From positions 1 through 43,010 of the forward strand of contig QKEI01000151.1 in assembly GCA_003251795.1 (NCBI GenBank): a DNA stretch of 43,010 nucleotides, in the 5' to 3' direction. Positions 1 through 43,010 of this stretch are shown piece after piece. Made by a program: the position numbers and the translations under genes. A model generated the notes under the pieces. It was not told the origin of the DNA and did not search any database. It saw nothing but the letters and a program-made list of their open reading frames with translations. Origin of the DNA: Candidatus Muproteobacteria bacterium. GTDB taxonomy: Bacteria > Pseudomonadota > Gammaproteobacteria > Acidiferrobacterales > SPGG2. Positions within the stretch are counted from its first letter, which is position 1, and each line of letters begins with the position of its first letter.

Positions 1-1017
1 CTCGAAGCGCGGTTCTCCCTCGAAATAAAGGATGCGTTGGCGGCGGTCCTGCACCGTTAGTTCGGCCTCGCGGGTGTTATTTTCGGACACGACTTCGTCT
101 GTCGCGGGGACGATATGAAACTTCACATGGCGCGGTCCAGCCTCCTTGAGCAGGAATTGCACGCGTACTGTCTGGGCAGGCTGTCGCGCGAGCAGCGTCA
201 CGTCTTCCATGGCAAGCAAGCGCCCATCGTCTTCGATCAGCAGGCGGGCCCGTTCATTGTCGAAACCGCGATGCTTAATAAGCACGTCGGCGGCAATCGA
301 GGCTCCTTTCAGCGCTTGCCTCGGCATCGCCACGTTCGTGATCTCGATGTCCCTGATAAACTTGTCTTGGCCTACCCCGACGACGTGAATGGGTATGCCG
401 GCGGCGCGGAAAAACGCAAGTGTCTTGTCCAGCGAAACAGGTTCAGTGACTGCGCCATCCGACACCACGACCAGCGCCGCCGTGGTCGCGTCACCGAGCT
501 CGCGACGCACCTGTTCCAATGCCCGGGCGAGATTGGTGGTGCGCCCGCTGTAGCTCATGGTATCTGCTGCCTGTAGCGGCTGCGCACCCGCGGCAAAGCG
601 GAAAAAGCGCGGTGCGAAATGTTTTGCCAATTCCCGGGTAATTTCGCCGGTTTGTGGATCGAAAGCACGCTGTACGAACTGCGCTCGCGGTTGACCGCCC
701 TGATCGGTGATATTCATGCTGAGCGAGTCATCCAAGAGCACGCCTACGACGTTACCCCGCGCTTCCTGGGTGGTTACGCGCAACATCGGCTGAAACAGGG
801 CGAGGATTAATATCGCTAGTATCGCCGTGCGCGTAACACCGAGGAGTAGACGATCGGACGTGCGGCTTTCGCCGCGCACCCGGATGTAGCGCAGTACGGT
901 AAAAATCGCCGGTGCGACGATCAATACCGTGCACAGATACAGCCACCAGGATCCGGCGACCACAAACTCGCCGCGCGCGTACAAATCCGGAGGATATTTG
1001 AACAGGAACTCGAACAC
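1..1017 (-). CDS. vWA-domain membrane protein (3' end outside window)
   Basis: The frame reads leftward from a GTG at 1017 and runs off the window, so only about 339 N-terminal residues are visible. The start is constrained: an in-frame TAG lies 12 bases upstream and no ATG occurs before residue 101. Two membrane segments (about 22-45 and 65-78) precede a von Willebrand A domain. Its MIDAS motif DDSLS is at residues 96-100, followed by a TTNLARAL segment and a VVVSDG strand. The protein begins 14 bases after the stop of the DUF4159 gene and is probably co-transcribed with it. Such pairs occur near MoxR/BatA-type loci, where vWA proteins are thought to assemble or chaperone envelope complexes. 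No MoxR ATPase or DUF58 gene is in view, so the exact role is inferred only. Confidence 0.8.
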   Translation of the reverse strand, partial: MFEFLFKYPPDLYARGEFVVAGSWWLYLCTVLIVAPAIFTVLRYIRVRGESRTSDRLLLGVTRTAILAILILALFQPMLRVTTQEARGNVVGVLLDDSLSMNITDQGGQPRAQFVQRAFDPQTGEITRELAKHFAPRFFRFAAGAQPLQAADTMSYSGRTTNLARALEQVRRELGDATTAALVVVSDGAVTEPVSLDKTLAFFRAAGIPIHVVGVGQDKFIRDIEITNVAMPRQALKGASIAADVLIKHRGFDNERARLLIEDDGRLLAMEDVTLLARQPAQTVRVQFLLKEAGPRHVKFHIVPATDEVVSENNTREAELTVQDRRQRILYFEGEPRFE

Positions 1018-1031
1018 CGCACCGACCTACG

Positions 1032-1847
1032 TTAGTGACTCATCGCGTAGATGACGAAATTTATCCCCATCTCGAAGGCAAACGTGGAGAACTTCAGTGG
1101 ATATTCGGGATCATCAGCCCATTCCCACGCGTCTCCCAGATCGGTGTTCCAGTTGACCAAAACCATCAGGCGACCGTCGTCATCAAGAATGCCCCGGACG
1201 TGCGGTACGTAGCCGTCATACTCGTACGTCGGCCCTCCCGATGAAACGAAGTGCGCCTGGTATACGTTGGGTACCTGCAGGATCTCGCTGATGTCGTAGA
1301 ACACGTGGAAGACCGGGTGATCCAACGGTATTTCGACAATGCGTCGATCGGGAAACACGCGTTTCATTTCCGACTCGAAATTCTCCCAAGCCCACGTCCC
1401 CCAAAAATCGTCAACGACCATAAAGCCGCCAGCGAGCAGGTAATTGCGCAAGGCGTGCACTTCCGCGTCGGTCATCGATAACGAACCAACCTCCAGAATA
1501 TAAAGGAAGGGAAAGCGCCGGAGCTGCGGATCATCCAAGGCTATGGTGTTGTCCGATTCATAGGCATCCACAATGGACAGTCGTTTGAGTGCGACGAGGA
1601 ACTGCAGATCTGCTTTGGGGTAATCGACCGCCCAGCGTGCGCCGCGGTCGTCATCGCCGCCACCGCCGTTATAGATACCACGGGTGAAGAAGAATTCGTG
1701 GGGGCCCTTAATGTTGCCACGGTCGGCACCGGTTGCAGAATACTCACCGCGCCCCGAGGCTGCTTGGGCATGTGCCAGCGGATGACTACTGAACGAGTAA
1801 AGAACCACGGTACAAAGGATTGCGGTAAGCCCACGGGGAATACGCAT
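1032..1847 (-). CDS. DUF4159 domain protein, exported
   Basis: This 271-residue protein starts with a signal peptide (basic start, hydrophobic core to about residue 25, cleavage near AHA-QA). The mature part looks like DUF4159: an aromatic and aspartate-rich region, then a central segment with GGFMVVDDFWGTW and later NWNTDLGDAWEWAD. DUF4159 is related in fold to class I glutamine amidotransferase-like domains, but I see no convincing catalytic Cys-His pair, so a binding role is more likely. The start is supported by GGAG eight bases upstream of the ATG. It is the first gene of a leftward pair with the vWA membrane protein. Its biochemical function is unknown. Confidence 0.8.
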   Translation of the reverse strand: MRIPRGLTAILCTVVLYSFSSHPLAHAQAASGRGEYSATGADRGNIKGPHEFFFTRGIYNGGGGDDDRGARWAVDYPKADLQFLVALKRLSIVDAYESDNTIALDDPQLRRFPFLYILEVGSLSMTDAEVHALRNYLLAGGFMVVDDFWGTWAWENFESEMKRVFPDRRIVEIPLDHPVFHVFYDISEILQVPNVYQAHFVSSGGPTYEYDGYVPHVRGILDDDGRLMVLVNWNTDLGDAWEWADDPEYPLKFSTFAFEMGINFVIYAMSH

Positions 1848-2233
1848 AGCGCTGACTCCAAGGACGTCGAGGGATCGGTGCGGCGACCGATATCACGATC
1901 ATGTTATCTAGATTTGTGATGCGGAGAAAGATCGAGGCCCGTGAGCAATCGCAGTGGCAACCTATGGTGCAAGGCGGGCGTGTGGGGTATTGGTCCAATG
2001 AATACGCGAGGAAAAGGAACAAAGAAAAGGGGGACATTCGGTTGCCACGTGCGATCCAGGAACAGTCAGATGCGCGGCGAGCGGTAATGCTAAGACTGTA
2101 GGCAGCAGCGATGGGCGAGCCTTTTGACATCGGTACTCCGGTTTTGGCGGAGTGAAGCAAGCGCGATTGATCCAGATCAACGACAAACGACTGATGTCGC
2201 GCGATAAGTATTTTCGGTTTTTCGAGATTCCAT
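1848..2233. other. Intergenic region between divergent genes
   Basis: This divergent spacer of about 385 bases separates the DUF4159 gene from osmC. Short frames on both strands lack family signatures and ribosome sites and look spurious. The right part holds a perfect FNR-type box and a -10 element for osmC. The leftward promoter must lie in the left part, but no strong hexamer pair was found. A run AAAAGGGGGACA near 2026 recalls the ends of degraded transposase fragments, but no second end is seen. Confidence 0.6.
2167..2208 (+). promoter_or_regulatory. FNR/ANR-type box and -10 element upstream of osmC
   Basis: TTGAT-CCAG-ATCAA at 2167-2180 is a perfect FNR/ANR/DNR consensus palindrome. 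A -10-like GATAAG lies at 2203-2208. With a start point near 2215, the box centre (2173.5) sits at about -41.5, the textbook class II activation position. This suggests that the osmC-gluconokinase pair is induced at low oxygen. The start point is inferred, not seen. Confidence 0.7.
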
Positions 2234-2674
2234 ATGACCGAATTTCCTCATCACTACGCGGTCAAAGTCAGCGGGCAACAACAAGGCAGCGTTGCCGTTG
2301 AGGCGCCCAATTTACCGCTCATTAACTCGGCGCCGCCCGTGCAGTTCGGTGGACCCGGCGACCAGTGGTCACCGGAGACCTTGTTGATGGCGGCGATTGC
2401 TGATTGCTTGATCCTTACGTTTCGCGCCATCGCGCGCGTATCGAAGCTCGATTGGCACGAGCTAATCTGCGACGCCGAGGGGACGCTCGATCGCGTCGAT
2501 GGTGTAACGCGATTCACTCAGGTAGTCTTGCACGCTAGGTTGCGTGTTCCTGCGGGTGTCGATGTTGCGAAAGCACAGCGATTGCTGGATAAAGCCGAGC
2601 AAACCTGCTTGGTCACCAACTCGCTCACCGCCGAATGTCGACTCGAGGCAAGCGTGCAGATGGCACCGCAGTAG
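2234..2674 (+). CDS. OsmC/Ohr-family peroxidase-like protein
   Basis: The 146 residues match the usual size of OsmC-family thiol peroxidases, which reduce organic hydroperoxides in the cytoplasm. The two conserved cysteines are present: C58 in MAAIADCLI, at the start of the long central helix, and C125 in EQTCLVTNSL. The SPETLL motif before the helix is also typical. The start ATG has only a weak GAG-like site. The gene is followed after 39 bases by a gluconokinase-like gene in the same direction, and the promoter carries an FNR-type box. It belongs to the general OsmC branch; assignment to Ohr proper is not supported. The substrate is unknown. Confidence 0.85.
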   Translation: MTEFPHHYAVKVSGQQQGSVAVEAPNLPLINSAPPVQFGGPGDQWSPETLLMAAIADCLILTFRAIARVSKLDWHELICDAEGTLDRVDGVTRFTQVVLHARLRVPAGVDVAKAQRLLDKAEQTCLVTNSLTAECRLEASVQMAPQ

Positions 2675-2713
2675 GCGACCGACTTACGCGCTTTCAGCAG
2701 CTCGGCAAGCACC

Positions 2714-3208
2714 ATGATCGTAGTGCTAATGGGCGTTGCCGGATCCGGTAAGACCACGATCGGTAGGCTCTTGGCCGAAGAGCTCGGTTGGGAGTTTTTC
2801 GACGCCGACGATTTGCAACCGCAGACCAATATCGAGCGCATGCATCGTGGCGTCGCGTTGACTGACGAGGACCGGGCGATGTGGCTCGAACGCGTAGGGG
2901 CGCTGACCAGCAAGCTCAGCCGCCAGGGAGGGTCCGCGGTTCTCGCCTTCTCGGGGCTGCGGCGTGCTTACCGCGAGCATGTCGCCGCGGGCAATGACAC
3001 ATTGCGATTTGTCTATCTCAAAGGCGATCCTGCTCTGTTGCAGCAGCGACTCAAGCAACGTCGGGGTCATTATTTCGGTGCCGATCTCTTGCCGAGTCAA
3101 CTTGCGACGCTTGAGGAACCCGAGAAACCGGAGAATGTGCCGGTGGTGTCGGTGGCAGGGAACCCCAGCGCCGTGGTTGCACAGGTACGAAAGGTCTTGG
3201 GAATCTAG
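2714..3208 (+). CDS. Gluconokinase (GntK/thermoresistant type)
   Basis: Gluconokinase phosphorylates D-gluconate to 6-phosphogluconate with ATP, feeding the pentose phosphate and Entner-Doudoroff pathways. The 164-residue protein has the family layout: P-loop GVAGSGKTT at residues 7-15, FDADDLQP, NIERMHRGVALTDEDR and the family motif FVYLKGDP. The C-terminal region has GHYFGADLLPSQLATLEEP. The AFSGLRRAYRE segment replaces the more usual CSALKRxYRD, a mild change. It lies 39 bases after osmC and is probably co-transcribed. No gluconate transporter or regulator is in the window. Confidence 0.88.
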   Translation: MIVVLMGVAGSGKTTIGRLLAEELGWEFFDADDLQPQTNIERMHRGVALTDEDRAMWLERVGALTSKLSRQGGSAVLAFSGLRRAYREHVAAGNDTLRFVYLKGDPALLQQRLKQRRGHYFGADLLPSQLATLEEPEKPENVPVVSVAGNPSAVVAQVRKVLGI

Positions 3209-3478
3209 TACCAGCAGGCTGCCGGGAAATCAGTCGACGCGGGTCAGGAATCATCCAGAGGGAACGCCCCGAAGGAGGCCTCTCCTCCATCCGGCGCGCT
3301 TCCCTGCGCGCTGACCAACCCTCCAGGGCGTTCTGTCTTTTGGACGCGTAACCCTCGCGGCGTTCCCAGCATTACCAAACCGTAACGGCAGCGGCCCCGT
3401 CCCGGAGGTGGTACATAGCAAATCAATGCTTCGTTCGCCCCAGCGAAGCATCGCGCGGCGTAACGACGGCCGACAGTC
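3209..3478. other. Structured GC-rich intergenic region
   Basis: No credible gene is seen. The segment 3262-3333 can fold as a three-way junction: outer arms GAACGCCC (3262-3269) and GGGCGTTC (3326-3333) enclose one hairpin GGAGG/CCTCC (3274-3288) and one GCGCGC/GCGCGC (3294-3311). Long leftward frames here have no family signature and no ribosome site. The element could be a structured RNA, a dispersed repeat or a terminator-like structure; no U-tract follows. Confidence 0.45.
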
Positions 3479-3715
3479 AGAAGCAAAGAGAACGTCGCGA
3501 AATCTTTCGAGGTCAGTCAGACGGATGACTCCGTGGTCCGGACGTTGGCCGAGGAGAACGTCGACACGGTGATCCGAGTAGCTGCGAACCTCAATCTTGA
3601 GTTCACCAAGAGCGAGTTAGAAACTGCTCTGAAAGAAATGATCTACACGGCCAAGAGCTTGCCGCGCGGCCGGGGTTGGCCCTTGGCGCGGCGCATCGGT
3701 TTGGTCCGAAGCTAG
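3479..3715 (+). pseudogene. Nif11-like leader peptide, lacking a start codon
   Basis: The frame reads RSKENVAKSFEVSQ and ends with VIRVAANLNLEFTKSELETAL before a short basic tail. This is the layout of the Nif11 domain (PF07862-like), which forms leader regions of some ribosomally made natural products: SxExV at the N-terminus, a hydrophobic helix pattern, then the GFxFTxxEL-type helix. Where the initiator should be, the codon is AGA. No ATG, GTG or TTG lies in frame between the upstream TAA (3461) and a GTG at 3533, which would cut off the first third of the domain. No modification enzymes are nearby. It is either a decayed gene, a truncated protein from GTG 3533, or uses an unusual start. 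Confidence 0.5.
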
Positions 3716-3856
3716 ATTCTTACAATTCGCGTCGTTTGTGACAGCCCGTATTTTTGCGCTTGTCGTTGCGCTTTGACTGCATAAGAAACGGCAAGTCTTC
3801 GCGACCTTGCGTTTTAATGTAGAAACATACAGTTCTGCAAGTTACCGTAGAGCCAA

Positions 3857-4207
3857 ATGGCGAACAGCTCACATTCGGTCGAAACCGCAACGGTCGAGGG
3901 TCTACTGGAAGAGATCAGTACCAGGATGGCGGACGCCGAGAGCGTGGTCGAGCTCTGGGTTCCGAATCATGTGACAATGGATGGAAACCCCGTAGCCGTG
4001 GATAGCGCCATGGAGATTATTCTCGATGTGGTCCTCGCCAATAACTACACCCCTGGCGGTGTTAGCGAAAGCACTGCAGGCCGACTCTACCGATACGTGC
4101 GCGCGCGATCCAGCGGTGGCAGCAAGGAGATGTCGTTCTCGGTGCCCCTGGCATTGGTGATGTTGGTCGCTTTCATTGTAGGCGTCTTGATCGTTTTTCT
4201 CCGGTGA
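3857..4207 (+). CDS. Small tail-anchored membrane protein, unknown
   Basis: The family is not recognised. The 116-residue protein has a soluble N-terminal part of about 90 residues and one strongly hydrophobic segment at about 94-115 that ends at FLR, so it is probably tail-anchored with its bulk in the cytoplasm. Upstream of the ATG only a weak GTAGAG is seen. Codon use resembles the neighbours and the frame has no shadow of similar quality on the other strand. It stands alone between the Nif11-like remnant and the leftward TPR gene. Confidence 0.6.
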   Translation: MANSSHSVETATVEGLLEEISTRMADAESVVELWVPNHVTMDGNPVAVDSAMEIILDVVLANNYTPGGVSESTAGRLYRYVRARSSGGSKEMSFSVPLALVMLVAFIVGVLIVFLR

Positions 4208-4270
4208 GCCGGAGAGCACCGCTAGCAAACGGGCTCGGGCGGTTTGGTCTACCGTAGTCTTACCGGCGTG

Positions 4271-4861
4271 CTAGTTCTGTCTGGCGCGAATGGCTTTGGC
4301 GCGGGCAGCCATCTTTGCCGCCTTCTCATGGCGCCCCCTTGTTGTTAATAGCTCAGCATAGTTGTCCAGGACATCCGCTACATTTGCGTGGTTGTGTCCA
4401 TAGGTCTTTTCCTGGATCGCCAAGATGCGCTTCATAAGCGGCTCAGTCGCAGCATAGCGGCCTCGCGCGTAGTAGAGCTTGGCCAGACCGTACAGGCTTC
4501 GTGTCAGGTCCGGATGCGTCGGCTCGAGGATTTTCTCGCGGATGGCGAGTGCCCGTTTCTGTAACGGCTCGGCGACGGCATATTTGCTGTGCGCGTAGTA
4601 AAAAGTCGCCAATTCGTTAAGGGCGGCGGCAAGTTGTGGATCTCGTGACCCCAACGCTTCCGCTTGCTCGAGCGCCTGTTTGAGCTGTCTCTCTATAGAC
4701 GCAAGCTTTTCTCGATCTTCTTTGCGGCGGCCAAATAGGCGCCGGCGATCCTGCTTTAGACGTACCGTATTTCGGCGGTCCGGAAAGATGCGCCTTACCG
4801 CTCCGCGGCGAGCACCCCAGTCACGGATGGCCGTAGCCGTTCCTTTCTTCTGCGTCATCAT
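4271..4861 (-). CDS. Tetratricopeptide-repeat protein
   Basis: This 196-residue protein has a basic N-terminal region (about 1-50, many Arg), a short coiled coil, and then kinesin-light-chain-like TPR units of about 42 residues. Repeated elements are AxxLNELATFYYAxxKYAxAEPLxKRALAI, then SLYGLAKLYYARGRYAATEPLMKR and VADVLDNYAELLTTRGRHEKA. Such repeats mediate protein contacts. There is no signal peptide, so it is probably cytoplasmic, and no enzymatic domain. Two ATGs in a row (4861 and 4858) compete as start; a GGGG run lies just upstream and slightly favours the second. The partner is unknown. Confidence 0.75.
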   Translation of the reverse strand: MMTQKKGTATAIRDWGARRGAVRRIFPDRRNTVRLKQDRRRLFGRRKEDREKLASIERQLKQALEQAEALGSRDPQLAAALNELATFYYAHSKYAVAEPLQKRALAIREKILEPTHPDLTRSLYGLAKLYYARGRYAATEPLMKRILAIQEKTYGHNHANVADVLDNYAELLTTRGRHEKAAKMAARAKAIRARQN

Positions 4862-4997
4862 GCCCCACGATCACGACAGTACCAGCTAATAATATAGTTC
4901 ACTGTCGCGGACCCTGGGTGTACGTTGTTGTGCGCTCCGGCATGCGTAAAATGCGCCCTCTCGGTTCTTGCTTGCCGCTGGTACTGCTGGTGTAGAG

Positions 4998-6893
4998 ATG
5001 ACATTGCTAACTCTGGCCAATGTGTCTTTGGCCTACGGCCATCTACCGTTGCTCGATCACGTGGATCTGCAGATTGTGCGGGGTGAGCGCGTGTGTCTCG
5101 TTGGACGCAACGGTACTGGCAAATCAACGCTGTTTCGGGTGATCAGTGGCGTGACGTTGCCCGATGATGGGGAGATCTGGCGTAAAGACACCTTACGCAT
5201 TTCCCATCTGGAGCAGGAGGTTCCTAGTGATATGGCCGATTCGATCTACGAGGTCGTAGCCGCCGGTCTGGGTGAGTTGGGCCAGCTGCTCAGCGACTAC
5301 CACAATGCGACACATCATGTCGGCAGTACCGAGACGGCGTCCCTTGATACGTTGTCAGCCCTGCAGCAGCGGATCGATGCGTTGGACGCGTGGAACATCA
5401 GACAAAAAGTCGAAACGGTCTTGAGCCGTTTGTCATTACCTGCGGACAAACGCATGGCTGACTGTTCCGGTGGGATACGGCGACAAGTGATGCTGGCACA
5501 GGCCTTGGTGAGCAATCCCGACTTGTTGTTGCTGGATGAACCGACCAATCATATGGACATCGCCGCCATTACCTGGTTGGAAGAGTTTCTACGGTCATTC
5601 CCCGGTGCGCTGATGTTCATAACTCATGACCGTACCATGTTGCAGCATTTGGCCACGCGTATCATCGAGCTGGACCGGGGAAGATTGCGTTCTTTTCCTG
5701 GTGACTATGAATACTACCTGCGACGGAAGGATGAATTGCTGGAGGCTGAAGCGAAGGCGAACGCCAGGTTTGATAAGAAGCTGGCGGAACAAGAGGCCTG
5801 GATACGGCAAGGCATCAAGGCGAGACGTACACGTAACGAAGGCAGAGTGAGGGCGTTACAAGCGATGCGTAGAGCACGTCGTCAGCGCATCGAAATGCAG
5901 GGTAAGGCTAAGTTGGTGATGGATGCTGGTGATTTGGCAGGTAAGTTGGTGGCGGATTTGCGTCATGTCAGCTTTCGCTACGATGATCATTGGGTAGTTC
6001 ACGACTTGTCGACGCGTATCTTGCGTGGAGATCGCATCGGCATCATCGGGCCGAACGGCTGCGGTAAATCCACGTTGCTGAGGCTGATCCTCGGCGAGAT
6101 CAAGCCGGTTGCTGGTGAAATCATTATGGGCACGCGTTTGCAACTGGCCTATTTTGACCAGCAGCGGACTCAGCTCGAGCCGGAAAAGACTGTGCGCGAG
6201 AATATCAGCGAAGGACAGGACTACGTGAGGGTTAGACAACGCCTACGCCATGTCGTCGGTTACTTGAAGGATTTCCTGTTTCCACCGGAACGCATCGATT
6301 CGCCTGTTAGTGTCCTATCTGGCGGTGAACGCAACCGCTTGTTGTTGGCGAAAATGTTTACCCGACCAGCAAACATGATGGTCCTGGATGAGCCAACCAA
6401 CGACCTCGATGTCGATACACTCGAGCTACTAGAGGATTTGCTGGCGGATTACGACGGTACCTTGCTGCTGGTAAGCCATGATCGGACGTTTCTCGACAAT
6501 GTGGTGAGCAGTACGCTGGTATTCGAAAGCGAGGGCAGGATTGGCGAATATGCCGGGGGCTACGAGGATTGGTTAAGACAAAGAAAGCCCGCAGCGATTG
6601 TCACCGACAAGAGCGATGGCGATAAAGCATCCAACGCGCAAGCCCAGCGAGGTAAGGACGCCGGGCGCAAACAGAAATTGAGTTACAAGGAAGGGCGAGA
6701 ATTAGCGGCCCTACCCGCGCGTATCGAAGCGCTGGAGCAGGAGCAACACGAGCTCGAGCAACAGCTCAGCCGAGGCGAGTTCTACCAGCAGAACAAGGAG
6801 ACTATAAGCAGTACCGTCGGGCGTCTCGAGCAGATCCGCCAAGAGCTGCAACAGGCTTATGAGCGCTGGACCTATCTGGAAGGAATCGGCTGA
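4998..6893 (+). CDS. uup: ABC-F ATPase Uup
   Basis: Uup is a cytoplasmic ABC-F protein with two ATPase domains that binds DNA and the ribosome; loss raises transposon precise excision in E. coli. Here 631 residues start at ATG 4998; an in-frame TTG at 4968 is possible but the ATG fits family N-termini. The first domain has VGRNGTGKST and SGGIRRQ; the second has GPNGCGKST and LSGGERNR, each with an LLLDEPTNHMD or VLDEPTNDLD Walker B. The linker EEAWIRQGIKARRTRNEGRVRAL-like region at 260-285 is typical of Uup, as is the C-terminal coiled coil (about 560-630) used for DNA binding. Both Walker B glutamates are present, so it should hydrolyse ATP. Confidence 0.95.
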   Translation: MTLLTLANVSLAYGHLPLLDHVDLQIVRGERVCLVGRNGTGKSTLFRVISGVTLPDDGEIWRKDTLRISHLEQEVPSDMADSIYEVVAAGLGELGQLLSDYHNATHHVGSTETASLDTLSALQQRIDALDAWNIRQKVETVLSRLSLPADKRMADCSGGIRRQVMLAQALVSNPDLLLLDEPTNHMDIAAITWLEEFLRSFPGALMFITHDRTMLQHLATRIIELDRGRLRSFPGDYEYYLRRKDELLEAEAKANARFDKKLAEQEAWIRQGIKARRTRNEGRVRALQAMRRARRQRIEMQGKAKLVMDAGDLAGKLVADLRHVSFRYDDHWVVHDLSTRILRGDRIGIIGPNGCGKSTLLRLILGEIKPVAGEIIMGTRLQLAYFDQQRTQLEPEKTVRENISEGQDYVRVRQRLRHVVGYLKDFLFPPERIDSPVSVLSGGERNRLLLAKMFTRPANMMVLDEPTNDLDVDTLELLEDLLADYDGTLLLVSHDRTFLDNVVSSTLVFESEGRIGEYAGGYEDWLRQRKPAAIVTDKSDGDKASNAQAQRGKDAGRKQKLSYKEGRELAALPARIEALEQEQHELEQQLSRGEFYQQNKETISSTVGRLEQIRQELQQAYERWTYLEGIG

Positions 6894-6967
6894 GGGTGAG
6901 GGGGCAAGATTAGATTTCTTCGGCCCGGCCTGCCCGCTGGAACCCCTGGTTGGGCGGGCTACGGGGC

Positions 6968-6996
6968 TTGTATATCTTAATAAGAATCATTATCAT
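6968..6996 (+). promoter_or_regulatory. Fur box overlapping the iron operon promoter
   Basis: The 19-mer at 6976-6994 matches the Fur consensus GATAATGATAATCATTATC at 15 of 19 positions. It covers the spacer of a promoter with -35 TTGTAT (6968-6973), 17-base spacer and -10 TATCAT (6991-6996). Binding of Fe-Fur here would block RNA polymerase, so the cupredoxin-FTR1 operon downstream is expected to be induced by iron shortage. Confidence 0.8.
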
Positions 6997-7056
6997 TAAC
7001 GCCAGGTGGGCGGATGTGCCCGGTATGGTGAGACGAGCAAACGGGGGTGGGTATAT

Positions 7057-7389
7057 ATGAAGTCGAAGTTGATTGGGTTGTTATTGGCCAGTGCACTGTT
7101 GCTACCCGTGTACGGCTGGGCCGAGACTACTGAGTTGACCATTGTTATCAAGAACCACCGTTTCGATCCGGCCGAAATCACGCTGCCCGCTGGCAAGAAA
7201 TTGAAGCTTGTCATCGACAACCAGGATGCCACACCGGAAGAGTTCGAAAGCCACGATCTAGGCCGAGAAAAAGTGGTGGCCGGGAACAGCAAGGCGACCG
7301 TATGGATCGGTCCGCTAAAACCAGGAACTTATAGCTTCTTTGGTGAGTACCATGAAGCCACGGCCAAGGGCAGATTGATCGTCAAGTAA
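7057..7389 (+). CDS. Periplasmic cupredoxin-like iron uptake protein
   Basis: This 110-residue protein has a signal peptide (cleavage near GWA-ETTE at about 22) and one cupredoxin-fold domain like that in EfeO. Conserved points include NHRFDPAEITLPAG, TPEEFESHDL and the C-terminal GPLKPGTYSFFGEYHE. No Cys is present in the mature part, so it is not a classical type I copper protein; His34, His67, Glu98 and His99 are candidate metal ligands. It is followed after 11 bases by the FTR1 permease and sits behind a Fur-controlled promoter. It probably delivers or oxidises iron for the permease. The in-frame start could be set upstream at 7006, but ATG 7057 gives a proper signal peptide. Confidence 0.85.
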   Translation: MKSKLIGLLLASALLLPVYGWAETTELTIVIKNHRFDPAEITLPAGKKLKLVIDNQDATPEEFESHDLGREKVVAGNSKATVWIGPLKPGTYSFFGEYHEATAKGRLIVK

Positions 7390-7400
7390 CGGAACACATC

Positions 7401-8237
7401 ATGCTGGGTGCTGCGGTTATCGTATTCCGTGAGGTGCTGGAAGCGGCGCTAATCATCGCTATTGTGATGGGTGCGAGCCGCGGCGTCGCCGCCCGTGGTC
7501 GCTGGATTCTCGCGGGCACGATTATCGGCATCCTCGGCGCAACCGTAGTGGCGGCGTTCACCGGCGCCATCGCTGATGCGCTGGAGGGTCGCGGCCAGGA
7601 GCTTCTCAACGCCTCGGTTTTGTTGGCGGCTGTGCTGATGCTCGGGTGGCATAACGTGTGGATGAGTGCCCATGGGCGCAAAGTGGCAGCAGACATGAAA
7701 CGTTTGGGCCATGATGTCAGCGTCGGCGCACGGCCGTTATCGGCGATGTTGATTGTCACCGCGCTGGCCGTGTTACGTGAGGGCTCAGAGACGGTGCTGT
7801 TCCTCTACAGCCTGACCGCTAGCGGCACCAACCCTATGATGTTGCTCAGCGGGGGTTTGCTGGGATTGCTCGCTGGTGCGCTGCTCGGGGCGTTGTTCTA
7901 CCGTGGTTTGCTGTACGTGCCATTGCACCATTTCTTCACTTTCACCGGCTGGATCATCTTGTTGCTGGCAGCGGGGCTTGCCGCCAATGCGGCCGGTTAT
8001 CTTACGCAGGCGGGGTTGCTGCCGAGTCTATATCCACAGGTCTGGGACAGCTCGCACATCCTGAGCCAGGAAAGTTTCATTGGTCAATTACTGCATATCC
8101 TGATCGGCTATAACGATAGGCCCACGGCCATGCAATTGCTCTTCTACCTGGCGACAATTGCGACCATGGGTTTGCTCATGCGGGGCGCCGGTTGGCGGGC
8201 AACACAGACATCTGTCAAAGCCGGCAGTGCCGCCTGA
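7401..8237 (+). CDS. efeU: FTR1/EfeU-family iron permease
   Basis: FTR1-family permeases import ferric iron produced by oxidation of ferrous iron at the membrane surface. The 278-residue protein has seven likely membrane segments and both hallmark REXXE motifs: REVLE at residues 10-14 and REGSE at 126-130. GGA lies seven bases before the ATG. It shares an operon with the cupredoxin-like protein and a Fur box. The usual EfeO M75 peptidase-like domain and the EfeB haem peroxidase are not next to it, so this is a reduced two-gene version. The gene symbol is by family rather than proven orthology. Confidence 0.9.
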   Translation: MLGAAVIVFREVLEAALIIAIVMGASRGVAARGRWILAGTIIGILGATVVAAFTGAIADALEGRGQELLNASVLLAAVLMLGWHNVWMSAHGRKVAADMKRLGHDVSVGARPLSAMLIVTALAVLREGSETVLFLYSLTASGTNPMMLLSGGLLGLLAGALLGALFYRGLLYVPLHHFFTFTGWIILLLAAGLAANAAGYLTQAGLLPSLYPQVWDSSHILSQESFIGQLLHILIGYNDRPTAMQLLFYLATIATMGLLMRGAGWRATQTSVKAGSAA

Positions 8238-8257
8238 CAGCGTCCTAGTCAGTCAGG

Positions 8258-8848
8258 TCACGAGTGTAATTCTTTATAGAACACGTGACGGCCGATGCGA
8301 GCCACGGGTTTTTTCCCTCTTGCCCAGCTCGGCCTGATGTGGCGGGCGTGGTAGAACAGAACCCCCTGCAGCTTGGGCGCACGTCGCTTGAAGTAGACGG
8401 CGTTGGCGACGTCCCAGGCCTGTTGCCACATTCTCGCTTGCGGCTTGTTGACTGAATCAAACTCAGTCCAGGAGAACCCGGCCACATAGCGGCGACGGAT
8501 GTAATCCCAATTCTTCTCGTAGACAACCTCACAAACCGTGTTTGGATAGCGTGATGAGGCGACGCGATTCATCGTTACTTCGGCGACCGCGTATTGGCCG
8601 GCCAGGGGTTCGCCGCGGGCCTCGTGATAGACGTTGAGCGCAAGACAAACCAACTGCTGGTTATCGTCCCGCGGGGTGAGCGAGAAATAGGTGATCAGTA
8701 CGACCGCAATAACAGGTAGGGTCAACAGCGAAAAGAATGGCCAATCGCTTCTATCGCGCGTATGCCAGTAAAACAGTAGCCCGTCCCAGGCACGAACTAT
8801 AGGCCTGAGATAACATGTTGATATTGTTATGAAAGGCCGGGCGAGCAT
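8258..8848 (-). CDS. SleB-like cell wall hydrolase
   Basis: A membrane-anchored protein of about 196 residues: one hydrophobic segment (FFSLLTLPVIAVVLITYF) followed by a Hydrolase_2/SleB-type domain. The domain shows CLALNVYHEARGEP with the catalytic-type Glu, QYAVAEVTMNRV, TVCEVVYE and near the end LFYHARHIRPSW. The family cleaves peptidoglycan (lytic transglycosylase or amidase activity in spore-formers; general wall hydrolase in proteobacteria). The frame stays open to 9178, but the upstream part is Arg-rich, overlaps the divergent oxidoreductase gene and has no signature, so the ATG at 8848 is preferred. The ribosome site is weak, leaving the start uncertain. Confidence 0.75.
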   Translation of the reverse strand: MLARPFITISTCYLRPIVRAWDGLLFYWHTRDRSDWPFFSLLTLPVIAVVLITYFSLTPRDDNQQLVCLALNVYHEARGEPLAGQYAVAEVTMNRVASSRYPNTVCEVVYEKNWDYIRRRYVAGFSWTEFDSVNKPQARMWQQAWDVANAVYFKRRAPKLQGVLFYHARHIRPSWARGKKPVARIGRHVFYKELHS

Positions 8849-9068
8849 GACTCGTTTTCGACGAAAAGCGTGGTCTACGTAATTGTAGCTAGCCCAGGTT
8901 CCGGCATGGCTGTGGGGTTTGCCAAGCCGTTTCTGATCAGCGCGCCGCGGCTGCCGACCAATGGGGGTCGTACCCGGCTGCTTTGGCCGCCGGCGTGCCG
9001 ACTGTGACTGTTGTCGCCCTGTTCGCATGTTGATGGAATAATGTGCAAATTCCTTGCCGAGCCCGTCC

Positions 9069-11141
9069 ATGGCGCGCACCCAAAAGCTTCCGAGATTCCA
9101 TTCCGCCTGTCCGCACGACTGTCCGAGTACCTGTGCGCTCGAAGTAGAGCGGGTCGACGCGCATACGATCGGACGCATTTACGGCGCCAAGGACAACGGT
9201 TACACGGCGGGAGTGATCTGTGCCAAGGTGGCGCGTTACGCTGAGCGCGTGCATCACCCCGAACGCCTGCGTGTACCGCTACGGCGCGTCGGCCCCAAGG
9301 GCGAAGGTGCGCGCGCCTTTCGGCCGCTCTCGTGGGACGAAGCCCTGGACGAAGTGGCCGAACAACTGTTGCGCGTGGCAAATACCCACGGTAGCGAAGC
9401 GGTATGGCCATATTTTTACGCGGGCACCATGGGACTTGTGCAGCGCGATGGCATCGAGCGTTTACGCCATGTCATGAAATACTCGCGCCAGCATTCCACC
9501 ATCTGCATCACCCTGGTCGATGCCGGCTGGAACGCGGGCACTGGTATCAAACGCGGCGTCGATCCGCGCGAGATGGGAGAAAGCGATCTTATTATCGTGT
9601 GGGGTTGCAACGCCGTCAGCACCCAAGTCAACGTCATGCGACATGTCGCGCGCGCCCGGCGCGAGCGAAGCGCCAAGCTGGTGGTGGTCGATCCCTACCG
9701 CACGGCGACGGCGGCGAAGGCTGACTTGCACTTGATGTTGCGTCCGGGCACAGACGGTGCGCTCGCCTGCGCGGTGATGCATGTCTTGTTCAAGGAGGGT
9801 TATGCCGATCGCGATTACTTGCGGGTGTACACGGACGTCCCGGCGGAGCTCGAGCGCCATCTCGCGAGCCGTACGCCACAATGGGCGGCCGCCATCACGG
9901 GCCTGAGCGTTGAGGCAATCGAAGAGTTCGCGCGTCTCTATGGGCGCACCCGACGATCCTTCATTCGCGTAGGTTACGGCCTCTCGCGGTCACGCAACGG
10001 CGCCGCCAATGTGCACGCGGTAACTTGCCTACCGGCGGTGACCGGGGCATGGCAATACCGAGGAGGCGGCGCGCTTTACAGCAACCACGCTTTTTACGGG
10101 ATCGATGACACGCTGATCAAGGGTACCGACGCCCTGGACCCCAGCGTGCGCGTACTCGATCAGTCCCGCATCGGTCCAGTGCTCTGTGGCAACGCTGGTG
10201 ATCTGCAAGGCGGCCCGCCGATCGCCGCGCTTTTCATCCAGAACACGAATCCCATGGTGGTGGCGCCTGATTCGCTCAAAGTGAGGCAGGGGTTCTCGCG
10301 CGAAGACTTGTTCATTTGCGTGCATGAACAGTTCATGACGGAAACGGCGGCGATGGCGGACATCGTGCTCCCGGCGACCACTTTCCTCGAGCATGACGAT
10401 ATTTACAAAGGCGGGGGTCACACGTACCTGCAAGTTACGCGCAAGGTGATTGAGCCCTATGCTGAGTCTCGGTGCAATCACTGGGTGATCTGTGAGCTTG
10501 CCAGACGCCTAGGGGCGCAGCATGCGGGTTTCGAAATGACGGCTTGGCAGCTGATAGAAGAAACTGTCAAGCGCTCGGGCTGGCCGGATGCCGACAGCCT
10601 CTATCGCAATCACTGGCACGATTGCGCGCTTGATTTCGAATCTGCGCACTTTCTCAATGGTTTCGAGACACCGGACCGGCGTTTTCACTTCAAACCGGAC
10701 TGGGCGCGGGTGGGTAAGGCACATGCGGCCATGCCGACGCTGCCCGACCATGTTGCCAGCATCGACGAAGCCGATGGCGAACACCCCTTTCGCCTGGTGA
10801 CGGCGCCGGCGCGTAACTACCTCAATACCACCTTCACCGAGACGCCAACTTCCATGACACAGGAGGGCAGGCCGACGTTACTCATCCACCCTCGGGATTG
10901 CGCAGCACTCGGCATTGCCACGGGTGATCGCGTACGTCTCGGTAACCGCCTCGCCTCGGTCGTGGTACATGCCCGACCCTTTGATGGGGTGCAGCCGGGA
11001 GTGGTCGTGGTGGAGAGTATCTGGCCCAATCGTGCCTTCGAAGAGGGCATCGGCATCAACGCCCTGGTCAGCGCTGACCCGGGCCCGCCTAACGGCGGGG
11101 CCGTGTTTCACGATACCGCCATCTGGGTACGCCGGGCTTAA
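9069..11141 (+). CDS. Molybdopterin-dependent oxidoreductase, FeS-binding
   Basis: A 690-residue member of the DMSO-reductase superfamily. The N-terminus has a 4Fe-4S motif CPHDCPSTC followed by VICAKV, then the three molybdopterin regions: PLSWDEALDEVAEQL, SDLIIVWGCNAVSTQ with VVVDPYRTATA, and the C-terminal dinucleotide-binding domain from about residue 570 (FRLVTAPARNYLNTTF, LGIATGDRVRLGN). There is no Tat signal, so it is probably cytoplasmic. The next enzymes seen with such proteins, FeS or membrane subunits, are missing on both sides. The substrate cannot be told. ATG 9069 lies just before the cluster motif, as usual for this group; an upstream ATG at 9054 is also in frame. Confidence 0.88.
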   Translation: MARTQKLPRFHSACPHDCPSTCALEVERVDAHTIGRIYGAKDNGYTAGVICAKVARYAERVHHPERLRVPLRRVGPKGEGARAFRPLSWDEALDEVAEQLLRVANTHGSEAVWPYFYAGTMGLVQRDGIERLRHVMKYSRQHSTICITLVDAGWNAGTGIKRGVDPREMGESDLIIVWGCNAVSTQVNVMRHVARARRERSAKLVVVDPYRTATAAKADLHLMLRPGTDGALACAVMHVLFKEGYADRDYLRVYTDVPAELERHLASRTPQWAAAITGLSVEAIEEFARLYGRTRRSFIRVGYGLSRSRNGAANVHAVTCLPAVTGAWQYRGGGALYSNHAFYGIDDTLIKGTDALDPSVRVLDQSRIGPVLCGNAGDLQGGPPIAALFIQNTNPMVVAPDSLKVRQGFSREDLFICVHEQFMTETAAMADIVLPATTFLEHDDIYKGGGHTYLQVTRKVIEPYAESRCNHWVICELARRLGAQHAGFEMTAWQLIEETVKRSGWPDADSLYRNHWHDCALDFESAHFLNGFETPDRRFHFKPDWARVGKAHAAMPTLPDHVASIDEADGEHPFRLVTAPARNYLNTTFTETPTSMTQEGRPTLLIHPRDCAALGIATGDRVRLGNRLASVVVHARPFDGVQPGVVVVESIWPNRAFEEGIGINALVSADPGPPNGGAVFHDTAIWVRRA

Positions 11142-11355
11142 GCGGCGTACCTCCTGTACTCGCTAAACCCGCTATAGCGGCCGCCGTGGCGCGGCATGCT
11201 GCTGCCACTATTTGGCGAGCACCGGCAACGGTTGCTGTGAGTGCCAAACCGGATTCGTTGACCGACGGCTGCAGAAGAGCGTTCGCCATTATTCCGTCGA
11301 TCTGGTCTGGAACTTGCAAATCCGTTGGCAGCGGTTTTGCGTTGGGGGTTGTACG

Positions 11356-12069
11356 ATGAGTCAAGTGGCTTTGTCCCAGGTGCACGCGTATCCGGTGCAT
11401 GAGCGTATTCGGCGTACGACGGCTGAACGCCAGGCCGAGCTTGACCGCGAAGCGGCCGCACAACTACGCAGCTTGCCGTACCCGCGCTATTACCTCTCCT
11501 TTGCCACCATCGCGCCTGCCGAACCATTGTGGACCGGTACACTGCCGTACCAACCGCTGCCATTCCAGTGGTCTTGTCATATCGAAAATGAGACTGGCAA
11601 CGTGCGCCATGCCGGATTTCTGGATCCGAGTGGAGAGCCACCAATGGCCTCGCTGGCGGGGCACCTGCTGGCGATCCTCGGTGAGGTCGGACCGGTCTTC
11701 ACCTACACGCGTTTTGCCGAACTGGTGATTATTGATCTAGCCGAGATGTATCCAAACCTGGCGGATCGCTTGACGCTGACCATCGACCGCCTGATCGATC
11801 TGCGCGCGATCGCCCAGGCCCACTATTTTCATTTGTCCCCGAAGGGCACGTGGACATTGAAGGGACTGCTGCCCACCGTCGCTCCTGATCTCGCCGGCGC
11901 CGAATTAGACGAAGTGCAAGCCGATGCGGACGCCGCACGCGCTTATCTCGACGTCATCGATTCAACGATCGCGCCCGAGCGACGCCAACAGCTGATTGGC
12001 GCGCTTCGCGCCTTTAGCAAGCGTGAAACGCTCGCGCTCGTGCGCCTCGCCAGGTTCTTACAGCGCTAA
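11356..12069 (+). CDS. C-terminal half of a DUF2779 nuclease, active site lost
   Basis: This 237-residue frame matches only the C-terminal, RNase H-like exonuclease part of DUF2779 proteins, from the linker (HERIRRTTAERQAELD) through LPYPRYYL and PYQPLPFQWSCHIE to LARFLQR at the end. Key acidic residues are gone. The family YYLDFET reads YYLSFAT here, the YxxDM-type position reads FHLSPKG, and the final RDT position reads RET. A DEDD-type nuclease should therefore be inactive. A GGGGG run lies 8-12 bases upstream of ATG 11356. The N-terminal half of the same family is at 15780-16436. The frame is open and clean, so a non-catalytic role or slow decay are both possible. Confidence 0.7.
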   Translation: MSQVALSQVHAYPVHERIRRTTAERQAELDREAAAQLRSLPYPRYYLSFATIAPAEPLWTGTLPYQPLPFQWSCHIENETGNVRHAGFLDPSGEPPMASLAGHLLAILGEVGPVFTYTRFAELVIIDLAEMYPNLADRLTLTIDRLIDLRAIAQAHYFHLSPKGTWTLKGLLPTVAPDLAGAELDEVQADADAARAYLDVIDSTIAPERRQQLIGALRAFSKRETLALVRLARFLQR

Positions 12070-12120
12070 TTATTCTTGGAGTGCCAGCTGAGTTGCGGGC
12101 GGCCACAGTGCTACCGCCAA

Positions 12121-13125
12121 TCAGTCACTCAGCTCGGCCGGTGTGAGCGAAACTGTGATCTGATGCTTGCCCCGCAGTATGGTGAGCGTCACCGGGGTGA
12201 CCAAGGGCCACTCGGTCAGCGCCCGGTGTAGATCGTCGACACGGGCGACAGCTTGCGCATTTACGCCTATGACGATATCACCACTGCGAAGGCCCGCTTG
12301 GCGGGCCGGTCCGCGCGCATCGAGCGATACGATCTCCACGGCCCTTTCCGCTGGCAGGTTCAAGGCCCTTACCAACCGACGATCGAGCGGACGCTCGCGC
12401 CCGACTATTCCGAGATAGCTGCGGCGCACCCGACCATGTTGTAGCAGCTGCGACAACACCCAGCGTGCGGTAAGAGCCGGGATGGCAAAACCGATACCCT
12501 GGGCGCGGGCGATGATGGCGGTATTGATGCCCATCACCTGCCCACGAGAATCGAGCAGGGCGCCACCCGAGTTGCCCGGATTTAGCGGCGCTGTGTGCTG
12601 GACAATATTCTCGATGAGTCGACCCTGCTGGCTTCGCAGGCTGCGTCCTAGCGCGCTGACCACTCCGGTGGAAACGCTCGACTCAAAGCCAAGGGCGTTG
12701 CCGATGGCAATCACCAGTTGGCCAACACGCAGTCGCGTGGAGTCGCCGAGCTCGGCGAATGCCAGCGAATGGGCGTGCGCACGAATCACCGCGAGATCGG
12801 TCGCAGGGTCTGTACCGACGATACTCGCTTCACATTGGCTGCCATCGGTGAAGGAGGTCACCAACTGAGCGGCGCCGTGTACCACGTGGCTGTTGGTAAG
12901 GATGTAGCCATCTGGTGTGACGACCACACCTGAGCCCGCACCCTGCTGGCGCCCACCAACAGCGATGTTCGCTACCGCCGGACCGACCTGCTCGACCACG
13001 TGCACCACCGCTCGCGAGTAGGCATCGAGTAACTCTTCCTCTTGCGCGCTCGTGCGGGCTCCATTTTCTCCTGGTGCGGATCCACTATCGCTGTCAGTGC
13101 TTGTGAAGACCAAGTCCCCGTCCAT
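12121..13125 (-). CDS. HtrA/DegP-like serine protease with PDZ domain
   Basis: A 334-residue trypsin-like (S1C) protease with one C-terminal PDZ domain (about 235-330). The catalytic triad is intact: H80 in TNSHVV, D110 in ATDLAV and S186 in GNSGGAL. Unlike typical DegP, DegQ or DegS, no signal peptide or membrane segment precedes the protease domain; residues 1-30 are acidic and polar. The frame is open upstream of 13125 but has no start codon. It may act in the cytoplasm or the N-terminus may be lost. It stands alone, convergent with the DUF2779 half, with no sigmaE or Cpx-type promoter that I could recognise. Confidence 0.88.
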   Translation of the reverse strand: MDGDLVFTSTDSDSGSAPGENGARTSAQEEELLDAYSRAVVHVVEQVGPAVANIAVGGRQQGAGSGVVVTPDGYILTNSHVVHGAAQLVTSFTDGSQCEASIVGTDPATDLAVIRAHAHSLAFAELGDSTRLRVGQLVIAIGNALGFESSVSTGVVSALGRSLRSQQGRLIENIVQHTAPLNPGNSGGALLDSRGQVMGINTAIIARAQGIGFAIPALTARWVLSQLLQHGRVRRSYLGIVGRERPLDRRLVRALNLPAERAVEIVSLDARGPARQAGLRSGDIVIGVNAQAVARVDDLHRALTEWPLVTPVTLTILRGKHQITVSLTPAELSD

Positions 13126-13597
13126 CTCTACATGTCCCTGGAGGGCGCGATTATCCGCGCTTGCGTAAGCGCTAGAGATGGGGGCGCCGCGGGGCGCTTC
13201 AAAGGTCTGCCCAGGATGGCGTGCGTCCGTGGAAAATGGCCGATTAAGGCCGAGGCTTTGGGCTCGGCTCGAGCAGCTGCGCTGGTCGCCCCCTAGCGGG
13301 AGCCTCAGGCCTTATCGCCCTTGCGCCGCCCGGGGCTGTGACGGCGGTCTGCACCCGCACGCTGTGCACCGCGGCGATCGGGAAACATGCGCCGTACGCG
13401 TTCGCGACGGGAACGCTGTTTCTTTGCTGCCGTTGCTGTGTTTTCTTGCATTACCGTTATGCGCCTAGATTGCTAATGCCTACTGCAAACATAGCTCACG
13501 AAGAAAAAAAAGCAGGGTCTTCCGCGATGATATGCATTTCTCACGAACCGCTCGTTGGCCGCGGGCCTAATTTGACCCACAGCGGAATGGGTTTAAC
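13126..13597. other. Intergenic region of about 470 bases
   Basis: This region lies upstream of the leftward HtrA-like gene and the rightward gene at 13598. Short frames have no family signature. The right part contains an A-rich stretch (13502-13512). I see no terminator, tRNA or recognisable RNA family. The HtrA promoter must lie here. Confidence 0.5.
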
Positions 13598-14323
13598 ATG
13601 GCACGCCTCGACGTACGGGCTGGCTGTATGGACGCAGTGGAGATCGAGTATCGCTTGAACTGTCCCGAGCGCAGCGAACGCGTGTTCAGGGTTCGACTCG
13701 ATAGCGGCACGGTGGCGCCAGGTGTGCCGCAACAATCGTTGCTACCGTCGTGGACCACGCTTCAATTCCACCAGTGTCCCAACTGCCCGCTGAACGCCGC
13801 AGAGCATCCGCGTTGCCCCGTTGCGGTCAACCTGGTGCCCCTGGTGCACGGGATCGGCGATTTGCAGTCGCACGAGCCAGTGCAGTTGCATGTGCGTGAG
13901 TCTCGACGGACCGTATCGGCTAGTACCACCGCGCAACGCGCGGTCAGTTCGTTGTTGGGGCTTATCATGGCGACAAGCGCGTGTCCCCACACGGCGCATT
14001 TTCGACCCATGGCACGATTCCATCTGCCCCTGGCCTCGATGGAGGAAACGGTTTATCGGGCAACATCGATGTATCTGCTGGCTCAATATTTCGCCTGCCG
14101 TGGTGGTAAGCGGCCCGATCTCGATCTAGGTGGGCTCGCACAAATCTACGCGGATCTTGAGGTTATTAACCGGGCGATGGCACAGCGTCTGCGTGGTGCG
14201 AGCGAGGAAGATGCCGCGGTCAACGCGGTCGTTATCCTCGATGTGTTGGCGAAGACGTTGCCCTTCGCCATCCTCGACGAGCTAGCTGACATGCGTCAGC
14301 TATTTTCGTCGTACTTGGAGTGA
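13598..14323 (+). CDS. Conserved hypothetical protein with CPNCPL motif
   Basis: A 241-residue soluble protein without signal peptide. The N-terminal part is beta-rich (VEIEYRLNCPERSERVFRVRLD) and contains a paired-cysteine motif HQCPNCPLN with a following HPRCPVAVNL, which could bind a metal. The middle has MATSACPHTAHFRPMARFHLP and a helical C-terminus. I recognise the pattern as a recurrent hypothetical protein of proteobacteria but do not know a function. The ATG at 13598 lies after TTTAAC with no clear ribosome site. It is a single gene, not obviously in an operon. Confidence 0.7.
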   Translation: MARLDVRAGCMDAVEIEYRLNCPERSERVFRVRLDSGTVAPGVPQQSLLPSWTTLQFHQCPNCPLNAAEHPRCPVAVNLVPLVHGIGDLQSHEPVQLHVRESRRTVSASTTAQRAVSSLLGLIMATSACPHTAHFRPMARFHLPLASMEETVYRATSMYLLAQYFACRGGKRPDLDLGGLAQIYADLEVINRAMAQRLRGASEEDAAVNAVVILDVLAKTLPFAILDELADMRQLFSSYLE

Positions 14324-14485
14324 GCGAAGCGGCGGCGTGTGTGCGTGACTTGCACAATTCGTTGCGAGTAGTGTTTTTCGACCTTACAGTTACGGTCGTT
14401 AGGGATTTTCAGTGAACTTGCGGCAAGACTAGCGCATCGTAGCCGATAACACGCGCCGTGCCGAAACCACTTCACCGAGGTAGAT

Positions 14486-14920
14486 ATGACGATGCGTGAG
14501 TTTACCCTTCCCACCGGCGCTCAAGGAGTCGCCGAGCTTATCGTTGGCCTGGAACATACCGCACCGCATGTGGGCAGCGGCAAGATCGCGGTGCTTGCCA
14601 CGCCAGTCATGGTCAACCTGATGGAGGCGGCGGCGTTGGCTGCCGTTGAGGCGCATTTGCCGCGGGGCTATCAGACGCTCGGGATTCGTCTCGATGTTTC
14701 ACACATCGCCGCCACGCCCGTCGGCATGCAGGTACGCGCCCATGCCGAGCTCACGCAGGTAGAAGCACGGCAACTGAGTTTTCGCGTGGTTGCTGAGGAT
14801 GAAGTGGAGATCATTGGCGAAGGCAGCCACGAACGGGTAATAGTCAACGTCGAACGCTTCGATCGGCGGGTTCAGGAGAAAGCCGCCAGGCGCGGAACGC
14901 CGAAGCTTAGAGGAAACTAG
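14486..14920 (+). CDS. FlK-like hotdog thioesterase
   Basis: A 144-residue hotdog-fold protein related to fluoroacetyl-CoA thioesterase FlK. It shows the motifs HVGSGKIAVLATPVMVNLMEAAA, with the Glu in LMEAAA at the active site, and VSHIAATPVGMQVRA, with the catalytic His. The Thr in ATPVM completes the FlK-type triad. It hydrolyses acyl-CoA thioesters; the fluoroacetyl specificity of Streptomyces FlK should not be assumed. GAGG five bases upstream supports ATG 14486. Its stop codon shares the four bases CTAG with the stop of the convergent RRM gene. Confidence 0.85.
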   Translation: MTMREFTLPTGAQGVAELIVGLEHTAPHVGSGKIAVLATPVMVNLMEAAALAAVEAHLPRGYQTLGIRLDVSHIAATPVGMQVRAHAELTQVEARQLSFRVVAEDEVEIIGEGSHERVIVNVERFDRRVQEKAARRGTPKLRGN

Positions 14921-15183
14921 CGGCGCCTGCGACCGCGCTGAGCGCGCGGTTCTTCGAAACACACCCGCAGCGATTTGCCGCTAAAGGTTCTCCCATCGAG
15001 ACCAGCGATCGCGGCGCGCGCCTCGTGACCTTCCATTTCGACGAAGCCGAAACCCCGGCATTTGCGCGTGAATATGTCCGATGCCAGACTGATAGAGCGC
15101 ACAGTGCCGAACTGTGAAAATAACTCCCGCACGGACTGCTCCGAGGCCTCGGCGGGTAAGTTACCGACGAACATTTTCTTCAA
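14917..15183 (-). CDS. RRM RNA-binding protein
   Basis: An RNA recognition motif protein of 88 residues of the bacterial/cyanobacterial Rbp type. RNP2 is KMFVGNL at the N-terminus and RNP1 is CRGFGFVEM in the middle, followed by an Arg-rich tail (RGRRRR). It binds single-stranded RNA in the cytoplasm. The start is best placed at TTG 15183, because GAGGA lies seven bases before it; the ATG three codons later is too far away. It follows a leftward cold-shock gene by 100 bases, with only a weak attenuator-like hairpin between them, so both may respond to cold. Confidence 0.88.
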   Translation of the reverse strand: MKKMFVGNLPAEASEQSVRELFSQFGTVRSISLASDIFTRKCRGFGFVEMEGHEARAAIAGLDGRTFSGKSLRVCFEEPRAQRGRRRR

Positions 15184-15204
15184 GTGGGTATCCTCGTTAA
15201 ACAA

Positions 15205-15227
15205 GAAACAAAACGCCCTTGGGGCGC
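15205..15227 (-). terminator. Weak terminator or attenuator between csp and RRM genes
   Basis: On the minus strand CGCCC-CAA-GGGCG is followed by TTTTGTTTC. The stem is only five to six base pairs, so it may attenuate rather than stop transcription from the cold-shock gene into the RRM gene. Confidence 0.4.
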
Positions 15228-15283
15228 AAACTAAACAACCCAACAGCGAAGCACTCTCGCTCGCGCTGCGAGCGCACGTCGGA

Positions 15284-15490
15284 TTAGCGTTGGGCCGTAA
15301 CCCGCGTTGCCTGCAACCCCTTCGGACCCTTCTCGACTTCAAAGTTCACTTGTTGGCCCTCCGTCAGGGTCTTGAAACCGCTGCCTTCGATCGCCGAAAA
15401 ATGTACGAACACATCAGGGCTGCCATCGGAGGGAGAGATGAAACCGTACCCCTTAGATTCGTTAAACCACTTTACTGTACCCGTAGCCAT
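15284..15490 (-). CDS. Cold-shock protein, CspA family
   Basis: A 68-residue cold-shock domain protein with both RNA-binding motifs, KGYGFISP (RNP1) and VFVHFSAI (RNP2). Such proteins bind single-stranded RNA and DNA and melt structures at low temperature. AGAGGTG before the ATG supports the start. It differs clearly from the two cold-shock proteins at 25156 and 25686 (for example [15 protein letters not shown] against [14 protein letters not shown]), so it is an older paralogue. It leads a probable operon with the RRM protein. Confidence 0.95.
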
Positions 15491-15779
15491 CTTACACCTC
15501 TAGTTAAGTCAATGACTGTGCGCTCGATCGCATATCAATGAAAGGTATCTTTACAGGGTGCTACCGCGAGAGACTCTGAAATGACCTAACTGACGTGCAA
15601 TCGCGTCGAGTTTACCCGAGTGCGGGCAGAAACACGAACGTTACCTCGCAAAAACGCCGCGACTCGAGTGGTTGGTTGCATTGCCCGAGCCCGACGCTGG
15701 GCCGTCGTCGACGGGCGATACCCCGCCTTGCGTTGCGGCGGAGCCCTGCTACGGTGTTGCTACTGTCCGTTGCTTTCCT
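15491..15779. other. Divergent intergenic region
   Basis: This spacer lies upstream of the leftward cold-shock gene and the rightward DUF2779 remnant. It probably carries the cold-shock promoter and leader near 15491-15590. No gene or clear operator was seen; short rightward frames have no signature. Confidence 0.45.
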
Positions 15780-16436
15780 ATGCGTTCCTACGGCCTCTCC
15801 AAGTCACGTATACTGGCCGGCATCTAGTGCCCCAAGCAGTTGTATTTAAAGACATACCATCCAGAATTCGCTGAGGAATCGGCTAGCCTGCAGGGCATCT
15901 TTACTGCTGGCAGCCGGGTCGGCGAGCTGGCACGGAAATCTTACCCTCACGGGCACCTGATCGGTCACGACCATGACCTCGAAAGCGCCCTGCGTGAAAC
16001 AGCTGCCGCGCTCGCGAGCCCCGGCAATGGCGTATTTTTCGAGGCCACGGTGGAGCATGACGGCGTGCTGGTGCGTACCGATGTACTTGAGAAACGACCC
16101 GACGGCGTAAGGGTCGTAGAAGTGAAATCAGCTTCCCGTATTAAGGATCACCATGTCTATGATTGTGCGATCCAGAGCTGGGTACTGCGTCAGGCAGGTT
16201 ATCGGCTTGCCTGCATCGAGTTAGCTTACGTCGACAGCAGCTTTGTTTACGATGGCGGTAACGATTACCAGGGACTGTTGAGACACGTGGATATGACCGG
16301 CGAGGTGCAGTCTTTTTCAGCACCAGTAGAGTCCATCTCGGGATGGTGGCGCAGTGCCGCGGCGTTTGATTTCCTGGTATCCTGCGCCGTATCTCGTGTT
16401 CTCGTAATGGTTGGACAACCGTGCCGGGACTGCTAA
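15780..16436 (+). pseudogene. N-terminal PD-(D/E)XK half of a DUF2779 nuclease, amber-interrupted
   Basis: Reading from ATG 15780 gives MRSYGLSKSRILAGI, then TAG at 15825-15827, then CPKQLYLKTYHPEF and onward. Family members carry a Gln or similar residue in that place (AGxQCPKxLYLKTYH), so CAG to TAG is the simple explanation. After the stop the frame is open to 16436. It keeps the PD-(D/E)XK nuclease residues: Asp in VRTDVLEK, Glu and Lys in VVEVKSAS and Gln in DCAIQSW. Homology fades after DYQGLLRHVDMTGEVQ (about 16315); the cysteine cluster and exonuclease part are absent. Restart at TTG 15840 would lose the first conserved helix. The missing part resembles the gene at 11356-12069. Confidence 0.75.
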
Positions 16437-16663
16437 AGCTGCTGATTCTTGTCGCGTTAGCGCTGCTGCTGGTGGTGATCGGGCGCAAGTTTCGGGCCCA
16501 CCGACGTGCAACTGCTGCGGCACGGGTTGCTACCGCGACAGTCAAACGCTTTGAAAGGCGCGAACGGCAACGGCGCAGGCGACATGAACGCCGTTCGGCG
16601 ATACGTCTTGAAGGGAACCGACGTCAGGGGCGTGGGCGCCGTGCGGACGATAATTTGGGCTGA
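16421..16663 (+). CDS. Small membrane protein with Arg-rich tail
   Basis: From GTG 16421 an 80-residue frame encodes one hydrophobic segment (LLKLLILVALALLLVVIG, about 4-21) followed by a strongly basic tail rich in Arg. It could anchor to the inner membrane with the tail in the cytoplasm, perhaps touching nucleic acid or ribosomes. It overlaps the end of the DUF2779 remnant by 16 bases and ends 12 bases before the GIY-YIG gene. No ribosome site is clear, so it is only probable. Confidence 0.4.
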   Translation: MPGLLKLLILVALALLLVVIGRKFRAHRRATAAARVATATVKRFERRERQRRRRHERRSAIRLEGNRRQGRGRRADDNLG

Positions 16664-16675
16664 GCGGTTGTTGCC

Positions 16676-16945
16676 ATGCACTGGTACGTCTACATGATCC
16701 GCTGTGACGATGATTCGCTGTACACGGGGATCACAGACGATGTCGAAAGGCGTGTCGCACAACATGCCGGTCGGCGCGGGGCCAAGTACTTTCGCGGGCG
16801 CCAGCCAGCACAAGTGGTTTATCTAGAAAGCGGGCATAGTCGTCGCTCCGCGGCGCAACGGGAGGCGGCAATCAAGAAAATGCGCCGTCCTGCCAAGAAC
16901 TGGCTAATTGCATCCGCCAGCAATGATCTTCCCGGCAAGCGCTAG
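16676..16945 (+). CDS. GIY-YIG nuclease-domain protein (UPF0213/YhbQ-like)
   Basis: An 89-residue single-domain GIY-YIG protein. The motif appears as WYVYMIRC and LYTGITDDVERR; the conserved GAKYFRGRQPAQVVYLE and AAQREAAIKKM with the catalytic-type Glu follow. E. coli YhbQ belongs to this group and has been linked to DNA-structure nuclease activity. The basic C-terminus fits nucleic acid binding. It follows the small membrane protein by 12 bases and may share its transcript. The true substrate is unknown. Confidence 0.85.
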   Translation: MHWYVYMIRCDDDSLYTGITDDVERRVAQHAGRRGAKYFRGRQPAQVVYLESGHSRRSAAQREAAIKKMRRPAKNWLIASASNDLPGKR

Positions 16946-16953
16946 ACGCGAGT

Positions 16954-16982
16954 CACAGGGTTCCCTGTGCATCTGCTATACT
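16954..16982 (+). promoter_or_regulatory. Palindrome and extended -10 promoter upstream of typA
   Basis: CACAGGG-TT-CCCTGTG (16954-16969) is a perfect inverted repeat. It lies immediately upstream of an extended -10, TGCTATACT with TATACT at 16977-16982, so it covers the -35 region. A repressor or activator may bind there. The predicted typA leader is about 220 bases, long enough for leader control. Confidence 0.5.
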
Positions 16983-17208
16983 GACGCCGGTTTGCCGCAG
17001 CCCGGTGTGCTGCCGAACCCTTCGCGGTAACCCCCTTCCGGCTAACCTCGAACGAGAGCTCGTCTTCACCTAGAGCAGCCGCAGGCCATGGGCCTACGGC
17101 ACATGACACTGGGGAGTAACCTGTTACTAAGTTGTTGGTCGGTACTTTTTCGCCCCTCGCGTGAGACGCTAGCGGCAGACAATATCGCTTATCGTGGAGC
17201 AAAACCTT

Positions 17209-19065
17209 ATGAACGGAGCGTTGTGCTCTTCCGCTGTCAATCAGTCGTCGGCGCAGCAGATCCGCAACATCGCCATCATCGCCCATGTCGATCATGGCAA
17301 GACCACGCTCGTCGATCAGCTGCTGCGGCAATCCGGCACGCTCGATGCGCGCATCGATTTGCCGGAACGGGTCATGGACTCGAACGAGCTCGAACGTGAA
17401 CGCGGGATCACTATCTTATCGAAGAACACCGCCATATGCTGGCGCGATTGGCGTATTAATATTGTCGATACGCCAGGGCACGCGGATTTCGGCGGCGAGG
17501 TGGAGCGCGTGCTCTCTATGGTAGACAGCGTGCTATTGTTGGTCGACGCCGTGGAGGGACCCATGCCGCAAACCCGTTTCGTTACCCAGAAGGCCTTCGC
17601 CCGCGGATTCACGCCGCTGGTGGTGATCAACAAGATCGATCGGGATGGTGCACGCCCGGAATGGGTCCTGAATCAGACCTTTGACTTGTTCGACCGGCTC
17701 GGTGCTACCGACCAACAACTCGACTTTCCAGTGATCTACGCTTCCGCGTTGGCCGGTTATGCCGGCACCAGACCCGATGTGCGTGATCAGGGCATGGTGC
17801 CGTTGTTCGAGGCTGTCATTACCCATGTACCTGCTCCACAGGTGGACCAGGATGGTCCGCTGCAGTTGCAGGTCTCGAGTCTCGATTACAGCTCCTATGT
17901 CGGGGTGCTCGGCATAGGCCGCGTTAGCCGTGGTCAGGTGCGGGCTAACACCACGGTCAGTGTCGTCGGTGCCGATGGCGCTATGCGCAGCGGGCGCTTG
18001 CTCGAGCTTTACGGTTTTCACGGGCTCGAGCGTCGGCGTGTGCCGGTGGCGAGTGCCGGCGACATTGTCATGTTCAGCGGCATAGAGGATCTGCGCATAT
18101 CCGATACCTTGTGCGATCCTGACTACCCGCAGGTATTGCCGGCATTGAAGGTGGACGAGCCGACCATCAGCATGACCTTTCAGGTGAACAAATCACCGTT
18201 CGCCGGACGCGAGGGCAGGTATCTGACGGCCTCCCAGATTAGACTGCGACTGGAGCGGGAGTTGAAGCACAACGTGGCGCTGCGAGTGGCGCCGACCGAG
18301 GATCCCGACAAGTTCCACGTGGCTGGCCGTGGCGAGTTGCATCTCGCGGTGTTGATCGAAACCATGCGCCGAGAAGGTTACGAGCTAGCGGTCTCCCGCC
18401 CCGAAGTGATTGAGCTCGAAATCGACGGCCAACGCCGCGAGCCCTGGGAGCTGCTGACGGTAGATTTCGAAGAGGATTACCAGGGCGCGGTAATGAGCCG
18501 TCTGGCCGCGCGCAAAGGCGAGCTGCTCAGCATGCAGCCCGACGGTAACGGTCGATTACGCCTGGATTATCGCATTCCCGCTCGCGGGCTGATCGGGTTT
18601 CGCACGGAATACCTTACGGCAACCGCAGGCACGGGGCTGATCTATCACGTATTCGACGGCTATGATCGTCGCGTGCCCGGCGCTATCGGTCAGCGCAACA
18701 ACGGTGTCATGGTGTCCACGGTCGACGGAAAATCACTGTCTTATGCGCTGTTCAACTTGCAGGAGCGGGGACGTCTATTCATCGGCCCGGGTGAAGCGGT
18801 TTATCAGGGCATGATCGTCGGTATACATAGTCGCGGTAATGATCTGGTGGTCAATCCCAGCAAAGGCAAACATCTGACGAATGTCCGTGCCGCTGGCTCA
18901 GACGAAAACATTCTGCTGACGCCGCCCGTGCGCTTGTCTTTGGAACAGGCCCTCGAGTTTATCGATGATGACGAGTTGGTGGAGGTTACCCCTACCAGCA
19001 TCCGGTTGCGCAAGAAGCTTTTGACAGAGAGCGAGCGCCGGCGCCGCTCACGTCAGCAAGTTTAG
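17209..19065 (+). CDS. typA: Ribosome-associated GTPase BipA/TypA
   Basis: BipA is a translational GTPase of the EF-G family that binds ribosomes and aids 50S assembly and stress or cold adaptation. All G motifs are present: AHVDHGKTT (G1), RERGITI (G2), [13 protein letters not shown] (G3), NKID (G4) and YASAL (G5). The C-terminal part has the BipA-specific region ([38 protein letters not shown]). It is about 618 residues. GGAG at 17196-17199 is nine bases from ATG 17209, favouring this start over an in-frame GTG at 17194, which lies on the ribosome site itself. Confidence 0.95.
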
Positions 19066-19081
19066 CGCTGCTCGATACCAA

Positions 19082-19528
19082 CTATTCTCTTGCCCCATGG
19101 CGTTCGAGCAGCGCGACGACGCTGCCGTGGTGCCCGGCGAGTGCAGCCTTCAGCGGCGTGACGCCGTTGTTGGCCTTGGCGTTCACATCGGCGCCGTTGC
19201 TGATCAACACCTCGACCACGTTCAATTGGCCTTCGCTGGCGGCGAGCAGCAGCGGTGTTTGCTCATACTTATCGCGCACATTCACCTCGGCCCCGGCGGC
19301 AATGAGCAGTTTCACCACTTCCGTGTGGCCCGTAAACGCGGCGACGTGCAGCGGCGCGAACCCCTCTACGTTTCGCACGTTCAGCCGGGCGCCCTTGTCA
19401 AGCAAACGTTTGACCTTATCGACATCGCCAGCCGACGCGGCGTCATGCAGCGATCCCGCTTGTACCAGAGGCGCAAGCAAAACGACCATTATGACGATGG
19501 CGCCCAATACCCAGCATCGTGAGCACAT
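19082..19528 (-). CDS. Exported ankyrin-repeat protein
   Basis: A 148-residue protein with an N-terminal signal peptide or anchor (WVLGAIVIMVVLLAPLVQAG) followed by ankyrin repeats of 33 residues: AASAGDVDKVKRLLDKGARLNVRN, FAPLHVAAFTGHTEVVKLLIAAGAEVNVRD, TPLLLAASEGQLNVVEVLISNGADVNAK and a last unit TPLKAALAGHHGSVVALLERHG. Ankyrin repeats bind proteins; bacterial periplasmic ones are often linked to catalase or envelope defence. GGAG six bases upstream of ATG 19528 supports this start rather than the longer frame to 19867. It is convergent with typA and divergent from the transglycosylase gene. Confidence 0.85.
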   Translation of the reverse strand: MCSRCWVLGAIVIMVVLLAPLVQAGSLHDAASAGDVDKVKRLLDKGARLNVRNVEGFAPLHVAAFTGHTEVVKLLIAAGAEVNVRDKYEQTPLLLAASEGQLNVVEVLISNGADVNAKANNGVTPLKAALAGHHGSVVALLERHGARE

Positions 19529-19744
19529 GTCCGGCTCCGTTACGTATCGGCACGGCAAACAACCGAGGGGTATTGTACGCGCGATTAAATGTAGAATGTG
19601 CACGAAAACCAGGAGAAACGTCGGTATACTCGACAGCCGGCAGTGTGCCCCGCCGAACGGTACCGCAGCATCCGCACGATGCGGGACAATCGGTATAAAC
19701 TCATGTGTAGCAGCGCACAAAACGGCATCCGGCACCGTCCGCAC

Positions 19745-19773
19745 TTGACGGCATGTACCAGGGTTCCTATTGC
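19745..19773 (+). promoter_or_regulatory. Possible promoter of the LysM transglycosylase gene
   Basis: TTGACG (19745-19750), a 17-base spacer and TATTGC (19768-19773) form a sigma70-like pair with a good -35 and a poor -10, at a fitting distance before the gene. It is a weak prediction. Confidence 0.3.
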
Positions 19774-19811
19774 TTAAGGTTATGCGCTGCCTTGCCTCAT
19801 GGACTGACGTA

Positions 19812-22022
19812 GTGAAAACCATCATGACTCGTTGGTGTTTGATCGTATTTGCAGTGTGCACGTGCAATGCTTACGCTGCCGATGCCTCGCAACAATTCCC
19901 GCGGCCTTCTGAGCTCGAGCCTGACGTCCGTTTCTGGATTCGTGTTTACACCGAAGTGGACACAAACGGCGGTTTTATCCATGACGAGCGTGATCTCAAC
20001 GTGATCTATGAGGTCGTGCAATTTCCGTCGACGTTAAGCGAGCGCGAGCGCCGACAGCAGGTTAGAACGAGGAAGCAGCATTATCGTACTATTTTGCTTC
20101 AGCTTGCGGGTGGCAGACGTCAGGGGCTGAACGAGGAGCAGCAGCATGTGTTGGATCTGTGGCCACCGGATGTCAGTCAGCAAACCCTACGGTCAGCCGC
20201 TTACCAGTTGCGCTTCCAGCTGGGTCAGGCCGACCGGTTTCGCGCGGGTCTGATTCGGGCCGGTGCCTGGGAAGACTATATTCGCCAGACATTGACGGAT
20301 ATGGACCTGCCTGTCGAGCTTGTGGCGCTTCCGCACGTGGAGTCTTCGTACAATCCCTTGGCCTATTCGCGCGTCGGTGCCGCCGGGATGTGGCAGCTCA
20401 CGCGTTCCACAGGGCGCCGTTACTTGCGCGTCGATAGCGTGGTCGATGAACGCCTCGATCCTTTCAGGGCCACAGTGGCGGCGGCACGGCTACTCGAGCA
20501 CAACCATGACGTAACGGGCACGTGGCCGTTGGCCATCACCGCCTACAATCACGGTGCGGCCGGAATGCGCCAGGCCGTGCATAAACTCGGTACCGACGAC
20601 ATTACCACCATCGTGCGCCAGTACCGCAGCCGCACCTTCGGTTTTTCCTCGCGCAACTTTTATCCGGCCTTTCTCGCTGCGATAGACGTGCATTTCAATG
20701 CGGAAAAGTACTTTGGCTCATTGCATCGCGAGCAGCCGGCTGACACCGAGCTCGTGCAGATTCCAGCGTTTATTACCGCGAATACGCTGCAGCGAGTGCT
20801 TGGTGTGGATCGCGCTATTCTGCAACAGAGCAATCTCGCGCTGCGGCCGGCGGTTTGGAGCGGTACCAAGTACATCCCGCGCGGCTACGAGATTCGCGTT
20901 CCGCGTGAGGTTCTGCGTGAACCCGCGGAGGTCGTGATCGAGCGTATCGCAGCGTCAGAGAAGTACCACGCCCAGCAGCGTGACCGTTTTTACCAAGTAC
21001 GCTTCGGCGATACGTTGGGCGACATCGCCACGCGCCTGAATGTCAGCGTTGACACGCTGGTCGCATCCAATGGATTGCATAGTCGCCATCGCATACAGGA
21101 AGGACAGATCTTGCGTTTGCCCCCCTACGAACCGACTGCCAGAAGCATTACGGGAGAAACGCCATTGGTTGACGGCCAGTACCAAGTACGCCCGGGTGAC
21201 ACCTTGTCGGTTATCGCCAATCGCTTCGGCGTGAGCGAGGACGCGTTGCTTGTGGCGAACGGGCTCTCCGACAAAGACCTGATACGCGCAGGGCAAGTGC
21301 TGCGTGTGACGCTCGCCGCGTCAGAGCAAGCGCAAGTGCGGGACACCCCGGCACACGCTACGGCGGCAGCAGACGCGGTATCTGCCGTGGCGCAAGAGGA
21401 GCACGAGATGACGCCGGCTGAGGTGGCCAAGGTGGAGTCGGCCGAGCCCGCCTCCGCCAGCGAAGCCGAGGCGCTCGGTCCGACACTACCGACAGCGGCC
21501 CATCCCGCGCTAGCGGCAGACCCGAGCGATTACTCAGTGGCTGCGGACAATACGATTGAGGTACAAGCGGTCGAGACCCTCGGCCATTACGCCGAGTGGC
21601 TCGAAGTCCGTACCGCCAGCCTGCGTAGTCTCAATCGCATGCGCTACGGCCAGCCGGTGGTGGTGGGTCGGCGTCTGCGCCTGAAGTTCGAGCGGATAAA
21701 TGCGGAAACCTTCGAGCAACGACGGCTCGCATATCATCGTGCCCTCCAGGAGGCATTCTTCGCCCGCTTTCAGATCAGCGACACCCGTGAGCACATCGTG
21801 CAGCGCGGTGAATCGGTGTGGATCTTGTCGCAGCGCCGATATGACGTGCCCCTTTGGCTGCTGCGTCAATACAATCCGGATCTCGATTTGAGCGCCCTGC
21901 GCCCCGGTACGCCGCTTATCGTGCCGCTGCTGGAGTCACGCGACGAACCCGTACCGGAGCCAGACAGCAAACCGGTGCCGCAGAGCGTGCAGCTCGATGA
22001 GCAGGTTTTGGGCAACCTGTAG
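19812..22022 (+). CDS. mltD: MltD-like lytic transglycosylase with LysM repeats
   Basis: A periplasmic wall enzyme of about 736 residues that cleaves the glycan strand of peptidoglycan with 1,6-anhydro product. A signal peptide ends near YAADA. The SLT domain carries LPHVESSYNPLAYSRVGAAGMWQL, with catalytic Glu near residue 177, and later TAYNHGAAGM. Two typical LysM repeats follow (from about residues 394 and 457), then a Pro/Ala/Glu-rich linker, a degenerate LysM (about 580) and a further one (about 660, HIVQRGESVWIL). The start may be GTG 19812 or ATG 19824. E. coli MltD has a lipobox and fewer LysM; no lipobox cysteine is evident here, so anchoring may differ. Confidence 0.9.
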   Translation: MKTIMTRWCLIVFAVCTCNAYAADASQQFPRPSELEPDVRFWIRVYTEVDTNGGFIHDERDLNVIYEVVQFPSTLSERERRQQVRTRKQHYRTILLQLAGGRRQGLNEEQQHVLDLWPPDVSQQTLRSAAYQLRFQLGQADRFRAGLIRAGAWEDYIRQTLTDMDLPVELVALPHVESSYNPLAYSRVGAAGMWQLTRSTGRRYLRVDSVVDERLDPFRATVAAARLLEHNHDVTGTWPLAITAYNHGAAGMRQAVHKLGTDDITTIVRQYRSRTFGFSSRNFYPAFLAAIDVHFNAEKYFGSLHREQPADTELVQIPAFITANTLQRVLGVDRAILQQSNLALRPAVWSGTKYIPRGYEIRVPREVLREPAEVVIERIAASEKYHAQQRDRFYQVRFGDTLGDIATRLNVSVDTLVASNGLHSRHRIQEGQILRLPPYEPTARSITGETPLVDGQYQVRPGDTLSVIANRFGVSEDALLVANGLSDKDLIRAGQVLRVTLAASEQAQVRDTPAHATAAADAVSAVAQEEHEMTPAEVAKVESAEPASASEAEALGPTLPTAAHPALAADPSDYSVAADNTIEVQAVETLGHYAEWLEVRTASLRSLNRMRYGQPVVVGRRLRLKFERINAETFEQRRLAYHRALQEAFFARFQISDTREHIVQRGESVWILSQRRYDVPLWLLRQYNPDLDLSALRPGTPLIVPLLESRDEPVPEPDSKPVPQSVQLDEQVLGNL

Positions 22023-22179
22023 CCACTCGACACCGCCGCCTGTTCGCGTCTCGCCCCAACCACATTGCTCGGCTGATGGGGAGCCGGTATTTACCGTGCT
22101 TCGTTCTCCCGCCTGTGGGAAAATGTCTTTGCTCGCGCATCGATCCGCGAGTTCCTGAACCTATGCAGCCGGGAGCCCC

Positions 22180-22992
22180 ATGAGCGCACACAAGACCCAG
22201 AACATGGCTTTGTTCTGCGATTTCGAGAATATCGCGCTCGGCGTGCGCGATGCCAAATACGCCGCCTTCGATATCCAGAAGGTTTTGGAGCGCCTGCTTC
22301 TCAAGGGCAACATTGTCGTCAAGAAAGCGTACTGTGACTGGGGGCGCTACAAAGACTTCAAGGCGCCGATGCACGAAGCGGCGTTCGAGCTTATCGACAT
22401 CCCGCATGTGCGCCAGTCCGGCAAGAACTCAGCCGATATCCGCATGGTCGTGGACGCCCTCGACCTTTGCTACACCAAGTCGCATGTTGACACCTTTGTC
22501 TGCATTAGCGGGGATTCCGATTTTTCCGCTCTGGTAAGCAAGCTACGGGAGAACAACAAGGTGGTCATCGGCGTCGGTGTGAAGAAGTCGACCTCCGATC
22601 TGCTGATTGCGAACTGCGATGAGTTCATCTATTACGATGACTTGGTACGAGAGGGCGAGCAGCAACGCCGCGCCAAACGCAAGTCGGGCGTCGCCAAGAT
22701 GGCCCGCAAGTCGGTACCGGGGGCACAGGAGGAGAAACAGCAGGAAGCGTTGGATCTGGTGCTGGCAACGGTGGAGGATCTATTCGAGGAGCGTGGCGAC
22801 GAGGAGAAGGTGTGGGGATCGATGGTTAAACAGGCTCTCAAACGACGCAACCCGGGTTTCAACGAGAGCTATCATGGTTTTCGCACTTTTGGCAAGCTGC
22901 TGGAAGAGGCGCAGGCGCGCAAGTTACTAGAGCTCGAGTACGACGAGAAATCGGGCGGCTACATCATCAAGCGTTTCGCGCACGAAGAATAA
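22180..22992 (+). CDS. NYN-domain RNase-like protein with LOTUS domain
   Basis: A 270-residue cytoplasmic protein. The N-terminal NYN (PIN-like) domain has the acidic residues of the family: FCDFENIA, KNSADIRMVVDALDL and CISGDSDFSALV, likely to hold Mg and cut RNA. The linker is basic (RRAKRKSG). The C-terminal 75 residues fit an OST-HTH/LOTUS domain (KVWGSMVKQALKRRNPGFNE, FRTFGKLLEEA), an RNA-binding module known in germline RNA proteins and in bacteria. GGGAG five bases before the ATG supports the start. It is monocistronic. The target RNA is unknown. Confidence 0.9.
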   Translation: MSAHKTQNMALFCDFENIALGVRDAKYAAFDIQKVLERLLLKGNIVVKKAYCDWGRYKDFKAPMHEAAFELIDIPHVRQSGKNSADIRMVVDALDLCYTKSHVDTFVCISGDSDFSALVSKLRENNKVVIGVGVKKSTSDLLIANCDEFIYYDDLVREGEQQRRAKRKSGVAKMARKSVPGAQEEKQQEALDLVLATVEDLFEERGDEEKVWGSMVKQALKRRNPGFNESYHGFRTFGKLLEEAQARKLLELEYDEKSGGYIIKRFAHEE

Positions 22993-23038
22993 AATTTTGC
23001 CGAGGAGTTTGACCGGCACACGCTTCCGATCGAGCAGA

Positions 23039-24289
23039 TTAAGGGCGTGCAGAATTCCGATCGCCGGCAAGATCCTGCGGGCGCAAGTAGCTGAAGCACA
23101 GTCGGCCAATCAGCATAACAATCGCCACGTGCAGAAAAGCAAGGCCCCAGCCGAAGGGCGACATGCCGCCAGCCAAGTCCAGAGTCCAACCGATAGCGAG
23201 CGGTCCGAAAAACCCGCCGGCATAGCCGAGCATGGAATGCAGGGCCAGGGTTGCACCGCGACGATGCGCCTCGGCGGCGCCGGCTGCGCCTGCTGTCAGC
23301 GATGAGGAATCGAGCCAGACGACGAAGCCATACAGCAGCACAAGCCCGCACGCGAAGACATAGTTGGCGGGTGCGAGGAAGCCGATAACGGCTGCACAGC
23401 AGATGGAACCCGCCATCGACAGTCGTACGAGGTGTTGCCTACCCAGACGGATGGATAATTCGTTACCGCTAACGCTCGCCCAGGTGCCAACGAGTCCTAT
23501 GGCTGTGGCAATCGCGGCTGGCGCGATCCACGGGTGCGTCTCGTTACTGTGCGCGGCAATATACGCCAGGAAGGCCACCGCCCAACCACGTAGCGCATTG
23601 AGCTCCCAGGTATGTGCGCAATAAGCGATGGCGTAGGCCATGGCCGAGCGATTGCGCAGAACTGGGCGGAAATCAAACAGTCTACCTTTGTCCGTCGCCG
23701 CTTGCGGTTTGCGTACCGGTGATGGTCCCACAAGAAAAACGATCAGCCACGCGAAAACAGCACAGGCGGCCGCGCTCATAAACGCGGCGCGCCAACCGAG
23801 CCAACTGGCGATTGTTCCTGCAAAAACAAATGACAATGCGCCCGAAATACCGAGGCTCGCCGCATGTCCGGCTACTGCGCGCGACATCAACCGCAGGTCC
23901 ACGCGGTCTGCAAGTAGCTTGAGGCCGGTCATGTAGGTGCCCGCCCAACCGATACCACCCACTACGCGAGCCGCCGCCGCTCCCCAGAACCCGTCGGCGA
24001 CTGCCGCGAATCCTAGATGACTGATAATGGTGAGGCCGACACCGCTGAGATATACCACGCGCGGATCCACGCGGTCGGTTAAGGTGACAAGGACGGGCAC
24101 CGACAGCGTATAGCTTGCGTAAAAGATACCTGTAATCCAACCGGCCTGGCTGTTAGTAAGGCTCCAACGCTCGATAAATCCCGGGAGTAGTGCCGGCCAG
24201 GTAAACGCGCCGATCTGCACGAGCACCTGCGCTGCGCACACGAGTATTACCAGGCGCAAGGGTGTAACGCTTTGCGCAAGTGTCGGCAT
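23039..24289 (-). CDS. MFS transporter, cyanate permease-like
   Basis: A 416-residue major facilitator with about 12 membrane segments. The N-terminal half has QAGWITGIFYASYTLSVPVLVTLTDRVDPR, typical of the loop 2-3 motif, and VVGGIGWAGTYMTGLKLLADR; the C-terminal half has LHSMLGYAGGFFGPLAIGW. It resembles the cyanate/NNP-type group of organic anion carriers, but the substrate cannot be read from the sequence. A long cytoplasmic loop lies between segments 6 and 7. It stands alone, with no ribosome site noted. Confidence 0.85.
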   Translation of the reverse strand: MPTLAQSVTPLRLVILVCAAQVLVQIGAFTWPALLPGFIERWSLTNSQAGWITGIFYASYTLSVPVLVTLTDRVDPRVVYLSGVGLTIISHLGFAAVADGFWGAAAARVVGGIGWAGTYMTGLKLLADRVDLRLMSRAVAGHAASLGISGALSFVFAGTIASWLGWRAAFMSAAACAVFAWLIVFLVGPSPVRKPQAATDKGRLFDFRPVLRNRSAMAYAIAYCAHTWELNALRGWAVAFLAYIAAHSNETHPWIAPAAIATAIGLVGTWASVSGNELSIRLGRQHLVRLSMAGSICCAAVIGFLAPANYVFACGLVLLYGFVVWLDSSSLTAGAAGAAEAHRRGATLALHSMLGYAGGFFGPLAIGWTLDLAGGMSPFGWGLAFLHVAIVMLIGRLCFSYLRPQDLAGDRNSARP

Positions 24290-24340
24290 TTAGATTGTTA
24301 TGGTCGTTGCTTGGGGAGTGGCGGAGGTAGAGTCTAACAA

Positions 24341-24360
24341 TGGCGAGAGATGCCTCGCCA
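24341..24360. repeat. Perfect hairpin between two leftward genes
   Basis: TGGCGAG-AGATGC-CTCGCCA forms a seven-base-pair stem, about 50 bases upstream of the MFS start. There is no clear U-tract on either strand. It may be an operator or an RNA structure. Confidence 0.4.
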
Positions 24361-24439
24361 GTGGATAGTCTGGGTCGCGGGAGTCAGCTTGCTTGCGACT
24401 GCGTCCTAGCGTAAGAAGGGCGTGGAGCGCTAGATGCGA

Positions 24440-24838
24440 TCAGCGACGCTGGATCGGACCACCTTGTAGGCCGCCGGGACCGCCGATACCCCCCATGCCT
24501 TTTTCTGGAACGATGATTGAGGATGCTGCTTCACGGCGAAGTTCCTGTAACTCCTTGACCGCTTCCTGAATGGCTTGCTTGGCCGTTTCGGAAAACTTTT
24601 CTGCTGCTTGCTTGAGGGAATTCGCATCGATCTCGAAAGACAGCGGCAGTGCACCGGCGGCCGTGAGAATCTGGGTTTGACCTAGATACTGCACTTGTCT
24701 CGCGTTATCGGCAGAGCCATCTGCCTTGACCGGCGTGAGTCGGCGGATGGTGCCCACCTTGCGATCAGTAAAGATCTCCTCGCGGTAAAGGTCCGAGGGG
24801 TCCATTTTCGGTTCGGTGATCTTGGTTTCAGTCGGCAT
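24440..24838 (-). CDS. Conserved small cytoplasmic protein, unknown function
   Basis: A 132-residue protein with no signal peptide. I recognise the segment LYREEIFTDRKVGTIRRLTPV, followed by QVQYLGQTQILTAAGALPLSFEI, as a recurrent gammaproteobacterial family of unknown function. A helical coiled-coil region (about 75-110, rich in Ala, Glu and Lys) follows, and the C-terminus is Gly/Pro-rich (GMGGIGGPGGLQGG). The frame is open to 24949, but the upstream residues fit no family; ATG 24838 or ATG 24844 is the likely start. No ribosome site decides between them. Confidence 0.75.
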   Translation of the reverse strand: MPTETKITEPKMDPSDLYREEIFTDRKVGTIRRLTPVKADGSADNARQVQYLGQTQILTAAGALPLSFEIDANSLKQAAEKFSETAKQAIQEAVKELQELRREAASSIIVPEKGMGGIGGPGGLQGGPIQRR

Positions 24839-25155
24839 AATCATCAGCGCTTTTCGTCGGGATTTTGGCGGCCAAGGCGCTAGAGTAGCAAAGATCGACG
24901 AGTCATGCCTGTCGGCCGGGGTCGCGGTTACCAGCTGCGTCCGCCTCATCGCTTGGGGGCGTCTTGTCGCATACAGGCCCGGTAGGTGGCGCCTATAATG
25001 ACTAGTGGACGGGTGAGCAATTAGGGTATACTGCCGCCACTGCAGTGTAATGATATCGGTCTATTCGGAAGTCCCTCCTAAAAGGTTCGCCCGCGTTTCC
25101 CGTTTGAAGATCTGCAGGGAAGTAACTTGTTCAATATACAGAGGATCTATTCTTT
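24839..25155 (+). promoter_or_regulatory. Promoter and long leader of the first cold-shock gene
   Basis: A TATACT -10 at 25027-25032 is the counterpart of the -10 of the second cold-shock gene, and a TATAAT at 24994-24999 is an alternative. The leader from about 25057 to the ATG aligns with the second leader (shared AAGGTTCGCC and GAGGATCT). Cold-shock leaders of this length often fold as thermosensors. GAGGATCT lies 9-16 bases before the ATG. Confidence 0.5.
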
Positions 25156-25362
25156 ATGAGTACTGGTACTGTTAAGTGGTTCAATGAATCCAAAGGTTAT
25201 GGTTTCATCACGCCGCAGGACGGCGGCAAAGACGTGTTCGTACATCACTCCGCTATTACGGGCACCGGCTTCAAGACCCTGACCGAGGGGCAACGTGTCA
25301 CCTTTCAGGTTCAGCAAGGTCCCAAGGGCCTGCAGGCGGTGGACGTTACACCTAGCCGCTAA
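25156..25362 (+). CDS. Cold-shock protein, CspA family (copy 1)
   Basis: A 68-residue cold-shock domain protein with KGYGFITP (RNP1) and VFVHHSAI (RNP2), which bind single-stranded nucleic acids and act as RNA chaperones. It is followed by its own strong terminator. The coding DNA shares a 134-base identical block with copy 2 530 bases downstream; only the first codons and about the last 20 codons differ (FQVQQ here, FDVKQ in copy 2). The two proteins should act almost alike, so a difference in regulation is the likely reason for keeping both. Confidence 0.97.
25168..25301 (+). repeat. Direct repeat with identical csp coding block, copy 1
   Basis: These 134 bases are identical to 25698-25831. 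A further 31-base identical block lies near the 3' end of both genes. No synonymous differences occur inside the block although the leaders differ at many positions. Confidence 0.9.
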
Positions 25363-25387
25363 CGCTCAGTCGTAAGACCTGACAATG

Positions 25388-25418
25388 AGACCCCGCCGCA
25401 TAGCGGGGTCTTTTTTTT
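25388..25418 (+). terminator. Rho-independent terminator after csp copy 1
   Basis: AGACCCCGC and GCGGGGTCT form a nine-base-pair stem with a six-base loop, followed by an unbroken run of T. It isolates the two cold-shock genes from each other. Confidence 0.93.
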
Positions 25419-25685
25419 GGCGGGGAAGCTGCCAAGAGGCGGCTTCTTTAAGACTTGCAGCGCTAGCCGGATATGTGTCACAGACGCGCTGCTCTATGCC
25501 TGCGGGGCTTGTGCCAAGGTCGGTTCCTGGTAGACAATTGGCGACGTAGTAACGGATGGCCTATACTTTTTTTGTTTGACAAATGCCGGTTTAGTCGAAA
25601 TTCCTACCCAAGGTTCGCCTGCAATCTCTTTTCTGTAATCTCCAGGTAACAACACTGTCAGTTTATTCTTGAGGATCTTTCACCT
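25419..25685 (+). promoter_or_regulatory. Promoter and leader of the second cold-shock gene
   Basis: TTGGCG (25538-25543), an 18-base spacer and TATACT (25562-25567) give a plausible sigma70 promoter. The leader of about 110 bases shares AAGGTTCGCC and GAGGATCTTT with the first csp leader. The -10 to ATG distance is 124 bases here and 129 in copy 1, so both units descend from one duplication. Confidence 0.6.
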
Positions 25686-25892
25686 ATGCGTACGGGAACT
25701 GTTAAGTGGTTCAATGAATCCAAAGGTTATGGTTTCATCACGCCGCAGGACGGCGGCAAAGACGTGTTCGTACATCACTCCGCTATTACGGGCACCGGCT
25801 TCAAGACCCTGACCGAGGGGCAACGTGTCACGTTCGATGTCAAGCAAGGTCCCAAGGGCCTGCAGGCGGTGGATGTGACCCCCGCGCGTTGA
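25686..25892 (+). CDS. Cold-shock protein, CspA family (copy 2)
   Basis: A 68-residue paralogue of the gene at 25156, with the same RNP1 KGYGFITP and RNP2 VFVHHSAI. Differences are limited to the second residue (R for S) and the late segment FDVKQ and TPAR. It has its own promoter, leader and terminator. The ribosome site GAGGATC is 8-14 bases before the ATG. Gene conversion or a very recent duplication best explains the identical core. Confidence 0.97.
25698..25831 (+). repeat. Direct repeat with identical csp coding block, copy 2
   Basis: These 134 bases are identical to 25168-25301. The repeat distance is 530 bases. Recombination between the two would delete one gene and the terminator between them. 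Confidence 0.9.
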
Positions 25893-25916
25893 GTCCTACG
25901 GCTGCTACGAATTTCG

Positions 25917-25943
25917 AAACCCCGCCCATGGGCGGGGTTTTTT
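25917..25943 (+). terminator. Rho-independent terminator after csp copy 2
   Basis: AAACCCCGCC and GGCGGGGTTT pair around a short CATG-centred loop, followed by TTTT. The stem differs in sequence from that of copy 1 but has the same design. Confidence 0.92.
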
Positions 25944-26256
25944 GTTTGAGAGCAACATCGCGGTGCGTCGTGTCTGACGGGCGGGCGGTGATAAACGCGA
26001 CAGCTTAAAAAAGATGGCCCGAGCGCGGGAGGCACGATCGGGCCGAGGGGTCATCCGGCACGCCAGGTAAGAGGGGGGGTGTCAGGGTGTCGGCGTGACC
26101 ATAATCGCTGTACCTAAATGGACTGTCGGTACAACACCCGCTACCTAAGGTAGCTTGTCCAACTTAAGGCAAGCTTAACAACATTATTGTGCAGGCGGGG
26201 AAGCCGCTTTGCGGCCGTGGCGCTAGGTTGCTAGCCGGGGAGGCAGGCAGTTTCGC
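25944..26256. other. Intergenic region with short palindrome
   Basis: No gene is seen. GCTACCT-A-AGGTAGC at 26140-26154 is a perfect 7-base inverted repeat, and GCCGC-TTT-GCGGC occurs near 26204. The region separates the second cold-shock unit from the 3' end of the leftward FAH gene. A protein-binding site or part of a leftward 3' end is possible. Confidence 0.45.
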
Positions 26257-26955
26257 TTACTCGATTATCACCTCGAGTTCGCCGATCCTGTCGATGTGGC
26301 CCTGCAGGCGATCGCCGCGCACGACACGTCCGACACCAGCCGGGGTACCGGTGAAGATAAGGTCGCCGGGAGCGAGCGTGAGAAATCGAGACAGATAAGC
26401 TATCGCCTCTTCAACCTTCCAGATCTGTTGATTCAGGTTACCCGATTGCCGGGTCTCGCCGTTCACCTTCAACCAGATCGCCCCCTCTCCGGGATGACCG
26501 ATCTTGCTTGCCGGTTGCACGGATGAGCACGGCGCGGCATAGTCGAAACCCTTCGCCATATCCCATGGCCGTCCGAGTTTTTTGGCTTCCCCCTGTAGAT
26601 CGCGGCGGGTCATATCGATACCAGCGGCATAGCCAAAGACGTGCTCGAGCGCTCGTGTTTCCGGGATATCGTGTCCGCCCGTGCCCAGCACGACGACGAG
26701 CTCCATTTCGTGTTGCAGGTCGTTGGTCAGAGGGGGGTAGGGTATGTTACCTCCGCCGGCGACGACGGTGTCCGCCGGTTTACCAAAGAAAAAGGGCGGT
26801 TCGCGATTGGGGTCGCCGCCCATCTCCACCGCATGGTCCGCATAATTGCGACCGACGCAGTAGATGCGACGGATCGGCACGAGCTGCTCACTCCCGGCAA
26901 CCGGAAGCGACGGCACCGGTGGGGGTACAAAAACATATCGTGAGTTCGTGATCAT
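26257..26955 (-). CDS. Fumarylacetoacetate hydrolase (FAH) family protein
   Basis: A 232-residue FAH-fold hydrolase or decarboxylase. It has the family landmarks [39 protein letters not shown] with two metal-ligand Glu residues, [16 protein letters not shown] and, near the end, [16 protein letters not shown]. The closest known functions are fumarylpyruvate hydrolase and acylpyruvase, acting on C-C bonds of beta-diketo acids with a divalent metal. The start is set at ATG 26955 because AAGGA lies about 10-14 bases before it; the next ATG upstream has no ribosome site. No aromatic catabolism genes are adjacent, so the substrate is open. Confidence 0.9.
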
Positions 26956-27179
26956 TGCGTTATTTTTCCTTAGGCCTTCGTTATTGAGCGGCATAATACA
27001 CGAAATCAGGTGCCATCGATCAATGTAGATTAGGCAAGCGCTACGCTTATTGATGGCTCAAGCGTCGTCAGGCATATAATGCCGGGCGCACGGTCGCGGA
27101 AGATCGCGCCCGGACGAGGCAAGTTAACTTCCTGTTATGCAAGAGTCTTGATGACGGGTCCTATCGGGAGGACATGACC

Positions 27180-27566
27180 ATGTTCGAGCCGTTAACGATT
27201 CCTTACGGTGCTGTGATGCTTTTCAACGTCGTGAAACTCAAGCAAGGAGTCACTGTGGACGATGTCGAACTCGCCATCGGCGAGATGTGCAACACTGTCA
27301 AGAACACCTATGGCGACGAGGCCGGTGGTTTCCTCGGCGGTCAGGTGTTCAAGTACACTGGCTTTGTCTCCGAGGAAGGCTCGTTCGATGCCACCAGGAA
27401 AACGGACGAGCACATAGCCATTCTTACCTATTGGAAGTCGTTCGATCAGCACGAGCGATCGCATGCAGACCACATATTCAGGGAGAAATTCGGCGCGGTC
27501 GCCCAGTTCTGCACGGAGACCTATGAAACCGGTTATGAAATGCTCTGGCAAGGTGCGCCGGAGTAA
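27180..27566 (+). CDS. Conserved hypothetical protein, possible dimeric alpha-beta barrel
   Basis: A 128-residue soluble protein. The pattern VMLFNVVKLKQGVTVDDVE, GGFLGGQVFKYTGFVSEEG, HIAILTYWKSFDQHERSHAD and a final GYEMLWQG resembles antibiotic biosynthesis monooxygenase-like small domains (beta-alpha-beta-beta-alpha), but I cannot place it in a named family. GGGAGG at 27166-27171 fits ATG 27180 (eight bases) better than ATG 27174 (two bases), so the second ATG is chosen. It has a well-conserved look and a clean ribosome site, and is probably real. Confidence 0.7.
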   Translation: MFEPLTIPYGAVMLFNVVKLKQGVTVDDVELAIGEMCNTVKNTYGDEAGGFLGGQVFKYTGFVSEEGSFDATRKTDEHIAILTYWKSFDQHERSHADHIFREKFGAVAQFCTETYETGYEMLWQGAPE

Positions 27567-27672
27567 TCAATGGTCCGGTTATCACGGCCCTGCCAGCGAA
27601 CAGGTCACCTTTACTTCCTGAGCGGATCGAGAGGATCATAGTACCTGCCCGGCTACGGCCAACGGTGGATAC

Positions 27673-28050
27673 ATGATCGATTTCGTATGCTGGAATTGTG
27701 GTGCCTCGCTGAAGCATGAGCTGCTGCCGCTATCGCGGCGCGCGGTTTGTGCAGTGTGCGAGGTGGAACTGCATGTTTGCCGGCTCTGTCAGTTCTACGA
27801 TCGCCGAGTCAGCGATCAATGCACCGAGGATCGCGCAGAACAAGTACGAGAAAAGGAGCGAGCCAACTTTTGCGATTACTTCAAGCCGAAAGCACACGCC
27901 TACGTTGCGGGCGATGACTCCAAGGCGCGAACAGCTAAGAATCGACTCGAGGGATTATTCGGAACGACAGATGGAGAACCGACGGCTACAGAAGACGTGC
28001 AACAAAAGTGGGATCGGCTCTTTGGAGCGGGAGAGAAGAAGGGCAAGTAG
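27673..28050 (+). CDS. Zinc-ribbon protein, unknown
   Basis: A 125-residue cytoplasmic protein with three paired-cysteine motifs: CWNC at residue 6, CAVC at about 26 and CRLC at about 36, then QFYDRRVSDQCTED and NFCDYF, with two more Cys. These likely bind zinc in a rubredoxin-like or ribbon fold. The C-terminal half is charged with no fold seen. It lies between the gene at 27180 and the SulP gene in the same direction and might share transcripts with either. Confidence 0.7.
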   Translation: MIDFVCWNCGASLKHELLPLSRRAVCAVCEVELHVCRLCQFYDRRVSDQCTEDRAEQVREKERANFCDYFKPKAHAYVAGDDSKARTAKNRLEGLFGTTDGEPTATEDVQQKWDRLFGAGEKKGK

Positions 28051-28177
28051 CCAGCGCAAGAAAACCCCATTCGGTTGCTGCCCACGCTAACAAACGACAA
28101 CAACCAATAACTATAGCAACACCATGTATCGATCGACACCGGCCGCGTTTCAGGAGGGCATAGGCGCAGGTGCATGA

Positions 28178-30406
28178 ATGCGCATACTAAGCCAGGCTCT
28201 CATCTTTCTCGGCATACACCGAGCTAACGCACTCGACGCATTGACTGCGAGCCTGGCGACGTCGTGCCTAGCCTTGAGCGCCTGTATTTCCTATCCGACA
28301 CTGATCTTTTCTGCTGACCTTGCGCAATACTACCCCGCCGGCCTCGGCCTCGCCCTGGTCAGCGCTGCGATTGTCGGTACCACGATTGCAGCTACGAGCT
28401 CATATACCGGTTCGGTAGCTTATGTCCAGTCGCAACCGGTGGTGGTCATTGGCGTGATTGCAAGCTCGATTGCTGCAACCTTACACGCGGCGGGTATGGA
28501 CGATCGTATTCTGCCGAATGTGCTCGTGTTGATCACCTTGTCTTCATTATTGTTAGGTCTGGTGTTCGCGCTATTCGGAAAATTCAGGTACGGCGATCTC
28601 ATCAGATATATCCCGTTTCCAGTGATAGGCGGCTTTCTTGCGGCGATCGGTTGGGTGTTGACCCGGGCATCGTTCACGGTAACGACCGGAATCAACGCCA
28701 CCACCGAGCACATCCTTTTGCTGTTTCGCTACGATGAGGTACTGCGCTGGGCGCCGGGCATATGTTTGGGTGCGGCCCTGTGGTATTTGCAACGCTGGCG
28801 CGTCAACCGGTTCAATCTGCCGGCAATCTTGCTCGGATCGGTGGTGTTTTTTTGGATTGTCGCGTTCGCCGTTGGTCGATCGCCACCTGCGCTTGCGGAA
28901 GCGGGATGGCTCATCGGACCGTTGCCGCAAGGTCACCTGTGGACGCCGGCACGTCATATTGCGGCACTCGCCAACGCCGATTGGTGGTTGTTCCCCAGAG
29001 AGATCATCGGTTTCGGCACCCTGCTGGTGTTGTCTTCGGTCTCGCTACTGCTGGCCGCCAGCAGCGTCGAGCTCGCAGTCCGGGAGGACATCGACCTCAA
29101 TCAGCAGCTACGTGTCGCCGGTGTGGCCAATCTCTTGGGCGGTCTAGCGGGAGGATTGCCCGGTTACCAGGGGCCCGGCCCCTCGATTCTAACCAGCCGC
29201 CTGGGTGTGCCAGTACGTTTCGTCGGTCTCAGCACGGCGCTGGTGTGCCTTGCGGTACTGCTATTCGGTACCTCGTTTCTCTCATATGTGCCAAAAATGA
29301 CCGTCGGGTTGGTGCTTTTCTATACAGGGCTGGGATTACTGGTCGAGCAGCTGTATCGGAGCTTTTTCCGCATGACCAGCGGTGATTATCTGGTGCTTGT
29401 GACCGTATTCCTGGTCTCGGTTTTTGTTGGTTTTATGGAAGGGATCGGCGTTGGCGTAGTGTTTGGCCTGATTATCTTTGTAATCAAGTACAGTCGCGTC
29501 GGGGTTACGCGCCGCGTGGCCTCGGGCTCGGTACTGCACAGTAACGTTGACCGTCCCGAGAATCTAAGAGAGGCGCTGAAGCAATCGGGCGACCAGATTT
29601 TGACGATGACACTTCAGGGATACATCTTTTTCGGGACAGCTAACAAGCTCGTGAATGCGATCAAGGAACGAATCGCGGCAGCGGAACAACCGGCACTTAC
29701 ACATTTGATTCTGGATTTCTCGTTGGTGAATGGTCTGGATTCATCTGCGCTCGCGAGCTTCACAAAAATGGCGCAGTATTCCGAGCTGCATGATTTCCGC
29801 CTGGTGTTATCTAACCTTGCGGACGAGACTAAGGCACTATTGCGGCGCGAACACATCTACGAAGGCGAACACAAGAACATTCGGGTGTTTCCCGATTTGG
29901 ACCGTGCGCTGGAATGGAGCGAGAACGAAATACTCGCCAAGCAAGAACTACTGGTGTCCAGTTTGCTCGTGCCGATCGAAGCAACGCTGGAGAGTATTTT
30001 CCCGGAAACTGTGGAAGCCCAGGAGTTCCGTTCGTTCCTTGACTCGTTCGACTTCGTGAAGGGTGATGCGTTGATCCAAGAAGGCGCAGAATCAGACGAC
30101 CTTTTTTTCATCGAATCAGGGCAGGTGATGGTGGTGCTGGCGCTGCCAGACGGAGCCGAAATGCGCCTGCGGACCATGGATGCGGGAACGGTGGTCGGTG
30201 AGATCGCGTTCTATCTCGGGTTGCCACGCTCCGCCTCCGTGATCGGATCTGAACGCGGGCGAGCTTACCGGTTATCGCGTGAAAGCCTGGCCAAACTACG
30301 TAGCGAAAAGCCGGAAATGGCTGCAAGATTCCACGAATACATGGCACGCATGCTGGCCGACAAGTTGTTGGACACCACGCGTCTATTGAGCGTGCTCAAG
30401 ACTTGA
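28178..30406 (+). CDS. SulP anion transporter fused to STAS and cNMP-binding domains
   Basis: A 742-residue inner-membrane protein. Residues 1-435 are the SulP transport core with about 12-14 segments (SQPVVVIGVIASS, GLPGYQGPGPSIL, FMEGIGVGVVFGLIIF). A STAS domain is centred near 510 (HLILDFSLVNGLDSSALASF), followed by a Crp-type cyclic nucleotide-binding domain from about 610 to 730 (DALIQEGAESDDLFFIESGQV, GTVVGEIAFYLGLPRSAS). The canonical RSA motif after the glycine loop that holds the phosphate is present as PRSAS. The fusion suggests gating by cAMP or a similar nucleotide. The anion (sulfate, bicarbonate or other) cannot be told. Confidence 0.92.
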   Translation: MRILSQALIFLGIHRANALDALTASLATSCLALSACISYPTLIFSADLAQYYPAGLGLALVSAAIVGTTIAATSSYTGSVAYVQSQPVVVIGVIASSIAATLHAAGMDDRILPNVLVLITLSSLLLGLVFALFGKFRYGDLIRYIPFPVIGGFLAAIGWVLTRASFTVTTGINATTEHILLLFRYDEVLRWAPGICLGAALWYLQRWRVNRFNLPAILLGSVVFFWIVAFAVGRSPPALAEAGWLIGPLPQGHLWTPARHIAALANADWWLFPREIIGFGTLLVLSSVSLLLAASSVELAVREDIDLNQQLRVAGVANLLGGLAGGLPGYQGPGPSILTSRLGVPVRFVGLSTALVCLAVLLFGTSFLSYVPKMTVGLVLFYTGLGLLVEQLYRSFFRMTSGDYLVLVTVFLVSVFVGFMEGIGVGVVFGLIIFVIKYSRVGVTRRVASGSVLHSNVDRPENLREALKQSGDQILTMTLQGYIFFGTANKLVNAIKERIAAAEQPALTHLILDFSLVNGLDSSALASFTKMAQYSELHDFRLVLSNLADETKALLRREHIYEGEHKNIRVFPDLDRALEWSENEILAKQELLVSSLLVPIEATLESIFPETVEAQEFRSFLDSFDFVKGDALIQEGAESDDLFFIESGQVMVVLALPDGAEMRLRTMDAGTVVGEIAFYLGLPRSASVIGSERGRAYRLSRESLAKLRSEKPEMAARFHEYMARMLADKLLDTTRLLSVLKT

Positions 30407-30427
30407 GGAAAGCTTCGCCCATACATG

Positions 30428-31438
30428 TCACACGTGGAGCTCGATAATGTCGCCGTCGGCCACCGCATGATCCCGCCCTACCTGTAGCCCGTTGCATTCT
30501 TGGCCGCGCCAAAGACGGGCATACTTCAACGATTGCGCTATCTCCTTATGCACCAACACCGCCACGTCATGCACGGTTTGGCCTCCGCGAACGGTGAAGG
30601 GTCTGCCCGTGTCAGCTGCCCTTCCGGGAGTCTTGGTGTATACGCGCACGATGGCCAGCTGAGTAAACAACCATGGCGCTATATCTTCGAGACCCTCGCC
30701 GGTGATCGCTGACACTGCGATGGTGTGGTAGCGCAAGCCGCTCAGTTCCCGAAATACCTGCAGCTCTTGCTGCCATAGCGGGATCTCGTCGATTTTGCTG
30801 GCGACCATCAAAGTCGGCAGCTTGATGGCAAAGGGGTCGGTCGAGGCATCGTCGCCGCTAAGCAAAGTCCACGCAGTTGTCAGGGTGACGCGTTTCTCCA
30901 ACAAGATATCGTGAACTGCCCTAATTTGATCGACGCAGGTTGGATCATTGAGATCCACGACCAGCAGGGCCGCATCGGCGGGTTGCAGCGCGTTCGCCAG
31001 CCAGGGCACCGGATGCTCGCGGGCTACCGGTGGCAAATCGACCAGCTGAAAATGGATATCCTCGTATGCCAGCATCCCTGGCTGTGGGAACTGAGTGGTG
31101 AAAGGATACGGGCCACAGTGCGCATTCGACCCGGTTAGCTTGGCGTGCAACGTAGACTTGCCCGCATTCGCCGGGCCAATCAAGGCAATCTGGGCAGCCC
31201 CCTCGGGGCGGATCACGGTTGCCGGGCCGGTTCGAGCGCCGCCCTTCTTCGGTGCAGCCAGCTCGTCGGTAAGCTGCTTAATGCGGGACTTTATATCCGC
31301 TTGCAGGTGATCGGTGCCCTTGTGCTTGGGAATTGTACGGAGCATCTCGCGCAGGCACTCGAGGCGCTCTTTGGCATCGCGCGCACCCCTATAGGCTGCC
31401 TCGGCGGCTTTGTATTCCGGTGTCAGGTTAGCAGGCAT
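30428..31438 (-). CDS. DRG/Obg-like GTPase with TGS domain
   Basis: A 336-residue cytoplasmic GTPase. The helical N-terminus is followed by a G domain with P-loop GPANAGKS (88-95), YPFTTQ as G2, VDLPP (133-137) where G3 would read DxxG, and ASKID as G4. A TGS domain of about 70 residues ends the protein (YTKTPGRAADTGRPFTVRGG to DGDIIELHV). It resembles eukaryote/archaeal DRG and bacterial relatives that bind ribosomes. The G3 change DLPG to DLPP may slow hydrolysis. GGAG eight bases before ATG 31438 favours this start over GTG 31447. Confidence 0.88.
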   Translation of the reverse strand: MPANLTPEYKAAEAAYRGARDAKERLECLREMLRTIPKHKGTDHLQADIKSRIKQLTDELAAPKKGGARTGPATVIRPEGAAQIALIGPANAGKSTLHAKLTGSNAHCGPYPFTTQFPQPGMLAYEDIHFQLVDLPPVAREHPVPWLANALQPADAALLVVDLNDPTCVDQIRAVHDILLEKRVTLTTAWTLLSGDDASTDPFAIKLPTLMVASKIDEIPLWQQELQVFRELSGLRYHTIAVSAITGEGLEDIAPWLFTQLAIVRVYTKTPGRAADTGRPFTVRGGQTVHDVAVLVHKEIAQSLKYARLWRGQECNGLQVGRDHAVADGDIIELHV

Positions 31439-31941
31439 AATCGCCACTCCAGCGCAAGGATTGGAGCTTCAATTTCTTGACGCTATACATCGCCTTAGCC
31501 GCACGAACCGCAGAGCTGCGCCTCTTGCCCGGAGGTAATGGGAAATGATTCACCAATGTGCAGCTTCTATCTTGGTCGCAAGTGTCACAGCCCGGCAAAG
31601 CACCCCTCGGAATCGCGCTTTAGGGCGAGCGTGACGCTTTGCTCGCCGCGGAATCGGATACTGCCTCATTTACCCGAACCTTCAGCAATGTCCGAGCCGG
31701 AACGCAAGAGCACTTCAAGGTCAAATTCGGCAAGTTCATGGTCAATTTCGACGGTGCTTCGAAGTACGCTTTGGTATTTGTGACCGAGGATTGACTCCCC
31801 GTACAACCCGTGCGGTTTGTGAAGTTTCCGCTGCGAGTTCATGCCCGGAGCAGAACGTGGGCCATAAGGTCAAGTCTACGACAGCAGTATACAATAGGCC
31901 TTTGGAGACCCTTCAACATCACCTTTGGCGTGTGACAAACA
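31439..31941. other. Intergenic region of about 500 bases with a short unidentified frame
   Basis: The leftmost part is the leader of the leftward GTPase gene. A rightward frame from TTG 31639 to TGA 31794 encodes about 51 residues ending NFDGASKYALVFVTED, of protein-like composition but no recognised family. It may be the tail of a lost gene. No RNA gene or terminator was seen. Confidence 0.4.
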
Positions 31942-32250
31942 ATGGCTATTTCTGATCAGGACTTGTCAGATTTCGATCAGGCGGCGGAGCAAGCCGTCGC
32001 CCTCGGCAATCGCCTGTTAGAACAGAGCGAAGACGCGGATCAATGGGAAGTTGCCTCTGGATTACTGGCAGGGGCGGTGCAGTTCTGGTTATACACGCGC
32101 CAGCCCTGTGGTGACCCGTTGTGTGAATCCTGCGGCGAGGTCGATTCGGCCGAGAAGAGAATGCGCAAATTACTCGAGGAATTGACAAGCTCGGCGGAAG
32201 AGAGCGAGTACTATCATTCGCCGAATGATGCGAACGTGGGCCGCGCCTGA
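31942..32250 (+). CDS. Small acidic protein with CxxxxCxxC motif
   Basis: A 102-residue soluble protein, acidic and helical, with one cysteine cluster CGDPLCESCGEVD (about 56-68) that could bind a metal or form a disulfide. No family is recognised. The ATG follows GTGTGACAAACA without a good ribosome site. It might be a partner of the downstream membrane operon but is 370 bases away. Confidence 0.55.
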   Translation: MAISDQDLSDFDQAAEQAVALGNRLLEQSEDADQWEVASGLLAGAVQFWLYTRQPCGDPLCESCGEVDSAEKRMRKLLEELTSSAEESEYYHSPNDANVGRA

Positions 32251-32619
32251 ACACTTGCCGCTGCAGCATTAACTGCCGCCGCGGAGGCGGCACGTGGCCG
32301 AGCCACTCGATGTTGCTCACGCACGAATGACCTTTGGCGCGGACCTCCTTGGTGATAGGCGCCAAGGACGCCGGTTTCGCTCGCCAAGATTGATATCTCC
32401 CTTGCTTGGTGCACTGCGACGTTTCTCCGCCCACCGTGGTGTCGAGTTCCTTCCCGGCCCACGGCCCTTCTGGGTTTGCCAGCGAAGAAGAAGAGCCTTG
32501 ATCGGCGCGATATATAAGCTATTGTTCTTAAAGCTTTCCTAGCGCCGCTAGCACGCGAATGGCACGCGAATTGCACAAATTCGCCTAGGCATATTGCCGA
32601 ACAAGGGAGTGGCACCGCC
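32251..32619. other. Intergenic region with inverted repeats
   Basis: GCCGCC-GCGGA-GGCGGC at 32275-32291 and the arms CCTTTGGCGC (32331-32340) and GCGCCAAGG (32359-32367) are inverted repeats. No U-tract follows. A leftward frame of about 169 codons overlaps but lacks a signature. The promoter of the proton-channel operon should lie near 32510 (TATATAAG). Confidence 0.45.
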
Positions 32620-33465
32620 ATGACCAAGACACTTACCCAGGAAGGGAGGGCACGGCCCATGGAATCCACAGCGGTGACGAGCCGCTCGCAGCATTGTGAG
32701 GCGTTGCCTCGCAGCCATCTCAACGATCTCTACGCCCACATGTCCCCAATCGCCCCACGGATCGACACGAACCGGCCAACCCAGGCGTTGCCGGAGCTCG
32801 CCGCGTGGTTGCTCAATATGGTACGGAGCCAGTCGCAGGATCCACACCGCTATCTGCTGGTTCTGCGATTCGTGTTGCTCAATCTCGTGGGGTTCGCCCT
32901 GCTCGGTGCTGCCTATGTGCACGGGCTAGTAGGCATGGTAATCACCGCCGACCGTACGTACCTGTCGGTCTTGATCTTCTTGGTATTTGTCGGAGGTCTC
33001 GGCATCTGCACACGCAAAGTCTGGCAGACAAGCCGCGAGCTCAATAGTGTGCGCGAATCTGGCACCGGGAGTGAAGCGGCAGCGATGCGCCACCTGGCAC
33101 CGATGCTTGGGCGTACCGCGGAAAGCCGGGCAAACCTTGCTGGAGCTGTGCGTCTGCGCCTTTCGCATCGTATTGCGATCGTACGCAACATCGCCAACAG
33201 CCTTGTACTGCTCGGGCTCATCGGTACTGTGCTCGGCTTTATCATTGCTCTCTCGGGCGTCGACCCCGAGCGTGCCGCAGACATTAGTGCGATCGCACCA
33301 ATGGTTTCTACGCTTATCAGCGGAATGTCAACCGCACTCTACACTACACTGGTCGGCGCAGTTCTAAATGTTTGGCTGATGGCCAACCATCAATTGTTAG
33401 CAGGTGGCACGGTCAAACTGATCGCCGCGTTAGTCGAGCGGGCAGAAGACCATGCGCGAGGTTGA
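32620..33465 (+). CDS. MotA/TolQ/ExbB-like proton channel protein
   Basis: A 281-residue inner-membrane protein with four likely segments at about 82-105, 114-131, 194-212 and 228-254. The last two and their linker (LVLLGLIGTVLGFIIAL, MVSTLISGMSTALYTTLVGAVLN) carry the hallmark of the TolQ/ExbB/MotA family. These form pentamers around a dimeric partner and use the proton gradient to drive motion. A long polar N-terminus (1-75) and an insert between segments 2 and 3 are unlike plain ExbB. ATG 32659 with GGGAGG is an alternative start. It overlaps the next gene by 14 bases, indicating translational coupling. Confidence 0.85.
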   Translation: MTKTLTQEGRARPMESTAVTSRSQHCEALPRSHLNDLYAHMSPIAPRIDTNRPTQALPELAAWLLNMVRSQSQDPHRYLLVLRFVLLNLVGFALLGAAYVHGLVGMVITADRTYLSVLIFLVFVGGLGICTRKVWQTSRELNSVRESGTGSEAAAMRHLAPMLGRTAESRANLAGAVRLRLSHRIAIVRNIANSLVLLGLIGTVLGFIIALSGVDPERAADISAIAPMVSTLISGMSTALYTTLVGAVLNVWLMANHQLLAGGTVKLIAALVERAEDHARG

Positions 33466-34081
33466 TCTATTCGATGACGAAAGCGGAGCCACCGTGTTCC
33501 GCGACGTCATCATGTTGGCGCTGGCTGGTTTCGTCACGCTGGTGTTGCTGCTGTTGCCACACCTTAATCCGCGCGCGAAGACCGAGGATGCGATCCGCAG
33601 CCCCGGTAATGTCATTATCGAAGCGCGCTGGCCGGATGAAATGGATGCCGATGTGGATCTTTGGGTACAGGCTCCAGGCGACGTACCGGTCGGCTACTCA
33701 AACAAGGGCGGCGCGGTGTTCAATCTCTTGCGCGACGATCTCGGCCACACGGCGGATCTGACCGGCTTGAACTATGAGTTTTCCTACAGCCGCGGCGTAC
33801 CCGCCGGCGAATACGCGGTAAACGTGCACCTTTACCGTAACCACGAGAGCAGCACGATTCCGGTCTCGATCGTCGTCAGTGTGAAAGGTTCGGTAAACGA
33901 ATCGGCTAAACAACTGCTTGCTACTAAAGTCACCTTGGAGCACGAGGGACAAGAGCTCACCGCCTTCAGGTTCAGGCTTGATGATAAGGCGCGGCTGGTA
34001 AGTGGCAGTGTGCACGATCTTCCCAAGTCATTACGTACAGCACAGGCGGCACACCCGGATCGTCAAGGACGTCGACCATGA
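33452..34081 (+). CDS. ExbD-like stator subunit with DUF2135/YfaP-like domain
   Basis: A 209-residue protein with one membrane segment at about 16-38. Its start FRDVIMLALAGFVTL aligns with the ExbD/TolR helix, including the essential aspartate (D18). The C-terminal region is not an ExbD periplasmic domain: DADVDLWVQAPGD with SNKGGAVFNLLRDDLGH and PAGEYAVNVHLYRNH fits the DUF2135/YfaP-like beta-sandwich. It should hang in the periplasm. It overlaps the channel gene by 14 bases and the next gene by four (ATGA). The pairing suggests a proton-driven transducer with an unusual output domain. Confidence 0.75.
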   Translation: MREVDLFDDESGATVFRDVIMLALAGFVTLVLLLLPHLNPRAKTEDAIRSPGNVIIEARWPDEMDADVDLWVQAPGDVPVGYSNKGGAVFNLLRDDLGHTADLTGLNYEFSYSRGVPAGEYAVNVHLYRNHESSTIPVSIVVSVKGSVNESAKQLLATKVTLEHEGQELTAFRFRLDDKARLVSGSVHDLPKSLRTAQAAHPDRQGRRP

Positions 34082-34608
34082 GTCTAGTGTTTTATTTGTT
34101 CGCTCTGTCGCTCGGGTTGGCGACCGTGCTGGCCAGTATTTGCATTTGGTCGCCACGCGCCGTCTGGTTGAAAGTCGGCGCGCTCGTGATCGCGCTGTTA
34201 TTTCTGCCGACCACCTATGTCAGTGTGGTCGAGCTGTTAAGTCGGCCAAAGCCGATAGCCCTCGAATGGAAGCAACCCGACTTCTCTGAAGCCAAGGTGC
34301 TCGCTGCGGACATGCGAGAGGGCGAAAGCATTTATCTGTGGTTGAGAATGCCCGGGGTCGAAGAACCCCGGTTCTACGTGCTCCCCTGGGATCAGGAACT
34401 TGCCAAGCAACTCCACGGCGCCCAGCGTGACGCGAACGCACAGGGAACGGCGGTGCATGCCAAGAACCTTTTCCGGACCAATCGCGATCCCCAGCAACCG
34501 ATGTTCTATGCCATGCCGCAACCGGCGCAACCGCCCAAAGTGCCTCCGGTTTACGATCCTTTGATTTTCGAATCTGGAGCCAGGCAGCTTCGCCACGACG
34601 GCATCTAG
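34078..34608 (+). CDS. Membrane protein of the proton-channel operon, unknown
   Basis: A 176-residue protein with two N-terminal membrane segments (about 1-25 and 28-52) and a soluble C-terminal part of 120 residues. The C-terminal part has LYLWLR-like and RFYVLPWDQELAKQLHGAQRDA segments and a Pro-rich tail (PQPAQPPKVPPVYDP). I do not recognise the family. The start overlaps the stop of the ExbD-like gene as ATGA, so it is translationally coupled and almost surely part of the same complex or process. Confidence 0.75.
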   Translation: MSLVFYLFALSLGLATVLASICIWSPRAVWLKVGALVIALLFLPTTYVSVVELLSRPKPIALEWKQPDFSEAKVLAADMREGESIYLWLRMPGVEEPRFYVLPWDQELAKQLHGAQRDANAQGTAVHAKNLFRTNRDPQQPMFYAMPQPAQPPKVPPVYDPLIFESGARQLRHDGI

Positions 34609-34794
34609 CCTTGATACTCTCGCATTTCTAATCACCGTTCGTGACCGGCGTTGGCCATGGCGGCGATGGTATAACGACAACGAGTCGCGTACAGTGTGCC
34701 GTTGAGCTCTCCTGGGCACGGGAATGCTCGGTTCACTTCGTGCCTTTTTATTGCTGCCGGGATTGTTTTGTCGTCATGCCCGAGTGCCGTTAAC

Positions 34795-35046
34795 GTGAGA
34801 TGTGCGGTCTACAAGTCACGCCGGCGGGCTAACACCTACCTCTATATTGAAGCGGAGAACGACTTCCGGCGCGTGCCGCAGGCGCTTTTGCACATGCTCG
34901 GTACCTTGGAGTTAGTGTTGACGCTGGAGTTGGACACGCGCCGGACGCTCGCCCAGGCCGATCCGCAGGAGGTACGGCGGCAGTTGCTGGAGCAAGGCTA
35001 TTACTTGCAACTGCCTCCCGGCGATTTTCCAGCAGCGTCCAGCTGA
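34795..35046 (+). CDS. ycgL: YcgL-domain protein
   Basis: An 83-residue YcgL-domain protein, with CAVYKSRRRANTYLYIEAENDF, the hydrophobic stretch VPQALLHMLGTLELVLTLEL and the late motif VRRQLLEQGYYLQLPP. The family is small, soluble, of unknown function, and largely gammaproteobacterial. The start is GTG 34795, where family proteins begin (MRCAVYK); the frame upstream to 34696 is not family-like. In many genomes rnd is a neighbour; here it is not in view. Confidence 0.88.
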   Translation: MRCAVYKSRRRANTYLYIEAENDFRRVPQALLHMLGTLELVLTLELDTRRTLAQADPQEVRRQLLEQGYYLQLPPGDFPAASS

Positions 35047-35153
35047 GCGGCGCGCGGGCTATGCGTACCCCTGGCTCAATGGCAATGCCCGTCTCAACTT
35101 GCGCCTAGCACTGGACGTGGGTAGTCTGTAGGTCTTCGGTCGGGTGGTGCTGA

Positions 35154-35966
35154 GTGATTTCCCCAAAAAGCGATGACCTAGCGACGCAGCGGTTGGACGT
35201 CGACAGCTTTCCGGATTTCTACCGGAAACTGATACGTTTGCGGTTCCCCCTTGACGTCGCGGAGGTCATCGATCTACGCGATATCATTAACCAGTCCGCG
35301 GACCACTTCAGCGAACCTGCAGCGACAGCGGAACATCGTCGATTCGTGGACGCCGTGCGCTCGGAAATCGAAACACTTGGTGTCGACCGACAAGACCACC
35401 GGGCGAAGATCATCCACATTCTCGTCATGTTACGCTGTATGCATCAGGCGCACCGTGCGACGGCGCGAACGGCAGTGCGCGCGTTGTGCCGCCGTCAACA
35501 GGCTAACCGTAAGGCCCGGCGGCTATCTATAAGATATGGGGTGTTGTTGCTGGTGGCGGCGATCATCGGCCTGTTTGCCTGCCTCGCGATTGACGATGTG
35601 GCCTGGCCGGTTGAAGCCGCTACCGTGCTAGTTGGATACCTGGCGTTCGATTACTTTTTTTCGCTGACGGTGCTGTCCCAGGACTACACGCGCCTTGCTC
35701 AGGCATTGGAACGGCTGCGCGGCGAGCAAGTACGTCATTTCGAGTGGCGTACTCTAGCAAAGCACGTTGCGCTAATTCTCGGCTACACACACCGATTCGC
35801 AACCGAGCCTTTTCTTGTTAGCGCCGACGACGATGCTGTCAGTAAGCAGCGTAGCCTGCGTTCGGCCTGGCGCTTCAAGTTTCCGCGACTCTCCAGCAAA
35901 GCGATCAAAGCGGATGCGTTTGCGCTGTCGTATCGTCTCCGGTCAAATCCTCCGAAACGGGCTTGA
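35154..35966 (+). CDS. Predicted membrane protein with two segments
   Basis: A 270-residue protein with a helical, basic N-terminal domain (1-120), two membrane segments near 129-145 and 153-175 (LLVAAIIGLFACL and ATVLVGYLAFDYFFSL), and a basic C-terminal domain. The family is not recognised. The start GTG 35154 is uncertain. The 3' end overlaps the convergent Dph6-like gene by 62 bases, so one of the two ends may be misjudged; both frames look coding. Confidence 0.6.
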   Translation: MISPKSDDLATQRLDVDSFPDFYRKLIRLRFPLDVAEVIDLRDIINQSADHFSEPAATAEHRRFVDAVRSEIETLGVDRQDHRAKIIHILVMLRCMHQAHRATARTAVRALCRRQQANRKARRLSIRYGVLLLVAAIIGLFACLAIDDVAWPVEAATVLVGYLAFDYFFSLTVLSQDYTRLAQALERLRGEQVRHFEWRTLAKHVALILGYTHRFATEPFLVSADDDAVSKQRSLRSAWRFKFPRLSSKAIKADAFALSYRLRSNPPKRA

Positions 35967-36660
35967 TCGCTAAATCCAGGAACCAATAACCGTCACGCTG
36001 CATGGTTTCACCTGGCGCGAGCGCTAGTGGCTGGGCGAACAGCGGCCCGTCCACGACGATGGTGTGATACTCACCGTTCTCGCCACTCGGGTCGATACCT
36101 TGCTGGGCGAAGCGCGCAATGAGTTCGCGATCCAGCGAGCGCCCGAGAAATTCCGGTCCGAGAGACCTCGCGTTCGTGGCCACGACCATTGCTGAGAAGC
36201 CGAGATCCAGGAACTCCTGCAACAGCAGCTGGCGTTCGGATTTCCAGAGGGGCAGGTAGGCCCGGAGATGGGCCGCCTCGCAGACCTTTTGCTCCCATGC
36301 CCGGTGGCGGTCGATGTCTATGTCACCGAAGACCCCGGCGTTTACCTGCTGCATCTTCAGCCGATGCAACACATTAATGAAGCTTGTTTCGTACTCCGAC
36401 CAAGATGTTGCCGCCGTCGCTAGCGGAAGACCCAACGACAGCGCTTGCTGTTGAACGACTTCCGTGGCGAGACCATGAGAACGCGTGCGTGTGCCGTCTT
36501 CCACCATCATTGTGACGAGATGCGACGGAATCGCGCCATTGGCCTTGGCGCGGTAAAGCGCAAGGCATGAATCCTTGCCGCCGCTCCACGAGCAAAAGAA
36601 TTTTTCCCCTGCATCGGGACAGGACGCGATGTCCACCGAAGGTTGAGAATGTATGGTCAT
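35905..36660 (-). CDS. Dph6-like (DUF71) ATP pyrophosphatase
   Basis: A 251-residue PP-loop enzyme of the DUF71/Dph6 group. Key elements are CSWSGGKDSCLALY (PP-loop), GVFGDIDIDRHRAWE and NGEYHTIVVDGPLF, with the conserved EYHT. Eukaryote and archaeal Dph6 amidates diphthine; bacteria lack diphthamide, so bacterial members (for example B12-linked forms) do something else with ATP and an amine. The substrate is unknown. It is the last gene of a leftward pair with the peptidase at 36738; the frame overlaps 35154-35966. Confidence 0.88.
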   Translation of the reverse strand: MTIHSQPSVDIASCPDAGEKFFCSWSGGKDSCLALYRAKANGAIPSHLVTMMVEDGTRTRSHGLATEVVQQQALSLGLPLATAATSWSEYETSFINVLHRLKMQQVNAGVFGDIDIDRHRAWEQKVCEAAHLRAYLPLWKSERQLLLQEFLDLGFSAMVVATNARSLGPEFLGRSLDRELIARFAQQGIDPSGENGEYHTIVVDGPLFAQPLALAPGETMQRDGYWFLDLAIKPVSEDLTGDDTTAQTHPL

Positions 36661-36737
36661 AATCCTATTTCATTGGCTGATAGCCGCTCCTAGCGCGCAT
36701 ATGTAATGCCGCCGGCGGACTAATAGAATCATTGAGG

Positions 36738-37754
36738 CTATGTGCTCGCGGCGGCGCGGGCGTGCGTAAGGATCTTGCGTTCGGCGTCGAGCAGCCAGGT
36801 GCGTATACGGTCCGAATCACCGTACTTACTGAGCTTGCCCCAGGAGTTGAGTAGAACGATGACCAACGGCCGTTCTGCGATGGTGGTACGCATCAATATG
36901 CAATTGCCGGCCTCCGCAGTGTAACCGGTCTTACTCAAGGCTATGTCCCAAGTATCTCTGTGTACCAGGTAGTTGGTATTGCCAAATGCAATTTCTGTAT
37001 TAGCGTGTTTATCGGCGACGCGGAAACGCCTGTCCGTCGTCATGGTGTTGATCAGGGGATAGTCGCGAATGACGCTAGCAAGCTTAAGCAGGTCACGGGC
37101 GCTGGACATATTGCTTTTGTGCAGTCCGCTGGCGTCGGTAAAATGCGTCTGCGTCATGGCGAGCTCTTTGGCCTTGACATTCATCGCCTCGACCATGGCA
37201 TCGCTGCCGCCCGGGTAAGTACGTGCAAGCGCAGCCGCCGCACGATTATCGGAGGCGGCCAGTGCCACGTGCAGCATATCGTGACGCGTTAGCACGGTAC
37301 CGTAACGTAAACGCGATTTGGAACCTTTGAGACGATCACGATCGGCACGCGTGATCTCTATTGGCTCATCTAGTGGCAGCTTCGCATCCAATATCACCAC
37401 CGCTGTCATTAGCTTGGTCAGTGAAGCGATTGGACGCGGCTCGTCGATGTTGCGCTCATATAACAGTACCCCTTCACGCTCATCCATGACCAGCGCCACG
37501 GAGGAGCGCAGGAAAAGCTTGTTCGGCTCAGCAAAGCGCAGGATCTCTGCCGCGGGGGCGCGTGGTTCCGGTTGGGGAGGCGGCGCCGCTGCAGCCGCCG
37601 GTACCTGCTCGGGTGGCTTGGTGGGCATGACTTCGAGCTGGGAGGTAGCAACGCCAGATTCGTGCGCGGTGACTGCCACCTTGCCAGCGAACAAGCCCAA
37701 CATCGCTATGACGATGCTCCCGCCCACCCAGTAGATTAGCTCGCTCGGTTTCAT
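36738..37754 (-). CDS. pbpG: D-Ala-D-Ala endopeptidase, PBP7-like
   Basis: A 338-residue penicillin-binding protein of the S11 family that trims or cleaves peptide crosslinks in peptidoglycan. The three active motifs are intact: SLTK at 111-114, SDN at 168-170 and KTG at 275-277. An N-terminal membrane segment (10-29) is followed by a Pro/Ala/Glu-rich linker (40-70) and then the domain, so it is anchored in the inner membrane and active in the periplasm. It lies upstream of the Dph6-like gene on the same strand, with 77 bases between. The symbol is by motif and size. Confidence 0.85.
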   Translation of the reverse strand: MKPSELIYWVGGSIVIAMLGLFAGKVAVTAHESGVATSQLEVMPTKPPEQVPAAAAAPPPQPEPRAPAAEILRFAEPNKLFLRSSVALVMDEREGVLLYERNIDEPRPIASLTKLMTAVVILDAKLPLDEPIEITRADRDRLKGSKSRLRYGTVLTRHDMLHVALAASDNRAAAALARTYPGGSDAMVEAMNVKAKELAMTQTHFTDASGLHKSNMSSARDLLKLASVIRDYPLINTMTTDRRFRVADKHANTEIAFGNTNYLVHRDTWDIALSKTGYTAEAGNCILMRTTIAERPLVIVLLNSWGKLSKYGDSDRIRTWLLDAERKILTHARAAAST

Positions 37755-37854
37755 GTTGCGGGCGGCACGACACGCCTTACGCGGTGCAAGCGGGTCATAG
37801 TGACTGTACGCTCCTATTCTCGACCTGCGCAGCCAAGCGAGATGACATGACTGT

Positions 37855-38238
37855 CTACTCGTGGGGGCCGAACGCCGCTAACAACCAGCCTAATATCAGC
37901 AACACACACAGGCAGGCCAGGATAAGCTTGGCGCCTTCTTGGAATATGTCCTTACCGCCAAAAATTTGCGTCCGCAACAACTCGCCAAAGGCGTAGATAT
38001 CGCGCCACATCAACGCGGTAAAAAGAATGCAGCCAACCGCCAACGCCTGCAAAGACAGACCGCCGACAATCAGCTGGGTCTCGGACTCAGCAAACAGCTT
38101 GGCGATGGCGAACGCACCCCCATTGACGGCGAAAAGCAGGTAATAACGCTTCATCTGTCCAGTGCTATAGAGGCTCAGACCATCCAAGCGCTCACTGGCA
38201 CCGACGGCCGCTACGGGCTGTTTCTCGAGACGCTTCAT
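37855..38238 (-). CDS. Small membrane protein, unknown
   Basis: A 127-residue protein with three membrane segments: one near 36-48 (LFAVNGGAFAIAKLF), one near 56-74 (LIVGGLSLQALAVGCILFTAL) and one near 102-121 (ILACLCVLLILGWLLAAF). No family is recognised. AAGGAG with five bases to ATG 38238 gives a clear start, better than the long frame to 38349. A TATACT-like -10 lies at 38271-38276 on this strand. It is divergent from the trpB2 gene. Confidence 0.75.
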   Translation of the reverse strand: MKRLEKQPVAAVGASERLDGLSLYSTGQMKRYYLLFAVNGGAFAIAKLFAESETQLIVGGLSLQALAVGCILFTALMWRDIYAFGELLRTQIFGGKDIFQEGAKLILACLCVLLILGWLLAAFGPHE

Positions 38239-38565
38239 ACTGGCTCCTTGCACGGCTACTTTTGGAAAAAAGTATAGTATTTCAATGGCCTTGTGATAGA
38301 TATCGCCTGCCAGGACTCGTCCGCGATCAGTGCGTCCACCGGAATCCAACGGAAGATTACGAGAATGGCGATATCATCTCAAGACGTTACCTATGATGAC
38401 GGCATCCTTTCGTGTCCAACCTTGGGTGTTGGCGGCGGATCATCTGGGGGTGCAGTCTGGCTTGGCGAGTTGTCCGCGGGGCATTCACCGGCTGGTCGAA
38501 AGCTGGCACACTTACGGCAGTCACCGACTCTTTCCAGCGAAACCTGCCAGAGGTTGCGATGCACC
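38239..38565. other. Divergent intergenic region before trpB2
   Basis: The long rightward frame beginning at 38293 has no family signature upstream of residue 92 and is taken as leader. The region holds the leftward -10 (TATACT at 38271-38276) and presumably the trpB2 promoter. No gene, hairpin or known riboswitch was recognised. Confidence 0.45.
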
Positions 38566-39927
38566 ATGTCCGATGACGTGAAGTTCAGTCTCAGCGAAAC
38601 GGATATTCCCAAGAGCTGGTATAACATCATGGCGGACCTACCGAGCCCGCCACCGCCGGTCCTGCACCCGGGCACCAAACAGCCAATCGGGCCGGGAGAT
38701 CTAGCGCCATTGTTTCCGATGGCCGTGATCCAGCAGGAGGTCAGCGTTGAGCGCGAGGTCGAGATACCCGAACCCGTGCGTGATGTCTATCGTCAGTGGC
38801 GCCCTTCGCCACTATATCGTGCGCGACGTTTGGAGCAGGCGCTCGCCACGCCCGCGCGTATTTACTATAAGTACGAAGGCCTCAGTCCTGCCGGCAGCCA
38901 CAAACCTAATACCGCGATCGCGCAGGCGTACTACAACAAGCAAGAAGGGGTGAAGCGCATCACTACCGAGACAGGTGCCGGTCAATGGGGCTCGGCACTC
39001 GCCATTGCCGGCGCGTTCTTCGGGCTCGAGATCGAAGTCTTCATGGTCAAGGTCAGTTTCAACCAGAAACCTTATCGCCGTGCCTTCATGGAGACATTCG
39101 GCGCGAAGTGTGTCGCCAGCCCGAGCGAACTTACCGAAGCCGGAAGGGCGGTTTTGAAAGCACATCCTGATAGCACGGGAAGTCTCGGCATCGCCATTAG
39201 CGAGGCCGTGGAGATGGCGGCGCAGCGCGATGACACCAAATACGCGCTCGGCAGCGTGCTTAATCATGTGCTGCTGCATCAGACCGTCATCGGACTGGAG
39301 GCGCAGCGGCAGTTCGAGCTCGCCAATGATTACCCCGATATGGTCATTGGCTGCACCGGTGGGGGCAGTAACTTTGCTGGCATCGCTTTCCCGTTTATTG
39401 GTGAGAAGCTGCGCCGTGGCGGCAATATCGAGGTTATCGCGGTTGAACCGGCAGCCTGTCCCTCATTAACCAAGGGTACTTATGCCTACGATTTCGGCGA
39501 CACCGGGCACCTGACGCCGTTGGTTAAAATGCATACATTAGGCTCGACATTCGTGCCTCCGGGCTTTCATGCTGGTGGCCTGCGCTATCATGGTATGGCG
39601 CCGCTGGTGAGTCATCTGGCAGCATTGGGTGAGATCAAGCCACGTGCCTACCAACAGGTCGAATGTTTCGCCGCGGGCGTCGAGTTCGCCCGCGCCGAAG
39701 GCATTCTACCAGCGCCCGAAGCCAATCATGCGATCAAGGCCGTGATTGACGAAGCTGTGAAGTGCAAAAAGGCCGGCACCGGCAAAGCCATCCTGTTCAA
39801 TCTATGCGGACACGGCCATTTCGATATGCAGGCTTACAGTGACTACATGGCCGGGAAGTTGGTCGACCAGCAGTACGACGAGTCAGAGTTGGCGATGGCG
39901 CTCGCCGGCTTGCCGTCGGTTGCTTAG
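38566..39927 (+). CDS. TrpB-like pyridoxal-phosphate protein (TrpB2 type)
   Basis: A 453-residue member of the TrpB2 subfamily. TrpB2 enzymes join indole and serine to tryptophan but lack the usual TrpA contact and are larger than TrpB1. The PLP lysine is in GSHKPNTA (K113); GGGSNF binds the phosphate. Family-specific segments include [28 protein letters not shown] and [13 protein letters not shown]. The in-frame ATG at 38293 adds 91 residues with no homology; ATG 38566 fits the family start. There is no trpA or other trp gene nearby, so a salvage or distinct PLP role is possible. Confidence 0.93.
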
Positions 39928-39934
39928 GGATACG

Positions 39935-40720
39935 TCAGTTGCCGGACTTGTCTTTGTTGCGGGCGCGCAAGAAGCGCTCCATATATATGGACGGCTCATC
40001 GTGCTCGAAAGCGCGGCTAAATGTTTCGACGCCTGCTGCAATGGCGGCGCTCAACGGCAGTTCTTCCCAACGCCTGCAGAGCTCTTTTTGCAGGCGTATC
40101 GCCCGTGGTCCGGCATCAAGGATATGGTGCACCCGATCCTGCACCACGACATCGAGCGCGTCGCGCGGTGCGAGCGCGTCGATCAGCCCCCAGGCATAGG
40201 CGTCCTGCGCGTCCACTAGCCGCCCGGTAAGCACCAGATCACGGGCGCGGCCGATTCCGATTAGGCGCGGCAGCAAAGCTGCCTCGATTACAGACGGAAT
40301 GCCTACCCGTACTTCGGGCATGCCGAAACGGCTGTCATCGGAAGCCAGACGCAGATCACAGCTGGCAGCCAACTCCAGGCCGGCGCCAAGGCAGTATCCG
40401 CTGATGCGAGCCAGCACCGGCACCGGCAGCTGGCGTACGGCATTGCACACCCCATGCAGTCGCTGGATGAACTCGGCAGCGCTTTGTTTATCAAGGTGCC
40501 TCATCTCGCCGATATCGGCACCAGCAATCCAAGCCTTGCTGTCGGCGGCGGCGAGGATCACAAGACGCGCGTCACCGTCACGGGTGATCTCCGCCAAAGC
40601 CCGCGTCAGTGCCTGCAGCATGGCGGAGCTGAGGACGTTGAGGCACGCGGGGCGTGACACGGTTAACCGGTAGACGGAGCCTCGCGGCTGCCGGTCGATA
40701 TCACAAAGGATGTCGCTCAT
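39935..40720 (-). CDS. Enoyl-CoA hydratase/isomerase family protein
   Basis: A 261-residue crotonase-fold protein. The oxyanion-hole segments are KAWIAGADIGEM and GYCLGAGLELAASCDLRLA. In the active site the Glu in MPEVRVGIPS is present; the second Glu of true hydratases is less clear, so isomerase or other crotonase activity is possible. It acts on acyl-CoA in the cytoplasm. It ends eight bases from the convergent trpB2 stop. A CRP-type site lies about 90 bases before its start on the other side. Confidence 0.85.
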   Translation of the reverse strand: MSDILCDIDRQPRGSVYRLTVSRPACLNVLSSAMLQALTRALAEITRDGDARLVILAAADSKAWIAGADIGEMRHLDKQSAAEFIQRLHGVCNAVRQLPVPVLARISGYCLGAGLELAASCDLRLASDDSRFGMPEVRVGIPSVIEAALLPRLIGIGRARDLVLTGRLVDAQDAYAWGLIDALAPRDALDVVVQDRVHHILDAGPRAIRLQKELCRRWEELPLSAAIAAGVETFSRAFEHDEPSIYMERFLRARNKDKSGN

Positions 40721-40810
40721 ATTCTGTTCTTACTCTGTGTGCCGACCCTGGTTCTGTTGTTCGGCCAAATAGTACCCGAAGCCGACTGTGGCCGCAGGGC
40801 ACCCGGGTTT

Positions 40811-40833
40811 TGTGAAATTCGTCACAATTTCAC
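40811..40833. promoter_or_regulatory. CRP-type operator between divergent genes
   Basis: TGTGA-AATTCG-TCACA at 40811-40826 is a perfect CRP/Vfr-type half-site pair with a six-base spacer. Flanks are T-rich and A-rich as in strong sites. A longer inverted repeat GTGAAATT/AATTTCAC (40812-40833) overlaps it. It is 90 bases before the enoyl-CoA hydratase start and about 120 before the Sel1 start, so it could serve either. Confidence 0.7.
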
Positions 40834-40948
40834 GGTAACGCCTTTCACAGGATAGTCCCGCCGCTGCCACCTATGGTTGCAGTTAGGGCAGGGATACTAA
40901 GCGAGCCCGCGAGGATGGAGGGACTGAACCGATTACGAGGGGAGCACT

Positions 40949-41332
40949 ATGGACAGCGAACTGCAAACAGTGCAACAGAGGCTCGAACCCGCGATACAAC
41001 CGACCCGCCCGGCGTTGGACTGGAAGCTGCGCCCGGGACAGAGCCAACACAGCGACGCTGCCTTCAAGCTGGCCAACTGGCACTTGGCTGCGCGAGAGAT
41101 CGACAAGGCCCTCAGATGGTACGAACGGGCTGCTAATGCCGGCCACGTGCGTGCCCAATACAATCTGGGGCTGCTTTACTTGAAAGGGGAGCACGTGCCG
41201 TGGGACGGCTTCACCGGCATGGCCTGGATCTCGAAGGCGGCCAAGAGCGGCGACGCGAAAGCGCAAGCACTTCTACGGCGATTGCGCAATGCACCAGTGA
41301 AAGTCCAACGACACCACGTCAACGGCCCGTAA
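40949..41332 (+). CDS. Sel1-repeat protein
   Basis: A 127-residue protein with Sel1-like (TPR-related) repeats: AAFKLANWHLAAREIDKALRWYERAA and GHVRAQYNLGLLYLKGEHVPWDGFTGMAWISKAAKSGDAKAQALL. Sel1 repeats bind proteins, often in signalling or envelope stress. GGGGAG five bases before ATG 40949 gives a clear start. There is no signal peptide. It is the only rightward gene between two leftward ones. Confidence 0.8.
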   Translation: MDSELQTVQQRLEPAIQPTRPALDWKLRPGQSQHSDAAFKLANWHLAAREIDKALRWYERAANAGHVRAQYNLGLLYLKGEHVPWDGFTGMAWISKAAKSGDAKAQALLRRLRNAPVKVQRHHVNGP

Positions 41333-41382
41333 TTGCAGACAGCCTATATCCGTTAACGGTGCGGCAGTCGCTACGGGCATTG

Positions 41383-42609
41383 TTATTTGGCGGCGGCGAC
41401 CGCAGGAACGCGCCCCGTTACTGCGCTCGTGCGCGGCAACAGCAACACAGCGACGAAGACGCAACCGGCGGCAAGCGCCATAACGATAAACAGTGCCGCG
41501 AATCCCCACTTGGCGTGCAACCAGGCGATCAATGGTAGCGCGGATGCCATTACCGAGAAGGTGACGATATAGCGTAAGCCATAGACGCGACTGCGCCACT
41601 CGCTTCGCGTAATACGTCCGACGAGCACGTCGTTGATCGGAATCTGACCGAACACTACGAGCATGAAAGCGACCGAGACGACGATAGCCATTGGTCCCTG
41701 CAACCGCGGCATGATGGCTAGAAACACGGTCTGTAAACCGGCGACGAAGGCGAACACCGCTCGAATCGAATAGTGATCTACCAGATAGCCCACCACCAGT
41801 TGAGCAAACGCCGCCACTGTGAAGACGAGAAAGGCATACCATCCGACCAGGGTTGCCGTCCCCGCCATTTCCGCTAGCCGTTCACTGAATACCTTCGGCA
41901 GCGCAAAGGTCGTGCTCTGGAAGATCAGACCGCCGATAGCCGTCGAGAAAAAGATAATGGCAAACACCCTGATCAGCTCGGTTTTTTCGAGCTTGAGTGT
42001 AACCGCCGGTGCCTTCACCGGGCTTGTGTGCGCAGCGTGCCCGTGCCCCGCGGTGTCGGGAGTGGTGTAGACAAAGATCGCATAGGCTAGACCGACCACG
42101 GTTGCGACCGCGCCGGGCACAGCGAAAGCCATACGCCATCCTGAGAAATCGATCAGCAGCCCTGTAAACAGCGCGGCGCAGGCGACCCCCATATTGCCGA
42201 AGATGCCGTTGAGGGCCAGTGGAATACCAGTCTTCTGCCGCCCCTGCACCACCATGGCGATGCCCACCGGGTGATAAATGGCGGCGAACAACCCCAACAG
42301 AAACAGGCCGGCGCCAATCTCCAGCGGCGTTCGCGCCAGCGAGGTCAAGATCGCGCTCAGGCCAAGGCCAACGAAAAAGATGATCATCATGCCCGGGCGG
42401 CTCCATTTGTCGGCGATCCAGCCGGCGGGAATGGCACACACACCGAAGGCAACGAATCCGGGAGTAGCATAGACAATGAGCTCGGCGTAGCTCATGTGCC
42501 ACTCACTGGCTAACGCCAGGGCTGCGACAGTCGCGAAGATCAACACGGCCAGGTGGTCAAAAAAATGGCCGACGTTCAGAAACAAGAAACTGATACGTTC
42601 GCGGGTCAT
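41383..42609 (-). CDS. MFS transporter
   Basis: A 408-residue major facilitator with about 12 segments. Features include HFFDHLAVLIFATVAAL, GWIADKWSRPG (loop 2-3 motif), LGLFAAIYHPVGIAMV and GVACAALFTGLLIDFSGWR. A His-rich loop HGHAAHT lies between the halves. It resembles the fosmidomycin-resistance/YnfM-like drug and organic anion group, but the substrate is unknown. AAGGTG lies a few bases before ATG 42609; the longer frame from 42630 has no ribosome site. Confidence 0.85.
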   Translation of the reverse strand: MTRERISFLFLNVGHFFDHLAVLIFATVAALALASEWHMSYAELIVYATPGFVAFGVCAIPAGWIADKWSRPGMMIIFFVGLGLSAILTSLARTPLEIGAGLFLLGLFAAIYHPVGIAMVVQGRQKTGIPLALNGIFGNMGVACAALFTGLLIDFSGWRMAFAVPGAVATVVGLAYAIFVYTTPDTAGHGHAAHTSPVKAPAVTLKLEKTELIRVFAIIFFSTAIGGLIFQSTTFALPKVFSERLAEMAGTATLVGWYAFLVFTVAAFAQLVVGYLVDHYSIRAVFAFVAGLQTVFLAIMPRLQGPMAIVVSVAFMLVVFGQIPINDVLVGRITRSEWRSRVYGLRYIVTFSVMASALPLIAWLHAKWGFAALFIVMALAAGCVFVAVLLLPRTSAVTGRVPAVAAAK

Positions 42610-42882
42610 GGCACCTTGCTGTCGATCCATCCGTGCGTGGCTGTCTTTCGCAGACCTGCGTAGGTCTGCTCAACGTCATCGCCCCTTGTTCGCTATCGAT
42701 GAACATCGGCACTGGGTACAGATGTGGAAGCAGTTTATATCAATTCCACATATCGCAGCGAGCACCACGCTCAGGGGGCGTCGGTGAGAAATTTCCCTGC
42801 CTGTTAATGAAAAGATGGCGATACCTCTCAGAATTGGACAAAATCGATTTATCGGCGCAGCACCTGAGCGGAGCCTGAGCAT
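42610..42882. other. Divergent intergenic region
   Basis: This spacer separates the MFS gene from the flavin reductase gene. Short frames have no signature. No clear promoter or operator was recognised. Confidence 0.4.
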
Positions 42883-43010
42883 ATGAACCTAGACCTCACT
42901 GAACGCGACCCGGCACGAGCCTATTTCACGCTGATTCAAACTACCATTCCCCGCCCGGTTGCCTGGGTTTTGTCAGAAAATACCAATGGTACGCACAATC
43001 TTGCGCCATT
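42883..43010 (+). CDS. Flavin reductase-family protein (5' part only)
   Basis: Only the first 42 residues are in the window. They show the start of the flavin reductase-like/DIM6-NTAB split-barrel family: AYFTLIQTTIPRPVAWVLSE and NGTHNLAPF, which bind FMN. The ATG lies after GCGGAGCCTGAGCAT, with GGAG as ribosome site about 11 bases upstream. The gene is cut by the end of the window, so its full length and role cannot be judged. Confidence 0.8.
   Translation, partial: MNLDLTERDPARAYFTLIQTTIPRPVAWVLSENTNGTHNLAP

Follow-up and report, generated by a model that had tools for sequence, protein, structure and literature searches.

We report three overlapping genes, here called A, B and C (Table 1), which likely encode one inner-membrane machine belonging to the class of ion-driven motors with a 5:2 subunit arrangement. 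They lie in the window, i.e., the whole 43,010-nucleotide stretch of DNA that was analysed. In particular, the coupling of the genes, the conservation of the unit, the homology of A to known channels and the topology of the proteins are established here, as are a conserved acid and conserved threonines and a kinship of the B domain with DUF2135. As to the wider proposal, namely that A-B-C represents an undescribed class of 5:2 motors with a beta-sandwich axle and a two-transmembrane partner, which does a periplasmic job apart from those of the Ton, Tol, flagellar, gliding and Zorya systems, is carried by approximately 15% of the sampled alphaproteobacterial genomes, very small ones included, and entered one gammaproteobacterial family by at least two acquisitions, we consider the case to be evenly balanced.

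To our knowledge, rotary ion motors have only a few outputs, namely outer-membrane import, envelope upkeep, swimming, gliding or secretion, and phage defence, and we know of no beta-sandwich domain on motors of the flagellar-stator, Ton or Tol type. If A-B-C is indeed a widespread motor with a different shaft domain, one more output would be added to this list, and the DUF2135-like domain would gain a mechanical setting. What is more, since Azospirillum and Tistrella carry the operon, the proposal can be tested by deletion and by single-residue changes.

Table 1. Features of the A-B-C locus, in positions of the window.
Feature	Position	Strand	Length	Description
Gene A	32620-33465	+	281 aa	four-transmembrane MotA/TolQ/ExbB-type channel protein
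Gene B	33452-34081	+	209 aa	axle-like subunit; one membrane helix, then beta-sandwich
Gene C	34078-34608	+	176 aa	two-transmembrane membrane protein with small alpha/beta domain
Codon GAC of B Asp18 (FRDVIMLALAGF)	33503-33505	+		putative ion-binding acid in the helix of B
DUF2135-like beta-sandwich of B (aa 53-176)	33608-33979	+		AF2 model, hhalign

Results

Gene coupling and conservation of the unit

A sequence-only reading of the window had taken the three genes to be coupled by overlaps, and this was borne out with exact coordinates: A and B share 14 bp, while B and C share 4 bp (ATGA). The exact 14-bp overlap recurs in 66 of the 86 loci compared, and a B/C overlap of either 4 or 1 bp is seen in 52 of them. 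In addition, dN/dS is well below 1 for A, B and C alike, with values of about 0.05-0.17 in three of the four pairs compared and of 0.25-0.35 in the remaining pair. Given the recurrence of the A/B overlap and the low dN/dS of all three genes, the overlaps are not a matter of chance. Matches from a promoter and terminator scan of the locus were not above chance.

The three proteins also co-occur in relatives, in line with the same reading. Namely, a family profile matched 176 relatives in public genomes. Of these, 80 loci were retained, and all 80 have A, B and C together; incomplete cases lie at contig ends (e.g., L059), and the sole change of order is A-C-B in L056. Most deep relatives keep A-B-C, some of them in genomes near 1 Mb, and in some deep relatives C is absent or unrecognisable. 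Across 385 alphaproteobacterial genomes, B was detected in 59 and C in 41, with C matches adjoining B matches and C occurring only beside B; all of the latter but one (40 of 41) carry B as well, the exception (G785) being a contig-edge fragment. Finally, the pairwise distances of the proteins are correlated (0.73 for A-B, 0.80 for B-C and 0.59 for A-C), with none of 500 permutations giving values as high, it being understood that common ancestry alone yields some correlation.

Approximately 100 loci were inspected for their surroundings, and no conserved partner gene was found near A-B-C, nor were flagellar genes seen as recurrent neighbours. What does recur there are generic ABC-transporter ATPases, regulators and synteny at the level of the genus only. 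The suggestion that the operon serves polysaccharide or outer-membrane transport finds no support in this comparison, in which no neighbour gene is conserved.

In the window itself, all on the + strand, a YcgL-domain protein (PF05166, E 2.3e-29) is encoded immediately downstream of the operon (34696-35046), and further on lies a 270-aa protein (35154-35966) with no family over cut-off; 18 of 20 relatives have a counterpart about 30% identical to it, and the host has a further copy on C273. On the other side, a 102-aa protein with the motif CGDPLCESCG and without a family match (31942-32250) recurs at 51-75% identity in 6 of the 20 relatives searched, host not counted; it is a real, unnamed gene whose position relative to A-B-C is not fixed. 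Judged by eye, the 742-aa product of 28178-30406 is a transporter resembling sulfate permeases, its ends being STAS-like and cyclic-nucleotide-binding-like.

Gene A, a channel of the MotA/TolQ/ExbB superfamily

The proposed TolQ/ExbB-like channel was confirmed, in that A scores above the cut-off of Pfam MotA_ExbB (PF01618; E 2.7e-8, 34.1 bits against 22.9) and so do 63 of the 63 relatives scanned (E<=0.001). Hydropathy over 63 relatives gives four membrane segments, with a short cytoplasmic loop between the second and the third; four is the number in MotA, and ExbB and TolQ have three. By profile, the nearest solved relative is MotA 8gqy (E 3.8e-5), followed by ZorA, TolQ, ExbB and PomA. An apparent 1000-aa A protein in L080 merely reflects an upstream open frame, the start being normal.

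Two threonine motifs stand out in A, namely GLIGTVxGF in TM3 (here GLIGTVLGF), with the invariant T203, and ALYTTLVGA in TM4, with the invariant T243; G202 and G246 are likewise invariant. Both motifs align with the corresponding ones of MotA 8gqy. Motor function in PomA depends on T158, T185 and T186, and Na+ binding on T158 and T186 together with D24 of PomB (PMC6677748). The threonines of A would presumably correspond to those of PomA residue for residue.

Gene B, an axle-like subunit with a beta-sandwich

Hydropathy finds a single hydrophobic segment in B, and residues 12-38 are helical in the AF2 model (pLDDT 87). Asp18, near the start of this helix, is kept in 87 of 87 B proteins. Most deep relatives have Asp in that column too (types FRD, FYD, FTD, FQD and FLD), and a distant subgroup with DPLGVMLF or DPYTVMLF has none there and carries one three residues earlier. 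Of the ExbD-like subunit originally claimed, the single helix and its Asp thus stand, but no family match accompanies them. Namely, ExbD/TolR (PF02472) does not match B, and hhalign of B against an ExbD profile gives E 0.004-0.007, which is no better than shuffles, although it sets D18 on the ExbD Asp unprompted, if weakly. With the comparison at shuffle level, homology of the helix to ExbD is not proved by sequence, and no profile shows B to be homologous to ExbD, TolR or MotB. The ExbD-like reading of B is a topological one, which draws on topology, on the Asp and on the linkage to A.

Residues 53-176 of B, which a linker joins to the helix, are modelled as an all-beta sandwich, and the alpha/beta periplasmic fold of ExbD and TolR is not found there. 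The sandwich carries the motifs DVDLWV (67-72), LLRDDLG (92-98) and RGxPxGEYxVNxH (114-126), of which DVDLW and RDD, along with Glu109, could form a metal site. In Pfam, DUF2135 (PF09906) stays below its gathering score for B (14.6 against 22 bits, E 0.035), and 21 of 74 B relatives match it at E<=1, with a best value of 0.0028. Profile-profile comparison by hhalign with a DUF2135 profile of 12 proteins, E. coli YfaP among them, gives E 3.2e-6 for the B family and 8.9e-9 with distant B proteins added, these E-values referring to single comparisons; in the controls, unrelated profiles gave E 0.25-0.91, and 60 column shuffles reached 3.1e-3 at best. In other words, the DUF2135-like domain of the earlier reading is seen by profile-profile comparison and lies under the Pfam threshold, and on these alignments we regard the kinship as real but remote.

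Other searches with B added little. A structure search of the PDB with the model returned nothing at E<=0.001, where PAD4 and DUF4425 were set aside as weak matches to generic beta-sandwiches; a PDB sequence search gave nothing useful, and no curated family of Pfam, NCBIfam or PADLOC matches B above cut-off. An identity with the TPH-vWA transducers was rejected as well, the B model being a beta-sandwich and no vWA match being found in Pfam.

Gene C, a two-segment membrane protein

C is indeed the third two-segment membrane protein that had been described, coupled to B: the AF2 model (pLDDT 85) places two helices, at residues 2-24 and 29-55, and hydropathy likewise gives two membrane segments. 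Beyond them, where LLS/GRPKP is conserved past the second segment, follow an alpha/beta domain (aa 71-145) and a Pro-rich tail. Lys or Arg is conserved at positions 27, 28 and 32, between the two helices, and by the positive-inside rule the alpha/beta domain is therefore probably periplasmic. No family of Pfam, NCBIfam or PADLOC matches C over cut-off, and neither a PDB sequence search nor, at E<=0.001, a fold search returned a solved relative.

Distribution and host copies

Rhodospirillales and related alphaproteobacterial MAGs supply most of the best-matching records; some others come from Mesorhizobium and from gamma- and betaproteobacterial MAGs. An even draw of 398 Pseudomonadota has the operon in 16 genomes, and in 60 genomes of relatives, host included, it is confined to the host's own family (4 genomes). 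The host carries a second, diverged A-B-C (G000 C218, L002:801-2615) with a B protein 52% identical, which is also present in two relatives. The B tree puts the window copy in a gamma/beta clade (support 100/95) and the second one among alphaproteobacterial Magnetovibrio-type sequences (support 100/100), and given these different placements the two were probably acquired separately. Outside the A-B-C copies, the host genome contains three further channel genes of the ordinary kind, all of them paired with ExbD.

Some loci depart from the usual gene content. Tandem B genes occur in L183 (6991-8251) and L186 (5758-8332), so that not every relative would have a simple homodimer of B, and it is possible that these variants form hetero-dimeric axles like those of ExbD pairs. 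Two C genes are present in L200 (6751-9327). The operon is also found in public records labelled Nitrospira (L012) and Patescibacteria (L069), where B of the latter groups weakly with Geminicoccaceae; it looks as if these labels are wrong or the bins mixed. Azospirillum plasmid records have no annotation at the A-B-C site.

Discussion

A proposed mechanism and its alternatives

The 5:2 arrangement is established for MotAB, ExbBD and TolQR (PMC12215075), and for A-B-C we infer this stoichiometry, as well as the flow of ions, the rotation, where C sits and what target, if any, lies in the envelope. Five A subunits would form the channel ring, with two B helices in its centre and Asp18 facing the A threonines T203 and T242/T243. 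Protons (or Na+) flowing past Asp18 would then move A around the B dimer, and the motion would reach the periplasm through the DUF2135-like beta-sandwich, in the place taken elsewhere by the ExbD/TolR or the OmpA-like domain. C would be a dedicated partner, whose two transmembrane helices probably lie against the ring of A subunits, in the manner of TonB and TolA, and whose periplasmic domain and Pro-rich tail may hold, gate or read out the domain of B. One can find only one functional hint in the literature, and an indirect one: in Azospirillum flocculation, FlcA up-regulates some gene of the MotA/TolQ/ExbB family (PMC4264754).

Would the same observations be explained by a device that does no mechanical work? 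The A/B channel could be an ion-flux sensor or gated leak, opened by a ligand or metal on the B sandwich together with C, with proton entry serving as the signal. Such a device would fit the putative metal site, the lack of both a long trans-periplasmic arm and a peptidoglycan-binding domain, and the lack of a conserved outer-membrane partner gene nearby. However, flux is coupled to motion in the characterised members of the superfamily, and no signalling gene is constantly linked to the operon, so we regard this explanation as unlikely.

We give still less credence to the idea that A-B-C is a diverged but otherwise ordinary ExbBD/TolQR set powering TonB or TolA, even though its gene order mirrors tolQ-tolR-tolA and A is of the same superfamily. 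Three ordinary channel/ExbD sets are already present in the genome; B escapes PF02472 and has a beta-sandwich without a PDB match at E<=0.001; C, with its two transmembrane segments and short domain, resembles neither TonB nor TolA; and A has one membrane segment more than ExbB and TolQ. As for a Zorya-like anti-phage device, the weak ZorA matches of A (best E 8e-6) span only 50-70 residues of the ZorA models, i.e., the shared TM3-TM4 core, the long ZorA tail is missing, no PADLOC model matches B or C, no constant neighbour is fit as an effector, and the operon tracks chromosomal lineages over many families, all of which makes this reading very improbable. The ion-driven motor, most likely powered by protons, is the reading we prefer.

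Comparison with known systems

In the literature searched, DUF2135 is named nowhere and YfaP has no functional paper, and the passages found on motors do not describe an A-B-C unit. Two surveys, in the passages found, call the diversity of such motors under-described and make no mention of DUF2135 or A-B-C (PMC12505986, PMC12204202). The second of these describes vWA proteins that are paired with TolQ and have a transpore helix bearing the ExbD-type Asp (PMC12204202), which is the closest published idea. There, too, a TolQ-like channel stands beside an Asp-helix protein with a different periplasmic domain, and a TolR/ExbD gene is missing from the pair. A-B-C differs from the vWA pairs in the DUF2135-like output domain of B, in B being usually single rather than paired, in the dedicated two-transmembrane third gene and in the four transmembrane segments of A.

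With MotAB and PomAB, A-B-C shares the four-transmembrane channel subunit and the Asp in the axle helix, MotA 8gqy being the nearest by profile; unlike them, it has a channel subunit with a short cytoplasmic loop and no torque-generating domain, and its B lacks the OmpA-like peptidoglycan domain. TolQRA and ExbBD-TonB have the same order of channel, axle and third membrane protein, with an Asp where the axle helix begins, but differ in the periplasmic fold of the axle, the architecture of the third protein and the number of transmembrane segments of the channel. Finally, B and E. coli YfaP (DUF2135) share a colinear core (W..., DxDLWV, P.., Y.N, GG, Glu, PGxYxV), whereas YfaP has no motor helix and stands in an operon with YfaS, YfaT, YfaA and YfaQ. 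On these likenesses and differences, we file A-B-C under the 5:2 motors, and not as an ExbD, Zorya or vWA system.
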